DNA of 64,000 bases from an uncultured Acidobacteriia bacterium (GTDB lineage: Bacteria > Acidobacteriota > Terriglobia > Bryobacterales > Bryobacteraceae), in the NCBI GenBank assembly GCA_903828455.1, contig CAIKMJ010000046.1, forward strand, positions 248,001 through 312,000, written 5' to 3'. Shown here piece after piece: positions 1 through 64,000 of this stretch (its first letter is position 1; the number at the start of each line of letters is the position of its first letter). The notes beneath the pieces were generated by a model, which saw only the letters and a list, made by a program, of their open reading frames with translations, was not told where the DNA came from and searched no databases. The position numbers and the translations under genes were made by a program.

Positions 1-480
1 CCGAGGCCCTTGCTGCAGCCTGCATTGTGCCCCGACTCCGCGGTGCAGATTTATGACAACGGGCGCCGCCAGATTCGCCTCAACCGTGTCCTCGACGGGA
101 ACGAGCAGCGCCAGACACAACACATCCTCTCCGAGTACAGGTGCTACGCCCGGCTGCAGTCCGAGCGTAAGAAGATCCTCATCCAACAAAGTGAGTCTGA
201 ACGCCGGATCGATCGTCAGAACGGGCAGCGAGAGAAAACAGACCGACGGTCGCTCAAGACTCTGCAAATAGATCAAGGGGCGCTGAAGAGGTATTTCGAC
301 CGGCAAGATCCGCTGTTCATTTTCAAAGCCGGGCAGACCTAGGGGGAAAAGAAGTTCGGCGGATGCTGCCCACTCTATTACTCCCAGCCAGGGGGTGTGA
401 ATATTCCGATTTACGCTCGCGGGCGACTGGAGACCACTGGGTTGGCGTGCCGCCCGAAGGCCGGTACCTGCGAAACTCAC
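1..480 (-). CDS. fliW: Flagellar assembly factor FliW, partial (3' end beyond window start)
   Basis: Manual reverse-strand translation is open from GTG(480) to base 1: ...AELLFPLGLPGFENEQRILPVEIPLQRPLIYLQSLERPSVCFLSLPVL...VLCLALLVPVEDTVEANLAAPVVINLHRGVGAQ. FPxGLPGFE, WLQS-like and 'TANLRAPIVIN'-like FliW motifs present. GTG overlaps the fliM stop (GTGA). Exact start uncertain; not in the supplied ORF track (no ATG). Confidence 0.85.
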   Translation of the reverse strand, partial: MSFAGTGLRAARQPSGLQSPASVNRNIHTPWLGVIEWAASAELLFPLGLPGFENEQRILPVEIPLQRPLIYLQSLERPSVCFLSLPVLTIDPAFRLTLLDEDLLTLGLQPGVAPVLGEDVLCLALLVPVEDTVEANLAAPVVINLHRGVGAQCRLQQGPR

Positions 481-1442
481 GGTACCGACTCCCGGGTTTT
501 TTCGCTAACCCGAAACGCGGCGCGGCGCCCTGCTCTCATAACTTCCCCGCGATACTTCCTTGCTCCGTTCAGCAACAGATCGACTGGCTTCGACGCAACA
601 GTTTCGAAATTGACGACATCCCCCTCCTCGAGGTTCATTAAATCCCGGAGGAGTAGCTGCGGCCCGGTCAGTACTACCTCGGCAGGCAGAATCGAATCCC
701 GGATCAGATCGAGCATCCGGGCCTGCTCCTGATCGGTTGACACGCTCTTTCGCAGCGACCACTGCTGATCGAACTTCTGGCGCATCATCTTGATGATGAT
801 GGACGGCATTGCGATGTTCATCATGCCGATCGAGTCGCCGATCCGTATTTCGATAGCTACGGCGACTACGGCCTCGGTGGGTGCAAGGATCTGGAGAAAC
901 TGAGGCTCCGTCTCGATCGTGTCGATTGAGAAGTCGATGTCTGTCACAAATGTCCAGGCTTCACGGAGGTCGCGGAGGATGAGGCGAAACAGGCCGTCCA
1001 GCAGCACTTGCTCTATTTCCGTGATCTCGCGTTGTGAACTGAACTGCAGTTTGCCGTCGCCACCGAGCAGAATTTCCAATATCGGAAAGATCAGCGACGA
1101 ATTCAGCTCGAGAACTGCGTTCCCGTCATACGGCCGAAGCCCTATGGAAGCAATGCAGGTAGGTGAGGGAAGGCACTCAAGGAACTCCGAATAGGACAAT
1201 TGCTCAACGCTAACCAGGTTAATGATCAGATAAGACCGCAGATAAGCTGAAAGACTCGAAACAAGATTACGCACGAAATTGTCGTGCAGCTGATGAATCG
1301 CCCGAAGCTGCGACTTAGCGATCCGATCCGGGCGCCTGAAATCGAACGGCGCCGCCCTCCGGGTGCCGGGGCGTTCCGTCTTGCGTCCCAGCGTGTTCTG
1401 GAAAACCGCATCGATCTCCTGCTGGCTGAGTTGTCGGCTCAA
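477..1442 (-). CDS. fliM: Flagellar motor switch protein FliM
   Basis: N-terminal LSQQEIDAVF (CheY-binding motif), FDFRRPDR, C-terminal SpoA domain. Confidence 0.95.
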   Translation of the reverse strand: MSRQLSQQEIDAVFQNTLGRKTERPGTRRAAPFDFRRPDRIAKSQLRAIHQLHDNFVRNLVSSLSAYLRSYLIINLVSVEQLSYSEFLECLPSPTCIASIGLRPYDGNAVLELNSSLIFPILEILLGGDGKLQFSSQREITEIEQVLLDGLFRLILRDLREAWTFVTDIDFSIDTIETEPQFLQILAPTEAVVAVAIEIRIGDSIGMMNIAMPSIIIKMMRQKFDQQWSLRKSVSTDQEQARMLDLIRDSILPAEVVLTGPQLLLRDLMNLEEGDVVNFETVASKPVDLLLNGARKYRGEVMRAGRRAAFRVSEKTRESVP

Positions 1443-1456
1443 TGAAATGTTCTCCT

Positions 1457-2407
1457 TCAGGCCAGGTAGCTAAACAGATTGCGGGTTTGCGAGATTTCCG
1501 CCTCCGCGCCGTACGCTGCGGAATCGGCGATCTTTTCCTGCGACAGATCAGTGGCAGCCTGCACGACGTCGGCGTCCCGGATACTTCCAACCTCCGTTTG
1601 CAGCGTAGTGAGCTGATTCCCGGCCGTTGTCAGTTCGGCGACAATTCGCTGTTCTGCATTTCCGTAGTAAGCCTGTTGCTGATTGACCCAGTCGGAAGCG
1701 GTAGTCAGCAACGACATCGCGTTTGTGATCCCGGCCTGATCATTGGCACTCAGCGCCGTGGCAAGAGACTGGAGCGCGGCAAACGCGTTGGTCGCGGACG
1801 GGTTGCCCGACGAATCAACCGGACCGAAGATCTGCTGTGCTGTCAGTCCCACGTAGACCGACTCGCCCGCGGGATTGACGATCGTTCGCGTGGAAGTCCC
1901 CGAAACCAGTTGATCGACTCCGGTTACACTGGCACTGTCTGCCTGGTAAGGAACTGTTTGATCCTGATCCCCCGCAAAGATATAGCGACCGCCGGCCTTC
2001 GTGTTGGCGACCTGAATCAATTGCTGTTGGATGCTCTGCACCTGCGCCGCCAATTCCTGCCGGCTGGAGGCTGTAGCGGTTGAATTGGCACCCTGACTTC
2101 CAAGCGTTGCCGCCTGCTGCAAAAGAGATGTCGCCGTGCCAATGGCCTGATCCGCCGTTTGCGCTTCGGCCTGTACCGAACCGAGATTGGTATTCCAATT
2201 TTGGTACGTGCTCAGAGATGAGCTTAGCTCGACCAGTTCGGAGACCTGCGACGGAGCGTCGGCGGCACTGCGGACCCTGTAACCGGACGAAAGCTCCTGT
2301 TGGGTCGCAATCTCTCTGTCCTGGAGAGTTGCCAGTCCACTGAGAAACCATTCGGAACCTATTCCTGTGACACTATTCACTGGCATTTGATGTTTTTGCT
2401 CAGCCAC
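1457..2407 (-). CDS. flgL: Flagellar hook-associated protein 3 FlgL
   Basis: Flagellin-like N terminus (LATLQDREIATQQELSSGYRVRSAADAPSQV), adjacent to flgK. Confidence 0.9.
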   Translation of the reverse strand: MAEQKHQMPVNSVTGIGSEWFLSGLATLQDREIATQQELSSGYRVRSAADAPSQVSELVELSSSLSTYQNWNTNLGSVQAEAQTADQAIGTATSLLQQAATLGSQGANSTATASSRQELAAQVQSIQQQLIQVANTKAGGRYIFAGDQDQTVPYQADSASVTGVDQLVSGTSTRTIVNPAGESVYVGLTAQQIFGPVDSSGNPSATNAFAALQSLATALSANDQAGITNAMSLLTTASDWVNQQQAYYGNAEQRIVAELTTAGNQLTTLQTEVGSIRDADVVQAATDLSQEKIADSAAYGAEAEISQTRNLFSYLA

Positions 2408-2411
2408 CCAC

Positions 2412-3809
2412 TCAGGCGGCGGTCGGAGTCAGAAGATTGACGGCGTCGGCACTCAGTTGGTCGAGGATCGCAACGAGCCGGGCGTTAGCCGCATAAGCAT
2501 TCTGTAGATTGGTCACGTTGATCGCTTCCTGATCCAGCGATACGCCTGACCGTTGGGTCCGAGCGACCTGTGCGGCGGTCAACGCCGTCTGAGCTTCGGC
2601 CGATTGTGCGGTCGCGGACGAAAGCTGTCCTCCGACTCCGGCGGCGATTGAGCTAAAACAGTCTTGCGCTGACTTGCCGTCAATGAGGTCCGCCGGATCT
2701 GCGGAAGCCGGAAGCGCCGCGAGTTGATTGGCAATGCCGTTTGATTCGCCGGAGGCGCCACCTGACGCCAGTGCCAATTGATCGGGGCTGAAAGAAGCGA
2801 CGACGCTGAGGCTGGCTGCTGCGTCGGACGGATTATTCGTGTCGTACGAAAACAACGCCGGTCCCGCTGTCCCGCTTGCCGTCGTACCGGACCCGAGCAG
2901 GGTATTGACGCGAGAGGCAAACCCTGCAGCCAGTGTGTTGAGGGATCCGGCGCTGGTCGCGGTTCCGAGAATCGGGTTCAGAACATTGTTAACTGTATCG
3001 AGGAGCGCTCCGAGTTGTCCGGAGAAAGACGTCGGGGAATGGCCTCCCGCGGAGGACGCCACCTGCGCGCCCTCAGACGCCTGAGGGTTCACCGAAAGCG
3101 CGTAAGAATTGCCACCGATGACAAGCGGCAGCTGGCCTCCTGCCAGAACTGACACAGTACCATCCGGGCTCGTGCTTACATTGATGTCAACCAGCGATGA
3201 AAGCTGGTCCAGCGCAGATCGGAGACTTGCATTGGTCGCCGCACTTCCTTGCGCGCTGACCGTAGCTTGTCGGTTTAGCCCCGCAATTTTGGAAGTGAGA
3301 GCATTGATCTCGTCGGCAGTCGATCCGATTTGTGTTTTGACGCTGGTCCCAAGTGATTCGAGACTCGCCGCCGTCTGCTGGAACGCTGAAGCAACGCCGG
3401 CCGCCGCATTGACGGCATTGGACCGCAGCGCAGAGTCATTTGGAGAGACGCCCAGGCTGGCAAATGCAGCGCCAAAATTCTGGAGCGCAGCCAAAATTCC
3501 CGTCGAGCCTGTGATGTCGAAAACCTGATTGAGCGACGTCAATTGTGTCACAGCATTCTGGCTGGCCGAGGCCCGCGAGTTGGCGGACTGAACCAGAGCA
3601 TCCGCATGCGCGCTGCCCGTGGAACTCAGCTCCACCAGGTCAGCTCCCGCTGAGATGCCCGAGTCGCCAATTGGTTGAATGGCTGCACGCTGCGCCGCAT
3701 AACCAGGGGTCGATGCATTGGCGATGTTCTGCTGACTAACGCCGAGGGCCTGAGTAAATGCCTCCAAGGCAATCGATGACGTGCCTAATGCCGAAAACAG
3801 TCCTCCCAT
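2412..3809 (-). CDS. flgK: Flagellar hook-associated protein 1 FlgK
   Basis: N-term SIALEAFTQALGVSQQNIANASTPGYAAQRA; C-term QEAINVTNLQNAYAANARLVAILDQL. Confidence 0.95.
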   Translation of the reverse strand: MGGLFSALGTSSIALEAFTQALGVSQQNIANASTPGYAAQRAAIQPIGDSGISAGADLVELSSTGSAHADALVQSANSRASASQNAVTQLTSLNQVFDITGSTGILAALQNFGAAFASLGVSPNDSALRSNAVNAAAGVASAFQQTAASLESLGTSVKTQIGSTADEINALTSKIAGLNRQATVSAQGSAATNASLRSALDQLSSLVDINVSTSPDGTVSVLAGGQLPLVIGGNSYALSVNPQASEGAQVASSAGGHSPTSFSGQLGALLDTVNNVLNPILGTATSAGSLNTLAAGFASRVNTLLGSGTTASGTAGPALFSYDTNNPSDAAASLSVVASFSPDQLALASGGASGESNGIANQLAALPASADPADLIDGKSAQDCFSSIAAGVGGQLSSATAQSAEAQTALTAAQVARTQRSGVSLDQEAINVTNLQNAYAANARLVAILDQLSADAVNLLTPTAA

Positions 3810-4081
3810 TATTTTGAAGCCAGTGAATAGCTGATAATCGCGCTTGTAAGTGCTGAAGTTGGTATCCGATAAGAACCGTCAGCCACAGCGCTGGCGATCT
3901 GTTTAAGCTTGGCGGCGTGATCGGAGGCCAGAAGATTTAGATTTGTCGTCAGAGTCGATACGGAAACGTTGTCCGGGGTCGCCGCGAATTTCCCGCGTTC
4001 CGCCGTGCTCCCAGAACCAGAAGTACTGACCGATGTGACGTCGTTGGTCGAGCCAGAAAGCGTATCCAGTTGTAGTCGCAT
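3809..4081 (-). CDS. flgM: Anti-sigma-28 factor FlgM family
   Basis: 90 aa; FlgM-like C-terminal helices; directly upstream of flgK. Confidence 0.7.
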   Translation of the reverse strand: MRLQLDTLSGSTNDVTSVSTSGSGSTAERGKFAATPDNVSVSTLTTNLNLLASDHAAKLKQIASAVADGSYRIPTSALTSAIISYSLASK

Positions 4082-4318
4082 ATTCGGTTGATTTTTACGA
4101 GTACGTTATTCGGCTCCGCCGGCGCCTTTGAGGCACTCAAATCGCACTACTTGCCTTGTGCTTTGAATCTCCGCCGTCAAAGTGCTGGTCGAATCACTAT
4201 TGGGAGTTGTTCAGCTTTGGCGTCGGGCTCTTTTGCGTAAGAAGTGTCATTATGAAAATAGAGATCTTTCTGAGAAGGATCACTGCACGTTGGCAGCCAA
4301 ACAATGGCCAGTATGCGA

Positions 4319-4777
4319 TTACTTCTTCGCCCAGCGAATCCGTTGCTGCAACGCTCCGCCATCCTTATTCCCGTCTGGCAGAGACAACACTTCCGACATC
4401 GCCGCAATCAAATCGACTTCCTTTGCTCCTAGTTGAAGATTTTGCGCAATTGTCGAACGCGGCGTTCCACTGCGAAGCAATTTCATCGCCTGGGATCGCA
4501 CACCCCGGCCGATGGGTCCGCCAGCCGGGGACGCCAGACTGAGCGGTCCCGACTCTATCCGCAGTACGTCGGCACGCAGAGCGGCGACGTGCCCGGCAAG
4601 TATCTCGGTGCGCTCGTCAATGACCGCTTGCAGCATCGACACGTTTCTTTGGCACAGTTGCCTGTAATGGGAGCGGTGCCGGTACATCAGGATGAGGCAA
4701 GTCACTCCACATACTGACCCGGCCCGGCAAATCGTATCGAGTACGTGGAGCAGTACCGTCCGATCGGCGTAGATCAC
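4319..4777 (-). CDS. Hypothetical protein, N-terminal membrane segment, C-terminal HTH-like (DUF2802-like?)
   Basis: Open frame overlapping the fliN/Y stop; SQAMKLLRSGTPRSTIAQNLQLGAKEVDLIAAMSEVL resembles the DUF2802/HTH tail of flagellar-locus proteins. Confidence 0.5.
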   Translation of the reverse strand: MIYADRTVLLHVLDTICRAGSVCGVTCLILMYRHRSHYRQLCQRNVSMLQAVIDERTEILAGHVAALRADVLRIESGPLSLASPAGGPIGRGVRSQAMKLLRSGTPRSTIAQNLQLGAKEVDLIAAMSEVLSLPDGNKDGGALQQRIRWAKK

Positions 4778-5604
4778 CTTGCCCCCGCTATCGCCGAAGC
4801 CTGGGCCATTCCTGATCGCAGCCGGTCCTCGCGGCTCGCCAGCTGATTAATCCGAACTCCGTAATTTCCGTCGACGACCACCACCTCACCCCGGGCGATC
4901 ACGCAATCGTTGACGACAACGTCAACGGGATCCGATACGAGCCGATTGAGTTCCACAATGGAACCTGTGTTCAACTTAAGAACCTCGCGGATCTGGAGCG
5001 ATGTTCGACCGAATGAAACGCTGACCGGGAGCGCCACATCGAGAAGAAGATCGAATGTTTTTGAGACCTTGCTGTCTTTTCCGTTCGCGGGTCTTGGATC
5101 GTCTGGCGGCGGAGCCAGTATACTGGCAAGCCTTTCGGACCAGCCAGCAAAGACCATCAGACTTCCGAAATTCGGTTCCTGGATGGTGAACTTTGCCCAT
5201 GACACGTCTTTTGGCAGCGATGTGATCTCTTTCCCACCCGACAATGTCACTTCACGGTAGGTTTGCGCCGTTAGACTGTCGGCCACCCCTGCCATGGTTT
5301 GGCTGACCAGTTCCTGCCACGTTGATCGCAGATCCTCCTCGGTCGCATCGCCGAGTCCGGCCGCCTCAAGCGTGCGCGCAGCCAGCGACGTCCAGACGTC
5401 ACCGCCGGCTACAAGCCATAGCGCAGGACCGTCCACAATAGATATAGTCTGCTCCCATACATGCCGGTCGAGTTCATCCCGGGGCGCCCCTTCCGTGAGC
5501 GAACCGAAGACGGCGAATTCTATACCTGTCAGACCCGCCAGCGCCTGACCCAGCGCCGACTCAAATTGGCCGACTAATGGAGTTGGTTGTTCCAGGATGT
5601 TCAT
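4774..5604 (-). CDS. FliN/FliY-like motor switch protein with long N-terminal domain
   Basis: C-terminal SpoA domain (DVALPVSVSFGRTSLQIREVLKLNTGSIVELNRLVSDPVDVVVNDCVIARGEVVVVDGNYGVRI). Confidence 0.85.
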   Translation of the reverse strand: MNILEQPTPLVGQFESALGQALAGLTGIEFAVFGSLTEGAPRDELDRHVWEQTISIVDGPALWLVAGGDVWTSLAARTLEAAGLGDATEEDLRSTWQELVSQTMAGVADSLTAQTYREVTLSGGKEITSLPKDVSWAKFTIQEPNFGSLMVFAGWSERLASILAPPPDDPRPANGKDSKVSKTFDLLLDVALPVSVSFGRTSLQIREVLKLNTGSIVELNRLVSDPVDVVVNDCVIARGEVVVVDGNYGVRINQLASREDRLRSGMAQASAIAGAR

Positions 5605-5652
5605 AGTCGCCTTCTGTGCTCCAATCTGATTGCAATCTGCTCCATTCGGCTA

Positions 5653-6408
5653 TTATGTCCGCATCCCCGGCCAACGGGCGCCCAGAGCCGCGCGAAGCCT
5701 TACGATTGCCTGAGTTTTTATCTGTGACACCCGAGAGAGATGGACGCCCATGATGTCGGCGATTTCCCGCAACGTCAACTCTTCATAGAAATAGAGGCTT
5801 AGAACAGTGCGTTCCGTCTTGGGAATTCGATCGAGCGATACGGCTATCAGGCGCTCCAGTTCAGCCCGCTCCAGCGTGAGTGCAGGTGAGTCTGCTTCCG
5901 GCGAGGCAACATAGCGCATGAGCGAAGGAGCGTCGCCCTCATCCCTCAGGTATTCCAGTTCACCGATATTAAGCGCTTCGACCTCAGCTAGTTGTTTCCG
6001 GTATTCGTCCACCCCTACGTTAAGCTCAGCAGCTATTTCAGCTTCTTCAGGAATCCGGCCCAGCTTCTGCTCCGCCCGTGAGACCGCGGATTCCAGTTCG
6101 CGGGCCAGCTTCCTTTTCATTCGCGGCGCCCAGTCGGATTCCCGCAGGCTGTCCAGGATTGCTCCGCGGATTCGAAATTCGGCATATGTCCGCAGTTTTA
6201 CGTTTTGGCGCGGATCGAAATTGTCGATGGCCTGGATCAGGCCAACTACTCCTGCAGAGAGGAGATCGTCCAGAATGATTGTGTTCGGTAGTCGCTCATG
6301 AATCTTCCTGGCAATCAGGCGGACTTGCGGCAGATGCTCGAGGATGAGCCGTTCTCGCTCATCGTCCGACGCGGCGCCAACAGAGTAATAGTATGCTGCT
6401 GCGGACAA
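5653..6408 (-). CDS. fliA: RNA polymerase sigma-28 factor FliA
   Basis: Sigma regions 2/3/4: LPQVRLIARKIHERLPNTIILDDLLSAGVVGLIQAI; EELTLREIADIMGVHLSRVSQIKTQAIVRLR. Confidence 0.93.
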   Translation of the reverse strand: MSAAAYYYSVGAASDDERERLILEHLPQVRLIARKIHERLPNTIILDDLLSAGVVGLIQAIDNFDPRQNVKLRTYAEFRIRGAILDSLRESDWAPRMKRKLARELESAVSRAEQKLGRIPEEAEIAAELNVGVDEYRKQLAEVEALNIGELEYLRDEGDAPSLMRYVASPEADSPALTLERAELERLIAVSLDRIPKTERTVLSLYFYEELTLREIADIMGVHLSRVSQIKTQAIVRLRAALGARWPGMRT

Positions 6409-6417
6409 GTTGCCTCT

Positions 6418-7539
6418 TTAAGCCGCCACGGCCCGCCGGACTTTGGGCGCGGCCGCTTGGCCACGTTGAGCCAGTACACGACCAGCAAGGCTGGCGGCAT
6501 CTGCATCCACAAGATCCTCGGGTATGCTCGGCCCGGTACCTTCAAACGTTACCGGAATGGCGGTTCGCGCTATCAGATTGACCATTGCGGAATAGTTGCT
6601 GGTTTCATCCGTTCCGACAAACAATAGCCGGCCTGCCCGCAGGCTGGCAAAACGTTCCGTCGCTGCCAACATATCGGCGTATTGCGACTCAGCCCTTAGG
6701 ACGAGGTGCGTTTCAATTTCCCGACGCCGGTGAAGGAATTCCCCTAACGCCGTTGTAATACAGTGGTCGGAAGGAGAAAGCCCCGGCGTGTCGATCAGGG
6801 TGAAACCATTCCAGGCTTCGCCACGAAGGGCTAGTTCCAGACTCGGAATAGATTCAATAGTTTGGTGGGGAACACCCAGTACGGAACAATAGCGGGCCAT
6901 TTTGTCGCTGTCGCCTACAGCATGCGGACCAGCCGTGTAGATGCGGACAGGCGTTCGATTAGCCAATGCACGAGACAGCGCGAATTTCACCAAAGATGTG
7001 CTCTTGCCTCTCCCGGGCGGGCCGACAAACGCCAGAGTCCGGTTCTCGCCGGATCGCAGGGGCGCAAATGGAGCCACGTGGATATGCTTTTCGAGCAGAC
7101 CAACGAGTCGTGCTTCCGGATCTCCGGTAAGACTGCCGGCCTCAGCGATCAATTCTGATGCCAGGTGAGGATCCAGTCCCGCCGTCGTTAATCGCTCGAG
7201 GATATCCGGGCCCTTGACCGCAGTTGCGGCTCTTCCGACTACCGTCCGCAACGCCTTGATCTGCCGCCGGATATCTTCTATTTCAGCGCTGGAAGACTGT
7301 ACATTTAAAGCGTGCTCGGTGCCTCGTCCCTGCCGGCCGCCGGCAAGACTGCCGTGCACGTCGCTCCGGGACATATCCGGCCTCTGGTTCCATGCAAACG
7401 TGACTTCGAGACGCCCGAACTGGCGATTCTCCGGAGGTGCCGGTCTGGACCCGACCAGGAGCGCCTCCGGTCCGAGTTCTCGTCTTGCGATTTCGAGTGC
7501 AGCCGGAACACTGCTGGCGAAATAGGACTTCGTTTCCAT
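6418..7539 (-). CDS. flhF: Flagellar SRP-like GTPase FlhF
   Basis: FVGPPGRGKSTSLVKFAL, N-term METKSYFASSVPAALEIARRELGPEALLVGSR; between flhA and fliA. Confidence 0.88.
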   Translation of the reverse strand: METKSYFASSVPAALEIARRELGPEALLVGSRPAPPENRQFGRLEVTFAWNQRPDMSRSDVHGSLAGGRQGRGTEHALNVQSSSAEIEDIRRQIKALRTVVGRAATAVKGPDILERLTTAGLDPHLASELIAEAGSLTGDPEARLVGLLEKHIHVAPFAPLRSGENRTLAFVGPPGRGKSTSLVKFALSRALANRTPVRIYTAGPHAVGDSDKMARYCSVLGVPHQTIESIPSLELALRGEAWNGFTLIDTPGLSPSDHCITTALGEFLHRRREIETHLVLRAESQYADMLAATERFASLRAGRLLFVGTDETSNYSAMVNLIARTAIPVTFEGTGPSIPEDLVDADAASLAGRVLAQRGQAAAPKVRRAVAA

Positions 7540-7540
7540 A

Positions 7541-9616
7541 CTATTGGATTACTCCTAAGGGAATGACTTTCACGCCAGCTGGTATCTCACTGTGCGCCAC
7601 GAAGTAGAGGTTCGGAATCGATGCTTCGACCGCCTGCCGGAAAAAGTATCTGCACGATGAGCTTGTAATCGCGGCGACCGGCGCTTCGAGCGGTCCAACC
7701 GAGCGTGCGACCCGCTCCAGTAAATCGCGCAGGACATTCGGCGCGAGTGCGAGGGAGCTGTTTGATTCGCCATGATCAATTCCGCTCTCCAGCAGCCTTT
7801 CTAGCTGTGGTTCGATAAACCACGCAGCAAGCGCCCCACTACCGTTGAGATACGGTTTCACAACCACCCTGCGAATGGATTGTCTTACGTAGTCCGTCAA
7901 CAAAATTGGATTCCTGGTCGCTGCCGCGGCTTCACCCAGAGCTTCCAGAATTGAGACCGCGTCACGAATCGACACTCTTTCCCGGAGAAGATTTTGGATT
8001 ACGCGCTGAACGGTCACCAGCGGCAACAGCTTTGGCACCAGGTCCTCAACGACCCTGGAATTATCAGCGCTGACCCGGTCCACAAACTTTTTAGCCTCTT
8101 GTCTGGTGAACAACTCGTGCGCGGAACGTCTGATGAGTTCCCCCAGATGAGTTGCCATTACGCTGAGCGCGTCTATCACGGTATAACCCATCGACCGAAC
8201 CTGATCGGCATCCTGAGTCGAGATCCACCACGCGGGCACCCCAAACGCAGGATCCGTGGTTGCCCGGCCCACCGGCGGCTTTTCTGTGGCTGTCACGGCA
8301 ATCGCCAGTTCTGCGCCCGGGGGCAATTCGAACTTAGCAAGTTCGACTCCTTTCAGCAGAATTGAATACTCACGCGGCTTTAGCTTCAGATTGTCGGTAA
8401 CCCGTACTGATGGGATAATGAATCCCAACTCGGCGGCGAGTTGCTTGCGTATCGCGCCGATCCTGCGAAGAATGGGCGAGTTGACGCCTTCAGCAATATA
8501 GGAAACCAGACCTACTCCTACTTCCAGTGAAAGCGATTCCACTCGGAGCAGATCCTCCAGATTTTCTCGCACCGGCCGCGCTGGCTCAGGATCTGCCGCG
8601 TTTGAGGCCAGCGAATCTTTCTTGGTCATATTCCAGGCTACGGCACCCAGGCCCGAACCGAGCAATATAAATGGGATTTTTGGCAGTCCGGGAAATGCCG
8701 AAAGTGCAATGAGCACACCGCTCGACAAAAGAAGCGGCCGAGACGCACCGAATATTTGCTTTTGAAACTCTGCCCCAAGCCGGCTGTCGGAGCTTGCGCG
8801 CGTCGTGATCAGTCCGCCAGCTATCGAGATCATCAGAGCTGGTATCACGGTTACGAGTCCGTCGCCAATTGTCAGAACTGTATAGGTTTGAAGTGCGTGG
8901 CTTATATCGACGCCGTGTTGAAACACGCCAATCAACAGACCGGCAACAATGTTGATGCCTGTGATCATGATGCCGGCCACGGCATCCCGTTGAGTGAAAC
9001 GGCTGGCGCCATCCATCGCGCCGTAGAATTCTGCTTCGGTGGCCAGTTGCTTGCGCCTTCTGCGAGCTTCGGCCTCGTCAATCAGCCCGGAGTTCAGGTC
9101 GGAATCGATTGACATCTGCTTGCCGGGAAGGGCGTCCAGCGTAAACCGTGCTGTCACTTCTGAAATGCGTACGGCGCCATGGTTGATGACAACGTACTGG
9201 ATCATGATCAGAACAAGAAATATCACTGCGCCGATAATGTAGTTGCCGCCTACGACGAAATTCCCGAACGCCTGAATCACGTCCCCCGCCGCCGATGTGC
9301 CTGTGTGTCCGTTCAATAGGATTAGTCGCGACGAAGACACGTTCAAGGCGAGTCTGAACAAAGTCAGCAGAAGCAGAGTGGTCGGAAAGACATTGAATTC
9401 CACAGGATGGGTGATGTACATAGCGACCATCATCACGATTACAGACATCATGATGTCTGTAACGATCAACAGATCGAGCAGGAAGCCCGGCATTGGCGCG
9501 ATAAGCGCCACAACAATTGCCAGAACCGCGCCGGGCACGATCAGCTCACCGGCGTTTTCCATTCGTAGTTTTCGGTCAGAAAGGACTGCTGTACCGGGAG
9601 TTGGACTGGTATTCAT
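7541..9616 (-). CDS. flhA: Flagellar export protein FlhA
   Basis: FHIPEP family: FPTTLLLLTLFRLALNVSSSRLIL, AGLITTRA. Confidence 0.97.
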   Translation of the reverse strand: MNTSPTPGTAVLSDRKLRMENAGELIVPGAVLAIVVALIAPMPGFLLDLLIVTDIMMSVIVMMVAMYITHPVEFNVFPTTLLLLTLFRLALNVSSSRLILLNGHTGTSAAGDVIQAFGNFVVGGNYIIGAVIFLVLIMIQYVVINHGAVRISEVTARFTLDALPGKQMSIDSDLNSGLIDEAEARRRRKQLATEAEFYGAMDGASRFTQRDAVAGIMITGINIVAGLLIGVFQHGVDISHALQTYTVLTIGDGLVTVIPALMISIAGGLITTRASSDSRLGAEFQKQIFGASRPLLLSSGVLIALSAFPGLPKIPFILLGSGLGAVAWNMTKKDSLASNAADPEPARPVRENLEDLLRVESLSLEVGVGLVSYIAEGVNSPILRRIGAIRKQLAAELGFIIPSVRVTDNLKLKPREYSILLKGVELAKFELPPGAELAIAVTATEKPPVGRATTDPAFGVPAWWISTQDADQVRSMGYTVIDALSVMATHLGELIRRSAHELFTRQEAKKFVDRVSADNSRVVEDLVPKLLPLVTVQRVIQNLLRERVSIRDAVSILEALGEAAAATRNPILLTDYVRQSIRRVVVKPYLNGSGALAAWFIEPQLERLLESGIDHGESNSSLALAPNVLRDLLERVARSVGPLEAPVAAITSSSCRYFFRQAVEASIPNLYFVAHSEIPAGVKVIPLGVIQ

Positions 9617-10680
9617 CGCACCCCACTACTCCGTTCCATCAGGCGGAAGATGTATGCCAAAACTTCGGCGACTGCGCGATACAGCTGAGCGGGAATTTCC
9701 TGCCCGACTTCAACTGTTTTATAGAGAGCCTGGGCTAGCGGCGGATTCTCAATAATCGGGACCTGACTTTCGACAGCCCTCAGGCGGATTCTTGCCGCCA
9801 GATAATTTTTTCCTTTGGCGACGACGACGGGTGCTCCGGTCTGGCCGCGGTCGTAACGGATGGCCACAGCATAATGGGTGGGGTTCACTACCACTGCGGT
9901 GGCGGTTCGGACCTCCCGCATCATGTTGCGTCGCCGCATATCCCGCTGGAGTCGGCGCACCCTGGCTTTGGTGTTGGGATTGCCGTCGGTCTCCTTGGCT
10001 TCCTCTCGAATTTCCTGCTTGCTCATACGCAGGCGGGCTGCATACCGGAATCGTTCTCGCATCAGGATGACCGCACCGATCATAAAGAGCAGATATCCTG
10101 TCTTGCGCATGGCGTCCCGGATAAGTCCTGCAGCGATAGTTGCGGCACCATTGAGCGAAATTAGCGGAAGCCTTTCCAGTTCCGCCAATCGATCATGCAC
10201 AAGCGTCCATATCAGAAGTCCCATCATTGGAATCATGAACAGAGCCTGAAACAAGGCGGCAATGTTGTTGCCGGGCAAGCGGCTCAAGCGCGCACCTGGG
10301 GCAAGACGCTCAAACTTCGGCGTGATGTTATTGAAACTAAAGCCGAAGTTCGTTGCCGCCATATGGATCGCTAACGTGATGACCACAAGTGCTGCTCCCA
10401 GTGCCGCCAGCGGGCGGAGTATCAGCCCTGAAAGGCTTACCAGGATTGCACATAGATCTCCTGGTGTGAGTGACACTGAATATGCGCGGCGCAGACTAAA
10501 TCGAAATGCGGCTTGGACGCTGACGAGCCACTGTGGAAAGTTGTTGGACGCGAGCACAATGAAGGCGAGAAATTGAACTGCGCTTACAAATTCCCGGGCT
10601 GCCGGGAAGTCGCCCTGCTCGCGTGCCTTCACGAGACGTCGCGGCGTGGGCTTTTCCGTGCGCTGAGAGGAGTCAGCCAT
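9613..10680 (-). CDS. flhB: Flagellar export protein FlhB
   Basis: EKPTPRRLVKAREQGD, autocleavage motif NPTHYAVAIRYD. Confidence 0.97.
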   Translation of the reverse strand: MADSSQRTEKPTPRRLVKAREQGDFPAAREFVSAVQFLAFIVLASNNFPQWLVSVQAAFRFSLRRAYSVSLTPGDLCAILVSLSGLILRPLAALGAALVVITLAIHMAATNFGFSFNNITPKFERLAPGARLSRLPGNNIAALFQALFMIPMMGLLIWTLVHDRLAELERLPLISLNGAATIAAGLIRDAMRKTGYLLFMIGAVILMRERFRYAARLRMSKQEIREEAKETDGNPNTKARVRRLQRDMRRRNMMREVRTATAVVVNPTHYAVAIRYDRGQTGAPVVVAKGKNYLAARIRLRAVESQVPIIENPPLAQALYKTVEVGQEIPAQLYRAVAEVLAYIFRLMERSSGVR

Positions 10681-11458
10681 GATTGGCTTGGCCTACAATT
10701 CCGTGCACCAGATGCGCCCACGTCATGATCATCGAGTCCACAAACGATGGATAAACGCTAATGCACAGTGCGAGAATTAGCATTGTCCCCGCCAACTTCA
10801 CCGGCATTGTCATCCCAATCAGGTGCAACTGTGGCTGTAACCGGCCCAATGCGGCCATTGAGACATCGGCCAGCAGCAGAAGCGTCACGACAGGCGTCGC
10901 CATACGCAGACCTGCGCGGAAGATCGATCCACAAGACTGAGCGATCGCGAGACTCCAGTGCGGCTGAATGCTGAATGATTCCAGTGGCCGAAGGCGAAGG
11001 CTTTCCGCCAGGGCACGAACGAGCAACTGGTCCGCTCCGGAAACGAAGAATAGGACCCCAGCGGTGATTTGCGCCACGGTAAGCAAAACTGTGGAGTCCG
11101 CCCCGCTGGTTGGGTCAATTGTCGAAGCGTAGCCGAGCCCTGCCTGCAAACTCGTCACCTGGGCTGCAAATTGAAATATTTCAAGGACGACAGCCAGCGA
11201 GATTCCAATCGCGAGCCCAATCGCCGCTTCCGTCACCACACCTCGAGCGATTCGGCCGAACGTTATTTCTCCTGCGATGGGACTCTGCCAGAACGACCGG
11301 AGCATGACAGTAAATGCAAAGGAAAGTACAATTCGGCCGGGCTCGGGTGTGGCCCTGTAAGCGGCGAGGGGCAAGAAAGCGCACACGGAGGAAATCCGGG
11401 CGAAGGCGTAAAGAAATCCAAGAACGCCGGCGTAGTTGATCTGCAGCTCAGCGGGCAT
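10673..11458 (-). CDS. fliR: Flagellar export protein FliR
   Basis: FliR/SpaR family TM pattern and position between flhB and fliQ. Confidence 0.92.
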   Translation of the reverse strand: MPAELQINYAGVLGFLYAFARISSVCAFLPLAAYRATPEPGRIVLSFAFTVMLRSFWQSPIAGEITFGRIARGVVTEAAIGLAIGISLAVVLEIFQFAAQVTSLQAGLGYASTIDPTSGADSTVLLTVAQITAGVLFFVSGADQLLVRALAESLRLRPLESFSIQPHWSLAIAQSCGSIFRAGLRMATPVVTLLLLADVSMAALGRLQPQLHLIGMTMPVKLAGTMLILALCISVYPSFVDSMIMTWAHLVHGIVGQANHG

Positions 11459-11717
11459 AATGGCTTAGATTCCCCAAAATACTACTGGCATATGCCATAC
11501 TTCTGTGGACCATCCAGGGCATCATAAGCAGGCAGCCGCCGAGAAACGCAATTAATCGCGGGATTGAACTGAAGCCGCTGTCCTGGATAGATGTCACGAT
11601 CTGTATCAGGCTCATCACGATACCCGTAACTAATCCGATCAGTAGCAATGGGGCGCTGATCCAGAAAGCGGCAATAAACATATCCCCGACCATGCGCGCG
11701 ACGCCGTCCGGGGTCAT
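11448..11717 (-). CDS. fliQ: Flagellar export protein FliQ
   Basis: 89 aa from MTPDGVARMVGDMFIAAFWISAPLLLIGLVTGIVMSLIQIVTSIQD; ATGA overlap with fliP; the 329-aa ORF in the track over-extends it. Confidence 0.92.
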   Translation of the reverse strand: MTPDGVARMVGDMFIAAFWISAPLLLIGLVTGIVMSLIQIVTSIQDSGFSSIPRLIAFLGGCLLMMPWMVHRSMAYASSILGNLSHYAR

Positions 11718-12415
11718 GCGTAGAAGCCTTTCATTAGGGAGCCGACGGTAAGGTTCCACCCGTCGACCAGTACAAACAGTAGAATCTTGAACGGAGCCGA
11801 GACCATTGCCGGCGGCAGTTGCACCATTCCAATCGACAGCGTAACGGAGGCGACGACTATATCGATTAGCAGGAAAGGTAAGAAAATGACCGCGCCGATC
11901 TGAAAGCCTGCTCGGATTTCCGACAGCATATAGGCGGGTGCCAGAATCTCGATACCAAGATCCTGGACGGAGCGCGGTTCGGATGAGTGGGTCAGGTCGA
12001 GGAACAGTCTCACATCTTTTTCCCTGACAAAGCGCGCCAGAAACTCCGCGAGTGGTTTCGCTCCCTGGGAGTAGGCTTGCTCCATAGTCATTTCCCCGCG
12101 CTCCAGTGGTTTTATGGTTTCGCGATAAATTTGGCTTGCGACTGGCTGGATCGTCGTCAGCGTTAACAGCAGGGCGATCCCGGTGAGAACCTGGTTTGAC
12201 GGTGTTGTCTGAGTACCCAGCGCTTGCCGCAGAAAGTGGAGAACGATAGATATTCGCAGAAACGGCGTTACGGACATTACGATTGCCGGAAGAAACGTGA
12301 GGATTGTCATTCCGATGACGACCTGCATTGGAATGCTCACGGCGTTCTGAGGCGGAGAACTGACAGCCGCGTCGAGAGTCGCTGTCAGGAACACGAGGAG
12401 ACATGCGCATTTCAT
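11714..12415 (-). CDS. fliP: Flagellar export protein FliP
   Basis: LTFLPAIVMSVTPFLRISIVLHFLRQALGTQTTPSNQVL; start set at MKCACLL (ATGA overlap with fliO). Confidence 0.95.
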   Translation of the reverse strand: MKCACLLVFLTATLDAAVSSPPQNAVSIPMQVVIGMTILTFLPAIVMSVTPFLRISIVLHFLRQALGTQTTPSNQVLTGIALLLTLTTIQPVASQIYRETIKPLERGEMTMEQAYSQGAKPLAEFLARFVREKDVRLFLDLTHSSEPRSVQDLGIEILAPAYMLSEIRAGFQIGAVIFLPFLLIDIVVASVTLSIGMVQLPPAMVSAPFKILLFVLVDGWNLTVGSLMKGFYA

Positions 12416-12684
12416 CGCGTTTCCTCCCGTGCGGCAAACGAGGATAGGACCTGACAACCCGCAGGCGTTACGGCAAGCACAAGAGTCTGATCGTCCGCGC
12501 GAATCAGATAGAGGCTATGGTTAGCGCTCAACATTACCCGCTCGCGAACTTCGAGACGCTTATCGATGGCTTTTGTGTTCATTATTGCGGTTCCGACAGC
12601 ACCGTATCTGTGCAGTGCATATTTCGCAGCTAAACATGAAGCGAGAACAATTACAATTGCCACGCTAGGCCATATTTCAATCAC
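12412..12684 (-). CDS. fliO: Flagellar biosynthetic protein FliO-like
   Basis: One TM plus small beta domain, immediately upstream of fliP. Confidence 0.65.
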   Translation of the reverse strand: MIEIWPSVAIVIVLASCLAAKYALHRYGAVGTAIMNTKAIDKRLEVRERVMLSANHSLYLIRADDQTLVLAVTPAGCQVLSSFAAREETR

Positions 12685-12708
12685 GACCGCGGTCCTCTTT
12701 CAGCACGA

Positions 12709-12957
12709 TCACCGTTCAACATTGAAGTCGGTGATCCGAACTCCCATTTGACTTTCAATGATTACGATTTCTCCAAATGCCGCCAGTCGGCTGCCTAACA
12801 GGATGTCGATGTTTTCCCCCGCGGAGCGTCGCAATTCAATGATGCTGCCTTCTTCGAGTGCGAGAATGTCCGAAAGCGACATCCATTGCTGGTCCAGTTG
12901 CACTTCTATTTCGATTGGCACCGTTGCAATGTGGGCAACCTCATCTATCGGCATCAT
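12709..12957 (-). CDS. fliN: Flagellar motor switch protein FliN (short form)
   Basis: SpoA domain only: IEVQLDQQWMSLSDILALEEGSIIELRRSAGENIDILLGSRLAAFGEIVIIESQMGVRI. Confidence 0.92.
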   Translation of the reverse strand: MMPIDEVAHIATVPIEIEVQLDQQWMSLSDILALEEGSIIELRRSAGENIDILLGSRLAAFGEIVIIESQMGVRITDFNVER

Positions 12958-12960
12958 GAG

Positions 12961-14214
12961 CTAGGGCTTTAGGGCGATTGTTGCCTGCAAGATTTCGTCT
13001 TCAGTCGTGATCACTTTAGAATCGGCTTGATAGCCGCGTTCATAGGTGAGGAGGTGGGTCATCTCGGTCGCTATGTCGACAGTCGACGACTCCAGTGCTC
13101 CGCCCACGATTTGTCCCCGCGCGCCGGTGCCAGGCATGCCAACGGTTGGAGTAGCCGTTGCAGCCGTCGCACCGTAAATATTGTTTCCCAGGTCCTGCAT
13201 TGTTCCTGGGTTAAGCACTGATGCCAGTGCTAATTGTGCGACCGTTACGGAGGTACCATCGGAGTAATTGGCGTGAACTGCACCGTTTGTGCCAATGCTG
13301 ATGTCTGTAACCTGTGATGCGAGAGTTCCATTCTGCTGGCTGGACAGGTTCGAAGAAGGCTGGTTGAACGAGGTCAGCAAGGCGTTTCCCTTGGCGTCGT
13401 AGAGGTTCCAGTTTACCGTCGTGTCCGCCGCGCCATTTGCCAGGCCGCTGATCTGTATTGCGATCGGCTTTGCCGATGCTGCTGGAGTGGTCAACTGCCC
13501 TGAACTATTGAAGGTCAATGTGCCAGAAGACAGTGTTGTCGTGCTTCCGGTGCCTGATGTCAGGTCTGAGCTTGGTATTGTTACCTGATAGCCCCAGTTG
13601 TCGGGAGACGTTTCTGTGTACGTAATGGTGAGCACGTGCTGGCCTCCCTGTGCATCGACAATTTGAATCGGCGTACTGAACGTTCCATCGCTTGAACCGA
13701 CGGCTGCACTCGCGTTGAGGTTGGCGCTGACCGAAAACGTTGACGTCGCTTTCGGTGCTTGAATTCCGTTGACAGGGAGAGTGATGTTGCTCAATGCTGC
13801 CGACGTGTCGAGTACGCCCGCGCTGGCATTCCAGCCCTGAACGTTTTGTCCGCCGGGTGCGATCAGATTCCCCGATGAATCTACAGAGAATGTTCCGGCC
13901 CGGGAGTACACTTGCTGGCCTGCGGGCGATTGAAGTACAAAGAATCCATTTCCCTGGACCGCAGCATCGTAAGCCTGCCCGGTGGTCTGAACAGATCCTT
14001 GAGTGAAATGGCGTGAACTGATGGCTACGGTGTTTCCGCCAGCCTGAGCTGCGCTGTTTCCTCCATTTAGGCTCTGGCTCATAAGGTCTTCAAAAGACAC
14101 TGTCTGGTTCTTGTATCCGGTTGTATTAATATTCGACATGTTCGCGCTGACAATATTTATTGCCTGCGCGTTCGCGCTGAGTCCTGCCAGCGCGTTGGAC
14201 AATGCTGTTGACAT
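12961..14214 (-). CDS. flgE: Flagellar hook protein FlgE
   Basis: ANAQAINIVSANMSNINTTGYKNQTVSFEDLM; C-term ESSTVDIATEMTHLLTYERGYQADSKVITTEDEILQ. Confidence 0.95.
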   Translation of the reverse strand: MSTALSNALAGLSANAQAINIVSANMSNINTTGYKNQTVSFEDLMSQSLNGGNSAAQAGGNTVAISSRHFTQGSVQTTGQAYDAAVQGNGFFVLQSPAGQQVYSRAGTFSVDSSGNLIAPGGQNVQGWNASAGVLDTSAALSNITLPVNGIQAPKATSTFSVSANLNASAAVGSSDGTFSTPIQIVDAQGGQHVLTITYTETSPDNWGYQVTIPSSDLTSGTGSTTTLSSGTLTFNSSGQLTTPAASAKPIAIQISGLANGAADTTVNWNLYDAKGNALLTSFNQPSSNLSSQQNGTLASQVTDISIGTNGAVHANYSDGTSVTVAQLALASVLNPGTMQDLGNNIYGATAATATPTVGMPGTGARGQIVGGALESSTVDIATEMTHLLTYERGYQADSKVITTEDEILQATIALKP

Positions 14215-14230
14215 GCTTGTGTTCTCCTGC

Positions 14231-14581
14231 CTATTTGCTTATTGCGGAAGTGGCGATACTGTTTGATCCGCTCTGAGTGGCTGTTGGGGCGGTCACTGAA
14301 GTCGCGGGCGTGGCGGTTTGGGTCGAAGCGGGCGCCGTATTCTGATTGATTGCTATCAGTTGTTCTAGCTGACTGTACGCCGTCAACTGCGAGACGAATT
14401 GGTTGCTGTCTGTGGGATTCAGGGGATCCTGATTTTGCAGTTGCGAGACCAGGAGCGTAAGGAAGGTGGACTCGTTGGCGAGCGGTCCGGACGCCACTGC
14501 CTGCTGTGCGACTGAACTGGTGGTCTGGGCTGTAATTGGCGACTGGGAGGCCGCCGCGATAGAAGTTAGGGTTGAGCTCAT
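14231..14581 (-). CDS. flgD: Flagellar hook assembly protein FlgD (short)
   Basis: ESTFLTLLVSQLQNQDPLNPTDSNQFVSQLTAYSQLEQL. Confidence 0.92.
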   Translation of the reverse strand: MSSTLTSIAAASQSPITAQTTSSVAQQAVASGPLANESTFLTLLVSQLQNQDPLNPTDSNQFVSQLTAYSQLEQLIAINQNTAPASTQTATPATSVTAPTATQSGSNSIATSAISK

Positions 14582-16053
14582 GAGATGTCCTGTGTCGCGT
14601 CTATCATTCCTATAAAGGATGGTGTGTTGGAGTTTTTAGAACTGTTGTCTCGCTCTCTGCGTGGACGCGGTTGGGGTTCTTGGCGGTGTTTTCCTTGTTG
14701 TCGCGTCCAACCGTCTGCGTCGTATCCGGCGGTGCTTAGCGTGTTAACCAGATCTCCCACGTTTTCCTGCAGGCGGCCGCTCAAAAGGGTGTCAGTTGAG
14801 TGGAGGGAAATATGCACGTTTCCTGCGTTCTCTGTGATTCGGACACGCAGATCTCTTGTTCCGTCGGGTGTCAATTCCAGCGCGAGAGAGCGGATGGTTT
14901 GCTTTGGGGCCTCCGGAATGTGGTCGGCGTTCATCTGGGCTTGAACCGCGGCGGGAATTGAGGACTTAGGGTTTGGGCGATTCGACGCTGCGCTCGGGTT
15001 AAGGTCCAGACCAGTTGGTCGCGACTGTAATGTGTGCGGTATTGGAGTTTCCGCGTGGTATGGCGGCGTTTGTGCGCGGTCGTTGTCCGCGAGAGATTCC
15101 GCCGTATATGTTCTTTTATGCGTCGCCACATCCTCGTTCGTCCGGGTAGCAACCGCCAGGCCATCCGGGGTAGAGACTCCGCTTTTGGATTCCGCCGGAA
15201 CCGCATTTGTGGGCTTTGGCTCTGCTGCGTGTACCGCATTCGACAGCCGAAGCTCGATTACCGTGTCCGGCGCAGCGATCCGGGGAGCCGTTTCCACTTC
15301 TGATTGAACTCCTGTAGCTTTCTCGGTTGCGTTATCGTTCTCAGTCGTATCGTCTGACTGTACTTTCGATGAGTTTCGGGGCTGGAAGTTTACTGGAGGC
15401 GCGACAGTGGGAAATGGAACTGCCAAATCATTTCTGTCTTGCTTAACTCGTTGAGCCGAAGGTTCGAGTCGTATGCCAATATGATTTGGCGGGAGGAGTG
15501 AGGCGCGCCGCGGGCGTTGCTCCGCGACGGCCCCGGGAGCGCTCGGCAACACAGGGGCTTGGGCCACCGTGTCTGCGTCTGGGTTAGCTGTAGTCGTCGT
15601 CTCTGAATGGTCGCTCTCGTTGGCACCCGCTTCCGTCGGCTTTCCTGTAGCGGTCTGTTGTTCGTTGGGCACTCCCGGCGAACTTGGCGAATCGTCTTTA
15701 TTGGCGTTGAGAGAACTGGGAACGGACGTGCTCGTTTGATTGGCAGTGCGGTAGTGTGCAGTGGGTGCTATTGACCAGCCCTCCATCGGACTTTTATTCA
15801 AGAGTGATGGCTGCGATGCGGCTCCTGGGCGGTTTCTGATAGAGGCTGCTCGAAGGAATTCTTCCGGCGTTGTGTGTGTGCCGTTGTTCTTTGTTGTGTG
15901 TTGCCCGTCGCCGGTGGCTTCACTGTTGGTCTCTACGCCGGCATTGTCCATTACGCCGGCGAATCCAACAGCAAAGGGAGTTGCGCCTTGAGTAAGCAGT
16001 GCGGGTCGTAGGCTTGGTGCAGTGACTGCGGGCAGTGAAACCACGCATCCCAC
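14578..16053 (-). CDS. fliK: Hook-length control protein FliK-like
   Basis: Low-complexity body, C-terminal Flg_hook-like LRSLALELTPDGTRDLRVRITENAGNVHISLHSTDTLLSGRLQENVGDLVNTLSTAGYDAD; upstream of flgD. Confidence 0.8.
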   Translation of the reverse strand: MGCVVSLPAVTAPSLRPALLTQGATPFAVGFAGVMDNAGVETNSEATGDGQHTTKNNGTHTTPEEFLRAASIRNRPGAASQPSLLNKSPMEGWSIAPTAHYRTANQTSTSVPSSLNANKDDSPSSPGVPNEQQTATGKPTEAGANESDHSETTTTANPDADTVAQAPVLPSAPGAVAEQRPRRASLLPPNHIGIRLEPSAQRVKQDRNDLAVPFPTVAPPVNFQPRNSSKVQSDDTTENDNATEKATGVQSEVETAPRIAAPDTVIELRLSNAVHAAEPKPTNAVPAESKSGVSTPDGLAVATRTNEDVATHKRTYTAESLADNDRAQTPPYHAETPIPHTLQSRPTGLDLNPSAASNRPNPKSSIPAAVQAQMNADHIPEAPKQTIRSLALELTPDGTRDLRVRITENAGNVHISLHSTDTLLSGRLQENVGDLVNTLSTAGYDADGWTRQQGKHRQEPQPRPRRERDNSSKNSNTPSFIGMIDATQDIS

Positions 16054-16183
16054 TGAGCAGACTCGTTGCCAAACCGGCGCGTCTGGGTTTGCAACGTTTT
16101 AGCGTGCAGATCCGGTGGCCATTCGGGGATGTTGTGCCGATTTGGGAGAAAGTTGTAGCGTTTCGGTATCTACTACATTGGAC

Positions 16184-16210
16184 TTATCGGCTTGTACTGC
16201 TGAAAGTATA
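16184..16210 (-). promoter_or_regulatory. Candidate sigma-28 (FliA) promoter for the fliK-led operon
   Basis: Minus strand TATA-N15-GCCGATAA (consensus TAAA-N15-GCCGATAA). Confidence 0.65.
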
Positions 16211-16270
16211 GACTTTTCTTCGGCTCTGGCGTTTCGGCCATTTGCTTGCGGTTGCGCTGTTGGAGTCGCT

Positions 16271-17005
16271 ATGGATTCGATCTTAACTGCCGCTGCCGGG
16301 GGAATGCAGGCCAGGATGCAATCTCTCGAATTGCTTGCGAATAATCTGGCCAACGTCGAGACTGGCGGGTATAAAGCCGATCGGGAGGAGTTCAGTGTGT
16401 TTACCAGCTCCGACGCCTCCGTCGACCCGTGGACGGGTGATGCCGCGGTGCTTCCTCTGGTGGAGAGCCGCTGGACTGATTCATCTCAAGGTGGCTTTCG
16501 CGACACGGCTAATCCCCTAGATCTCGCTATTGAGGGCCCGGGACTCTTTAGCATCCGGACGCCGCAGGGAGTTCGGTACACGCGCAACGGAACGTTTCGG
16601 ATCGGCGCGGGCGGTACGCTTGCGGCGAGCGATGGCAATCCTGTACTCGGCGAAGACGGCGGCACCATATCCCTTCAACCCGGCGTACCAGTTCATATTC
16701 AGAGCGAAGGCTCAGTGCTGCAGGGCGGAGTGCCGGTTGGGCGTATTGCGTTGGTTCAATTCGATTCCGGGAACCTGCAGCGAGCTGGTGCCAACTACTT
16801 CCGGGCGGCTGACGGAGTGAAGGCCTCGCCAGCTTCTGGAGAAATTAGTCAGGGAAAACTTGAGCAATCGAATGTTGGAGCCGCTGAGTCTTCGGTGCGT
16901 CTGGTTTCCATTATGCGGCAGTTTGAAATGTTGCAAAGGGCCACCAATGTCGGTTACGAGCTCAATCGTCGGGCCATAGAAGAGGTTGCTCGTGTGTCTG
17001 CTTAG
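16271..17005 (+). CDS. flgF: Flagellar proximal rod protein FlgF
   Basis: MDSILTAAAGGMQARMQSLELLANNLANVETGGYKADREEF; start trimmed from 16115. Confidence 0.9.
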   Translation: MDSILTAAAGGMQARMQSLELLANNLANVETGGYKADREEFSVFTSSDASVDPWTGDAAVLPLVESRWTDSSQGGFRDTANPLDLAIEGPGLFSIRTPQGVRYTRNGTFRIGAGGTLAASDGNPVLGEDGGTISLQPGVPVHIQSEGSVLQGGVPVGRIALVQFDSGNLQRAGANYFRAADGVKASPASGEISQGKLEQSNVGAAESSVRLVSIMRQFEMLQRATNVGYELNRRAIEEVARVSA

Positions 17006-17041
17006 TTCTTGCGGGCACTTCGAAAAAGTTTGGAGGAATTT

Positions 17042-17833
17042 ATGATTCGCGCACTTTATAGCGCCGCAAGCGGCATGACGGCACAGCAATTGAACGTTGA
17101 CAATATAGCCAACAATCTGGCGAATGCCAATACGGTCGGCTACAAGTCGAGGCGTGCTCAGTTTCAGGATCTCTTGTACCAGACTCTGGTGCAACCGGGC
17201 TCGCAGTCTGGCCAGTCGACCACCGTTCCGACCGGGCTCCAGTTGGGCCTTGGAACGAAGACGTCATCCAATGAGATCATTTTTCAGCAGGGCGATTTCT
17301 CGAGCACGGGGAATCCACTTGATCTCGTCATACAGGGGCTCGGGTTTTTTCAGGTAAAGCAGCCGAACGGAGAGCTCGCCTACACCCGCGCCGGCAACTT
17401 TCAGATGGACGCGTCCGGCAATATCGTTACTTCGAATGGAAATCCGATTCAGCCGCAGATTACGATTCCGTCTGCCGCCCAGTCCATAAGCATAGCCGCC
17501 GACGGTACCGTTAGCTACGTTTTGCCCGGTCAAACAGCTGCCCAAACTGCAGGCCAGATTACTCTTGCCAATTTCCAAAACCCGGCTGGTCTCAATTCGG
17601 TTGGTCAGAGTCTGTACCTTCCGACAGACGCCTCGGGCCAGCCCGTTGTGGGACCTCCGGGCGGAACTGAGGGCCAGGGCACGCTGCTGCAGGGATACGT
17701 CGAGCAATCTAATGTCAGCGTGGTGGATGAGTTTATTAACTTGATTTCCAGCCAGCGTGCTTATGAGGCAAATTCCAAGGTTGTAAAGGCTGCCGACGAT
17801 ATGTACCAGCAGGTGAACAATCTTACGAAGTGA
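17042..17833 (+). CDS. flgG: Flagellar distal rod protein FlgG
   Basis: [47 protein letters not shown]. Confidence 0.97.
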
Positions 17834-17927
17834 ATGGTCGGTCGAATGAGTTTCTGCTGCGGTTGGTGAATTGGTTCGCCCTGGAAAAAGGAATACGTTG
17901 GACCGGTTCTTTGCAGGAGGCTACTTG

Positions 17928-18638
17928 ATGTCTATACCAGTGAAGTGTCTGTGCGTTGTTTTGACAGCTCGCGGCCTCGTGGCGGCAAGCACTTCGTCGT
18001 CCGGGAAAAGGGAGAAGCCTCAGCCCGAACCGTCGATGCTTGACCGCTATGTCACCAGCGCCCGTTCGGTTTCTGCTCTCGACGCCGATGGCGCCGCTCC
18101 CGGCTCTCTTTGGTCGGCGTCTGCGCGCCTTACTGACCTCGCACGGGACTCGCGCGCCAGTCAGTTGAATGATTTGGTGACGATCGTAGTGACCGAGACC
18201 GTCAATGCTGTAGCGAGTGGTGCCAGTACGACGGAGCGTGCGTCGAGCGCGAACTCGTCGATTACATCGCTTGCCGGACCCCGGGCGACAGCGTTGTCAA
18301 ATCTGGCAAATCTTTCGGGTGATCAGAAGCTCAACGGTACCGGGACCACCTCGCGAGCCGCAACACTTTCGGCTGTTCTTTCGGCGCGGGTTATTTCCGT
18401 GCTGCCCGGGGGACTTCTTCTCATTGAGGGCTCGAAGGATTTGCAGGTAAATTCCGAACAACAGCTTATCACTGTTCGGGGAATTGTCCGGAATACGGAT
18501 ATTACGACGAATAATACGGTTCCGTCCAACCAGATCGCGGACATGGAGATTCGAGTCAATGGCAAGGGCATTGTCGGCGACGCGGTCCGACGGCCCAATG
18601 CTCTGTATCGTTTTCTTCTGGGCTTGCTTCCTTTTTGA
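17928..18638 (+). CDS. flgH: Flagellar L-ring protein FlgH
   Basis: SLWSASARLTDLARDSRASQLNDLVTIVVTE...GSKDLQVNSEQQLITVRGIVRNTDITTNNTVPSNQIADMEIRVNGKG. Confidence 0.95.
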   Translation: MSIPVKCLCVVLTARGLVAASTSSSGKREKPQPEPSMLDRYVTSARSVSALDADGAAPGSLWSASARLTDLARDSRASQLNDLVTIVVTETVNAVASGASTTERASSANSSITSLAGPRATALSNLANLSGDQKLNGTGTTSRAATLSAVLSARVISVLPGGLLLIEGSKDLQVNSEQQLITVRGIVRNTDITTNNTVPSNQIADMEIRVNGKGIVGDAVRRPNALYRFLLGLLPF

Positions 18639-18639
18639 T

Positions 18640-19734
18640 ATGCGTATCGTGTTTGTCCTGCTTGGGTGGATGTGTCTGATCGGGAATCTTAGCGCCGCAT
18701 CGCGACTAAAGGATCTGGTGTCGATTGAGGGTGTTCGGGAGAACCAGTTGGTCGGCTACGGTATCGTCGTTGGGTTGAATCGGACAGGAGACAAGCAGCA
18801 GACAATTTTTGGCACCCAAAGTCTTGCGAATATGCTGGACAAGATGGGTGTCTCAGTCGTACCCGGTGCTATTAAGGTGGCCAATACCGCTGCGGTTATG
18901 GTGACAGCTACGCTCCCGCCGTTCGCCCAGCCGGGCACGAAACTGGACGTGACTACGGCTGCGATCGGGGACGCGACCAATCTTCAAGGGGGCATTCTGC
19001 TGATGACGTCGCTTCGCGGTGCCAATGGGCTCGTGTATGCGGTCGCGCAAGGGCCGGTAGTTACTGGCGGATTCGTCGCGGGCCAGGGCGGAGTCAGCCA
19101 GACGGTGAACCATCCCACTGTTGGGCGTTCTCCCGGGGGCGCGACTGTTGAACGGGCCGCGCCGTCCGTGGAGCCAGGAGATCGTATTCATCTCCAGTTG
19201 CGCATTGCTGATTTCACTACAGCGTCCCGGATTGCCGAGGCTATTAATCGCGGGCTGGGTGAGGGTGATGTAATTGCCCATGCCGATAATTCGGCCCTGC
19301 TAAGTGTTGAATCTCCGGCAGCGTGGAGGCCCAGGATGGCCGAATTTATTTCAGCGCTGGAGAACCTCACGGTTGAGGTCGATTCATTCGCGCGTATCGT
19401 GGTAAATGAACGTACCGGGACTATCGTAATCGGGAAGGATGTTCGAATTTCCCCGGTGGCGATTCTTCATGGCAATCTTTCCGTCGAGATCCAGACAAGT
19501 CTTTCCGTCTCTCAGCCGCTTCCGTTTTCCACCGGTACTACTCAGGTGGTTCCTCAACAAACTGTGGTGGCTCGCAGCGAGGCAGCGAAAAATGTCGTCC
19601 TGAAGCAGGGCGCCACAGTTGAGGAGTTGGTGCATTCGTTGGCCGCTGTCGGATCGACGGCGCGGGATATCATCGCGATTCTCCAAAATTTGCGCGCTGC
19701 AGGCGCGCTGAATGCGGAGCTTGAAATTATATGA
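18640..19734 (+). CDS. flgI: Flagellar P-ring protein FlgI
   Basis: SRLKDLVSIEGVRENQLVGYGIVVGLNRTGDKQQTIFGTQSLANMLDKMGV; start trimmed from 18484. Confidence 0.97.
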   Translation: MRIVFVLLGWMCLIGNLSAASRLKDLVSIEGVRENQLVGYGIVVGLNRTGDKQQTIFGTQSLANMLDKMGVSVVPGAIKVANTAAVMVTATLPPFAQPGTKLDVTTAAIGDATNLQGGILLMTSLRGANGLVYAVAQGPVVTGGFVAGQGGVSQTVNHPTVGRSPGGATVERAAPSVEPGDRIHLQLRIADFTTASRIAEAINRGLGEGDVIAHADNSALLSVESPAAWRPRMAEFISALENLTVEVDSFARIVVNERTGTIVIGKDVRISPVAILHGNLSVEIQTSLSVSQPLPFSTGTTQVVPQQTVVARSEAAKNVVLKQGATVEELVHSLAAVGSTARDIIAILQNLRAAGALNAELEII

Positions 19735-20090
19735 TTTCCCTTAGTGTGAATCATCAACTCGGCCACTTGAATTCGCCGGACCCAGCCAGGACGGCTGGGG
19801 CCGCGGCGGATTTTGAGGCACTGCTGATTGCTGGTATGTTGAAGACTATCCGGGAGGCTGGCTCTGGCTGGCTCGGTACCGACGGTGATGACGCGAGCGC
19901 AACTGCGTTCGGTCTGGGCGAGCAGAGCCTCGCGAGGGCGATCTCCGCTTCAGGTGGCTTCGGCCTTGGCAAGATGATTCAACACAGTATCGAGCGCTCG
20001 GTCGGGGATGATTCGAGCCGCGTTGCTGTTGGCGATTCGTATTCGACCTCAGAACACTCGCACGCTTTGGAAGGTCCGAATTCCCGTTGA
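19731..20090 (+). CDS. flgJ: FlgJ-like rod-binding protein (no muramidase domain)
   Basis: FEALLIAGMLKTIREAG...; follows flgI. Confidence 0.8.
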   Translation: MISLSVNHQLGHLNSPDPARTAGAAADFEALLIAGMLKTIREAGSGWLGTDGDDASATAFGLGEQSLARAISASGGFGLGKMIQHSIERSVGDDSSRVAVGDSYSTSEHSHALEGPNSR

Positions 20091-20091
20091 G

Positions 20092-20538
20092 TCAGACCCG
20101 GATTTCGAAATGGCGCGGCGCACTGCTGGGTAAGGTTTGATTCAGTTTCTGGCTTTCGGCGTTGAGTTCCCCACCTCTTGGTCCGATTTGGCGCTCGATC
20201 GTATTCCATGCATCGGCGAGGGTCATTAACAATTCCCGGACCTCAACCAGAGGGCAGTCGGACTGTTCGTGCATTGCTGTCAACAATCGTCCCTGCATAT
20301 AGAAATACAGGTCGCGGAGGTTTTTGGTAAGCCCCGGCGCCGCGCTGTCGTGCAGTGATGAGACCAGCTCTGCAATTGCGGCGTACGCATTGGATATGGC
20401 TACTCCGCGCTGCGCAATTCTGCCCTCCCTCAGATGTACTCGCGCGTCCTGCACTGACGATATTGCACGCTGGTACAGCAAAGTCACGAGTTCAAGCGGC
20501 GCGGCACCGAGTATTTTTTGTTCAAAATATGGATTCAT
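20092..20538 (-). CDS. fliS: Flagellar export chaperone FliS
   Basis: LVTLLYQRAISSVQDARVHLREG...ISNAYAAIAELVSSLHD...LRDLYFYMQGRLLTA. Confidence 0.85.
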   Translation of the reverse strand: MNPYFEQKILGAAPLELVTLLYQRAISSVQDARVHLREGRIAQRGVAISNAYAAIAELVSSLHDSAAPGLTKNLRDLYFYMQGRLLTAMHEQSDCPLVEVRELLMTLADAWNTIERQIGPRGGELNAESQKLNQTLPSSAPRHFEIRV

Positions 20539-20727
20539 GCGGAGGTTCCCGTGGTTGCTTCTGATCGTGGACAGGCGGGTATCGATCCGGCGTTTTCCAG
20601 GGATCCGGCTCCGCCCATCTGAAGTTCATTTCGGCGGCATTCCGGGTTCTTAGAGCCAATTCGCGCTGACATCCTTGCTGGTCTATCCTGCTGGACGGGT
20701 TCTGCCGATATACATTCAGAGGAAACC

Positions 20728-21111
20728 ATGACTGCCACCACGCCCCTGGATGTGTTGATCGTCGACGATTCAGCCGCGATCCGCAAAATACTGCAACGAG
20801 TCCTTCGTCAGACGGATCTCAACCTCGGAGACATTGAAGAGGCCGGGGACGGGACGGAGGCCGTAGACATCTTACAGAAGCGGGGCTTCGGTCTTATCCT
20901 TTCGGATATCAACATGCCCCAGATGGACGGCCTCGAATTGCTCGCGCGAATTAAGGAAATGAAGCACCTGAAAAATGTGCCTGTGATTATGATAACCACC
21001 GAAGGTGGTCATGGAAAAGTGATGGAAGCCGTACAGTTGGGGGCGACCGGCTACGTGCGCAAGCCGTTCACCGCCGAACAGATCAAGGAGAAACTTACTG
21101 GCCTGATTTAA
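20728..21111 (+). CDS. cheY: CheY-like single-domain response regulator
   Basis: VLIVDDSAAIRKILQRVL, LILSDINMPQMDGLELL, PVIMITTEG, YVRKPFTAEQIKEKL. Confidence 0.9.
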   Translation: MTATTPLDVLIVDDSAAIRKILQRVLRQTDLNLGDIEEAGDGTEAVDILQKRGFGLILSDINMPQMDGLELLARIKEMKHLKNVPVIMITTEGGHGKVMEAVQLGATGYVRKPFTAEQIKEKLTGLI

Positions 21112-21171
21112 GTCGGCCGCAGCAAAGACCAAACCTTGCCGGGCAGATGGACGTTACGATTGAACCCGGAC

Positions 21172-21480
21172 TTAACGCCCGGGAACGCCCATCCAGCCGC
21201 GCGTCCAAATATCTTCCATGGTGATGAAGAGGAGCAGAATCAGCCAGTAGATACCACTGAACACGATCATCTTGGTCAGCTTCGTTGCATAAGCGATATG
21301 CATGAAGAACAGGACCACCAGCGAGGCCTTGAACACTGCGATCGAAAGGGCGACAACAAGATTCATGCGCCCAAGGTCGACAGTCGATATCCAGGCGGTC
21401 ACCCAGGTGAGCACGATGAGTGCAGTGAATACTGCAAAATAAACCCGCTTGGGGACGATGTGATGAGTATGATCGGCCAT
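21172..21480 (-). CDS. Cytochrome c oxidase subunit IV
   Basis: Small multi-TM protein at the end of the oxidase operon; VVLFFMHIAYATKLTKMIVFSGIYWLIL. Confidence 0.8.
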   Translation of the reverse strand: MADHTHHIVPKRVYFAVFTALIVLTWVTAWISTVDLGRMNLVVALSIAVFKASLVVLFFMHIAYATKLTKMIVFSGIYWLILLLFITMEDIWTRGWMGVPGR

Positions 21481-21484
21481 AGTC

Positions 21485-22156
21485 TTATCCCTTGAGTCCG
21501 CCTGAGCGGTCGATCAGATAAAGCAACGGGAACAGGAAAATCCAGACGATATCCACGAAGTGCCAGTAAAGTCCGAACATTTCGACCGGCGTATGCCACT
21601 CGGGACCATAATCGCCCTTGCGGGCTTTTACGATCAGGTACAAAATGATGAAGATCCCGATGATCATGTGCGTCGCGTGCAGGCCGGTCATCCCGAAGTA
21701 GCAGGCGAAAAACAAGCTTGCGTGCTGCGCATCGGCGCAACCTTCACACTCGAAGTTGGCGCCAGGGATTTCATGATGGACCCACTTGTCGTGATACTCC
21801 ACGGATTTCACGCCGAGGAAGGTGCCGCCAAGCAACAGGGTGAGGACCAGAAACAACACGATCAGGTTTTTCTTCCCGATCGACGCATAATGCACCGCCA
21901 GCGCCATCGTTAAACTGCTGCAGATCAGTACCGTCGTGTTCGCCGCGCCGAGCCAAAGGTCGGTCTTATTGCTTGCAGATGCAAAGGCCGCCGGATATGC
22001 CTGACGGTACACCATGTACGCCAAAAACAGGCCTCCGAAAAACATGATTTCGGTGACCAGAAACACCCACATGCCGATAGTCGAAGCGTCCTTTTGCTGC
22101 TCCGCGTTCTCGAAATGATGTTGTAGTGCGGTCGATTGGCTAGCCAATGTGCGCAA
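21485..22156 (-). CDS. ctaE: Cytochrome c oxidase subunit III
   Basis: [24 protein letters not shown]...[11 protein letters not shown]...[18 protein letters not shown]. Confidence 0.95.
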
Positions 22157-23765
22157 CCTCCTCAGTCGTATAGGTATAGGCTTCCTGCGTCACAACCGGC
22201 GTTACCTCGAAGTTTTGGTGAATCGGGGGCGACGACGTCTTCCACTCCAGTCCGGTCGCACCCCAGGGATTATCTCCCGCCAACTTGCCGTATTTCAGCG
22301 ACCACAGCAGATAGATGAACGGAACAAAATAGCCGACGCCCAGTAACCCGGCACCGGCCGTAGACAGAACGTTAAAAACCTGGAATTCCGGGGGATACAC
22401 ATGGTACCGCCGTGGCATCCCCATGTAGCCAACCAGGAATTGCGGGAAGAACGTCAGATTGAATCCGCAGAACACCATAATGGCCGAAAGCTTCGACCAT
22501 CCTTCCGGGTACATTCGTCCCGTGATCTTCGGCCACCAGAAATGGATCCCGCCCAGGAAGCCCATAATCGCGCCGCCCACCATCACGTAGTGAAAGTGCG
22601 CAACCACGAAGTAAGTATCGGTCAGATGCACGTCCAGTCCGATTGACGCCAGGAACAGCCCCGTCAGACCGCCAATCGTGAACAAGCCCATGAACCCGAA
22701 GGCATAAAGCATCGGCGTTGTGATCCGGACGGAACCCTTGTACATGGTCGCCAGCCAGTTGAAGATCTTGATCGCCGAAGGAATCGCCACAATATACGTG
22801 AGAATGGAGAACACCATCCCGGCGTAAACCGACTGGCTCGCGACATAAAGATGATGGCCCCACACAAGGAAGCCAAACACCGCAATCGCCAGGCTGGAAA
22901 ACGCGATGAACGTATAGCCAAAGGGCTTCTTCGAACTGAACGTCGAGATGATTTCAGACACCACACCCATCGACGGCAGAATCATGATGTAAACCGCCGG
23001 GTGCGAGTAGAACCAGAACATGTGCTGGAACAACACCGGGTCTCCCCCGTAGGCCGGGTCGAAAAATCCGATGTGCAGCCCCCGCTCCAGTACAACCAGA
23101 AACAGCGTGACCGCCACCACCGGTGTACCCAGAATCTGGATCATGCTCGTTGCATAATGCGCCCAAACGAAGAGCGGCAGACGGAACCATGTCAGCCCCG
23201 GTGCACGCATGCGATGGATCGTAACGATAAAATTCAGCCCGGTCAGAATCGAAGAGAAACCGGCAATAAAGATGCCAAGACCTGTGGTTAATACATAGCC
23301 GTTCGAGTAGGACGTACTGAACGGTGTATAGAACGTCCACCCCGTGTCGACTCCGCCCAGGATCAGCGACGTGAAGATAAACAGGCCGCCCGCCAGATAC
23401 ACGTAATAACTCAGCAGATTCAGCCGCGGAAAAGCCACGTCCTTCGCCCCGATCATCAGCGGCAACAGGAAGTTCCCCAACACCGCCGGAATCGATGGGA
23501 TCAGGAACAGGAACACCATCAGCACGCCGTGCATCGTAAACACTTTGTTGTAGGTGTTCGATTCCAGCAGATCGCCCGCCGGAGTCATCAGTTCCAGACG
23601 GATCATTGCCGCGTACAGCCCGCCGAGCATGAAAAAGAACGTGACGCTGATCAGATAGAGAATGCCGATCCTCTTGTGATCTTTTGTGAGCAACCAACTC
23701 TTAAGGCTGTGAGCCTCGTTCAGATAATTCTTTTTTGTTAGTACCGGTGAAGGCGCCGTGATCAT
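22140..23765 (-). CDS. ctaD: Cytochrome c oxidase subunit I (A2-type signature)
   Basis: HCO subunit [41 protein letters not shown]. Confidence 0.97.
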
Positions 23766-23781
23766 ACTGGTTTTCCTTCGT

Positions 23782-24834
23782 CTATTTCTTCCCAGCCTGC
23801 GCGGCTGTTCCGCCGGCCTTTAGCTGCGTCTGCTTTGGATTCAGATCCACTGTTCCAGGAACAGCCGGCATCGGTGCTCCGTTTGCCGGTCCAAGCGACT
23901 TCACGTATTCCACAAGTTTCAGCAGGCCGTCTTCTGTCATCAGCCCTTTGAATGTCGGCATGATGTTGTCGTATCCGGCTACAATCCGCCCCTCGGGATT
24001 CAATACCGACTCACGGATATAGGCCTCGTCAACCTTAACTCGGCTTCCGTCCTTCAGGTCGACCGTGGTCCCGTAGATTCCCGCCAGATTCGGTGCCCGG
24101 CCATTGGTACGCTGCACCGTGCTCGGATGGCAGTTCCCGCATCCCAGCTGATTGAACAGCGCCTGGCCCTGCTCTGCCATCGAGCCTTCGCCGCTGCCCT
24201 TGGCCAACCAGTCGTTGTAATCGGCCTGGCTCATCACATAGACCACGCCGATCATTCCGGAGTGCTTGGTTCCGCAGTACTCGGCGCAGAAGATGTGATA
24301 CGCGCCGATCTTCGTCGGGCGGAACCACTCCGTCGTGTACTTCCCGGGCAGTACGTCGGACTTCGTTCGGAACGCGGGCACGAAGAAATCGTGGATCACG
24401 TCCTCCGAAGTCATAGTGAGACGAATATCGCGGTCGACAGGAATATGCAGTTCGTTGATCTCGCGCGCACCTTCCTGGTGCTGGATCTTCCACATCCACT
24501 GCTTGCCCGTCACGTAAACGTTCATGGCATCGGCGGGCGGCCGTGACTCGGTAAAGAAGATGACCGCGCCCCATCCAAACATCACCATCGACAGTCCCAG
24601 TGGGATCACCGACCACGTGATTTCGAGGATCATGCCGCCAATGCCGTGTTCATCAATCGGCGTCGGAATGGTATTGTCCTTTCGCCGGTACTTGATGGCG
24701 AAAAATACCGTGAAAAACGCAATGATCAGCGAGAAAAACGCGCTCGTCAGGACGAGGAAGGCATAAAGCCCGTCGACCTGGCCCGCGAAGTTAGACGCTG
24801 CTTCCGGAAAAAGCTGGAAACTTCTCGGTTCCAT
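23782..24834 (-). CDS. ctaC: Cytochrome c oxidase subunit II with fused cytochrome c domain
   Basis: CuA motif [12 protein letters not shown]; heme c motif [24 protein letters not shown]. Confidence 0.95.
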
Positions 24835-24839
24835 ATCGG

Positions 24840-25790
24840 TTAGACGGCCCGTATCCCTTTCTGCCTGCTGTCTCTACGCAGCATGATAAAAATAAATCCC
24901 CCAAGTGTCAGCACAGTGGCGGCTCCCGCCACTCGCAGCATTCCGAGCGCTACCGGCGTGTATTTTGCCGACGTCGGATCGAAGTGATAGCAGAACAGGA
25001 GAATCTGGTCGACCGCCGTTCCAATCTTGTTCTGCGACGCCTCCACCAGCCCGAGACGCATATCCTTCGGTGAGTAATCGATCCCGTAAAAATACTTCGA
25101 AAGCTTCCCATCGGGCGTCAGCACGTAAATCGCGCTGGCATGCGCAAACTGCGCAATATGAACATCCCACTTGTAGCGGAAGCCAACCGTTTCCGTCACG
25201 CGCTTGATCGAGGCTTCGTCGCCGGTCAGGAAGTGCCACCCTGCCGCAGTCTCTTCGTGCCCGTAAGCCTTCACGTAAACGGCTTTCTTGATCAGCGCCT
25301 GTTTCGGCGTCTCGCGCGCGTCGAAACTGATCGCCACAACATCGTAATCCTGACCCGGCTTAAACGACAGCACCTTGGCCGCCCGCACCAGTCCGTTCAG
25401 AATCTGCGTACACAGCATCGGGCATTCGTAATAGACCAGCGCCAGCACCACCGGCCGCTTGCCGAAATAATGTCCCAGCGGTACGCTCTGCCCGTTCTCG
25501 TCGCGAAACAGGGCATCCATCGGCATCTGCGCGCCAAGGCGCTGTTCGATTCCGATGTCCTTCAGCGGCAGTGGCCGGTCCCCGCCCTTCATGTTCAGCA
25601 GATCCGGCACCGGCACATTGCGCCCCGAATTGATCGTGGGCGTCTCGCCGGCAGCCGCGAGCGGTCCGGTAATAATCTCGCGCGATCCCTGCGCGGCCGG
25701 CGTCTGGGCAAACACCTGCAACGCCCCCGCGAGCAAAAATGCGCCGCAGAGCGTTACACCCAGTACCGGATTGGACTGCCTCAGGATCAT
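24840..25790 (-). CDS. SCO1/SenC family copper chaperone
   Basis: VLALVYYECPMLCTQILNGLVRAAK (CxxxC), upstream of ctaC. Confidence 0.88.
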   Translation of the reverse strand: MILRQSNPVLGVTLCGAFLLAGALQVFAQTPAAQGSREIITGPLAAAGETPTINSGRNVPVPDLLNMKGGDRPLPLKDIGIEQRLGAQMPMDALFRDENGQSVPLGHYFGKRPVVLALVYYECPMLCTQILNGLVRAAKVLSFKPGQDYDVVAISFDARETPKQALIKKAVYVKAYGHEETAAGWHFLTGDEASIKRVTETVGFRYKWDVHIAQFAHASAIYVLTPDGKLSKYFYGIDYSPKDMRLGLVEASQNKIGTAVDQILLFCYHFDPTSAKYTPVALGMLRVAGAATVLTLGGFIFIMLRRDSRQKGIRAV

Positions 25791-26341
25791 TGCGCTATCT
25801 TTTCCAGCGTTCGGCCGCTGCTCGAATCCATCGGGATGACACGGTATCCGTCGTTGTCGCTTCCGGCCTGAGATGGCTTCACCGGCAGACCCTTCTTCGC
25901 AACCATGTCGATTGCCAGATCGATCGGAATTCGCACCGTTCCTTTATTCGGATCCACCCACCCGTAACCATTCAAAATGGCATTTTCGGCCGCAAGCATG
26001 TCCTCCAGTTCCACCTTTGGAGGAGCCTTGTATCCCTCTTCGTCGCGGAATCCCTGCAACCGCGGTTCAGCCGGCAGTTTGGCGCGCTCACTCAGCATGC
26101 CGCGCGTCGTCAGACCTTCGTTCTTCTTGTCCTCTACCTTGAAAAGGTAGGTGAACATGCCGACCATTCCGAACACCACAACAATGCACGCAATCAGCAG
26201 ACCGATACCGAACGCCGAGACCTGGAAAATGTCCACGTCTCTCCGTTCAAAGGAGACGTCTGCGTTTCCCTGCGAATGGTCGTGTCCGTGGCCGCCGTGG
26301 CCCGGCTCATGTCCGCCTGTCTTCTTAGTGGTCTCTGCCAT
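25787..26341 (-). CDS. Small single-TM protein with His/Gly-rich N terminus
   Basis: MAETTKKTGGHEPGHGGHGHDHSQG; one TM; overlaps both neighbours in the ACIII-SCO-caa3 array. Confidence 0.75.
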   Translation of the reverse strand: MAETTKKTGGHEPGHGGHGHDHSQGNADVSFERRDVDIFQVSAFGIGLLIACIVVVFGMVGMFTYLFKVEDKKNEGLTTRGMLSERAKLPAEPRLQGFRDEEGYKAPPKVELEDMLAAENAILNGYGWVDPNKGTVRIPIDLAIDMVAKKGLPVKPSQAGSDNDGYRVIPMDSSSGRTLEKIAQ

Positions 26342-27536
26342 GGTTCAATGCCTTTTGAAGATCCGGGGCTCCCAGCGGCAGCAACGGCCGCTCCGGAAGC
26401 GCGCGGAAGAATAACGCCAGCCACAGTCCGCCGAATCCAATCGGCGCGGTCAGGTCCAGCCAGGAAATTGCCAGCAGCGGATGATCCACGCTTGTGAAGT
26501 TCGGTTCCACCAGCCAGATCAGGTCGACCACCCGAATGCACACGATGAAGATCGCGATCCGCGAAATTGTGTTTGCATTGCGCTTGAGCGACTGCGAGAG
26601 CAGCAGCGCAAACGGCAGCGCGAAATGCAGCAGAAGCAGCGATAAGCTCACCCATTCCCAGCCGCCGTTCAGGCGCCGGATGTACCAGGTGATTTCCTGC
26701 GGCAGATTGCCCGACCAGATAATCAGCAACTGCGAGAAATTCAGATACGCCCACAGCATGACGAACGCAAACATCAGCTTGCCGAGATCGTGCAGATGCT
26801 TCTTCGTCACCGCGTGATCCATCGGTGCGTACTTCGTCATCATCGCCAGCACGGCAATGATCAGCGCCAGCGCCGTGAGACCAGCCCCCACAGCCTGCAT
26901 AAACCCATAGATTGTCGATGCCCACGTCGGATCGAGCGACATCAGGAAGTCGACCGAGGCAAAGGTGATCGTCAGGAAGAACGCCACGATGCCCGGCGCG
27001 CTCAGCGCTTCCAGCTTCTTCGAGTAATCCGTGGACTTCGTTTCGTCTTCCAGCTTCGACCACTTATTCAGCAGCGTCGTCAGCCCCAGCCACACCGCGC
27101 CGTAAATTACCCAGCGCAGCCAGAAGAACGGCATGTTCAGATAGAGCGCCTTGGCCTGGACAATCTTGTCGGCCGCGTGCGCCGGGTCAGCCCAGAGATA
27201 CAGCTTAGGTGCCATCAGCAGCAGCGGTAAAAACGCCAGCCACATCACATACAAGGTCTTCGTACCGGCTTCGAGAGGCCGCCGGATCATCATGCCCCAC
27301 GCGCCGCCGGTGACGAGATGCACCATCAGCAGCCCGAGGCAGCCAATACCCGCGCCGAACCAGAAGAAACAGCCCACCAGATACGCGCGAAGGAATTGCT
27401 GTGCGCCGACAAAGAAATAGCCACTGATCGTCAGCGCCAGAAACACCAGACCGACGAAGGCAGACGTTTGCTGGTACTTCTTGACCGTGTCCGCAAGCTG
27501 CGGAGACATTGCGTAACTTTGTTCCGTCGTCGTCAT
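26325..27536 (-). CDS. actF: ACIII subunit ActF (integral membrane)
   Basis: Start MTTTEQSYAMSPQLADTVKKYQQTSAFVG; multi-TM; ACIII gene order; ATGA overlap with actE. Confidence 0.88.
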   Translation of the reverse strand: MTTTEQSYAMSPQLADTVKKYQQTSAFVGLVFLALTISGYFFVGAQQFLRAYLVGCFFWFGAGIGCLGLLMVHLVTGGAWGMMIRRPLEAGTKTLYVMWLAFLPLLLMAPKLYLWADPAHAADKIVQAKALYLNMPFFWLRWVIYGAVWLGLTTLLNKWSKLEDETKSTDYSKKLEALSAPGIVAFFLTITFASVDFLMSLDPTWASTIYGFMQAVGAGLTALALIIAVLAMMTKYAPMDHAVTKKHLHDLGKLMFAFVMLWAYLNFSQLLIIWSGNLPQEITWYIRRLNGGWEWVSLSLLLLHFALPFALLLSQSLKRNANTISRIAIFIVCIRVVDLIWLVEPNFTSVDHPLLAISWLDLTAPIGFGGLWLALFFRALPERPLLPLGAPDLQKALNHGRDH

Positions 27537-28264
27537 TTTCTTTCCGGCTGGTTCGATGGAGCCGCCCCCGCGCCCGCCGCGCCCGGCACACCCGAAGGCG
27601 TCGCCGGCACCGCCGGGAAGTTGCTGAAGTCCGTGTCGTTCGGTGCGATCGGCTCGCTTTGCTGAGCCTTCGATGGCGCGGTGCCCGCTGCGGGGATCCG
27701 CGACCGCGCTTCCTGCGGCAGATCGTTGATGTTGGCGTTCTCCGCGTACTGAAGGGCCCGGATGTAAGCCACAATCGCCCAGCGATCCCGCGGCTCCACC
27801 TGTGCCGAGTAGTTCAGCATCGCGCCGTAACCGTTCGTGATCACGTCGTAGAAATGTCCCACCGGCGCCTGACGCAGCCGATCGATGTGATACGAGGGCG
27901 GCTGCTTGAATCCGCGCCGCACAATCATGCCGAGCCCGTTGCCAATCCGTCCATGGCACGGCGCGCAATAGATGTCGTAGCGCTGCTGGCCGCGTTCGAT
28001 CACTTTCTTATCGACGGCGATTGGAAACGCTTCGATGTCTTTACCCGCCGCGTCCTTACCTTGGTAAAACGCCGTGTCTTCGTCCAGCGTCCCGCGCGCG
28101 ATCGTGCCTTCCACCGGCTGCCGTTCGCTGCGTCCATCGGCAAAGAACTGACTCGGCCGCTGCGGCCGGTACTTCGGCTGATCCTGCATGTCGAGACGCG
28201 AACACCCAAGCGCCGCGAAGCTCAGGACCGCCAGTGCTGATGCTGCAATCGGCGAAATCTTCAT
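27533..28264 (-). CDS. actE: ACIII monoheme cytochrome c subunit ActE
   Basis: YCAPCHGRIGNGLGMI; lipoprotein-like signal LGCSR. Confidence 0.9.
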   Translation of the reverse strand: MKISPIAASALAVLSFAALGCSRLDMQDQPKYRPQRPSQFFADGRSERQPVEGTIARGTLDEDTAFYQGKDAAGKDIEAFPIAVDKKVIERGQQRYDIYCAPCHGRIGNGLGMIVRRGFKQPPSYHIDRLRQAPVGHFYDVITNGYGAMLNYSAQVEPRDRWAIVAYIRALQYAENANINDLPQEARSRIPAAGTAPSKAQQSEPIAPNDTDFSNFPAVPATPSGVPGAAGAGAAPSNQPERK

Positions 28265-28815
28265 CGCGCCACTTCCGCCACTTCTTCAGGATTCAGGCTT
28301 TCCAGAAATTTCACCGTCGCTGCGTGGTCGAACTTCGGATCGTCCGTTTCGATGCACAGGAAAAATTTGCTTTTCGATGCCGCCCCGAAACGTTCCACAT
28401 TAAACACGGGATGGTACGGCAGCGGCAGCCCGTTCAGCATGATCATGCTGATCGCCGCCGTGAGACCCGCAATCAGAATCGTGCATTCGAACGTGACCGG
28501 AATAAACATCGGGATGCTGATCAGCGGACGCCCGCCGATATTCAGCGGCAACGCCTTCGCCGAAATCCAGCTCGCCAAGGTAAAGCCGCCCGACCCGCCC
28601 AGAATCGCGCCGATCAGAGTAAAGAGCGACACGCGGTTGTCGTGCAGATCCATCGCATCGTCCAGCTCATGCAGCGGCACCGGCGTGTACGCGTCGAACT
28701 TGCGGAACCCGGCCTCGTGCGTCTTGCGCGCCGCCGCCACCAGCTCGCCGGCGGTTGCGAATTCGGCCATAATTCCGTACAGCGGATGTACGTCCAGAGT
28801 GGAGTGAGAACTCAT
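28261..28815 (-). CDS. actD: ACIII subunit ActD (DUF3341)
   Basis: YGIMAEFATAGELVAAARKTHEAGFRKFDAYTPVPLHELDDAM. Confidence 0.93.
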   Translation of the reverse strand: MSSHSTLDVHPLYGIMAEFATAGELVAAARKTHEAGFRKFDAYTPVPLHELDDAMDLHDNRVSLFTLIGAILGGSGGFTLASWISAKALPLNIGGRPLISIPMFIPVTFECTILIAGLTAAISMIMLNGLPLPYHPVFNVERFGAASKSKFFLCIETDDPKFDHAATVKFLESLNPEEVAEVAR

Positions 28816-30197
28816 CTCGCCACAGGCTCCTTAACACGCGCTCCCGGCAGGAGCATGCGCAATTCGAAGATCGTGATGATCGGCAGCACCCGCACAAAGA
28901 GGAAAATCAAAGTCATGAACAGACCGATCGTACCGATATACGTGGCCCAGTCCCACACCGTCGGCCAGTACATGCTCCAGCTCGAAGGCAGGAAGTCGCG
29001 GTGCAGACTCGTGACCACAATCACGAACCGCTCCAGCCACATGCCGATATTCACGATGATCGAAATGATCCACAGAATCAGCGGATTCGTCCGGATCTTC
29101 TTCGACCACAGGAACTGCGGCGTAATCATGTTGCACAGGATCAGGCACCAGTAGAACGGAGCGTACGGCCCCGTCATGCGGTTCAGGATCATGTACTTTT
29201 CGTACATGTCGCCGCTGTAGTATCCGAAGAACGCTTCCAGCGCATAACCGTAGCTCACGATCATGCCCGTCGCCAGCGTCACCTTCGCCATGTTGTTCAG
29301 ATGGCGCATCGTGATGATGTCTTCGAGCCCGTAGAACTTCCGCACCGGAATCATCAGCGTCAGCACCATGCCGAAACCGGAGTAGATGGCGCCCGCCACG
29401 AAGTAGGGCGGGAAGATCGTCGTGTGCCAGCCCGGAATCATCGACACCGCGAAGTCGAAGCTGACCACCGTGTGGACCGAGACCACCAGCGGCGTTGCCA
29501 GACCCGCCAGCAACAGAGAAGCCTTTTCGTATCGCTGCCAGTGCCGTGCCGAACTCCGCCAGCCCAGCGCCAGAGCGCCGAACAGAACCTGCTGCCAGCG
29601 CTTTTTCGATGTGTCGCGCAGCGTCGCAAGATCGGGTATCAGCCCCACAAACCAGAACACCGCGGAAATCGTCAGATACGTTGACACCGCGAACACGTCC
29701 CACAGCAGCGGACTCCGCATCTGCGGCCACAGGTCCATCGTGTTCGGATACGGCAGCAGCCAGTACGCCAGCCACGGACGGCCCGTGTGCAGCACCGGGA
29801 ACATGCCCGCGCACATCACGGCGAACAGCGTCATCGCTTCAGCAAAGCGGTTGATCGCATTGCGCCAGCTCTGATTAAGCAGAAGCAGAATTGCCGAGAT
29901 CAGCGTTCCGGCGTGGCCGATACCGATCCACCAGACGAAGTTGACAATCGCAAAGCCCCAGCCGACCGGTATGTTGATGCCCCAGACGCCGACGCCCTTC
30001 ACAAACAACATCGTCGCCGCGGCCATCAGCGACTGCAGCACCGCAAACGAGATCAGCAGACCGACGATCCACCCGAACGTCGTCTTCCGCTTCAGAACGA
30101 TTCCGGCAATTTTGTCCGATACCGACGCAAGGCTGTGCCCTTCGTCGATAACGTTGCCGACTTTTATTTCCGATGGCAGCTCGACCGGCTGTGACAT
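28812..30197 (-). CDS. actC: ACIII NrfD-like membrane subunit ActC
   Basis: NrfD/PsrC family multi-TM; WGINIPVGWGFAIVNFVWWIGIGHAGTLISAILLLL. Confidence 0.93.
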   Translation of the reverse strand: MSQPVELPSEIKVGNVIDEGHSLASVSDKIAGIVLKRKTTFGWIVGLLISFAVLQSLMAAATMLFVKGVGVWGINIPVGWGFAIVNFVWWIGIGHAGTLISAILLLLNQSWRNAINRFAEAMTLFAVMCAGMFPVLHTGRPWLAYWLLPYPNTMDLWPQMRSPLLWDVFAVSTYLTISAVFWFVGLIPDLATLRDTSKKRWQQVLFGALALGWRSSARHWQRYEKASLLLAGLATPLVVSVHTVVSFDFAVSMIPGWHTTIFPPYFVAGAIYSGFGMVLTLMIPVRKFYGLEDIITMRHLNNMAKVTLATGMIVSYGYALEAFFGYYSGDMYEKYMILNRMTGPYAPFYWCLILCNMITPQFLWSKKIRTNPLILWIISIIVNIGMWLERFVIVVTSLHRDFLPSSWSMYWPTVWDWATYIGTIGLFMTLIFLFVRVLPIITIFELRMLLPGARVKEPVAR

Positions 30198-30198
30198 G

Positions 30199-33100
30199 TT
30201 AGCTGTTCTTCTCCGTTCCCCGTGCTTCCGTGCTGGGCACGTCCGGGTTGGGGTTGCGAATATCGGCCAGATACGTTGTGCGCGGGCGCGTATTCAGCTC
30301 CGCCAGCAGCGAGTAGTTCGTGCTCTCGCGCTTCCACTCCGAAACCCGGCTCTTCGGGTCATTCAGATCTCCGAACATGATCGCCTGCGTCGGGCAGGTC
30401 GCCGCGCACGCCGGTACGATTTCGCCGTCCTGCACCTTGCGATCCTGCTTTTCGGCGGTAATCTTGGCGTAGTTGATGCGCTGCACGCAGTACGTGCACT
30501 TTTCCATCACGCCGCGGCTGCGAACCGTCACATCGGGATTCTTCTGCAGCTTCAGGCTCTCGGTCTCCCAGTCGGTGTACAGCAGGAAGTTGAACCGGCG
30601 AACCTTGTACGGGCAGTTGTTCGAACAATACCGCGTCCCGACGCAGCGGTTGTAAACCATGTTGTTCAGACCTTCGGCGTCCGTTTCCGTCGCCGCCACC
30701 GGGCAAACCACTTCGCACGGCGCATCTTCGCAGTGCGAGCAGGCCACGGGCTGGAAGTAGGTCTGCGGATTCTCAACTTCGTTTCGATAGTAGCGGTCAA
30801 TCCGCAGCCAGTGCATTTCGCGGGTGTTCAGCACCTGCTCCTTGCCCACCACCGCGATGTTGTTTTCCGCCTGACAGGCCACCACGCACGCATGGCATCC
30901 CATGCAGCTCGTGAGGTCAATCGCCATGCCCCACGCATAGCCTTCGTACTTGAACGTCTCCGGCAGAATCGTCAGCCCCTTCGGAGGCAGCTCGCTCTGT
31001 CGCTGCGAAAAGTACGGGTCGTTCTTGAATTCATCGAGCGTGCCGGCATGTACCGGATTGCGCCCTTCCATCGCGAAGTGATGCTGCACCGCGGCCAGCC
31101 GGAACGTTTCGCCCAGCTTCGTCACTTTGGCGCCGCGCGCGAAGTACGGCGTTGCCGCCGCGCGCAGCGGATACGCATCGAAGCCCGCGCCGTTGCCGGC
31201 CCGTCCAATGCGCCGCCGGCCGTAACCCAGCGTCAGCGCAATCGAACCATCCGGCTGACCCGGCACCTGCCAGATCGAGCCCCACGCGCTGTGTCCGTTG
31301 AAATCGATCGAAACCCGCTCTTCATCCGATACGCCCAGCTCTTTGGCCGTCTTCGGACTCACAATCACCGCGTTATCCCACGTCAGCCGCGAGATCGGCC
31401 GCGGCAGTTCCTGCAGCCACGCGTTATTCGAATAGCGTCCGTCCAGAATGTACGGATCGGAGTGGAACGAAATTTCGTACCCGCCCGCGGCAGCAGCCGC
31501 GCCAGCCACCGGCGCAATCAGCTTCGCCGTTGCATTCACCGGAGCAGCCGCCGAACCCTTCACGAAACCGTCGTGAATCGAGTGCCGCCACCAGGCGTCG
31601 AAATCCGCGCCGGCATGCTTCGCCTGCCAGTATTCGCGAACCACCTGATAGCTGGACTTTTCGGGTGTCTCCGTGAACGCCGCCAGAATGTCGTGCAGCG
31701 ACTTCCCGCCATACAGCGGCGCAATCAGCGGCTGCGCAATGGAGATCGTTCCGTCATACGCCGGTACGTCGTTCCATTGTTCGAACGCGTGCGCTTCCGG
31801 CACGTTCCACTGGCAAACTTCCGCGGTCTCGTCCTCGTGCATGCCGAGCCGGATCCGCAGCTTCGCTTTTTGGATCGCACCCCGCAGATTCAGCTCCGCC
31901 GGCGTGTTGTAAACCGGATTGCCGCCCAGAATCAGCAGCGCATCCACCGACCCCGCATTCAGATCCGCAATCAGCGCCTTCAGGTCGGCCATCTGATCGG
32001 TCGGCTTCTGCTCGAGCGATGCCGTCAGTACAACCGTCGTGCCGTTGTTGCCCAGCAGCTGGTTGATGTAATGCACCACCGCGTGAACTTCCGGCGACTG
32101 ATCTTCGCCTGCGATTACGATCGACTTGCCCTTCGCCGCCTGCAGATCTTTCACCAGCGCGCCGAAGAATTTCGCCGCTTCCGCCGGCACCGGTGCGTCG
32201 GCCGACGGAGAACCTCCGGCCAGAACCGCCGCCAGATTGCGGACAAATCCCTCCACATGGGAAGGCTGAATCGGATGCCGGTGATCGGCCTTCACGCCCG
32301 TCGCCGTCGGCGTCGTTTCCACCGCATAGAAGCGGCTCTGCGTCCGCACCCCGCCGCGCACCGCGCGCTTTGAGATGAAATCGCGCGCATACTTCACGCC
32401 GCCCGGCCCGTTGCCAAGGAAATTTGCGTCGATCGACAGAACCACTTCCGCCTGATCGAACTTGTAAGTCGTGTTCAGGAACTGCCCGAATGCCAGCTGC
32501 GCGCCCATGCGGCGGCCATGGCCGGTCGGTTCCCACTGATACCATTTCGCGCCCGGATACGCCTTGAGCACTTCCTGCAGCTGCGCGCCCAGCGACGGCG
32601 ACGTCACCGTCTCGGTCAGAATCCGCAGACCCGCGCCGTTCTTCGCCTTCTGCTTCTCCAGCACGCCAATGAAGTTTTCGAGGAACGAGCTGTACGAACG
32701 AATTTCACCGATATAGCTGACCGACTGCAGCCGGTCCGGATCGTACAACCCCAGGATCGAAGCCTGCGTCGGCACATCCGCCGCGCCCATGCTGGCCGGA
32801 TGCTCCGGATTGCCTTCCACCTTCGTCGGGCGGAATTCGTGCGATTCCACCAGTACCGGATTCGCAATGCCGCTCACCGGAAACGCGGTGGCGTAAAACA
32901 TCGGCTTGCCCGGAATCAGATGCTCCGGCGTTTCCACGTACGGCAGAATGTATTCGGTGGGCTGCTTGGTACAGGCCGAAAGTCCGGCCAGCGCCAGCGA
33001 CGCGCCCATGATCTTCAGGAAGTTGCGCCGGCCCTCGTCGTCAATCCATTCCGAAGCCTGGCGGGGAAACTCGCGATGCAGAAATTCCTTGAAGCCATCG

Positions 33101-33204
33101 AGCGATGCCAGTTCGTCGAGACTCCGCCAGTAACCGGAGCCCTTGGCCTGCTCCAGCTTGTTTTGGATCGACGTTAAATTCAACGATTCGTTTTGTTCGC
33201 TCAT
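30199..33204 (-). CDS. actB: ACIII ActB, molybdopterin-oxidoreductase-like/Fe-S fusion
   Basis: TAT-like RRNFLKIMGASLALAGLSACTK; ferredoxin clusters CMGCHACVVACQ, CSHCEDAPCEVVCP, CSNNCPYKVRRFNF. Confidence 0.95.
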   Translation of the reverse strand: MSEQNESLNLTSIQNKLEQAKGSGYWRSLDELASLDGFKEFLHREFPRQASEWIDDEGRRNFLKIMGASLALAGLSACTKQPTEYILPYVETPEHLIPGKPMFYATAFPVSGIANPVLVESHEFRPTKVEGNPEHPASMGAADVPTQASILGLYDPDRLQSVSYIGEIRSYSSFLENFIGVLEKQKAKNGAGLRILTETVTSPSLGAQLQEVLKAYPGAKWYQWEPTGHGRRMGAQLAFGQFLNTTYKFDQAEVVLSIDANFLGNGPGGVKYARDFISKRAVRGGVRTQSRFYAVETTPTATGVKADHRHPIQPSHVEGFVRNLAAVLAGGSPSADAPVPAEAAKFFGALVKDLQAAKGKSIVIAGEDQSPEVHAVVHYINQLLGNNGTTVVLTASLEQKPTDQMADLKALIADLNAGSVDALLILGGNPVYNTPAELNLRGAIQKAKLRIRLGMHEDETAEVCQWNVPEAHAFEQWNDVPAYDGTISIAQPLIAPLYGGKSLHDILAAFTETPEKSSYQVVREYWQAKHAGADFDAWWRHSIHDGFVKGSAAAPVNATAKLIAPVAGAAAAAGGYEISFHSDPYILDGRYSNNAWLQELPRPISRLTWDNAVIVSPKTAKELGVSDEERVSIDFNGHSAWGSIWQVPGQPDGSIALTLGYGRRRIGRAGNGAGFDAYPLRAAATPYFARGAKVTKLGETFRLAAVQHHFAMEGRNPVHAGTLDEFKNDPYFSQRQSELPPKGLTILPETFKYEGYAWGMAIDLTSCMGCHACVVACQAENNIAVVGKEQVLNTREMHWLRIDRYYRNEVENPQTYFQPVACSHCEDAPCEVVCPVAATETDAEGLNNMVYNRCVGTRYCSNNCPYKVRRFNFLLYTDWETESLKLQKNPDVTVRSRGVMEKCTYCVQRINYAKITAEKQDRKVQDGEIVPACAATCPTQAIMFGDLNDPKSRVSEWKRESTNYSLLAELNTRPRTTYLADIRNPNPDVPSTEARGTEKNS

Positions 33205-33214
33205 CGCTAGTCGG

Positions 33215-33868
33215 CTACCTGTGACATGTCCAGCAAGTATCGAGCTTCTGCACGTGATTTTCTTTCATCAGACGTGCGCCCAGCACTTCCTGGGGCTCGG
33301 ATGGCACGTATCCCATCGTCGTGATCTTATCCGCGGGCCGAAGATTCGGCGCCGGGTTCCGGTGGCAATCGAGACACCACCGCATCTGCAGGGAAGGCTC
33401 CTGCCAGGTCAGCGCCTGCTGGTCGATACGTCCGTGGCAGGTCTCGCAGCCTACACCTTTCTTCACGTGAATGCTGTGGTTGAAGTAAACGTAATCCGGC
33501 AGATCGTAAACCTTCGTCCACTTGATCGACTGGTTCGTCCGGTAGCTTTCCCGCACCGGCTCCAGCGTTGAACTGCCCACCCAGATCTGCGAATGGCAGT
33601 TCATGCAGGTCTTCGTCGGCGGAATCACCGCCCAGTCGGAATTGTCAACCGACGTGTGGCAGTAACGGCAATCGATGCCCATCGATCCCACATGGTGCAT
33701 GTGGCTGAACGGAATCGGCTGTTCGCGCGCATCGCCCTGGCGCGTCGCGTACCGGGAATCGGCAATCAGCTCGAACAGTGCGCCACCGGCGGCGCCGAGA
33801 ACGATCACGCCGATGACAATGCTCATCCGTGATAGCTGGTTCGCGCTGGGTTTGAATATCTGAGACAT
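33215..33868 (-). CDS. actA: ACIII pentaheme cytochrome c ActA
   Basis: Five CxxCH motifs: CRYCH, CMNCH, CETCH, CLDCH, CWTCH. Confidence 0.93.
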   Translation of the reverse strand: MSQIFKPSANQLSRMSIVIGVIVLGAAGGALFELIADSRYATRQGDAREQPIPFSHMHHVGSMGIDCRYCHTSVDNSDWAVIPPTKTCMNCHSQIWVGSSTLEPVRESYRTNQSIKWTKVYDLPDYVYFNHSIHVKKGVGCETCHGRIDQQALTWQEPSLQMRWCLDCHRNPAPNLRPADKITTMGYVPSEPQEVLGARLMKENHVQKLDTCWTCHR

Positions 33869-34157
33869 GTAAAGTTCAGTTACGCTCCGCCCTTTTGCTC
33901 TTCACGAGCATCCGGTTCATCCGCCCTGGCGCCCAACCCGGGACCAGGTTCCTGCTGAAACACAAAATCAGCGCAGACCCGGAAACTTCCCGGCCCCGGC
34001 CGCATCCAATCGATGGGAAAAAACGGCTAAGAGGTTATTATGCTCCATCGCTTCCGTTTTCCCCAAAAACGCCGCTTACTTTCCCGAACTTTTTACCCGA
34101 CTGCAACCGGGCATTTTTCCGCTGAACCCGGGCGCTCCGTCGAGTCCTGAATCCAGT

Positions 34158-34180
34158 AGTTGGTCCGGGACCAACTTTTT
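34158..34180 (+). terminator. Candidate intrinsic terminator
   Basis: AGTTGGTC-CGG-GACCAACT followed by TTTTT on the plus strand. Confidence 0.55.
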
Positions 34181-34439
34181 CTCACCGGTCGCCGCCGTTA
34201 ATTCCCCGGCCCTCATCGACTTATGGACGCAACTCATGCCCCGGCGATGGCTTCTTCCTTCGCCGCCTTTCGGCGTCAAACCTGCGGAAGTTCAGCCTCG
34301 GCTTCCGGCGCGCATTCGCACGGCTCCCGGCTACCACTGGAGTCGCCGTTCCGGACCGAACTACCAGCCCGTAAATTCCCCGGCGTACTCGCGTGGTTTC
34401 AATTTCTGAATCGAAGTTACAAGTCTACAATGGAGCTTC

Positions 34440-35720
34440 ATGCAACAGACCATTCGCCCCGCGCGATGCCTCTCCGGATCTCTCGTTCTTCCCGGCGATA
34501 AATCCATCTCACACCGCTACGCCATGCTGGCCTCTCTCGCCGAAGGCGTCTCCAAAATATCGAACTACTCGACCGGTGCCGATTGCCACTCCACTCTCGG
34601 CTGCGTCCAGGCCCTCGGAATCGGCGTCGAAGAAGCCGGCACCACCGTCACCGTTCACGGCCAGGGTCTGCACGGCTGGCGTGAACCGGCTGGCGTACTC
34701 GACGCCGGCAACTCCGGCTCCACCATCCGGATGATGGCCGGCCTCCTCGCCGCCCAGCCCTTCACCAGCCGCATCGCCGGCGACGAATCGCTTTCGCGCC
34801 GCCCCATGGATCGCGTCATGAAGCCGCTGGCCCAAATGGGCGCGCGCATCGAAGCGCGCGACAACCGCTTCCCGCCCCTCACCATCCATGGCGGTCCGCT
34901 GCACTCCATCGATTACACGCTGCCCGTCCCCAGCGCCCAGGTCAAAACCTGCGTGCTCTTCGCCGGCCTTTTTGCCGACGGCGAAACCATCGTCCGCGAA
35001 CCCATCCGCTCGCGCGACCACACCGAAATCGCCCTCCGCGAATTCGGCGCCGACCTCAAAGTCATCCAGCGCGTCATCACCATGCAGGGACGCCCCACGC
35101 TCACCGGACGCGAACTCATCGTCCCCAGCGATCTCTCCTCCGCGGCCTTCTTCCTCGTCGCCGCCCTGCTCGTTCCCGGCTCCAAACTCGTGATTCAGAA
35201 CGTGGGCCTCAACCCCACCCGCTCCGCGCTGCTCGATTTCCTTCTCTCCATCGGCGCGTCGGTCTCCATCGAACGCATCGAATCCTCGGGCGGCGAACCC
35301 ATCGGCGACATCGTCGTCAAACACGCCCCCGTTCGCGGCGGCGTCATTGAAGGCGAGCTCACAGCCGCTCTCATCGATGAAATCCCCGTCCTCGCCGTCC
35401 TCGGCGCAGCCTCCGAAACCGGCTTCGTCATCCGCGACGCCCAGGAACTGCGCATCAAGGAAACCGACCGCATCGCCACCGTCGCAGACAACTTCGCCCG
35501 CATGGGCATCGCCGTCGAAGTCACCCCGGATGGCATGCGCGTGCCCGGCAAACAGAAGTTCCGCGCCGCCGCCTTCGACTCCTTCGGCGACCATCGCATC
35601 GCCATGGCCTTTGCAGTCGCTGCCCTCGCAGCCGACGGCGAATCGACCATCGACAACGCCGACGCCGCCTCCGTCTCGTTCCCCGAGTTCTGGAACATCC
35701 TTGAACGCGCCACCAGCTAG
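34440..35720 (+). CDS. aroA: 3-phosphoshikimate 1-carboxyvinyltransferase (EPSP synthase)
   Basis: LPGDKSISHRYAMLASLAEG, LDAGNSGSTIRMMAG, RIKETDRIA, GDHRIAMAFAVAAL. Confidence 0.97.
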   Translation: MQQTIRPARCLSGSLVLPGDKSISHRYAMLASLAEGVSKISNYSTGADCHSTLGCVQALGIGVEEAGTTVTVHGQGLHGWREPAGVLDAGNSGSTIRMMAGLLAAQPFTSRIAGDESLSRRPMDRVMKPLAQMGARIEARDNRFPPLTIHGGPLHSIDYTLPVPSAQVKTCVLFAGLFADGETIVREPIRSRDHTEIALREFGADLKVIQRVITMQGRPTLTGRELIVPSDLSSAAFFLVAALLVPGSKLVIQNVGLNPTRSALLDFLLSIGASVSIERIESSGGEPIGDIVVKHAPVRGGVIEGELTAALIDEIPVLAVLGAASETGFVIRDAQELRIKETDRIATVADNFARMGIAVEVTPDGMRVPGKQKFRAAAFDSFGDHRIAMAFAVAALAADGESTIDNADAASVSFPEFWNILERATS

Positions 35721-37224
35721 CCCGCCGGATCTCCACGGAATCCTGCGCAAATTCTGGGGCTACGGCGAATTTCGCCCCCTCCAGGGCCGCATCGTCCACA
35801 GCCTCATCGGCGGCCACGACTGCGCCGTCATCATGCCCACCGGCGGCGGCAAGTCGCTCTGCTACCAGCTGCCCGCCGTCGTCTCGGGCCGCACCGCCGT
35901 CGTCGTCTCGCCGCTCATCTCGCTCATGCAGGATCAGGCGGCGCAGCTGGAGCAGATGGGCATCCCCGCCGCATCTCTGAACAGCCAGGCCAGCTGGCCG
36001 GAGCAGCAGGACGTCATGCGCCGCGCCGCCAAAGGCGAGTACCGCCTGCTCTACGTCTCGCCGGAACGCCTGCTGCGCGAGGATTTCATCGCCTTCCTCG
36101 GCCGCGTGCCGCTCGCTTTTTTCGCCATCGACGAAGCCCACTGCATCTCGGAGTGGGGCCACGAATTCCGCCCCGAATACCGCCAGCTGCGCCGCCTCCG
36201 CGAGCTGTTTCCCGATCAGCCCATCGCCGCCTTCACCGCCAGCGCCACCCGCCGCGTCCGCCACGACATCATCCACCAGCTCAGCCTGCGCGACCCCCAC
36301 AAGTACATCGCCAGCTTCCACCGCCCCAACCTGAACTACCACGTGCGGCTCACCGATTCCAAATCACAGACCCGCCTTCTGCTGAACGCCATCGAAGCCC
36401 ACACCGGCAGCGCCGTCATCATCTATTCGCCCACCATCGCCCGCGTCGGCGAAACCGTCGCGCTTCTGAAGCAGCACGGCATCGAAGCCGTCCCCTATCA
36501 CGGCAAAATGGATGGCGACGAGCGCTCCCGCAATCAGGAACGCTGGATGTCGGATGAAGTCAACGTCCTCGTCGGCACCGTGGCGTTCGGCCTTGGCATC
36601 AACAAGCCGGCCGTGCGCGCCGTCATTCACCTGTCGTTGCCGAAGTCGATCGAACAGTATTACCAGGAAGCCGGCCGCGCCGGCCGCGACGGCCTCTCCG
36701 CCGATTGCGTCCTGCTCTGGCAAAAGCGCGACGCCGGCCTCCTCGCCTACTTCATCGAGCAGATGAGCGATCGCGAAGAACAACAGCGCGCCTGGGAGTC
36801 GTACCACACCGTCCGCCGCTTCGCCGAAAGCCCCGATTGCCGCCACCGCCAGATCTGCCTGCACTTCGGCGAAACTCCGAAGTGGGCCAGTTGCGATGCC
36901 TGCGACATCTGCGCCCCCGAACTGGAATGGCTGAGCGCAAAACGCGCCGTCGCCACGCCCGCGCGCGCCAAACGCAAAACTTCCGTCATGCCGGATTCCG
37001 CGCTCCTCACGCACATGCGCGAGTGGCGGCGGCTGTTCGCCCGTGACCGCGGCGTCCCTGCGTTCATGATCCTCAACGACGCCAGCCTTGCCGACTTGTG
37101 CCGCAAGGAGCCCGCCACGCTCGAAGATCTGCTCGAAGTAACCGGCATCGGCGAACGCAAGGCGCAGTCCTTCGGCCGCGAAATCCTCGACGCCATCAGC
37201 CAGTTCTACTCGCGGCCCGCGTGA
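35701..37224 (+). CDS. recQ: ATP-dependent DNA helicase RecQ
   Basis: FRPLQGRIVHSLIGGHDCAVIMPTGGGKSLCYQLPA, DEAHCISEWGHEFRPEY, RQC Cys cluster, C-terminal HRDC-like domain; likely TTG start at 35701 overlapping aroA. Confidence 0.93.
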   Translation: MNAPPASPPDLHGILRKFWGYGEFRPLQGRIVHSLIGGHDCAVIMPTGGGKSLCYQLPAVVSGRTAVVVSPLISLMQDQAAQLEQMGIPAASLNSQASWPEQQDVMRRAAKGEYRLLYVSPERLLREDFIAFLGRVPLAFFAIDEAHCISEWGHEFRPEYRQLRRLRELFPDQPIAAFTASATRRVRHDIIHQLSLRDPHKYIASFHRPNLNYHVRLTDSKSQTRLLLNAIEAHTGSAVIIYSPTIARVGETVALLKQHGIEAVPYHGKMDGDERSRNQERWMSDEVNVLVGTVAFGLGINKPAVRAVIHLSLPKSIEQYYQEAGRAGRDGLSADCVLLWQKRDAGLLAYFIEQMSDREEQQRAWESYHTVRRFAESPDCRHRQICLHFGETPKWASCDACDICAPELEWLSAKRAVATPARAKRKTSVMPDSALLTHMREWRRLFARDRGVPAFMILNDASLADLCRKEPATLEDLLEVTGIGERKAQSFGREILDAISQFYSRPA

Positions 37225-37427
37225 AATTTCTTAGCGGCCGGAACGGAACGATGAATGACGTACTCTTACCGGAACCGGTGCCCTGCGATACATACGACCG
37301 AAGAACATCTCAAACAATCCGACGAACCAGGCTGACATTCATCTCCCCTTCTCGCTCACTTAGATACCACAGGGTGGCCAAACGTTTCAGTCCGCCCGCT
37401 GCTTCCGCATGAAAAAACTTTCACCGG

Positions 37428-38408
37428 CTAACCAGCCAGCTGCTGCGCAATCGCATCCGCAATCTGCCGGCCATGGAAACGTCCGTTTTCGATGAAGATC
37501 TCGTTGGTATGCTTCCCCGCCACCACGACACCCGCGAGGAACACCCCTTTACGATCGCTCTCCAGCGTCTCTGCATTCGTCCGCGGCTTCTGCGTCGCCG
37601 GATCCAGCACAATCCCCGTCGCGTTCAGAAACTTCAGGTCGGGACTGTACCCGATCATCGCGAAGACAAAGTCGTTTTTAACGCTGACCTCACCCTCCGG
37701 CGTCGCAATCCGCACCGAATCCGGCAGAATCTCCGTCACCTGCGAATTGAAGTAAGCCTTCACTTCGCCCGCCTTGATGCGGTTCTCGATGTTTGGCTTA
37801 ATCCAGTACTTCACATGATGATGAATCGCCGGCCCCCGATGCACCATCGTCACGCGCGCGCCCGTCCAGAACAGTTCCAGCGCCGCAATCGCCGCCGAAT
37901 TCTTCGCTCCTACAATCAGCACGTCCTGGTTGAAGTAAGGGTGCGGCTCGCGATAGTAATGTTCAACCTTGGGTAAGTTCTCACCCGGCACATTTAGTAA
38001 GTTCGGAATATCGTAGTAACCCGAAGCGATGATGATCTTTCTCGCGGAGTAAGTTCGGTTCGTGCCGGTCCTGTCCGTAGTCGCAACTGCAAACGCATTG
38101 TCTTCACCCGAGATACTCTCGACCCGCTCGTATTGGTGAATATTCAGCTTGTAGTGCTCTGCAACCCGCCGATAATACTTCAGCGCCTCGCCCCGGGTCG
38201 GCTTTTCGTTCAGACTCGTCATCGGAATGTCGCCGATCTCCAGCAGCTCCGGCGTCGTGAAGAACGTCATGTGCGTCGGGTAGTTGTAGATCGAGTTGAC
38301 CACGCAACCCTTATCCACAATCAACGCTTCCACGCCGCGCTTCTTCAGCTCGATGCCGCAGGCGAGACCGGTCGGACCGGCCCCGATAATCAGCACATCC
38401 GTCTTCAA
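37428..38408 (-). CDS. YpdA-family putative bacillithiol disulfide reductase-like FAD/NAD(P) oxidoreductase
   Basis: DVLIIGAGPTGLACGIELKKRGVEALIVDKGCVVNSIYNYPTHMTFFTTPELLEIGDIP. Confidence 0.88.
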   Translation of the reverse strand: MKTDVLIIGAGPTGLACGIELKKRGVEALIVDKGCVVNSIYNYPTHMTFFTTPELLEIGDIPMTSLNEKPTRGEALKYYRRVAEHYKLNIHQYERVESISGEDNAFAVATTDRTGTNRTYSARKIIIASGYYDIPNLLNVPGENLPKVEHYYREPHPYFNQDVLIVGAKNSAAIAALELFWTGARVTMVHRGPAIHHHVKYWIKPNIENRIKAGEVKAYFNSQVTEILPDSVRIATPEGEVSVKNDFVFAMIGYSPDLKFLNATGIVLDPATQKPRTNAETLESDRKGVFLAGVVVAGKHTNEIFIENGRFHGRQIADAIAQQLAG

Positions 38409-41047
38409 AGCTTCCCTTCCACCTCAGCCGATACCGCGGCCAGCGCCGCCGGCAGCGCCGACGCATCCTTGCCGCCGCCTTCCGCCATATCGGGACGTCC
38501 GCCGCCCTTGCCGCCCACCGCCGTCGCCACCGCGCTCACCAGTTTGCCGGCCTGCACCTTCTGCGTCAGATCCTTCGTCACCGCGCTCACAATCGAAACC
38601 GCGCCATCCTCCGCCGACGCCAGCACAATCACCGCCGACTGCCACTTGTTGCGCAGCGTATCGGCCAGCGCCCGCATCTGCGAACGGTCCAGATCCTCCA
38701 CCTGCGCCGTCAGGTACCGAACCCCGTTCTTCTCCTTCGCCCGAGCTTCGAGGTCGCGCGCCGCGCCCTGCGCCAGCTTCGTCTTCAGCACATCGATGCG
38801 CCGCTCGTTGTCCCGCTTATCGGCCAGCAGCCGATCCACATGCTCCACCAGCTCCGGCTCGGCCACGCGCAGCAACCCTGCTATCCGGTGCAGCGAATCG
38901 CTCGCCTGCTGGAAGTATGTGGACGCCGTCTCGCCCGTAATCGCTTCAATGCGCCGTACACCCGCCGATATCGAACTCTCCGACGTAATCTTGAACACGC
39001 CGATATCGCCCGTCCGTGTCACATGCGTGCCGCCGCAAAGTTCCTTGCTGAAGTCCGGGATCGAAACCACGCGAACCTCTTCGCCGTACTTTTCACCGAA
39101 CAACGCCATCGCGCCCGTCGAAATCGCCTGATCGATCGGCATCACGTCCGTCGAGACCTGCGTATTCCGCAGGATCTGCTGATTCACCAGCCGCTCCACT
39201 TCCGCAATCTCCGCCCCGTCCATCGCCGCGTAGTGGCTGAAGTCGAATCGCAGCCGCGGCGGCTCCACCACGCTGCCCGCCTGCTTCACATGCGGCCCCA
39301 GCACCGTCCGCAACGCGGCATGCAGCAGATGCGTCGCCGTGTGATTTCGCATCGTCGCCCAGCGCTCCGGCGAGGCAACTACCGCGCGCAGCTCATCGCC
39401 CACCCGAATCTCCGCGCTCGTCCGGATCTTATGCACCGTCAGCCCCGGCACACCCGGCCGCGTGTCTTCCACCACCGCCACCTGCTCGCCCGTATGCGCG
39501 TTGATCAGCGTCCCGCGGTCGCCCACCTGACCGCCGGTCTCCGCATAGAACGGCGTCTGATTCAGCACCAGCTCCGCTTCCGTCCCCGCCGCCAGCTCCG
39601 TCACCGTCTGCTGCGCAACCAGAAGACCCGTCACCGTCGATACCGAATCCAGATCCGCGTAACCCAGGAACTTCGTCCGCCCCTTCTCTTCCAGCAGCTT
39701 CTGATAAGCCGGCGCAATCGCTCCCTTTTCGCCGCCCTTCCAGCTCGCCCGCGCGCGCTCCCTCTGCTGCCGCATCTCCGCGTCGAACCCGGCGCGATCC
39801 ATCGCCACGCCGCGCTCCCGCGCCATGTCTTCCTGCTCATCCAGCGCCAGCCCGTACGTGTCGTACAGCTTGAACGACACCGCTCCCGGCACAATCCCGT
39901 CGCTCAGCTTCGCAATCTCGTCGCTGAATACCTTCTCCGCCACCAGGAACGTCGTCGCATAGCGGTGCTCTTCATCCTTCACCACCCTCGCCACGCGCTG
40001 AATCGACTCCAGCATCTCCGGATACGCCTGCTGCATATGCTCCGCCACAAACCCTGCCAGCTTGAACAGATACGGATCCTGCTGCCCGATCAGCCGCGCA
40101 TTGCGCATCGCGCGCCGCATAATCTTGCGCAGCACATAGCCGCGTCCCTCGTTCGACGGCAAAATTCCGTCGTTGATCAGAAACGCCGTCGCCCGCGCAT
40201 GGTCCGCATTGATCCGCAGCGCCGTGTCCACCTTCGCATCGGCCCCGTACTCCACCCCGCACAGCTCGCCCGCTTTGAGAATGATCGGCCGGATCAGATC
40301 GGTCTCGTAATTCGTAATCTGTCCCTGCATCACCGCCGCAATGCGCTCCAACCCCATGCCGGTATCGATTGAAGGCCGCGGCAGCGCCGTCATCGCGCCC
40401 GACGCATCCCGGTTGTACTGCATGAACACCAGATTCCAGATCTCGACAAACCGCCCGCCGCCATCCAGCGGAAACTGCTCATGCTCCCGCCCCGGCTCCG
40501 CCGCTTCCGGACCCATGTCGTAATGGATCTCCGAACACGGCCCGCACGGCCCCGTATCGCCCATCTGCCAGAAATTGTCTTTCTCATCCAGCCGGAAGAT
40601 GCGGTCCTTCGATACCCCCGCCACCTTCTGCCACAGTTGCTCCGCTTCGTCGTCCTCGCGGAAAACCGTCACATACAGCTTGTCCTTCGGGATCCCGTAA
40701 TCCTTCGTGATCAGGTCCCACGCAAACTCGATCGCTTCGGCCTTGAAGTAATCGCCGAACGAAAAATTGCCCAGCATCTCGAAGAACGTGTGGTGCCGCC
40801 GCGTGTACCCCACATTCTCCAGATCGTTGTGCTTGCCCCCGGCGCGCACGCACTTCTGCGACGAAGCCGCCCGCGTGTAATCCCGTGCCTCCAGCCCCTG
40901 AAAAACTTCCTTGAACTGATTCATCCCCGCATTCGTGAACAGCAGCGTCGGGTCATTGCCCGGCAGCAGGGAACTGGAGCGGACCACGCGGTGACCGCGG
41001 GCGTGGAAGAAGTCGAGAAAGCGCTGGCGGATATCGTTACCGGTCAC
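38405..41047 (-). CDS. alaS: Alanyl-tRNA synthetase
   Basis: RFLDFFHARGHRVVRSSSLLPGNDPTLLFTNAGMNQFKEVFQG; HxxxH editing motif HTATHLLHAAL; CGGTHV. Confidence 0.97.
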   Translation of the reverse strand: MTGNDIRQRFLDFFHARGHRVVRSSSLLPGNDPTLLFTNAGMNQFKEVFQGLEARDYTRAASSQKCVRAGGKHNDLENVGYTRRHHTFFEMLGNFSFGDYFKAEAIEFAWDLITKDYGIPKDKLYVTVFREDDEAEQLWQKVAGVSKDRIFRLDEKDNFWQMGDTGPCGPCSEIHYDMGPEAAEPGREHEQFPLDGGGRFVEIWNLVFMQYNRDASGAMTALPRPSIDTGMGLERIAAVMQGQITNYETDLIRPIILKAGELCGVEYGADAKVDTALRINADHARATAFLINDGILPSNEGRGYVLRKIMRRAMRNARLIGQQDPYLFKLAGFVAEHMQQAYPEMLESIQRVARVVKDEEHRYATTFLVAEKVFSDEIAKLSDGIVPGAVSFKLYDTYGLALDEQEDMARERGVAMDRAGFDAEMRQQRERARASWKGGEKGAIAPAYQKLLEEKGRTKFLGYADLDSVSTVTGLLVAQQTVTELAAGTEAELVLNQTPFYAETGGQVGDRGTLINAHTGEQVAVVEDTRPGVPGLTVHKIRTSAEIRVGDELRAVVASPERWATMRNHTATHLLHAALRTVLGPHVKQAGSVVEPPRLRFDFSHYAAMDGAEIAEVERLVNQQILRNTQVSTDVMPIDQAISTGAMALFGEKYGEEVRVVSIPDFSKELCGGTHVTRTGDIGVFKITSESSISAGVRRIEAITGETASTYFQQASDSLHRIAGLLRVAEPELVEHVDRLLADKRDNERRIDVLKTKLAQGAARDLEARAKEKNGVRYLTAQVEDLDRSQMRALADTLRNKWQSAVIVLASAEDGAVSIVSAVTKDLTQKVQAGKLVSAVATAVGGKGGGRPDMAEGGGKDASALPAALAAVSAEVEGKL

Positions 41048-41160
41048 AGGAATCCTTTAAATACGGAGATAAAACGATTATAGAGGGCCGCCCAAACAGC
41101 ACACGGCCAAACGTCGTTTTCGGAATTTGCGGGCGGGAAGGGAAGCGTCCTTCACTGATC

Positions 41161-41193
41161 CCCCGGCCCGGGCGGAGGAGGCCCAGGCCGGGG
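41161..41193. other. GC-rich hairpin upstream of alaS
   Basis: CCCCGGCC-C-GGGC-GGAGGAG-GCCC-A-GGCCGGGG; loop reads CUCCUCC in alaS-sense RNA. Confidence 0.45.
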
Positions 41194-41678
41194 TGTCGCC
41201 GCTCGGAGAAGGGCGGAAACGAAAAGGAGGACTCCACTAGTAACGCGCATTTCGCCCTCCCGCCACAAGATGCCGGAAGTCGTACAGCCGGTATGTTTCC
41301 TCCGGCTTCATCGCTTCGGAGGCATCGGCACAGTTAACCAACGGGCGCGCGCGCAGCCCTCGTACCGGTACAAACACGCTTTCCTCCCGCGCCCAAATTT
41401 CCGATACTTGGTTGCAGGAGAACGCGGATTTCAGTCCCCGCTCAAACCGCGTGGAAGATCTCCGGGGCACGGCAGGCACGCTTTCCTCCGAGGGCGCTGT
41501 CTGGGTCACAAGTCCCCAAATTTCTCTCCGCCGGAATTACCGTCAGGCTAACTGACCGGACGGAATTCCGGACGCAACAAGACACCCCGGCCATTCGCCG
41601 GAGCGCATTCCTTCTCAGCTTTTTTCAATGAGTTGTTTCGGATGAATTGTTTCCGAAAAGCCCCGCCCCGCCGTCGCG

Positions 41679-42593
41679 CTATCGGGCGATCTGCAGCTGC
41701 CGCGCCGGTATCTGCGCCGTCGCAATCGCGCTCAGTTCGGCGAACTCCCTGCCCACGCGGCTCTCCACATGGTCCACGCCCTGCGACGTGATGCGGTATT
41801 TCGAATCGTCGCCCACTACCGCGAATCTCTTCTCCGCCAGATACCACAGCCCGAACCCGAGCTCTTCCCGCGTCAGCCCGGACAGCCCCTCCAGATCCAG
41901 CATCGTCAACCCCGGCGAATCGAGGTCCACCGCTTTCTTCCGGTACAGCAGGCAAAGCACCGCCAGCCGCCGGTTCTGCTCGCCCTTCAGTCCGCCGAAG
42001 AAATCCCCGGAGCCGAACTCGAAGCGCGCCACGCTCTTCTGGTTGTTGCGTTCCCTGTCGTAGCGCTCGCGCCGGTCCGGGTCGCTGAGGATCCGGTGCG
42101 CTTCGTAAATGCGCAGGAAGATCTCCGCGTCTCCCGTCTCTTCGTTGTCCGGATGATACCGTTTCGCCAGCGTCCGGTACACCCGCTCAATGTTCTCGTA
42201 CCCCGCCTCGTTGCCCAGCCGCAGAATTTCGTAATGATCCGGTCCGCGGCCATCGGCTGCGCCCGTCGATGTGCGCGCCACAAACTGCAGCCCCAGGAAG
42301 TAAATGCTGCGCCGCCACGAACAGTGCGTCACCTTCGCCAGCGCCGCAATCTCGAACTCCTGCGCCCGCACCACCACGTGCGAACACGGCGGCAGCGGCT
42401 CGGAAGACTCAACGCCTACACCCGCCTCCGATATATCCACCGCGCGGCACAGCTCCAGCCGCTTGTCGCCGGCCTCGCCTCTCCACGTCAGCTCCACCGA
42501 ACAATCGGCCGTGTTGCGCCGTTCCATGCGCAGTTCATGGCCGCCGGCGGGTGAACTCGTTGGGATTTCTGCCTGCTGGGTCGGGTTCGGCAT
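41679..42593 (-). CDS. PilZ-like / DnaJ J-domain fusion protein
   Basis: RMERR and DISEAG (PilZ RxxxR and DxSxxG), then DHYEILRLG...RYHPDNEETGDAEIFLRIYEAHRILSDPDRRERYD (J domain, HPD). Confidence 0.82.
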   Translation of the reverse strand: MPNPTQQAEIPTSSPAGGHELRMERRNTADCSVELTWRGEAGDKRLELCRAVDISEAGVGVESSEPLPPCSHVVVRAQEFEIAALAKVTHCSWRRSIYFLGLQFVARTSTGAADGRGPDHYEILRLGNEAGYENIERVYRTLAKRYHPDNEETGDAEIFLRIYEAHRILSDPDRRERYDRERNNQKSVARFEFGSGDFFGGLKGEQNRRLAVLCLLYRKKAVDLDSPGLTMLDLEGLSGLTREELGFGLWYLAEKRFAVVGDDSKYRITSQGVDHVESRVGREFAELSAIATAQIPARQLQIAR

Positions 42594-42692
42594 TCGGGTC
42601 TGCCCCCATCATGGCCCCTTCGGAATGCAGGATCAATAATCGCCAAAGTAGCCAGCCGGCCATTGCCGACAGTTAACGGGCCGCTGCCGCCG

Positions 42693-43808
42693 CTACCGCG
42701 CCAGCGCCAGCGACAATGCCGATATCCGCTCGCTCGCGTGCCCGTCGCCGTACGGATTATGCACGCGCGACATCGCCGCCCGCAGCGCCCCGTCGTCCAG
42801 CAGCCGCGCCACTTCACCCACAATCCGCTCCGGATCCGTCCCCGCCAGCCGCACCGTCCCGGCATCCACCGCCTCCGGCCGCTCCGTCTTTTCCCGCATC
42901 ACCACCACCGGCTTGCCCAGCGACGGCCCTTCTTCCTGTATCCCGCCCGAATCCGTCAGCAGCACCGCCGCCCGCCGCATCAGGTCCACAAACGGCACAT
43001 AATCGAGCGGCTCGATCAGATGCACATTCGCAAGCCCCGCCAGCCGCGAATAAACCGGCCCCGTCACCTGCGGATTCCGATGCACCGGGTACACAATCTC
43101 CACGTCGCAGCGCCCAGCCAGCCGCCCAATCGCCTCGCAAATGTGATCGAAGCCCGCCCCAAAGCTCTCCCGGCGATGCGCCGTGACCACAATCAAATGC
43201 TTTTCCGGATTCAGAAAGCTGTAGTCGCTCCCCGCCAGTTCGCCCGACGCCAGCCGGTCGCGTACCCACAGCACCGCGTCGATCCCCGTATTTCCCGTCA
43301 CATGAATCGTCGCCGCATCCACGCCCTCGGCCAGCAGATTGTTCCGCGCGCCCTCGGTAGCCGCAAAGTGAATCGCCGCCAGCCGTCCCGTCACCACGCG
43401 GTTCATCTCTTCCGGGAACGGCTGCGCCATGTCTCCCGTCCGCAGCCCCGCTTCAATATGACCCACCGGGATGCGCGCGTAGAACGCCGCCAGCGCGCCG
43501 CACAGCGTCGTCGTCGTGTCGCCCTGCACGTAGACGAGGTCCGGCCTTGCTTCGCGCAGCACCGGTTCCAGCGCCGCCAGAATGCGCGATGCCGACGACG
43601 CCAGCGTCTGGCCCGGCTGCATGATGTTGAGATCGAAATCCGGCGTCACGCCGAACACGGCAAGCACCTGGTCCAGCATCTGTCGATGCTGACCCGTTAC
43701 CGCAACCCGAACGTCAAACGTTTCCGGGTGCGCTTTTTGCCAGAGAACTAATGGGCAGAGCTTGATGGCTTCCGGGCGGGTGCCGAATACGAAGAGGGTG
43801 CGGAGCAT
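42693..43808 (-). CDS. wecB: UDP-N-acetylglucosamine 2-epimerase (non-hydrolyzing)
   Basis: [63 protein letters not shown]. Confidence 0.95.
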
Positions 43809-43849
43809 GTTGCGTCTTCGGAGAAGCCCGTAGGGGGCAGGCGGCCTGT

Positions 43850-43905
43850 GGCGGTGGCGGGCTGGCGGTGGCGGGCTGGCGGTGGCGGCCTAGCGGTGGC
43901 GGAAG
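43850..43905. repeat. Four tandem copies of a 14-bp unit GGCGGTGGCGGGCT
   Basis: 43850-43863, 43864-43877, 43878-43891, 43892-43905 (last two degenerate). Confidence 0.85.
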
Positions 43906-44108
43906 GTAATGCGGCCCTTGGTCAGATCGTACGGAGAAAGCTCCATCGTGACCTTATCGCCCGCCAGCACACGGATTCTGTTGCGGCGCAGCCGCCCGGC
44001 CAGATGGGCCAGGACCACTTTTTCGTGCTCAAGCTGAACGCTGAAAAGTCCGCTCGGAAATTTTTCGAGGACCGTGCCGGTTACTTCAATGCTGTCTTCT
44101 TTACTCAT
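43890..44108 (-). CDS. infA: Translation initiation factor IF-1
   Basis: [67 protein letters not shown]. Confidence 0.95.
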
Positions 44109-44231
44109 TCCACCTCTTTACCGTTGCTGCCCGGATCTCTCTCTGCCTCGATTTCCGCTGCAAAGATCCTGGTTAGCGGGCCGCCCGCGCGTTGTCTGGC
44201 ACGGCCGGCCCGCCGCTTTTCGTCCGTCCCC

Positions 44232-44435
44232 TTAGATGGCGGAAACGTTCGCTGCCTGCAACCCCTTCGGGCCGCGGGTCACTTCGAACTCCACCTGCGC
44301 GCCTTCATCGAGCGACCGATAGCCGTTCGTCTGGATCGCGGAAAAGTGCACGAAGACATCTTCGCCGGATTCACGCTGAATGAATCCAAAGCCTTTCGCC
44401 GCGTTAAACCACTTCACTGTACCTTTTTCTCTCAT
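44232..44435 (-). CDS. Cold shock protein (CspA family)
   Basis: [60 protein letters not shown]. Confidence 0.97.
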
Positions 44436-44490
44436 TACAAAAACCTCAAAACAGAAATCACAGCCGAATACTCCCCAAAACCGCCCGCTC

Positions 44491-44538
44491 CGTCAAAACA
44501 AAACAGGGCCGGCGCAGTAAATCTACCGCGCGGCCCTG
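44491..44538 (-). promoter_or_regulatory. Hairpin plus U-rich tract in the csp 5' region (attenuator/terminator-like)
   Basis: Minus strand CAGGGCCG...CGGCCCTG followed by TTTTGTTTTG. Confidence 0.4.
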
Positions 44539-44776
44539 AAAAATGTATTGCGTTGAGAACTAGCACCAGGACGATCAGCTATGCCAACAGTATAGCCTGG
44601 ACCGGACCGCCTGCGCGGGATGCCGGCGCCCGCGCTCCCCTCCCCCGCCCAATCCGGCCACCCGCCCGTGCTCGTCCGGACCCCTCATGTAAAATATAGA
44701 TGCGGCTGGAAATTCAGCCGACTGCGTCCATCCGCCGGGTCCCGTCAACCCCAGGCGCGGCGCACCCGGAGTTCGT

Positions 44777-46387
44777 ATGCAATTTTTTTCGCCACCCGCG
44801 TTACTGGCCATGTCCACCATGGACAAAATCTCCCGCGGGCTGTTCGACGACACCTTCGCGGGCATCCATCAGCTTTCCTGGTTCGACTGGGCCATCCTCG
44901 TCCCCTATTTCGGGATCCTCGCGCTCCTCTCCGTCTACGGCATCCACCGCTTCGAAATGGTGCGCGCCTATTTCAAGCACCGCAGGAACGCCGTCGATGA
45001 GCCGAAGCTCCGCTTCGAGCAACTCCCCAAAGTCACCATCCAGCTTCCTCTTTATAACGAGCGCTACGTCCTCGAACGCCTCATCGATGAAGTCGTCAAA
45101 ATGGAGTACCCGAAGCATCTCCTCCAGATCCAGGTTCTCGACGACTCCACCGACGACACCCACGCCTTCGCCGAAGCCCTCTGCGAGCGCTACAGGAACA
45201 TCGGCCACCCCATCGAATATCACCACCGCACCAACCGCGAAGGCTTCAAGGCAGGCGCCCTCCAGGAAGGCCTGAAATCCGCCACCGGCGAATTCGTTGC
45301 CGTCTTCGACGCCGACTTCCTGCCCCCCGCCGACTTCCTCCTCCGCACCGTCCACCACTTCGCCGACCCCGGCGTCGGCGTCGTCCAGACCCGCTGGAGC
45401 TACCTCAACCGCGACTTCAACTTCCTCACCGAAGTCGAAGGCCTCCTGCTCGACGGCCACTTCATCCTCGAACACGGCGCCCGCTCCCGCTCCGGCCTCT
45501 TCTTCAACTTCAACGGCACCGCCGGCATCCTCCGCCGCGCCATGATCGACGACGCCGGCGGCTGGCAACACGACACCCTCACCGAGGATTCCGACCTCAG
45601 CTACCGCGCCCAGCTCAAAGGCTGGCGCTTTGTCTACCTCCCGCGCATCGATTGCCCGAGCGAACTGCCCGTCGAAATGCACGGCTTCCAGGTCCAGCAG
45701 TTCCGCTGGGCCAAGGGCCTCACGCAGTGTGCGAAAAAGCTGCTGCCCTCCATCCTGCGCGCCAAACTGCCCTTCCGCGTGAAGGCCGAAGCCTTCATGC
45801 ACCTCACGCCGAATATCTCGTATCCGCTCATGATCGTCGTCTCCGCTCTCATGCTGCCGGTCATGATCGTGCGCTTTTACATGGGCGTCTGGCAGATGAT
45901 GCTGATCGATCTTCCGCTCATCGTCGCCTCGTTCTGGTCACTCTCGGTCTTTTACGTCATCGCCCAGCGCGAACTGAATCCAAAGGACTGGAAACGCTCC
46001 ATCCTGCTGCTTCCCATGCTGATGGCCGTCGGCGTCGGCCTCACCCTTATCAACACCCGCGCCGTCCTCGAAGCCCTCTTCGGTGTGCAGAGCGGTTTCG
46101 TCCGCACCCCCAAGTACGCCATCGAAGGCACGCAGCAGAAGCGCCTCGCCGTCAAGAAGTACAAGCGGAAGAGCGGCTGGCTGCCTTACTTCGAACTCGC
46201 CTGCGGCAGCTACTTCCTGTACATGGTGTACTTCGCCATCTCGACCTACAACTACCCGTCGATCCCGTTCCTCTCGCTCTTCGTCGGCGGCTACTACTGG
46301 GCCGGCATCAGCACCCTGCATCAGGAATATCAGGACCGCATGCGCTACAACCGCGCCCACAAGCTCGAATTCGAAGCGGCCCGCTAA
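44777..46387 (+). CDS. Family 2 glycosyltransferase, cellulose synthase-like membrane protein
   Basis: VTIQLPLYNERYVLERLIDEV, FVAVFDADFLPPADFL, TLTEDSDLSYRAQLKGW, QQFRWAKG (D,D,D,QxxRW). Confidence 0.92.
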   Translation: MQFFSPPALLAMSTMDKISRGLFDDTFAGIHQLSWFDWAILVPYFGILALLSVYGIHRFEMVRAYFKHRRNAVDEPKLRFEQLPKVTIQLPLYNERYVLERLIDEVVKMEYPKHLLQIQVLDDSTDDTHAFAEALCERYRNIGHPIEYHHRTNREGFKAGALQEGLKSATGEFVAVFDADFLPPADFLLRTVHHFADPGVGVVQTRWSYLNRDFNFLTEVEGLLLDGHFILEHGARSRSGLFFNFNGTAGILRRAMIDDAGGWQHDTLTEDSDLSYRAQLKGWRFVYLPRIDCPSELPVEMHGFQVQQFRWAKGLTQCAKKLLPSILRAKLPFRVKAEAFMHLTPNISYPLMIVVSALMLPVMIVRFYMGVWQMMLIDLPLIVASFWSLSVFYVIAQRELNPKDWKRSILLLPMLMAVGVGLTLINTRAVLEALFGVQSGFVRTPKYAIEGTQQKRLAVKKYKRKSGWLPYFELACGSYFLYMVYFAISTYNYPSIPFLSLFVGGYYWAGISTLHQEYQDRMRYNRAHKLEFEAAR

Positions 46388-46397
46388 TCGCGGTTTC

Positions 46398-47351
46398 ATG
46401 ACCTTCGCCATCAACGCGGATATGGTCCGCGATGCCGCGCGCCGCATCGTCCCGCTGGCCCGCCGCACCCCCGTCCTCACCTCGCGCAGTCTCGACGACC
46501 GCGCCGGCCTCAGCCTCTTCCTGAAATGTGAAAACTTTCAGCGCGGCGGAGCCTTCAAAATTCGCGGCGCCTCGAACCTGATCCTCTCCCTCACCCCGGA
46601 TCAGCTCACGCGCGGCGTCGTCGCCTTCTCCTCCGGCAACCACGCCCAGGCCACCGCCATCGCCGCCCGGCACGTCGGCGCCACCGCCACCATCGTCATG
46701 CCGCACGATGCCCCGCGCTCCAAAATGGAGGCCACCCGCGCGCAGGGCGCAACCATCGTCACCTACAACCGCTTCACCGAAGACCGCGAAGCCGTCGCCG
46801 CCCGCATCGTCGCCGAAACCGGCGCCGTGCTCGTGCCGCCCTTCGATCACCCTCTCGTCATGGCCGGCCAGGGCACCGCCGCTCTCGAACTAATGGAAGA
46901 AATCCCCGATCTCGACGCTCTTCTCGTCTGTGTCGGCGGCGGCGGACTGCTCAGCGGTTCCGCCACCATCGCCAAAGACATCCGCCCGGCCATCCGCGTC
47001 TTCGGCGTCGAACCGGAACTCGCCAGCGACGCCGCCCGTTCCCTCGCCGCCGGCGAGCGCATCGCCATCCCGCCGCCCGATACCATTGCCGATGGCCTCC
47101 GCACTCCCGTCACCGGCAAACTGGCCTTCCCCATCATCCGCCATCACGTGGAAGCCATCCTCACCGTGTCTGAGGATGAAATCCGCGCCGCCATGCGCCT
47201 CGTCATCGAGCGCATGAAAATGATCATCGAACCGAGCAGCGCCGTCACTGTCGCCGCCGCAATATCCGGCCGGCTCCCCGCCGGCATCTCGCGCCTCGGC
47301 CTCGTCATCAGCGGCGGCAACGTCGATCTCGACTTTCTCAAGACCCTCTGA
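46398..47351 (+). CDS. PLP-dependent threonine/serine dehydratase (or serine racemase) family
   Basis: LFLKCENFQRGGAFKIRGASN, SSGNHAQATA, VCVGGGGLLSG; start trimmed from 46083. Confidence 0.92.
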   Translation: MTFAINADMVRDAARRIVPLARRTPVLTSRSLDDRAGLSLFLKCENFQRGGAFKIRGASNLILSLTPDQLTRGVVAFSSGNHAQATAIAARHVGATATIVMPHDAPRSKMEATRAQGATIVTYNRFTEDREAVAARIVAETGAVLVPPFDHPLVMAGQGTAALELMEEIPDLDALLVCVGGGGLLSGSATIAKDIRPAIRVFGVEPELASDAARSLAAGERIAIPPPDTIADGLRTPVTGKLAFPIIRHHVEAILTVSEDEIRAAMRLVIERMKMIIEPSSAVTVAAAISGRLPAGISRLGLVISGGNVDLDFLKTL

Positions 47352-47362
47352 CGCGCCCCGTC

Positions 47363-47494
47363 CTACATGTGCATGAACACGGCGACCAGCATCGCCATCC
47401 CGACGATTACACAGCCGCCCACCGTCATCCCCGTGATCGTAATTAAGGATTCCTTGATTTCGTGTCTCATGCGAACAATCCACTCCCGCCGCAT
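47363..47494 (-). CDS. Possible 43-aa single-TM small protein
   Basis: MRREWIVRMRHEIKESLITITGMTVGGCVIVGMAMLVAVFMHM. Confidence 0.3.
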   Translation of the reverse strand: MRREWIVRMRHEIKESLITITGMTVGGCVIVGMAMLVAVFMHM

Positions 47495-47652
47495 GAGCAG
47501 CAATCGCCGTACCAGCGCGGCTCCGCACACACCGCGCGCATCGCATTGAAAAAAAGGCTTTTCCTCTCGCCCCGCCGCTCCCCGCAAATTTACCGGGCGG
47601 GCGCTTTCACGCACATTTTCGGGTAATAACACGCACGCCGGACAGCGCCGCC

Positions 47653-48579
47653 TCACGCCTTCGGATGCGCCGCGTCGTACACCTTCATCAGATCCGCCAG
47701 CGACACCTGCGTATATTTCTGCGTCGTCGAAAGCCGCGCATGCCCCAGCAGCTCCTGAATCGCCCGCAGATCCGCCCCGTCGCTCAGCAGATGCGTCGCA
47801 AACGCATGCCGCAGAGTATGTGGATGAATCCCCGCATCCCCCGCCACGTAAGTCGCGTAAAACTTCACAATCCCCCGCGCCCCGCGGTCCGTCAGCCGCC
47901 CGCCCCCGTGGTTCAGAAACAGCGCCCGCGAATCGCCCCTGCCGCCCCGCATCTCCGGCCGCGCCTTCAGATACGCGTCCATCGACTCCGCCGCCTTTGC
48001 GCCGTACGGCACCTGCCGCTCCTTGCGCCCCTTGCCGCGCACCCGGATCCACCGCTCGCCCCGGTCGAAGTCTTCCAGATCCAGCCCCACCGCCTCGCTG
48101 ATCCGCAGCCCGCAGCCATACAGCAATTCAAACAGCAGCCGGTCCCGCGCCGGATGCGGCCGCCCCAGGTCTTCCCGCTCCGCCACCCCGTCCACCAGCG
48201 CGTTCGTCACCTCCGCATTCGGCACCGCCGGCAGCCACTTCGGCATCTTCGGCACCCGCAGCAGCCTCGCCGGATCCGCCTCAATCCTGTGCTCCCGCGA
48301 AAGATACCGGAACAGCGCCCGCACCGCCGCCAGCTTCCGCCGGATCGTCGCCGGCCTGTGCCCGCGCTCATACAGCTGCCCCAGCCACTCCCGCAGATGC
48401 AGCACCTCGAACTCCCCCGGCCCCGGCGGCGTCGCTCCCGGCGGCGAAAAATACGCCACAAAGTCCCGCAGATCCGCGTCGTAGTTCCGCAGCGTGTGCG
48501 GCGAATCGTTGCGCCGCGCCCGCTCGCCCAGAAATTCGGCGATCGCCCGCTCTAACTCCGACGCTCCCCGCTCAGCCAT
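47653..48579 (-). CDS. xerC: Tyrosine recombinase XerC-like
   Basis: SAM-like N domain; IHPHTLRHAFATHLLSDGADLRAIQELLGHARLSTTQKYTQVS. Confidence 0.93.
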   Translation of the reverse strand: MAERGASELERAIAEFLGERARRNDSPHTLRNYDADLRDFVAYFSPPGATPPGPGEFEVLHLREWLGQLYERGHRPATIRRKLAAVRALFRYLSREHRIEADPARLLRVPKMPKWLPAVPNAEVTNALVDGVAEREDLGRPHPARDRLLFELLYGCGLRISEAVGLDLEDFDRGERWIRVRGKGRKERQVPYGAKAAESMDAYLKARPEMRGGRGDSRALFLNHGGGRLTDRGARGIVKFYATYVAGDAGIHPHTLRHAFATHLLSDGADLRAIQELLGHARLSTTQKYTQVSLADLMKVYDAAHPKA

Positions 48580-49891
48580 GCACCCCCATGTACTCCTCCA
48601 GCCGCCGCAGCGCCCGCTCGCAGATCATCGCCTGCCTCTCCGCCCTGTCCCGCGGATTCGGCTCCGGCAGCGGAAACAGATCGAACGCGATGTTCGCCGG
48701 CTGATAATGCTTCGGATTCGCATTCGCAATGTAGTGGCACAGCGACCCGATCGCCGTCTCCCGCGGAAACGGCCTCACCGCTTCACCCTGCAGCTGCGCC
48801 GCCGCCAGCTGCCCCGCCGCCAGGCCCGTCGCAATCGACTCCACATACCCTTCCACGCCCGAAATCTGCCCCGCGAAAAACACCTTCGCATGCGACCGCA
48901 GCCGCAGCGCCTCGTTCAGCAGCTCCGGCGCATTGATGTACGTGTTCCGGTGAATCTGCCCGAACCGCAGAAACTCGGCATTCTCCAGCCCCGGAATCAG
49001 CCGCATCACCCGCTTCTGCTCGCCGAACCGCAGGTGATTCTGGAATCCCACCAGGTTGTAACTATCCGCCCGCAGATTCTCCTGCCGCAGCTGCACCGCC
49101 GCATACGGCCGCCGCCCCGTCCGCGGATCGGTCAGCCCCATCGGCTTCATCGGCCCGAACCGCAGCGTGTCCCGCCCGCGCCGCGCAATCTCTTCAATCG
49201 GCAGACACGCTTCGAAAAACGGCGTGTCGTTCGGGATGTGCGCCTCTACCGCCTGCGCCGCCAGCAGCTCGTCCACGAACCGCTCATACTCGGCCTTCGT
49301 AAACGGACAGTTCAGATAATCGCCCGTGCCATCCAGCGACTTGTCATACCTCGACGCCGCGAACACCACCGACCGGTCAATCGTCGTCGCATCCACAATC
49401 GGACTGATCGAGTCATAAAAAAACAGCCGCCCCGATCCCGTCAGCCGCGCTATACTCTGCGCCAGCCCGTCGCTCGTCAGCGGCCCCGTCGCCACAATCG
49501 TCGGCCGCTCCGGATCGATCTCGGCCACCTCTTCCCGCCGCACCTCGATCCGCGGATGCCCCTCGATCGCCGCCGTCACCTCATCGGCAAACGCCACCCG
49601 GTCCACCGTCAGCGCATTCCCGCCCGGCACCCGCGCCTTCGCCGCCGCCCGCATCAGCAGCGATCCCAGCCGCCGCAGCTCTTCTTTCAGCAGCCACGAC
49701 GCCGAAGGCCTCGCGTCGCTCTTCAGCGAATTCGAACACACCAGCTCCGCCAGCCTGTCCGACTGGTGCGCGTCCGTCGTCCGCACCGGCCGCATCTCGA
49801 ACAACGTCACCGCCACGCCGCGTTCGGCCAGCTGCCACGCCGCTTCGCATCCGGCCAGTCCCGCGCCGACAATCTGAATGTTAGAGGGCAA
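48572..49891 (-). CDS. trmFO: TrmFO, folate-dependent tRNA (uracil-54-C5)-methyltransferase
   Basis: IQIVGAGLAGCEAAWQLAERGVAVTLFEMRPVRTTDAHQSDRLAELVCSNSLKSD; TTG start at 49891 preferred over ATG at 49960. Confidence 0.93.
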   Translation of the reverse strand: MPSNIQIVGAGLAGCEAAWQLAERGVAVTLFEMRPVRTTDAHQSDRLAELVCSNSLKSDARPSASWLLKEELRRLGSLLMRAAAKARVPGGNALTVDRVAFADEVTAAIEGHPRIEVRREEVAEIDPERPTIVATGPLTSDGLAQSIARLTGSGRLFFYDSISPIVDATTIDRSVVFAASRYDKSLDGTGDYLNCPFTKAEYERFVDELLAAQAVEAHIPNDTPFFEACLPIEEIARRGRDTLRFGPMKPMGLTDPRTGRRPYAAVQLRQENLRADSYNLVGFQNHLRFGEQKRVMRLIPGLENAEFLRFGQIHRNTYINAPELLNEALRLRSHAKVFFAGQISGVEGYVESIATGLAAGQLAAAQLQGEAVRPFPRETAIGSLCHYIANANPKHYQPANIAFDLFPLPEPNPRDRAERQAMICERALRRLEEYMGVHG

Positions 49892-49913
49892 GTCCCATTT
49901 TAGTGGCGCGCCG

Positions 49914-52577
49914 TCATCTGCAGTACGCAACGTCCGGCTGCGTCGTCGCCCCGGCTGCATTTCGGAACTGGAAGTTCCAGCACGCCGTCTTATTCGCGTT
50001 CTGCGGCTGCGCCAGCGCCGTCGCCAGCGCGCTTCCGGTCATCTGGATGTACCGGATCAGATACGTCCCGGCCGGATTGTTGTACTTGTCCGAACCCGTT
50101 TCATTCGTCACAAACGGATTCGCCGACGTAAACTGCAGCACCGCGTACCCGTCCGGCGCCGTCGTCAGCGTCATGTTCGTGTCGTTGAACGGCGTCACCG
50201 GCGGCTGCCGCAGCGTCTTATATTTGCTGCCCTGGTTCGGCAGATCCGGGCTCGGCACGCCGCTGATGCAGTTGTCCGTTATGTACGGAAACGTGTCGAT
50301 CACGTGATACGCATACGTGTACGGATACCCCGCCGGAATCTGCGCCCCGCTGATCGTGATCCCGCCGCACGAATCCCGGTTCGGCGTGCTGCCGTCCGCA
50401 TTGCCGTAGCCGAACACCGCGAATCCGTCCAGCAGCCACCCCACCGGATGCGTATTCCAGTACACGGTCGACTGCTCCGCCATCATGCACACCGGCGCCG
50501 CGTGGTAGTGATAATCGTCCGCCCGCCCCGCATGGCCGTTGCAGATATCCAGCTGCCCTTCTGCCTTCGTATCGCCGTTCGTCGCCGTACAATTGCCGTT
50601 CTGCACGCACGGATTGAAAATCGGCAGCCCGTTGATCGCCACGCCGATCGGCCCCGACGGCACCTGCGTCGCACTCGCCGCCAGCACCGGCTTCAGCGGA
50701 ATCTTCCACCCGTTCGCGCCCTGAAAATTCTGCGGCGTCGGCACCTGCAGATTCGTCGACGTAATCCCGTTCATCGTCTGATCCGTCGTGCTGTCGATCG
50801 AAGCCACATACGCGTAAGTCCCGTCGCAGTTCACCGATGCCGCCCCGTCCGTCACAATCTGTGTCGAATTCCGGATGTACACACAGTTCGTGCTCGACCC
50901 CGTCGCCGTCGCCGCCACCCGCGTGTAGCTCATGCTGATCGATGCCGAACCGAGCGTCACCGGCCCGATCGCCGCCGCCAGCGCCGCGCCCGTCACCTGG
51001 CTCGCCGGAACCGCCAAAACCGGCGCTCCCGACAACGCATACAGCGTCCACGTGTAGCTCTGCGGCCCGCTCAGCTGCGAACACGGCGGATCGTAAATCA
51101 GCCCCGGCGCCACATCGCCCAGTCCCGTCGTCCCCACCAGAAAGCTGTCCTGCGCCAGGCTCTTCGCTGTCGCCGGAATGTTGTACAAAACCCAGTTGTA
51201 CTGCGTGCTCCCGCCCGCCGGCGTCGTACTCATCAGCAGCGCATACATCTGCGTCCCCGCCGGTGCGCCCGACCATGCCAGCGGCAGCGTCGAACCGAAC
51301 CCGTCGCAGGTAAACGACGCCGGCAGCGTTCCGCCGTTCGTCCCCGCCGAACTGGTCAGCGTGAACGTTCCGCCCGTCCCGCCGCCGCCCGTCCCGCCCG
51401 ATGCCGTCGGCACCACCGTCACCGCCGCCGAGGATGCACCCGGCCCCGCCGAGCTGTTCGCCACCACGGTGCACGTGTACGTGGTGCCGTTCGTCAAACC
51501 CGTAATCGCAATCGGACTCCCATTCGCCGTTCCCGTGAACCTCTGCCCGCCGCCCGTACACGTCGCCGTGTATCCCGTAAGCGGCGCTCCCGTCGCGGCC
51601 GGCGGCGGAGGCGGCCCGAACGCCACACTCACGCTCCCGTTCCCCGCCGTCGCGCTGACGTTCGTCGGCGCACCCGGCGTCGTTTGCGTGCTCGCTCCGC
51701 CCGCCGTCACGTACAGCGTCTGCTGTGTGTTCACCGCGCCGCCCACGGAAAACTGCACCAGCTGGTCCCCCGCCGAAAGGTTGGCCGGCACCACCACGTT
51801 GAACTGATACAGCCCCACATTGCCCGGCGCGATCCCCGCATACTGCACTGCCGCCGTGGAATTCCCGATCGTCATCGTGAACGAATTCACCAGCGTCGCC
51901 TGCCCGCCCGCCACCGTCCCCGCCGCCACCGCCGGATTCACCGCACCGAACCCGATCCCGTAAAACGTCAGCGTCTCGCCCGCCGTCGCCGGCGCGGCCG
52001 TTGTGTTCGGAATGCTGCCGTTGCTCACGTAGGCGCCCGTCGCCGCGTGAATCGCCACCGCATATTGCTTGCCGCTCACCTGGAAACTCGCCGGCGCCAG
52101 CAGTCCCGGCTCCTGCGCCTGAATCGTCAGTTGCAGCGCCGCGCTCGCCCTCCCCTGGTAACTCACCACCACCGGCACCGCGCCCGTTGCCGTCGTCCCC
52201 GGCACCTGCACATTGACCTGCGTCGGACTCACATAACTGAGGAACGCCGCCGCCCCCCCCACGCTCACCGTCACTCCGTCCAGCGTCGTCGGCGCCGCCG
52301 CCCCGTTGAAGTCGCCCGCCGCCCACTGCCGCGTCGTCCCCGCCAGATTCGTCCCGTAGATCTCGATCCACGAACCCGGCGCAGCTACGCCCGCATAACC
52401 GCCAAACCCGCTCGCCGTAACAATGTGGTTCAGCGTCGGCTGCTGCGTCGTCTGTCCAAACAACGGCGGCACCGTTCCGTGCGCCACCACCACCATCGCC
52501 AGTACGGCCTGGCAACCGATCAACAGGGGATTCCGAGTCATTTCACGTGCCCTCACGCCGGCATCTTTCGACTCCAT
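49914..52577 (-). CDS. Secreted multidomain protein: TIGR03437-like region, Fn3, PEBP-like domain, YHYH domain
   Basis: Signal-like LLIGCQAVLAMVVVAHGTVPPLFGQ; GSWIEIYGTNLAG...YVSPTQVNVQVP; PEBP-like WVLYNIPA; DDYHYHAAPVC. ATG at 52541 also possible. Confidence 0.85.
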   Translation of the reverse strand: MESKDAGVRAREMTRNPLLIGCQAVLAMVVVAHGTVPPLFGQTTQQPTLNHIVTASGFGGYAGVAAPGSWIEIYGTNLAGTTRQWAAGDFNGAAAPTTLDGVTVSVGGAAAFLSYVSPTQVNVQVPGTTATGAVPVVVSYQGRASAALQLTIQAQEPGLLAPASFQVSGKQYAVAIHAATGAYVSNGSIPNTTAAPATAGETLTFYGIGFGAVNPAVAAGTVAGGQATLVNSFTMTIGNSTAAVQYAGIAPGNVGLYQFNVVVPANLSAGDQLVQFSVGGAVNTQQTLYVTAGGASTQTTPGAPTNVSATAGNGSVSVAFGPPPPPAATGAPLTGYTATCTGGGQRFTGTANGSPIAITGLTNGTTYTCTVVANSSAGPGASSAAVTVVPTASGGTGGGGTGGTFTLTSSAGTNGGTLPASFTCDGFGSTLPLAWSGAPAGTQMYALLMSTTPAGGSTQYNWVLYNIPATAKSLAQDSFLVGTTGLGDVAPGLIYDPPCSQLSGPQSYTWTLYALSGAPVLAVPASQVTGAALAAAIGPVTLGSASISMSYTRVAATATGSSTNCVYIRNSTQIVTDGAASVNCDGTYAYVASIDSTTDQTMNGITSTNLQVPTPQNFQGANGWKIPLKPVLAASATQVPSGPIGVAINGLPIFNPCVQNGNCTATNGDTKAEGQLDICNGHAGRADDYHYHAAPVCMMAEQSTVYWNTHPVGWLLDGFAVFGYGNADGSTPNRDSCGGITISGAQIPAGYPYTYAYHVIDTFPYITDNCISGVPSPDLPNQGSKYKTLRQPPVTPFNDTNMTLTTAPDGYAVLQFTSANPFVTNETGSDKYNNPAGTYLIRYIQMTGSALATALAQPQNANKTACWNFQFRNAAGATTQPDVAYCR

Positions 52578-52652
52578 CCTACTGTTCGTTTATTAAGGAC
52601 GCATGTTGGTATTTAAGGAGGCATGATGGCCCCCGCCTTCACTCCGGCCTTC

Positions 52653-53495
52653 TTACCGCTTCTGCTTCGGCCCGCCCGCCGGACTCAGCAACTTGTACAC
52701 CTCGCGCTTCGAAAGTCCCCTCTGCCGCGCCACGGTCTTCATTGCGTCCATCCGGTCCACCCCGGCATCCACCAGCAGCTGCACCGCCTCTTCCACCGGC
52801 GTGCCGTCATCCACCGGCCCGTTGCCTTTGCCGATCAGCACCACAAATTCCCCGCGCACCGAATCCCGCGCCGCCAGCCTCCCCCGTATTTCTCCCGCCG
52901 TGCCCCGCAGCACTTCCTCGTGCATCTTGGTCAGTTCGCGCGCCACCACCACCTCGCGCGTCCCCATCACCGCCTCAATGTCCTCCAGCGCCTCCAGAAT
53001 CCGGTGCGGCGCTTCATAAAAGATCAGCGTCGCCGCTTCGTCCGCCAGCGACTCCAGCATCCGCGTCCGCTGCCCCTGCTTCGGTGGCAAAAATCCGCCA
53101 AAATGAAACTGATCCGTCGGCAGCCCCGAAACCACCAGCCCCGCCAGCAGCGCCGACGCCCCCGGTATCGCCTCAATCGCAATCCCCGACTTCACCGCCG
53201 CATAAACCAGCCGGTACCCCGGATCGTTCAGCAGCGGCGTCCCGGCATCGGAAACAATCGCCCCCGATTCTCCCGCCGCTATCCGCCCCACCAGCTCCGC
53301 CGCCCGCTCCGCTTCGTTGTGCTCGTGGTAACTCACCGTCCGCGTCTGAATCCCGTAGTGGTTCAGCAGATGACCCGTCGTCCGCGTGTCCTCGCACGCA
53401 ATCCAGTCCACTTCCTTCAGGATCCGCACCGCCCGGTATGTAATGTCTTCCAGATTCCCGATTGGGGTCGAAACCACATAAAGTCGGCCGGGCAT
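52653..53495 (-). CDS. rsmI: 16S rRNA 2'-O-ribose C1402 methyltransferase RsmI
   Basis: LYVVSTPIGNLEDITYRAVRILKEVDWIACEDTRTTGHLLNHYGI; start trimmed from 53525. Confidence 0.95.
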   Translation of the reverse strand: MPGRLYVVSTPIGNLEDITYRAVRILKEVDWIACEDTRTTGHLLNHYGIQTRTVSYHEHNEAERAAELVGRIAAGESGAIVSDAGTPLLNDPGYRLVYAAVKSGIAIEAIPGASALLAGLVVSGLPTDQFHFGGFLPPKQGQRTRMLESLADEAATLIFYEAPHRILEALEDIEAVMGTREVVVARELTKMHEEVLRGTAGEIRGRLAARDSVRGEFVVLIGKGNGPVDDGTPVEEAVQLLVDAGVDRMDAMKTVARQRGLSKREVYKLLSPAGGPKQKR

Positions 53496-53540
53496 GATCT
53501 CCAGTATAGTGGCGCTCCCGCTCACCGCGAATCCGCCGGT

Positions 53541-53569
53541 TGCTATAATCTACTTGCAACTGAGTTGCG
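53541..53569 (+). promoter_or_regulatory. Extended -10 promoter (TGCTATAAT, 53541-53549) with inverted repeat TGCAACT-G-AGTTGCG at the predicted +1
   Basis: Direct reading; IR core GCAACTGAGTTGC 53556-53568; 5 bp before ATG 53574. Confidence 0.6.
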
Positions 53570-53573
53570 TTTA

Positions 53574-54869
53574 ATGCTGCAAACCTTCATCATCACTTTG
53601 AGGGAAGGCGTCGAGGCCGCGCTCGTCATCGCCATCGCCGTCGCCTACCTCAAAAAAATGGGCCGGTCAGACCTCATGCCGGTCGTCTACCGCGCCCTCA
53701 TAACCGCCGTAATTGCCTGTTTTATCGCCGCCTGGGGCTTCACGAAAATCGACCTCAGCGAGGAAGCCTACGAAGGCTGGACCCTCCTCGCCAGCTCCGT
53801 TTTCGTCTTCACCATGGTGCTCTGGATGAACCGCCACGGCAGGCATCTCAAGAGTGAAATTGAAACCCGGTTGCAGAAAGACACCGCCGCTTCCGTCACC
53901 GGCGCGGCCGGCGGCAAAGGCACCGGCGGCGGCACCGGCGTCTTCTTCTTCGTCTTCCTCATGATCTTCCGCGAAGGCGTCGAAACCGTCCTCATGCTCG
54001 CCGCCCTGCGCCTCGATACCTCCGGCATCCTCGAAGGCGCCGGCGCGCTCCTCGGCATCGCCCTCGCCATTGCCTTCGGCGTCGCTTTTGTCCGCGGCAC
54101 CATCCGCGTCAACCTCAAACAGTTTTTCCAGATGACCACCGCCATCCTGATGGTCGTCGTCGCCCAGCTCGCCATCACCGGCCTCCACGAACTCTCCGAA
54201 GGCCAGATCCTCCCCAGCAGCCGCACCGAAATGGCCCTCATCGGCCCCGTCGTGAAGAACGAAATGTTCTTCTTCGTCACTATCCTCGCTCTCGCCGCCG
54301 CCATGATTCTTCTCGAATGGCGTCAGCGTTCCGCCCCCAAAACCGATGGCCTCGAAGGCGCGGCCCTCCGCAAAGTCAAGTGGGCCGCCCGCCGCGAACG
54401 CATGTGGATGATCGCCTCCTGCACCGCCTCCTGCGTCTTCATCCTCCTCATCACCGCCGAATTCATCTACGCCCGCCAGGCCTCCGCCCTCTCGCCCGCC
54501 ACCCCCGTCGCCTTCGACAACCACGCCGTCCGCATCCCCGTCGCCTCCGTCAGCGACGGCGACCTCCACCGCTTCTCCCTCAACGACCAGGGCGTCAGCG
54601 TCCGCTTCATCGTCATCCGCAAGCCCGACAACTCCCTCGCCACCGCCCTCGACGCCTGCCACATCTGCGGCACCCAGGGCTTCTATAAGAAGGGGACCAA
54701 TCTCATCTGCCGCAACTGCGCGTCGGAAATCCTCACCTCCACCGTCGGCACCAACGGCGGCTGCAATCCCATCCCCCTCGCCTCCCGTGTCGAAGGCGCC
54801 ACGCTCGTCATCGATGAGTCCGCCCTCGATGGCGGCATCGGCACCTTCCGCAACGCCAAAGAGAACTAG
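53574..54869 (+). CDS. FTR1 iron permease fused to DUF2318 (Fe-S-membrane-type) domain
   Basis: MLQTFIITLREGVEAALVIAIAVAYL and FREGVETVLM (RExxE); C-term CHICGTQGFYKKGTNLICRNCASEILTSTVGTNGGCNPIPL. Confidence 0.9.
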   Translation: MLQTFIITLREGVEAALVIAIAVAYLKKMGRSDLMPVVYRALITAVIACFIAAWGFTKIDLSEEAYEGWTLLASSVFVFTMVLWMNRHGRHLKSEIETRLQKDTAASVTGAAGGKGTGGGTGVFFFVFLMIFREGVETVLMLAALRLDTSGILEGAGALLGIALAIAFGVAFVRGTIRVNLKQFFQMTTAILMVVVAQLAITGLHELSEGQILPSSRTEMALIGPVVKNEMFFFVTILALAAAMILLEWRQRSAPKTDGLEGAALRKVKWAARRERMWMIASCTASCVFILLITAEFIYARQASALSPATPVAFDNHAVRIPVASVSDGDLHRFSLNDQGVSVRFIVIRKPDNSLATALDACHICGTQGFYKKGTNLICRNCASEILTSTVGTNGGCNPIPLASRVEGATLVIDESALDGGIGTFRNAKEN

Positions 54870-54872
54870 CCC

Positions 54873-56129
54873 ATGTTCTTCCGCATCGTCGAAGAGTCCA
54901 TCCGCCGCGCCCCGCGCCGTAAGGCCCTCGCCGTTGCCGCCATCGCCATGGGCGCCGCCGTCGCCACCGCCATGCTCGGCGTCATGCTCGATATCGGCGA
55001 TAAGATCAACCGCGAGCTCCGCGCCGAAGGCGCCAACATCGTCGTCACCGCCAAAGGCGCGTCTCTCACCGGCGGCATCGGCTCGGTCGCCGCCTCCACC
55101 GCCGGCGCCGCCAACTACATCGACGAAGCCCGCGTCCCCAAAATCAAGACCATCTTCTGGGGCCTCAACATCACCGCCTTCTCCCCGTCCCTCAGCGCCG
55201 CCGACGGCGCCGTCCCCCTCCAGGGCGTCTGGTTCCGCCATCCCTATAAAGCCCCCAACGGCGAAATCAAAACCACCGGCATCCGCGACCTCAACCCCGC
55301 CTGGCAGCTCCAGGGCACATGGCCCAACGACGCCGACTCCGCCACCGCCAACGAATGCCTCGCCGGCGCCGCTCTCGCCCGCCGCAACTCCTGGCAGCCC
55401 GCCCGCGACATCACCGTCCTCGGCCAGCCCTGCCGCCTCTCCGGCATCGTCACCACCGGCGACGAAACCGACGACCGCCTCCTCCTCCCCCTCGCCCTCC
55501 TCCAGTCCCTCACCACCCACCCCGGCCAGATCGACCGCATCGACGTCGCCGCTCTCACCAAACCCGAAGACGACTTCGCCCGCAAAGATCCCCGCACCAT
55601 GACCAACGCCGAATACGAACGCTGGAGCTGCACCAACTACGTCACCTCCATCGCTCACGAAATCGCCGAAGCCCTCCCCGGCACCGAAGCCCGCCCCGTT
55701 CGCCGCGTCGCCGATTCCGAAGGCAAAATTCTCGACCGCATCGCCGGCCTCATGGCCTTCATCGCCGCCGCCGCCCTTCTCTCCGCCGGCCTCACCGTCT
55801 GGAGCCTCACCGCCACCACCATGATGGAGCGCCGCGGCGAAATCGCCATCATGCAGGCCATCGGCGGCGCCCGCTGGCTCGTCGCTTCCCTCTTCACTCT
55901 CGAAGCCGCTCTCATGGGCCTCGCCGGCGGACTCATCGGCTCGCTCTCCGGCGTCTTCCTCGCCCGCTACGTCGGCCAGTCCGTCTTCCACAGCGCCGTC
56001 GAAGTCTCGCCCGTCCTGCCCTTCGTCATCATCGCCGCCGCCATCGTCATTGCCGTCGCCGGCGCCGCCCAGCCTCTCCGCCGCGCCCTGCGCATGGAGC
56101 CGGCCATCATCCTGCGGGAGGGCCTCTAG
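54873..56129 (+). CDS. ABC transporter permease, FtsX/MacB type (1)
   Basis: N-term TM, periplasmic domain, C-term FtsX-like GEIAIMQAIGGARWLVASLFTLEAALMGLAGGLIGSLSG. Confidence 0.9.
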   Translation: MFFRIVEESIRRAPRRKALAVAAIAMGAAVATAMLGVMLDIGDKINRELRAEGANIVVTAKGASLTGGIGSVAASTAGAANYIDEARVPKIKTIFWGLNITAFSPSLSAADGAVPLQGVWFRHPYKAPNGEIKTTGIRDLNPAWQLQGTWPNDADSATANECLAGAALARRNSWQPARDITVLGQPCRLSGIVTTGDETDDRLLLPLALLQSLTTHPGQIDRIDVAALTKPEDDFARKDPRTMTNAEYERWSCTNYVTSIAHEIAEALPGTEARPVRRVADSEGKILDRIAGLMAFIAAAALLSAGLTVWSLTATTMMERRGEIAIMQAIGGARWLVASLFTLEAALMGLAGGLIGSLSGVFLARYVGQSVFHSAVEVSPVLPFVIIAAAIVIAVAGAAQPLRRALRMEPAIILREGL

Positions 56130-57217
56130 TGTTCCTCCGCTTCGTCCTCGGCGCGCTCCGTTATCGCAAGCAGCGCCTCGCCATCGCCTTCGCCGCCCTT
56201 GCCGTCGCCGCCACGCTGTCCACTGTTCTGTTCGGAATCTACGGCACCGTCGGCCAGCGCATCCGCGAAGAATTCCGCGGCTACGGAGCCAACCTCCTCG
56301 CCGTCCCGCTCACCGGCCACACCATCCCGCTTGACCTCGCCGCCGCCGCCGAAAAACTCGGCGCCGAAGCCGCGCCCTTCCTCATCACCTCCGGCCGCAT
56401 CGGCCCCGCATCCGGCGGAGAAATCATCCCCGTCGCCGGCTTCGATGTCGCCAAATCCGCCGCCCTTACCTCCTTCTGGCACATCCAGGGCACGCGCAAC
56501 ATCGCGCCGGGCGAATGCCTCGCCGGCGAACTGCTCGCCTCCCGGCTCCACCTCACGCTCGGCGCACCCGTCGCCCTCCTGTCCGCCCCCTGCACCCTGA
56601 AAGGCATCGTCTCCACCGGCGCCGCCGAAGACGCCGAACTCCTCGTGCCCTTCTCCGATGCCGCCCAACTCGCCGGCCTCTCCGCCGTCGCCAGCCTCAT
56701 CGAACTCCGCGCCCCCTCCGACCGCCTCGAATCCATCCGCGCCGCCCTCGCTCTGCAATTCCCCGCCGCCGACCTCCGCACCAACCTCGCCGTCGCCGCC
56801 ACCGAATCGAGCGTCGTCCTCAAGTTCCGCGCCGCCCTGCTCCTGCTCACCGTCGTCATCCTCGTCATCACCACGCTCTGCGTCAGCAGCAACTTCAGCG
56901 AACTCGTCATCGAACGCTCAAAGGAAATCGGCATCATGAAGGCCCTCGGTGCCGCCGAACGCCGCATCACGGCTTTCTTCATCTCTGAATCCGCCGCCCT
57001 CGCCCTGGTGGCTTCGCTCGCCGGCTACTTCGCCGGCATTCTGGTCACCGCCGCCATCGGCCACCAGGTCTTCGGTGCGGCATTTCACGTTGAACCCAGC
57101 GCCTCTGTCTTCGCCGGCGTCATGGGCGTCATGCTCGCGGTAGCCTCCGTCGCCACCGCCATCTCCGCATCGCGAATCCGCGGCATCCAGCCCGCCATCA
57201 TATTGAGGGGCGAATGA
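56129..57217 (+). CDS. ABC transporter permease, FtsX/MacB type (2)
   Basis: GTG start overlapping the upstream TAG; FsX-like KEIGIMKALGAAERRITAFFISESAALALVASLAGYFAG. Confidence 0.9.
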   Translation: MFLRFVLGALRYRKQRLAIAFAALAVAATLSTVLFGIYGTVGQRIREEFRGYGANLLAVPLTGHTIPLDLAAAAEKLGAEAAPFLITSGRIGPASGGEIIPVAGFDVAKSAALTSFWHIQGTRNIAPGECLAGELLASRLHLTLGAPVALLSAPCTLKGIVSTGAAEDAELLVPFSDAAQLAGLSAVASLIELRAPSDRLESIRAALALQFPAADLRTNLAVAATESSVVLKFRAALLLLTVVILVITTLCVSSNFSELVIERSKEIGIMKALGAAERRITAFFISESAALALVASLAGYFAGILVTAAIGHQVFGAAFHVEPSASVFAGVMGVMLAVASVATAISASRIRGIQPAIILRGE

Positions 57218-58380
57218 GCTCATTCATTGAACTAATCGACGTCAAAAAATCCTACGGCTCCGGCTCCACCGCCGTCCGCGCCGTCGACGGCATCAGCTTC
57301 ACCGCCAGCCGCGGCGAGTGGATCGCCATCATGGGCCCCTCCGGCTCCGGCAAAACCACTCTCCTCAACCTCCTCGGCTGCCTCGATCAGGCCACCAGCG
57401 GCGCGCTCCTCATCGACGGCACCGATACCTCCCAACTCCGCCGCCATGAACTCGTCAGGTTCCGCAGCGAAACCGTCGGCTTCGTCTTCCAGCAGTTCCA
57501 CCTCGTCCCGCATTTAACCGCTCTCGAAAACGTCATGCTCGCCCAGTTCTTCCACAGCATGACCGATGAGTCCGAAGCCCTCCGCGCCCTCAAACAGGTC
57601 GGCATGGAAGACCGCGCCTCGCATCTCCCTTCGCAGCTTTCCGGCGGCGAACAGCAGCGCGTCGCCATCGCCCGCGCCCTCGTCAACGACCCCAAAATCA
57701 TCCTCGCCGACGAACCCACCGGCAACCTCGACGCCGAAAACCAGCGCATCGTCTTCCGCCTCCTCGGCGAGCTCCACAACCAGGGCCGCACCATCATCAT
57801 GGTCACTCATGACGAAAACGCCGGCCGCCTCGCCGACCGCCGCGTCAACCTCGACCACGGCCGCATCAAAGAGACCCTCGTCTTCTCCGCCGAAGAGAAT
57901 CAGGACTTCGACGAAGTCCTCGAACACCTCTGGCTCCGCCGCGAAGAAGAAACCGTCTCGCCGGATGCCTCTGCCGCCCCCTCCACCCGCCACGCCGAAA
58001 CCATGGAATTTACCGACGCCCAGTGGCGTCGCCTCATCGCCACCCTCACCGGCATCGGCCTCGTCGCCGTCGTCGACGGCCGCGAACAGTTCACCCCCGC
58101 CGGCGAAACCCGCGCCCGCAACGTCATCCGCCGCCACCGCCTCGCCGAACGCCTCTTCATGGACGTCCTCTCCATCCGCGACGAACAGGAGATCGAATCC
58201 AGCGCCTGCAAGTTCGAACATATCCTCAGCCCGGACGTCACCGACCGCATCTGCACCCTCCTCGGCCACCCCGGCGCCTGCCCCCACGGCAGCCCCATCC
58301 CCGTCGGCGTCTGCTGCGAGGAAAAGCGCGTCCTCGACCCCGCCGGCGTCGCCAACCTGCTCAGCAGCATCCGCAAGTAG
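57214..58380 (+). CDS. ABC transporter ATPase with C-terminal DtxR/IdeR-like metalloregulator domain
   Basis: Walker [26 protein letters not shown], Walker [10 protein letters not shown]; aa ~228-368 [10 protein letters not shown]...[28 protein letters not shown]...[41 protein letters not shown]. Confidence 0.9.
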
Positions 58381-58446
58381 CCGCTCTCCGGTAGCCGCCG
58401 CCACATCTGATACGCTCGAAAATTAAACAGCTTCCCAATTAACCCC

Positions 58447-59370
58447 ATGCACAACGTCGTCATCATCGGTTCAGGCTGCGCCGGCAACACGGCCGCCATC
58501 TACACCGGACGCGCCGGCCTCGCCCCGCTCGTCGTCAAAGGCCGCGAAGCCGGCGGTCAGCTCTCGCTCACCACCGAAGTCGAAAACTTTCCCGGCTTCC
58601 CCGAAGGCATCCAGGGCCCCGAACTCGTCGAGAACATGAAGAAGCAGGCCGAACGCTTCGGCGCCGTCTACCGCGACGGCAACGTCCTCGCCGCCGACCT
58701 TTCCAAACGCCCCTTCCGCCTCAACATCGAAGGCGAGGAGATCGAAACCCGCACCCTCATCATCGCCTCCGGCGCGCGCGCCCGCTGGCTCGACCTCCCC
58801 TCCGAACAGAAGCTCATCGGCCACGGCGTCAGCTCCTGCGCCACCTGCGACGGCTTCTTCTATCGCGATAAACAAATCATGGTCGTCGGCGGCGGCGATT
58901 CCGCCATGGAGGAAGCCAACTTCCTCACCCGCTTCGGCCGCAACGTCGCCCTCGTCCACCGCCGCGACTCCTTCCGCGCCTCAAAGATCATGCTCGATCG
59001 CGCCAAAGCCAACCCGAAGATCGAGTTCATCATGAACACCGCCATCGACGAAGTCTACGATCTCGAACAGAACCTCGTCACCGGCGTCAAACTCCGCAAC
59101 CTCGTCACCGGCGAAACCTCCCGCCGCGACGTCGACGGCCTCTTCATCGCCATCGGCCACATCCCCAACACCCAGGTCTTCGAAGGCCAGCTCGATCTCG
59201 ATAAGGACGGCTACATCGTCTCCCACGGCGGCGCGCGCACCAACATCCACGGCGTCTTCCACGCCGGCGACGTCCAGGACCGCACCTACCGCCAGGCCAT
59301 CACCGCCTCCGGCGCCGGCTGCATGGCCGCCATCGAAGTCGAACGCCTCCTCGAAGCCGAAGGCCACTAG
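58447..59370 (+). CDS. trxB: Thioredoxin-disulfide reductase
   Basis: VVIIGSGCAGNTAAIYTGRAGLAPLVVKG; SSCATCDGFFYRDKQIMVVGGGDSAMEEANFLTRF. Confidence 0.95.
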   Translation: MHNVVIIGSGCAGNTAAIYTGRAGLAPLVVKGREAGGQLSLTTEVENFPGFPEGIQGPELVENMKKQAERFGAVYRDGNVLAADLSKRPFRLNIEGEEIETRTLIIASGARARWLDLPSEQKLIGHGVSSCATCDGFFYRDKQIMVVGGGDSAMEEANFLTRFGRNVALVHRRDSFRASKIMLDRAKANPKIEFIMNTAIDEVYDLEQNLVTGVKLRNLVTGETSRRDVDGLFIAIGHIPNTQVFEGQLDLDKDGYIVSHGGARTNIHGVFHAGDVQDRTYRQAITASGAGCMAAIEVERLLEAEGH

Positions 59371-59388
59371 TACACAGGAACAACCCGC

Positions 59389-59772
59389 ATGATCGAACGC
59401 CTCTCGCCCCCCGGCATCCCCGCCCCCCGCGGCCCCTACTCCCCCGCGGTCCGCGCCGGCGACTTCATCTTCCTCGCCGGCCAGGTCCCCGTCGACCCCG
59501 CCACCAACGCCCTCTCCACCGGCGACATCCGCCACGAAACGCGCCTCGTCCTCAATAACATCAAGCTGATTCTCGAAGGCGTCGGCTCCTCGCTCGCCGA
59601 TGTCGTCAAAGTCGGCGTCTTCCTCGCGAGCGGCGACGACTTCGCCGCCATGAACGAGGTCTACAGCGAATTCTTCGGCGACACCAAACCCGTCCGCACC
59701 ACCGTCGTCTGCGGCTTCATGGCCCCCATCCGCGTCGAAATCGACTGCACCGCTTACAGCCCGAAGCCGTAA
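59389..59772 (+). CDS. RidA/YjgF family protein
   Basis: GPYSPAVRAGDFIFLAGQVPVDPATN...KPVRTTVVCGFMAPIRVEIDCTAY. Confidence 0.92.
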   Translation: MIERLSPPGIPAPRGPYSPAVRAGDFIFLAGQVPVDPATNALSTGDIRHETRLVLNNIKLILEGVGSSLADVVKVGVFLASGDDFAAMNEVYSEFFGDTKPVRTTVVCGFMAPIRVEIDCTAYSPKP

Positions 59773-59816
59773 CGCGGAGAGGAGCTGCGGCAGCGGGATT
59801 TATCCTTAAGTTAAAG

Positions 59817-60689
59817 ATGCCTCAACAATCTCTCGACCTCTCGGAGATTCGGCGCATTGCTATTGCCGCGCTTTTCTCTGATGATGTGCTGACGGAACAC
59901 CTGGTCCTAAAAGGCGGCAATGCACTTAATTTGGTCTACGGGATTACGTCCCGGTCGTCGGTCGACCTCGACTTTGCAATGTCCCGGGATTTCGAGGATT
60001 CTAAGGACGCCTCCCGCCGGGTTTTCGCGGCCCTTCGCGACCGGTTTGACGCCGCCGGGTACATCGTGTTCGACGAATCATTCGAGCCTCGTCCGGATCT
60101 GGAGGGTAAAGGTCCCGACGAAAAGCCGTGGTGGGGAGGATATGAGGTGTCCTTCAAGCTGATCGACCGCCGGAAATTCCACTCTATGAAGAGCGACCCA
60201 AAGAAGCTCCGTAATCATGCGCTCGGTCTCGGAAGTGGTGCTAAGCGCCCGTTTAAAATTGACCTCAGCAAGTGCGAGTACACAATCGGGAAGGCCGCGC
60301 ATGAACTCGACATTTTCACGATCTACGTGTATACGCCGGAAATGATCGCTGTCGAGAAGCTCCGCGCCATTTGTCAACAAATGCACGAGTACCCACACAC
60401 GGGCAACAAGAAGGCGAGGGCTCGTGATTTTTACGATATCTATCGCGTCTTGACCACCCGAAACATCGACCTTCAGGCGGAAACGAACCGCATCCTACTG
60501 CGGAACATATTTGGGGCAAAGCAAGTGCCCGTATCTCTTCTCGGCAACCTTCCGCGCGAACGCGATTTTCACCGTGCCGACTGGCATTCGGTCATCACTA
60601 CCACCGCCGGAGAGTTGCACGACTTCGATTTTTATTTCGATTTTGTATTGGACGAGATCGCGGGGCTAAAATCCCTTTGGATAGAATAA
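59817..60689 (+). CDS. AbiEii/AbiGii-like nucleotidyltransferase toxin
   Basis: [56 protein letters not shown]. Confidence 0.88.
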
Positions 60690-61565
60690 TTTCCATTCTG
60701 AACTGTATTCTCGATCCCGGATGTCGTGAGCCAAATAGAAATCAAGCCTTTGGCCCAAGGCCTTCAGACGCTCGTATGCATTGGGGCTGTAGCCGGCCCG
60801 TTGCATGTAAAAACCCACTGCCTGATGGTAAGGATATACGTAATCGAGCCTCTTGAGCACAGCAAGGAGGGTCAACACAGAGACCCGTTCCATGGCTCCT
60901 CGATACGCTTCGAGCACTTGGTATACACCTCCGGCGTATGCGGGCCGGACGGTTATGTCGATGAGCGTACGTTCCAGTTTCGTCACAGCCAAATCTTCAC
61001 TATTCACCGAAAGGGTTCCAACTTCGAATCTTCCAGTGCTCTTGCCGTTCAGAATCTGGAACGTCGTGTCGTCGTACTGGTAGCTCAAAGTCGATAATCG
61101 CTGCGCCCGGCTGAATGCTTTGTCAACTCCGGTCTGGGTGAGTTCCGAAGAGTCTGATTGCCCTTTGGGCGTCTGCTCATGGTTCACATAGATTGCTCGA
61201 CGCGGGATTTGGTCGTTCAGACCATGCAAAAAAACTGCTGTACCATGGGACAAATATGCAGCCTTGTAAAGCGAAAGCCCGACGCTGTAGGGGGACGGAT
61301 CACCCCAAACGTAGCGGTTAAGGATCCGAGTTCCCGCATGAGCCTCATCCGGAGTCATTTGGATCTTCCGGAGCTTCCCTTTTGTAGAAAGAAGCTCGAT
61401 AAAGTTGTCCAGCTTCATGGCAACTGCCAAATCCCACCCATCTCTCTGGTCTTCTAATATCTGGGCAATCTCTCGTTCGTTGAAGACCTGTTTTCCCAAC
61501 TGCTCAAAATGGCGTAGAATCGCTGGTGTTGCTGCTTGGACCTTTGGTTTTCGACCTCTCGTCAT
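60666..61565 (-). CDS. AbiEi-like antitoxin/transcriptional regulator
   Basis: N-term wHTH-like; [68 protein letters not shown]. Confidence 0.78.
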
Positions 61566-61571
61566 GCTTCT

Positions 61572-61608
61572 ATTATAGACACTATTCGGTAGGTATATAT
61601 ACTTACCG
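61572..61608 (-). promoter_or_regulatory. abiEi-like promoter: TATAAT -10 (61572-61577) with near-perfect palindrome (61587-61608) over the -35 region
   Basis: CGGTAGGTATATATACTTACCG (one mismatch); -10 lies 6 nt from the ATG, implying a leaderless mRNA. Confidence 0.55.
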
Positions 61609-61674
61609 TATTTGCGACATTACGAGCCTTTCTCGTGAAGGTTCTAGCGGTTTCAAGAAGAAGAGGCAATAATA

Positions 61675-61710
61675 GCTTCACGTGTAGGTATATATACCTA
61701 CACGTGAAGC
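61675..61710. repeat. Perfect 36-bp palindrome
   Basis: GCTTCACGTGTAGGTATATATACCTACACGTGAAGC. Confidence 0.95.
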
Positions 61711-61817
61711 CTATAAATTCTCCGCCACGCTCCGCGCAGCGGTTGGACTATCCCGCCTGATGTGTAGGATTCCCGCTTCCGGTTGCGCGAACGCTTCCGG
61801 CGCCCACCGCATCAACC

Positions 61818-62051
61818 TCACGAATGAAAGAGCCGGTCGATCCTGCCCAGCACATCCTTGTGCTCAACAAACTCTCCCCGGTCGGCCTGCGCGATTCCCT
61901 TTTGCACACCGGCAACAAAGCGCACCTGATTGTCCGGCATCCTCACAACCGTGTCTTTCATAAGTTGTTCAGCGTCCTGGCCGCTCGAATCGGCCAGTTG
62001 CTGCAGCCGTGTTTCAACGTCGGGCGGGAAATGCACTTCCATGCCCTTCAA
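61818..62051 (-). CDS. Small RHH/ParD-like antitoxin, apparently orphan
   Basis: MEVHFPPDVETRLQQLADSSGQDAEQLMKDTVVRM...VQKGIAQADRGEFVEHKDVLGRIDRLF; no recognisable toxin ORF follows. Confidence 0.7.
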   Translation of the reverse strand: MKGMEVHFPPDVETRLQQLADSSGQDAEQLMKDTVVRMPDNQVRFVAGVQKGIAQADRGEFVEHKDVLGRIDRLFHS

Positions 62052-62084
62052 GTTACGCGAAAACCAGAGTAGCCGTAACTCCCC

Positions 62085-63608
62085 CTACTCCAGCTTCAGA
62101 AACCGCTCCGGATTCTCCGCCGCATCCCCCGCCGCGCGCGCCAGGCTCAGCTTCGCCACATTGTGCGCGAACACCCCGTTAATGTAATCCAGCTCCGCAT
62201 TCGCCACCGCCGCCTGCGCCTGCGACACATCCACCGTATCCGTCACCCCCGCCTCCAGCCGCTGCCGCGTCAGCTCCAGCGTCTGCCGCGTCACTTCCAG
62301 ATTCCGCCGCGCCAGCTCCACCTGGCTCGCCGCCGACGCCATATCCAGATACGCACTCCGCACCTCGCTCTCCGCCCGGCTCCGCGTATCCGCCAGTTCC
62401 GCCCGCCGCTGCTCCAGCGCCGCCGCGGCCTGTTCAATATCGCCACTCGCCCGCCCGCCCTGCCAGATCGGAATCTTCAGCGTCCCCGTCACCGAAAACG
62501 TCCCGTGCGCCTCCGCCGGATTCGTCCCGATCACCCCGTAATCCGCACTCATCGCCAGCGACGGTATCCTCTCCGCCCTCGCCGCCGCCATGCTCCTCTG
62601 CGCCGCCTGAATCTGCGCCTCCGCCGCGTGAATATCGGCCCGCTTCATCAGCGCCTCGGCCACCGCCTCGTCCTGCGTCTCCACGCCCGCCGCCGCATAC
62701 GGAACATCTTCCGCAATATCGAACCCGTCATTCGGAGCCAGCCCGATCAGCCGCGCCAGATTGATCTTCTGCTTCGCGAGATCGTTCTCCAGCGTCACCA
62801 CTCTCTGCTTCTGCGTCAGCTCCAGCACTTCATTCCGGTTCACGTCGATCTGCGCCACCAGCCCCACCGCGCGCTGCTGCTCGGTCTGCCGGTACAGCGC
62901 CTCCGCCGCCTCCACCTGCGCCCGCGCCGAAATCACCCGCGCCTTCGCCGCCGCCACCTGTAAGTACGCGCCCCCCACCGCCATCGCCACTAAGTCCTTC
63001 GCATCTTTCGAAAGTAACTCCGCCGCCCGCACGCTCTCCTGCGCCGACCGGTAGTTATTCAGCGCCGTCAGATCCGCTATATTCTGCGTCAGCCTCGCCC
63101 GCAGATCGAAGTAATTGAACGGCCCCACCACCGTCGGAAACGCAACTCCCGGTATCGGCAAACTAATCCGGAATCCCTGCGCCCGCAGATTCGTCTGCTG
63201 CACCGTCTCCCCCAGCGTGCCATTCACATTCGGCATCAGCGCGCTCCGCACCGCCGCCGCCTGCCCCTGCGCCTGCCGCACCGTGTACGTCAGGCCGCGC
63301 GTCCCCAGGTTGTACTCCAGCCCGCGCTTCACCGCCTCCCGCAGCGTCAGCTTCCCGCTCACCGCCCCTTCGCCCCGCACGCTGCCCGCATACGGCCCCT
63401 GCACCTGAATCGTCGGATTGATCGTATTCACGCTGCTCGTCGTCCCCGGCACCGGCTGCTGCCCCGCGCTCACCGACCCGCCGCCGCCCGCGCGCCCCGA
63501 CAGCGCCACCTGATTCGCCACCGTAGTCGTCGCCGGCGCGCCCGCCTGCGCCCACGCCGATAACACCGCACTAACTCCAATGAGTACGATCCGCATCCCG
63601 CTTTTCAT
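62085..63608 (-). CDS. TolC family outer membrane efflux protein
   Basis: Signal peptide; LTLREAVKRGLEYNLGTRG; coiled-coil halves; QQRAVGLVAQIDVNRNEVL. Confidence 0.92.
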   Translation of the reverse strand: MKSGMRIVLIGVSAVLSAWAQAGAPATTTVANQVALSGRAGGGGSVSAGQQPVPGTTSSVNTINPTIQVQGPYAGSVRGEGAVSGKLTLREAVKRGLEYNLGTRGLTYTVRQAQGQAAAVRSALMPNVNGTLGETVQQTNLRAQGFRISLPIPGVAFPTVVGPFNYFDLRARLTQNIADLTALNNYRSAQESVRAAELLSKDAKDLVAMAVGGAYLQVAAAKARVISARAQVEAAEALYRQTEQQRAVGLVAQIDVNRNEVLELTQKQRVVTLENDLAKQKINLARLIGLAPNDGFDIAEDVPYAAAGVETQDEAVAEALMKRADIHAAEAQIQAAQRSMAAARAERIPSLAMSADYGVIGTNPAEAHGTFSVTGTLKIPIWQGGRASGDIEQAAAALEQRRAELADTRSRAESEVRSAYLDMASAASQVELARRNLEVTRQTLELTRQRLEAGVTDTVDVSQAQAAVANAELDYINGVFAHNVAKLSLARAAGDAAENPERFLKLE

Positions 63609-63644
63609 AACGTAAGTGCCCTCATGACCCCACGAACTCCCCGC

Positions 63645-64000
63645 CTAACTCAACATCTTCCGGAACCGCCACACACTCAGCGTCACCAGCAGCACCGTAA
63701 AGATCCCCAGCACCAGAAAATTCAGCCACAACGCCTCGAACCCCGTGCCCTTGATCATGTTCGACCTCGCAATCACACTGAAGTGCCGGATCGGATTCAC
63801 CCTCACCAGCGGCTGCAGCCAGTCCGGAATCGCCTCCGCCGGCGTCACCGCTCCCGATGCCGTCGTCAGCAGCGGATTCACAAAGAAACTCGTCAGCTGC
63901 GCCTGCTGCGCCGATTTCGAAAACGTCGCAATCACCGTCCCCAGCGCAATCCCCGACAGCGTGCACAAACACGCCCCGCAAAACACCACAAACAGATTCC
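63645..64000 (-). CDS. ABC-2 type transporter permease, C-terminal part (5' end beyond window)
   Basis: ATFSKSAQQAQLTSFFVNPLLTTASGAVTPAEAIPDWLQPLVRVNPIRHFSVIARSNMIKGTGF. Confidence 0.85.
   Translation of the reverse strand, partial: NLFVVFCGACLCTLSGIALGTVIATFSKSAQQAQLTSFFVNPLLTTASGAVTPAEAIPDWLQPLVRVNPIRHFSVIARSNMIKGTGFEALWLNFLVLGIFTVLLVTLSVWRFRKMLS

Follow-up and report, generated by a model that had tools for sequence, protein, structure and literature searches.

The AbiE type IV toxin-antitoxin system of Streptococcus agalactiae is a bicistronic operon, with the antitoxin gene ahead of the toxin gene on the same strand and one pair of 23-bp repeats that are read by sequence (PMC3985639), and the Rv2827c-Rv2826c pair of Mycobacterium tuberculosis is an operon with four tandem, adjoining 23-bp repeats (PMC7319586). 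The locus described here lies in a 64,000-nucleotide stretch of DNA from an uncultured Acidobacteriia bacterium (henceforth the window, to which the positions in Table 1 refer). With the S. agalactiae system it shares the AbiEi fold, a nucleotidyltransferase partner from the PF08843 family and inverted repeats in the abiEi promoter; with the M. tuberculosis pair, whose Rv2827c structure (1zel) is the best fold match, it shares the presence of several inverted repeats in one promoter. It differs from the former in that the genes are convergent with overlapping ends, so that the toxin gene is not located downstream of the putative operators; in this family the latter consist of several palindromes each, and the sequence of their outer arms is free. 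It differs from the latter in that the palindromes are about 100 bp apart, with arms specific to each copy, and that the genes are not operonic. By its fold and its partner the locus belongs to AbiE, but the operon arrangement that defines AbiE (PMC3985639) is missing.

A convergent form of AbiE

The AbiEi-like protein matches no Pfam or NCBIfam family, and no solved relatives of it were found by sequence. Its AlphaFold model (pLDDT 95.7) exhibits the winged helix and the C-terminal domain characteristic of the AbiEi fold, with Rv2827c (1zel) and S. agalactiae AbiEi (6y8q) as the top Foldseek matches, and these matches, together with the PADLOC assignment, uphold the identification of the gene as AbiEi-like in the earlier note. 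The AbiEii/DUF1814 nucleotidyltransferase partner is also present, and is conserved in alignments A2 and A4. This convergent toxin gene, which lies outside the control of the palindromes, had been overlooked in the earlier note.

Table 1. Features of the abiE locus and its surroundings, with positions in the window
Feature	Position	Strand	Details
RidA-like gene	59389-59772	+	
abiEii-like nucleotidyltransferase toxin gene	59817-60689	+	290 aa; PF08843, E 1.8e-25; PADLOC AbiEii, 6.3e-20
Tail-to-tail overlap of the abiEi-like and abiEii-like genes	60666-60689	.	24 bp
abiEi-like antitoxin gene	60666-61565	-	299 aa; PADLOC AbiEi, 7.2e-19
Possible abiEi -10 hexamer, TATAAT	61572-61577	-	6 bp ahead of the start codon; read from the sequence
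Proximal palindrome, CGGTAGGTATATATACTTACCG	61587-61608	.	22 bp, single mismatched pair; core 61589-61606
Distal palindrome, GCTTCACGTGTAGGTATATATACCTACACGTGAAGC	61675-61710	.	36 bp, perfect; core 61684-61701
Small frame beside abiE	61818-62051	-	77 aa; weak match, below the cut-off, to ribbon-helix-helix antitoxins (PF20605, E 0.018)

The abiE pair is located downstream of ridA. As 17 other genomes of the source genus keep trxB-ridA and lack abiE at this place, the pair was probably gained horizontally. Since the toxin gene begins 44 bp past the end of the RidA-like gene on the same strand, and trxB-ridA occurs elsewhere without abiE, the toxin gene may be read through from ridA.

Relatives were gathered from plasmids, 80 genome loci, one viral contig and whole-genome searches; many of them are metagenome assemblies, and their start codons were assigned by rule. 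Among the 96 loci whose AbiEi match is good, collected with a search profile that was itself seeded on convergent loci, the toxin gene is convergent with abiEi in 82, and the usual antitoxin-toxin operon was found in none. The others comprise 2 divergent loci, 1 locus with a weak match on the same strand some way off, and 11 loci for which the toxin was not found in the stretch. In the convergent loci an overlap of 24 bp is the commonest, and overlaps of 4, 14, 27, 36 and 39 bp also occur. The phage collection yielded no relatives and the viral contigs only one (L099). Further divergent loci reside on plasmids of Streptococcus, Lactococcus and Staphylococcus. The Bacillota plasmids L015, L016, L188 and L190-L193 carry divergent abiEii/abiEi pairs with two palindromes between the genes, and in this clade the entire half-site AAGCTATGGTATA is largely conserved. 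Convergent AbiE is a widespread form and apparently an undescribed one: the open-access papers that we searched contained nothing relevant, which does not prove absence.

Palindromes ahead of abiEi

The two palindromes of the source locus were found exactly where the earlier note had placed them, one perfect over 36 bp and the other spanning 22 bp with one mismatched pair, and the shared 18-bp core with 95 bp between the starts of its copies is likewise present in the sequence (Table 1). Their centres lie 32 bp (proximal) and 127 bp (distal) ahead of the abiEi start. A simple promoter scan listed no minus-strand promoter at the position of the TATAAT hexamer; if this hexamer is the -10 element, abiEi would be nearly leaderless and the proximal palindrome would cover the -35 region. 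When a single strand of the 36-bp site is folded with DNA parameters, it forms 16 bp of stem and a loop of 4 bases. Cruciform elements are recognized by an inverted repeat that has a short spacer and a stem of 5 bp or longer, as this site does. The number of core matches expected in shuffles of the window is 0.00, with up to three mismatches allowed. The genome-wide search for the core that had been suggested as a check locates TAGGTATATATACYTA at 2 places in the 4.40-Mb genome, both of them at the abiE locus, and the bare 10-mer GTATATATAC has one further copy, in which the symmetry stops at +/-6.

After removal of duplicates, a search of up to 450 bp upstream of abiEi revealed at least one long palindrome in 104 of the 110 loci, and two or more in 96. 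In the first set 88 of the 94 loci were positive, as opposed to 0 of 94 within-gene stretches and 9 of 1880 shuffles, and no such palindromes were found in 24 more distant AbiEi relatives from the same phylum, nearly all of which have the toxin on the same strand. On the toxin side, palindromes occur in 4 of 81 loci, two of which are divergent and two of which contain unrelated repeats. The sole convergent locus in which cores were seen on the toxin side is L043, where two bare GGTATATATACC cores (4325 and 4446) without paired arms precede the toxin gene by about 70 and 190 bp. The centres of the proximal palindromes cluster 20-50 bp ahead of the start codon, and most relatives possess a second copy further upstream; many loci carry three to five copies, a feature overlooked in the earlier note. 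Adjacent copies are mostly about 95-112 bp apart, but the 101 spacings in homologous loci exhibit no periodicity of 10.0-11.0 bp (Rayleigh p 0.59-0.95), and the suggestion that the two copies face the same side of the DNA does not hold as a general feature and was abandoned as an argument for looping.

A blind search with GGTATATATACC in 150 genomes of the source's order returned mostly clusters adjoining abiEi. Orphan palindromic GGTATATATACC sites were observed in L185 (5710 and 5828), L186 (6043 and 6162) and L187 (6130), which are larger regions around L175, L177 and L174, respectively. The pairs in L185 and L186 are 118-119 bp apart, and no recognizable abiEi or abiEii gene of the convergent family lies close to any of these sites, which may be relics left after gene loss or may be used by another regulator.

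The inner half-site tracks the AbiEi tree, with 12 changes at position 6 compared to 38.7 in shuffles. In view of this agreement, of the AbiEi-like gene itself and of the upstream palindromes in 104 of 110 loci, it is very likely that the palindromes are autoregulatory operators of AbiEi, as the earlier note had proposed; the helical phase of the two copies, which it had also noted, did not stand as an argument for looping. As to the residues that might follow base 6 of the operator, simple correlation pointed best to 108 and 160-175, which belong to the middle domain and not to the winged helix. Correction for the tree, on which there are only 11 changes, left nothing clear, and these candidates were rejected.

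Pairing without sequence in the outer arms

To avoid selection for symmetry, 174 sites were chosen by the exact core GTATATATAC alone. At positions 10, 11, 12 and 13 they are self-complementary in 93.7, 93.7, 89.7 and 87.4% of the cases, compared to 25-31% expected by chance from the base composition, while the base entropy at these positions amounts to 1.84-2.0 bits. Complementarity falls to 77.6% at position 14, 60% at 15 and 49% at 16, and is near the background by 26. At position 6 copies at the same locus are 83.5% identical, a value that drops to 29-36% over positions 10-13. Complementarity, entropy and identity between copies together indicate that the region to about +/-9, which is the 18-bp core of the earlier note, is conserved as locus-specific sequence, and the remainder mainly as pairs. 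This conservation of pairing rather than sequence in the outer arms had been overlooked; it is the kind of conservation that marks cruciform elements, and it suggests that the shape of the DNA, and not the sequence alone, is under selection.

Where nearest relatives differ in the arms, 32 of the changes are paired, 7 are one-sided and 2 are unpaired. The outer arms of L031, L035, L065, L079 and L102 are complementary once they are shifted by one base relative to the core, and in L004, L042, L046 and L047 the core lacks paired arms. Arm length peaks sharply at 14-15, with some arms extending far past 15 bp. On the Streptococcus suis plasmid NZ_CP029399.1 (L189) there are two palindromes that have lost their symmetry. 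In the divergent clade of Lactobacillales and Staphylococcus the full half-site is conserved in sequence between copies and species, hence AbiEi may read further out in this clade, and the boundary between reading and pairing may differ between clades.

It could be argued that the palindromes are simply operators of about 28 bp which an AbiEi dimer recognizes by sequence over their full length, and that their symmetry reflects no more than two-fold binding, given that the operators known for AbiEi consist of inverted repeats (PMC3985639, PMC7319586) and that the divergent clade conserves the whole half-site between copies and species. However, elsewhere the copies at one locus, which face the same AbiEi, are 29-36% identical at positions 10-13 and yet each of them is about 90% self-complementary, and we consider this explanation quite improbable. 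Somewhat more credible, although still unlikely, is the view that these are ordinary AbiEi operators, whose unselected outer arms were made symmetric by template-switch mutation at near-palindromes. Template switching is known to homogenize the arms of inverted repeats (PMC3820800, PMC8604942), and it would fit the predominance of changes on both sides together in close relatives as well as the arms that run well past 15 bp. On the other hand, among the isolated Hymenobacteraceae cores away from abiEi 8 of 9 extend no further than 6-7 bp and the ninth extends to 10, two isolated cores in the source's order also end at 6-7 bp whereas those adjoining abiEi are extended, the arm lengths have a sharp peak at 14-15, and the palindromes of L189 have decayed where both genes are annotated merely as short frames. 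With most controls lacking symmetry, mutational self-perfection was dismissed as the sole cause; since every control set is small, it retains some weight as a rival, and unequal mutation could contribute to the symmetry of the arms.

Predicted transcription starts also bear on whether the palindromes act in DNA or in RNA. In Bacteroidota most palindromes are directly preceded, on the abiEi strand, by a TAACTTTG-type -7 box (39 matches, versus 5 on the opposite strand, for 53 palindromes), and this box often begins 19 bp ahead of the palindrome centre. Taken together with the box-to-start distance used for Bacteroidota -7 promoters, this position puts the expected start of transcription within the left arm, and several upstream copies seem to carry promoters of their own. 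Hairpins in the RNA of the abiEi leader would be compatible with those palindromes that lie downstream of a likely promoter (e.g. in L073) and with the good single-stranded fold of the 36-bp site under DNA parameters, but the mismatches in the arms (23 of the G:T type and 32 of the A:C type) reveal no excess of G:T, symmetry is as high in distal copies as in proximal ones, and the predicted start in Bacteroidota is often within the left arm. The lack of the excess expected from G:U pairs and the starts predicted inside the palindromes argue for action in DNA rather than in RNA, and the RNA reading was set aside as very unlikely. Least probable of all is that the core is a dispersed repeat or the end of an element (MITE, REP) unrelated to AbiEi, which the earlier note had named as the finding that would speak against its proposal. 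The orphan sites in L174, L175 and L177 might be taken in its favor; however, the source genome has two copies, both at the abiE locus, and not many in unrelated contexts, the blind search in 150 genomes found the core mainly clustered beside abiEi, and the arms vary from copy to copy, which refutes it as a general account.

Probable operators as putative cruciforms

We propose, with a probability of about 0.6, that the palindromes are autoregulatory operators of convergent AbiE built as extrudable cruciforms. The inner 16-18 bp, here GTAGGTATATATACYTAC, would most likely be read by AbiEi as a pair of half-sites, and AbiEi would repress its own promoter, with the proximal site overlapping the -35 region or -10/+1, depending on the phylum. 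Complementarity of the outer arms out to about +/-14 would be maintained, irrespective of their letters, by the need for every site to remain capable of pairing within a single DNA strand. Under negative supercoiling the site could then extrude a cruciform with a TA-rich tip and at least about 12 bp of stem; the TA repeats at the centre of the site are expected to open readily. The likely consequence is that binding of AbiEi and extrusion compete or cooperate, and that expression of the antitoxin would be set both by the level of AbiEi and by DNA topology, while the convergent toxin gene would be transcribed separately from the operator sites. At superhelix densities of -0.06 to -0.04, a rough calculation that includes a cost of 17 kcal/mol places the threshold of extrusion at a total of 23-35 bp, and the modal palindrome length of 28-30 bp is near this estimate. 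According to the same calculation, the 36-bp distal site would extrude earlier than the 22-bp proximal one. Free supercoiling in cells may be lower than the value used, which speaks against the proposal, as do the few cores that lack paired arms, the orphan sites, and the sequence conservation of the full half-site in the divergent clade. Genome comparison reveals a conserved position, a locus-specific inner core, sequence-free complementarity of the outer arms, signs of action in DNA, and the lack of this complementarity at most isolated cores; binding and repression by AbiEi, intracellular extrusion and a regulatory role for it are what we infer.

Extruded DNA hairpins serve as promoters for the virion polymerase of phage N4. 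An E. coli promoter repressed by a cruciform was described by Horwitz and Loeb in 1988, as cited in PMC6060812. These cases and the sites described here have in common DNA inverted repeats in which pairing within a strand can affect transcription under negative supercoiling. They differ in that the evidence presented here is evolutionary and concerns a cellular toxin-antitoxin family, for which extrusion is predicted from a rough energy estimate.

A more far-reaching version of our proposal, which we regard as tentative and on balance doubtful, is that these operators are selected for the structure of the DNA, with a cruciform located at the promoter of the antitoxin gene or next to it and a tip specific to AbiEi, and that the supply of antitoxin is thereby coupled to the topology or integrity of the DNA, with the toxin being freed when topology is disturbed. 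Takeover by a phage and junction-cutting enzymes of phages are candidate disturbances that could free the convergent toxin.

The description of a widespread convergent AbiE introduces a form of the system in which the toxin gene stands outside the control of the antitoxin's operators. The question of whether bacterial genes are regulated by natural cruciforms is an old one, and it has been argued mostly from the enrichment of inverted repeats. More than 200 natural sites beside a single regulator, with complementarity conserved and sequence largely free, render it directly testable with paired-arm mutants. If the more far-reaching version of our proposal is true, this would be a family of operators under selection for DNA structure, in which the supply of an antitoxin is tied to the topology or integrity of the DNA.
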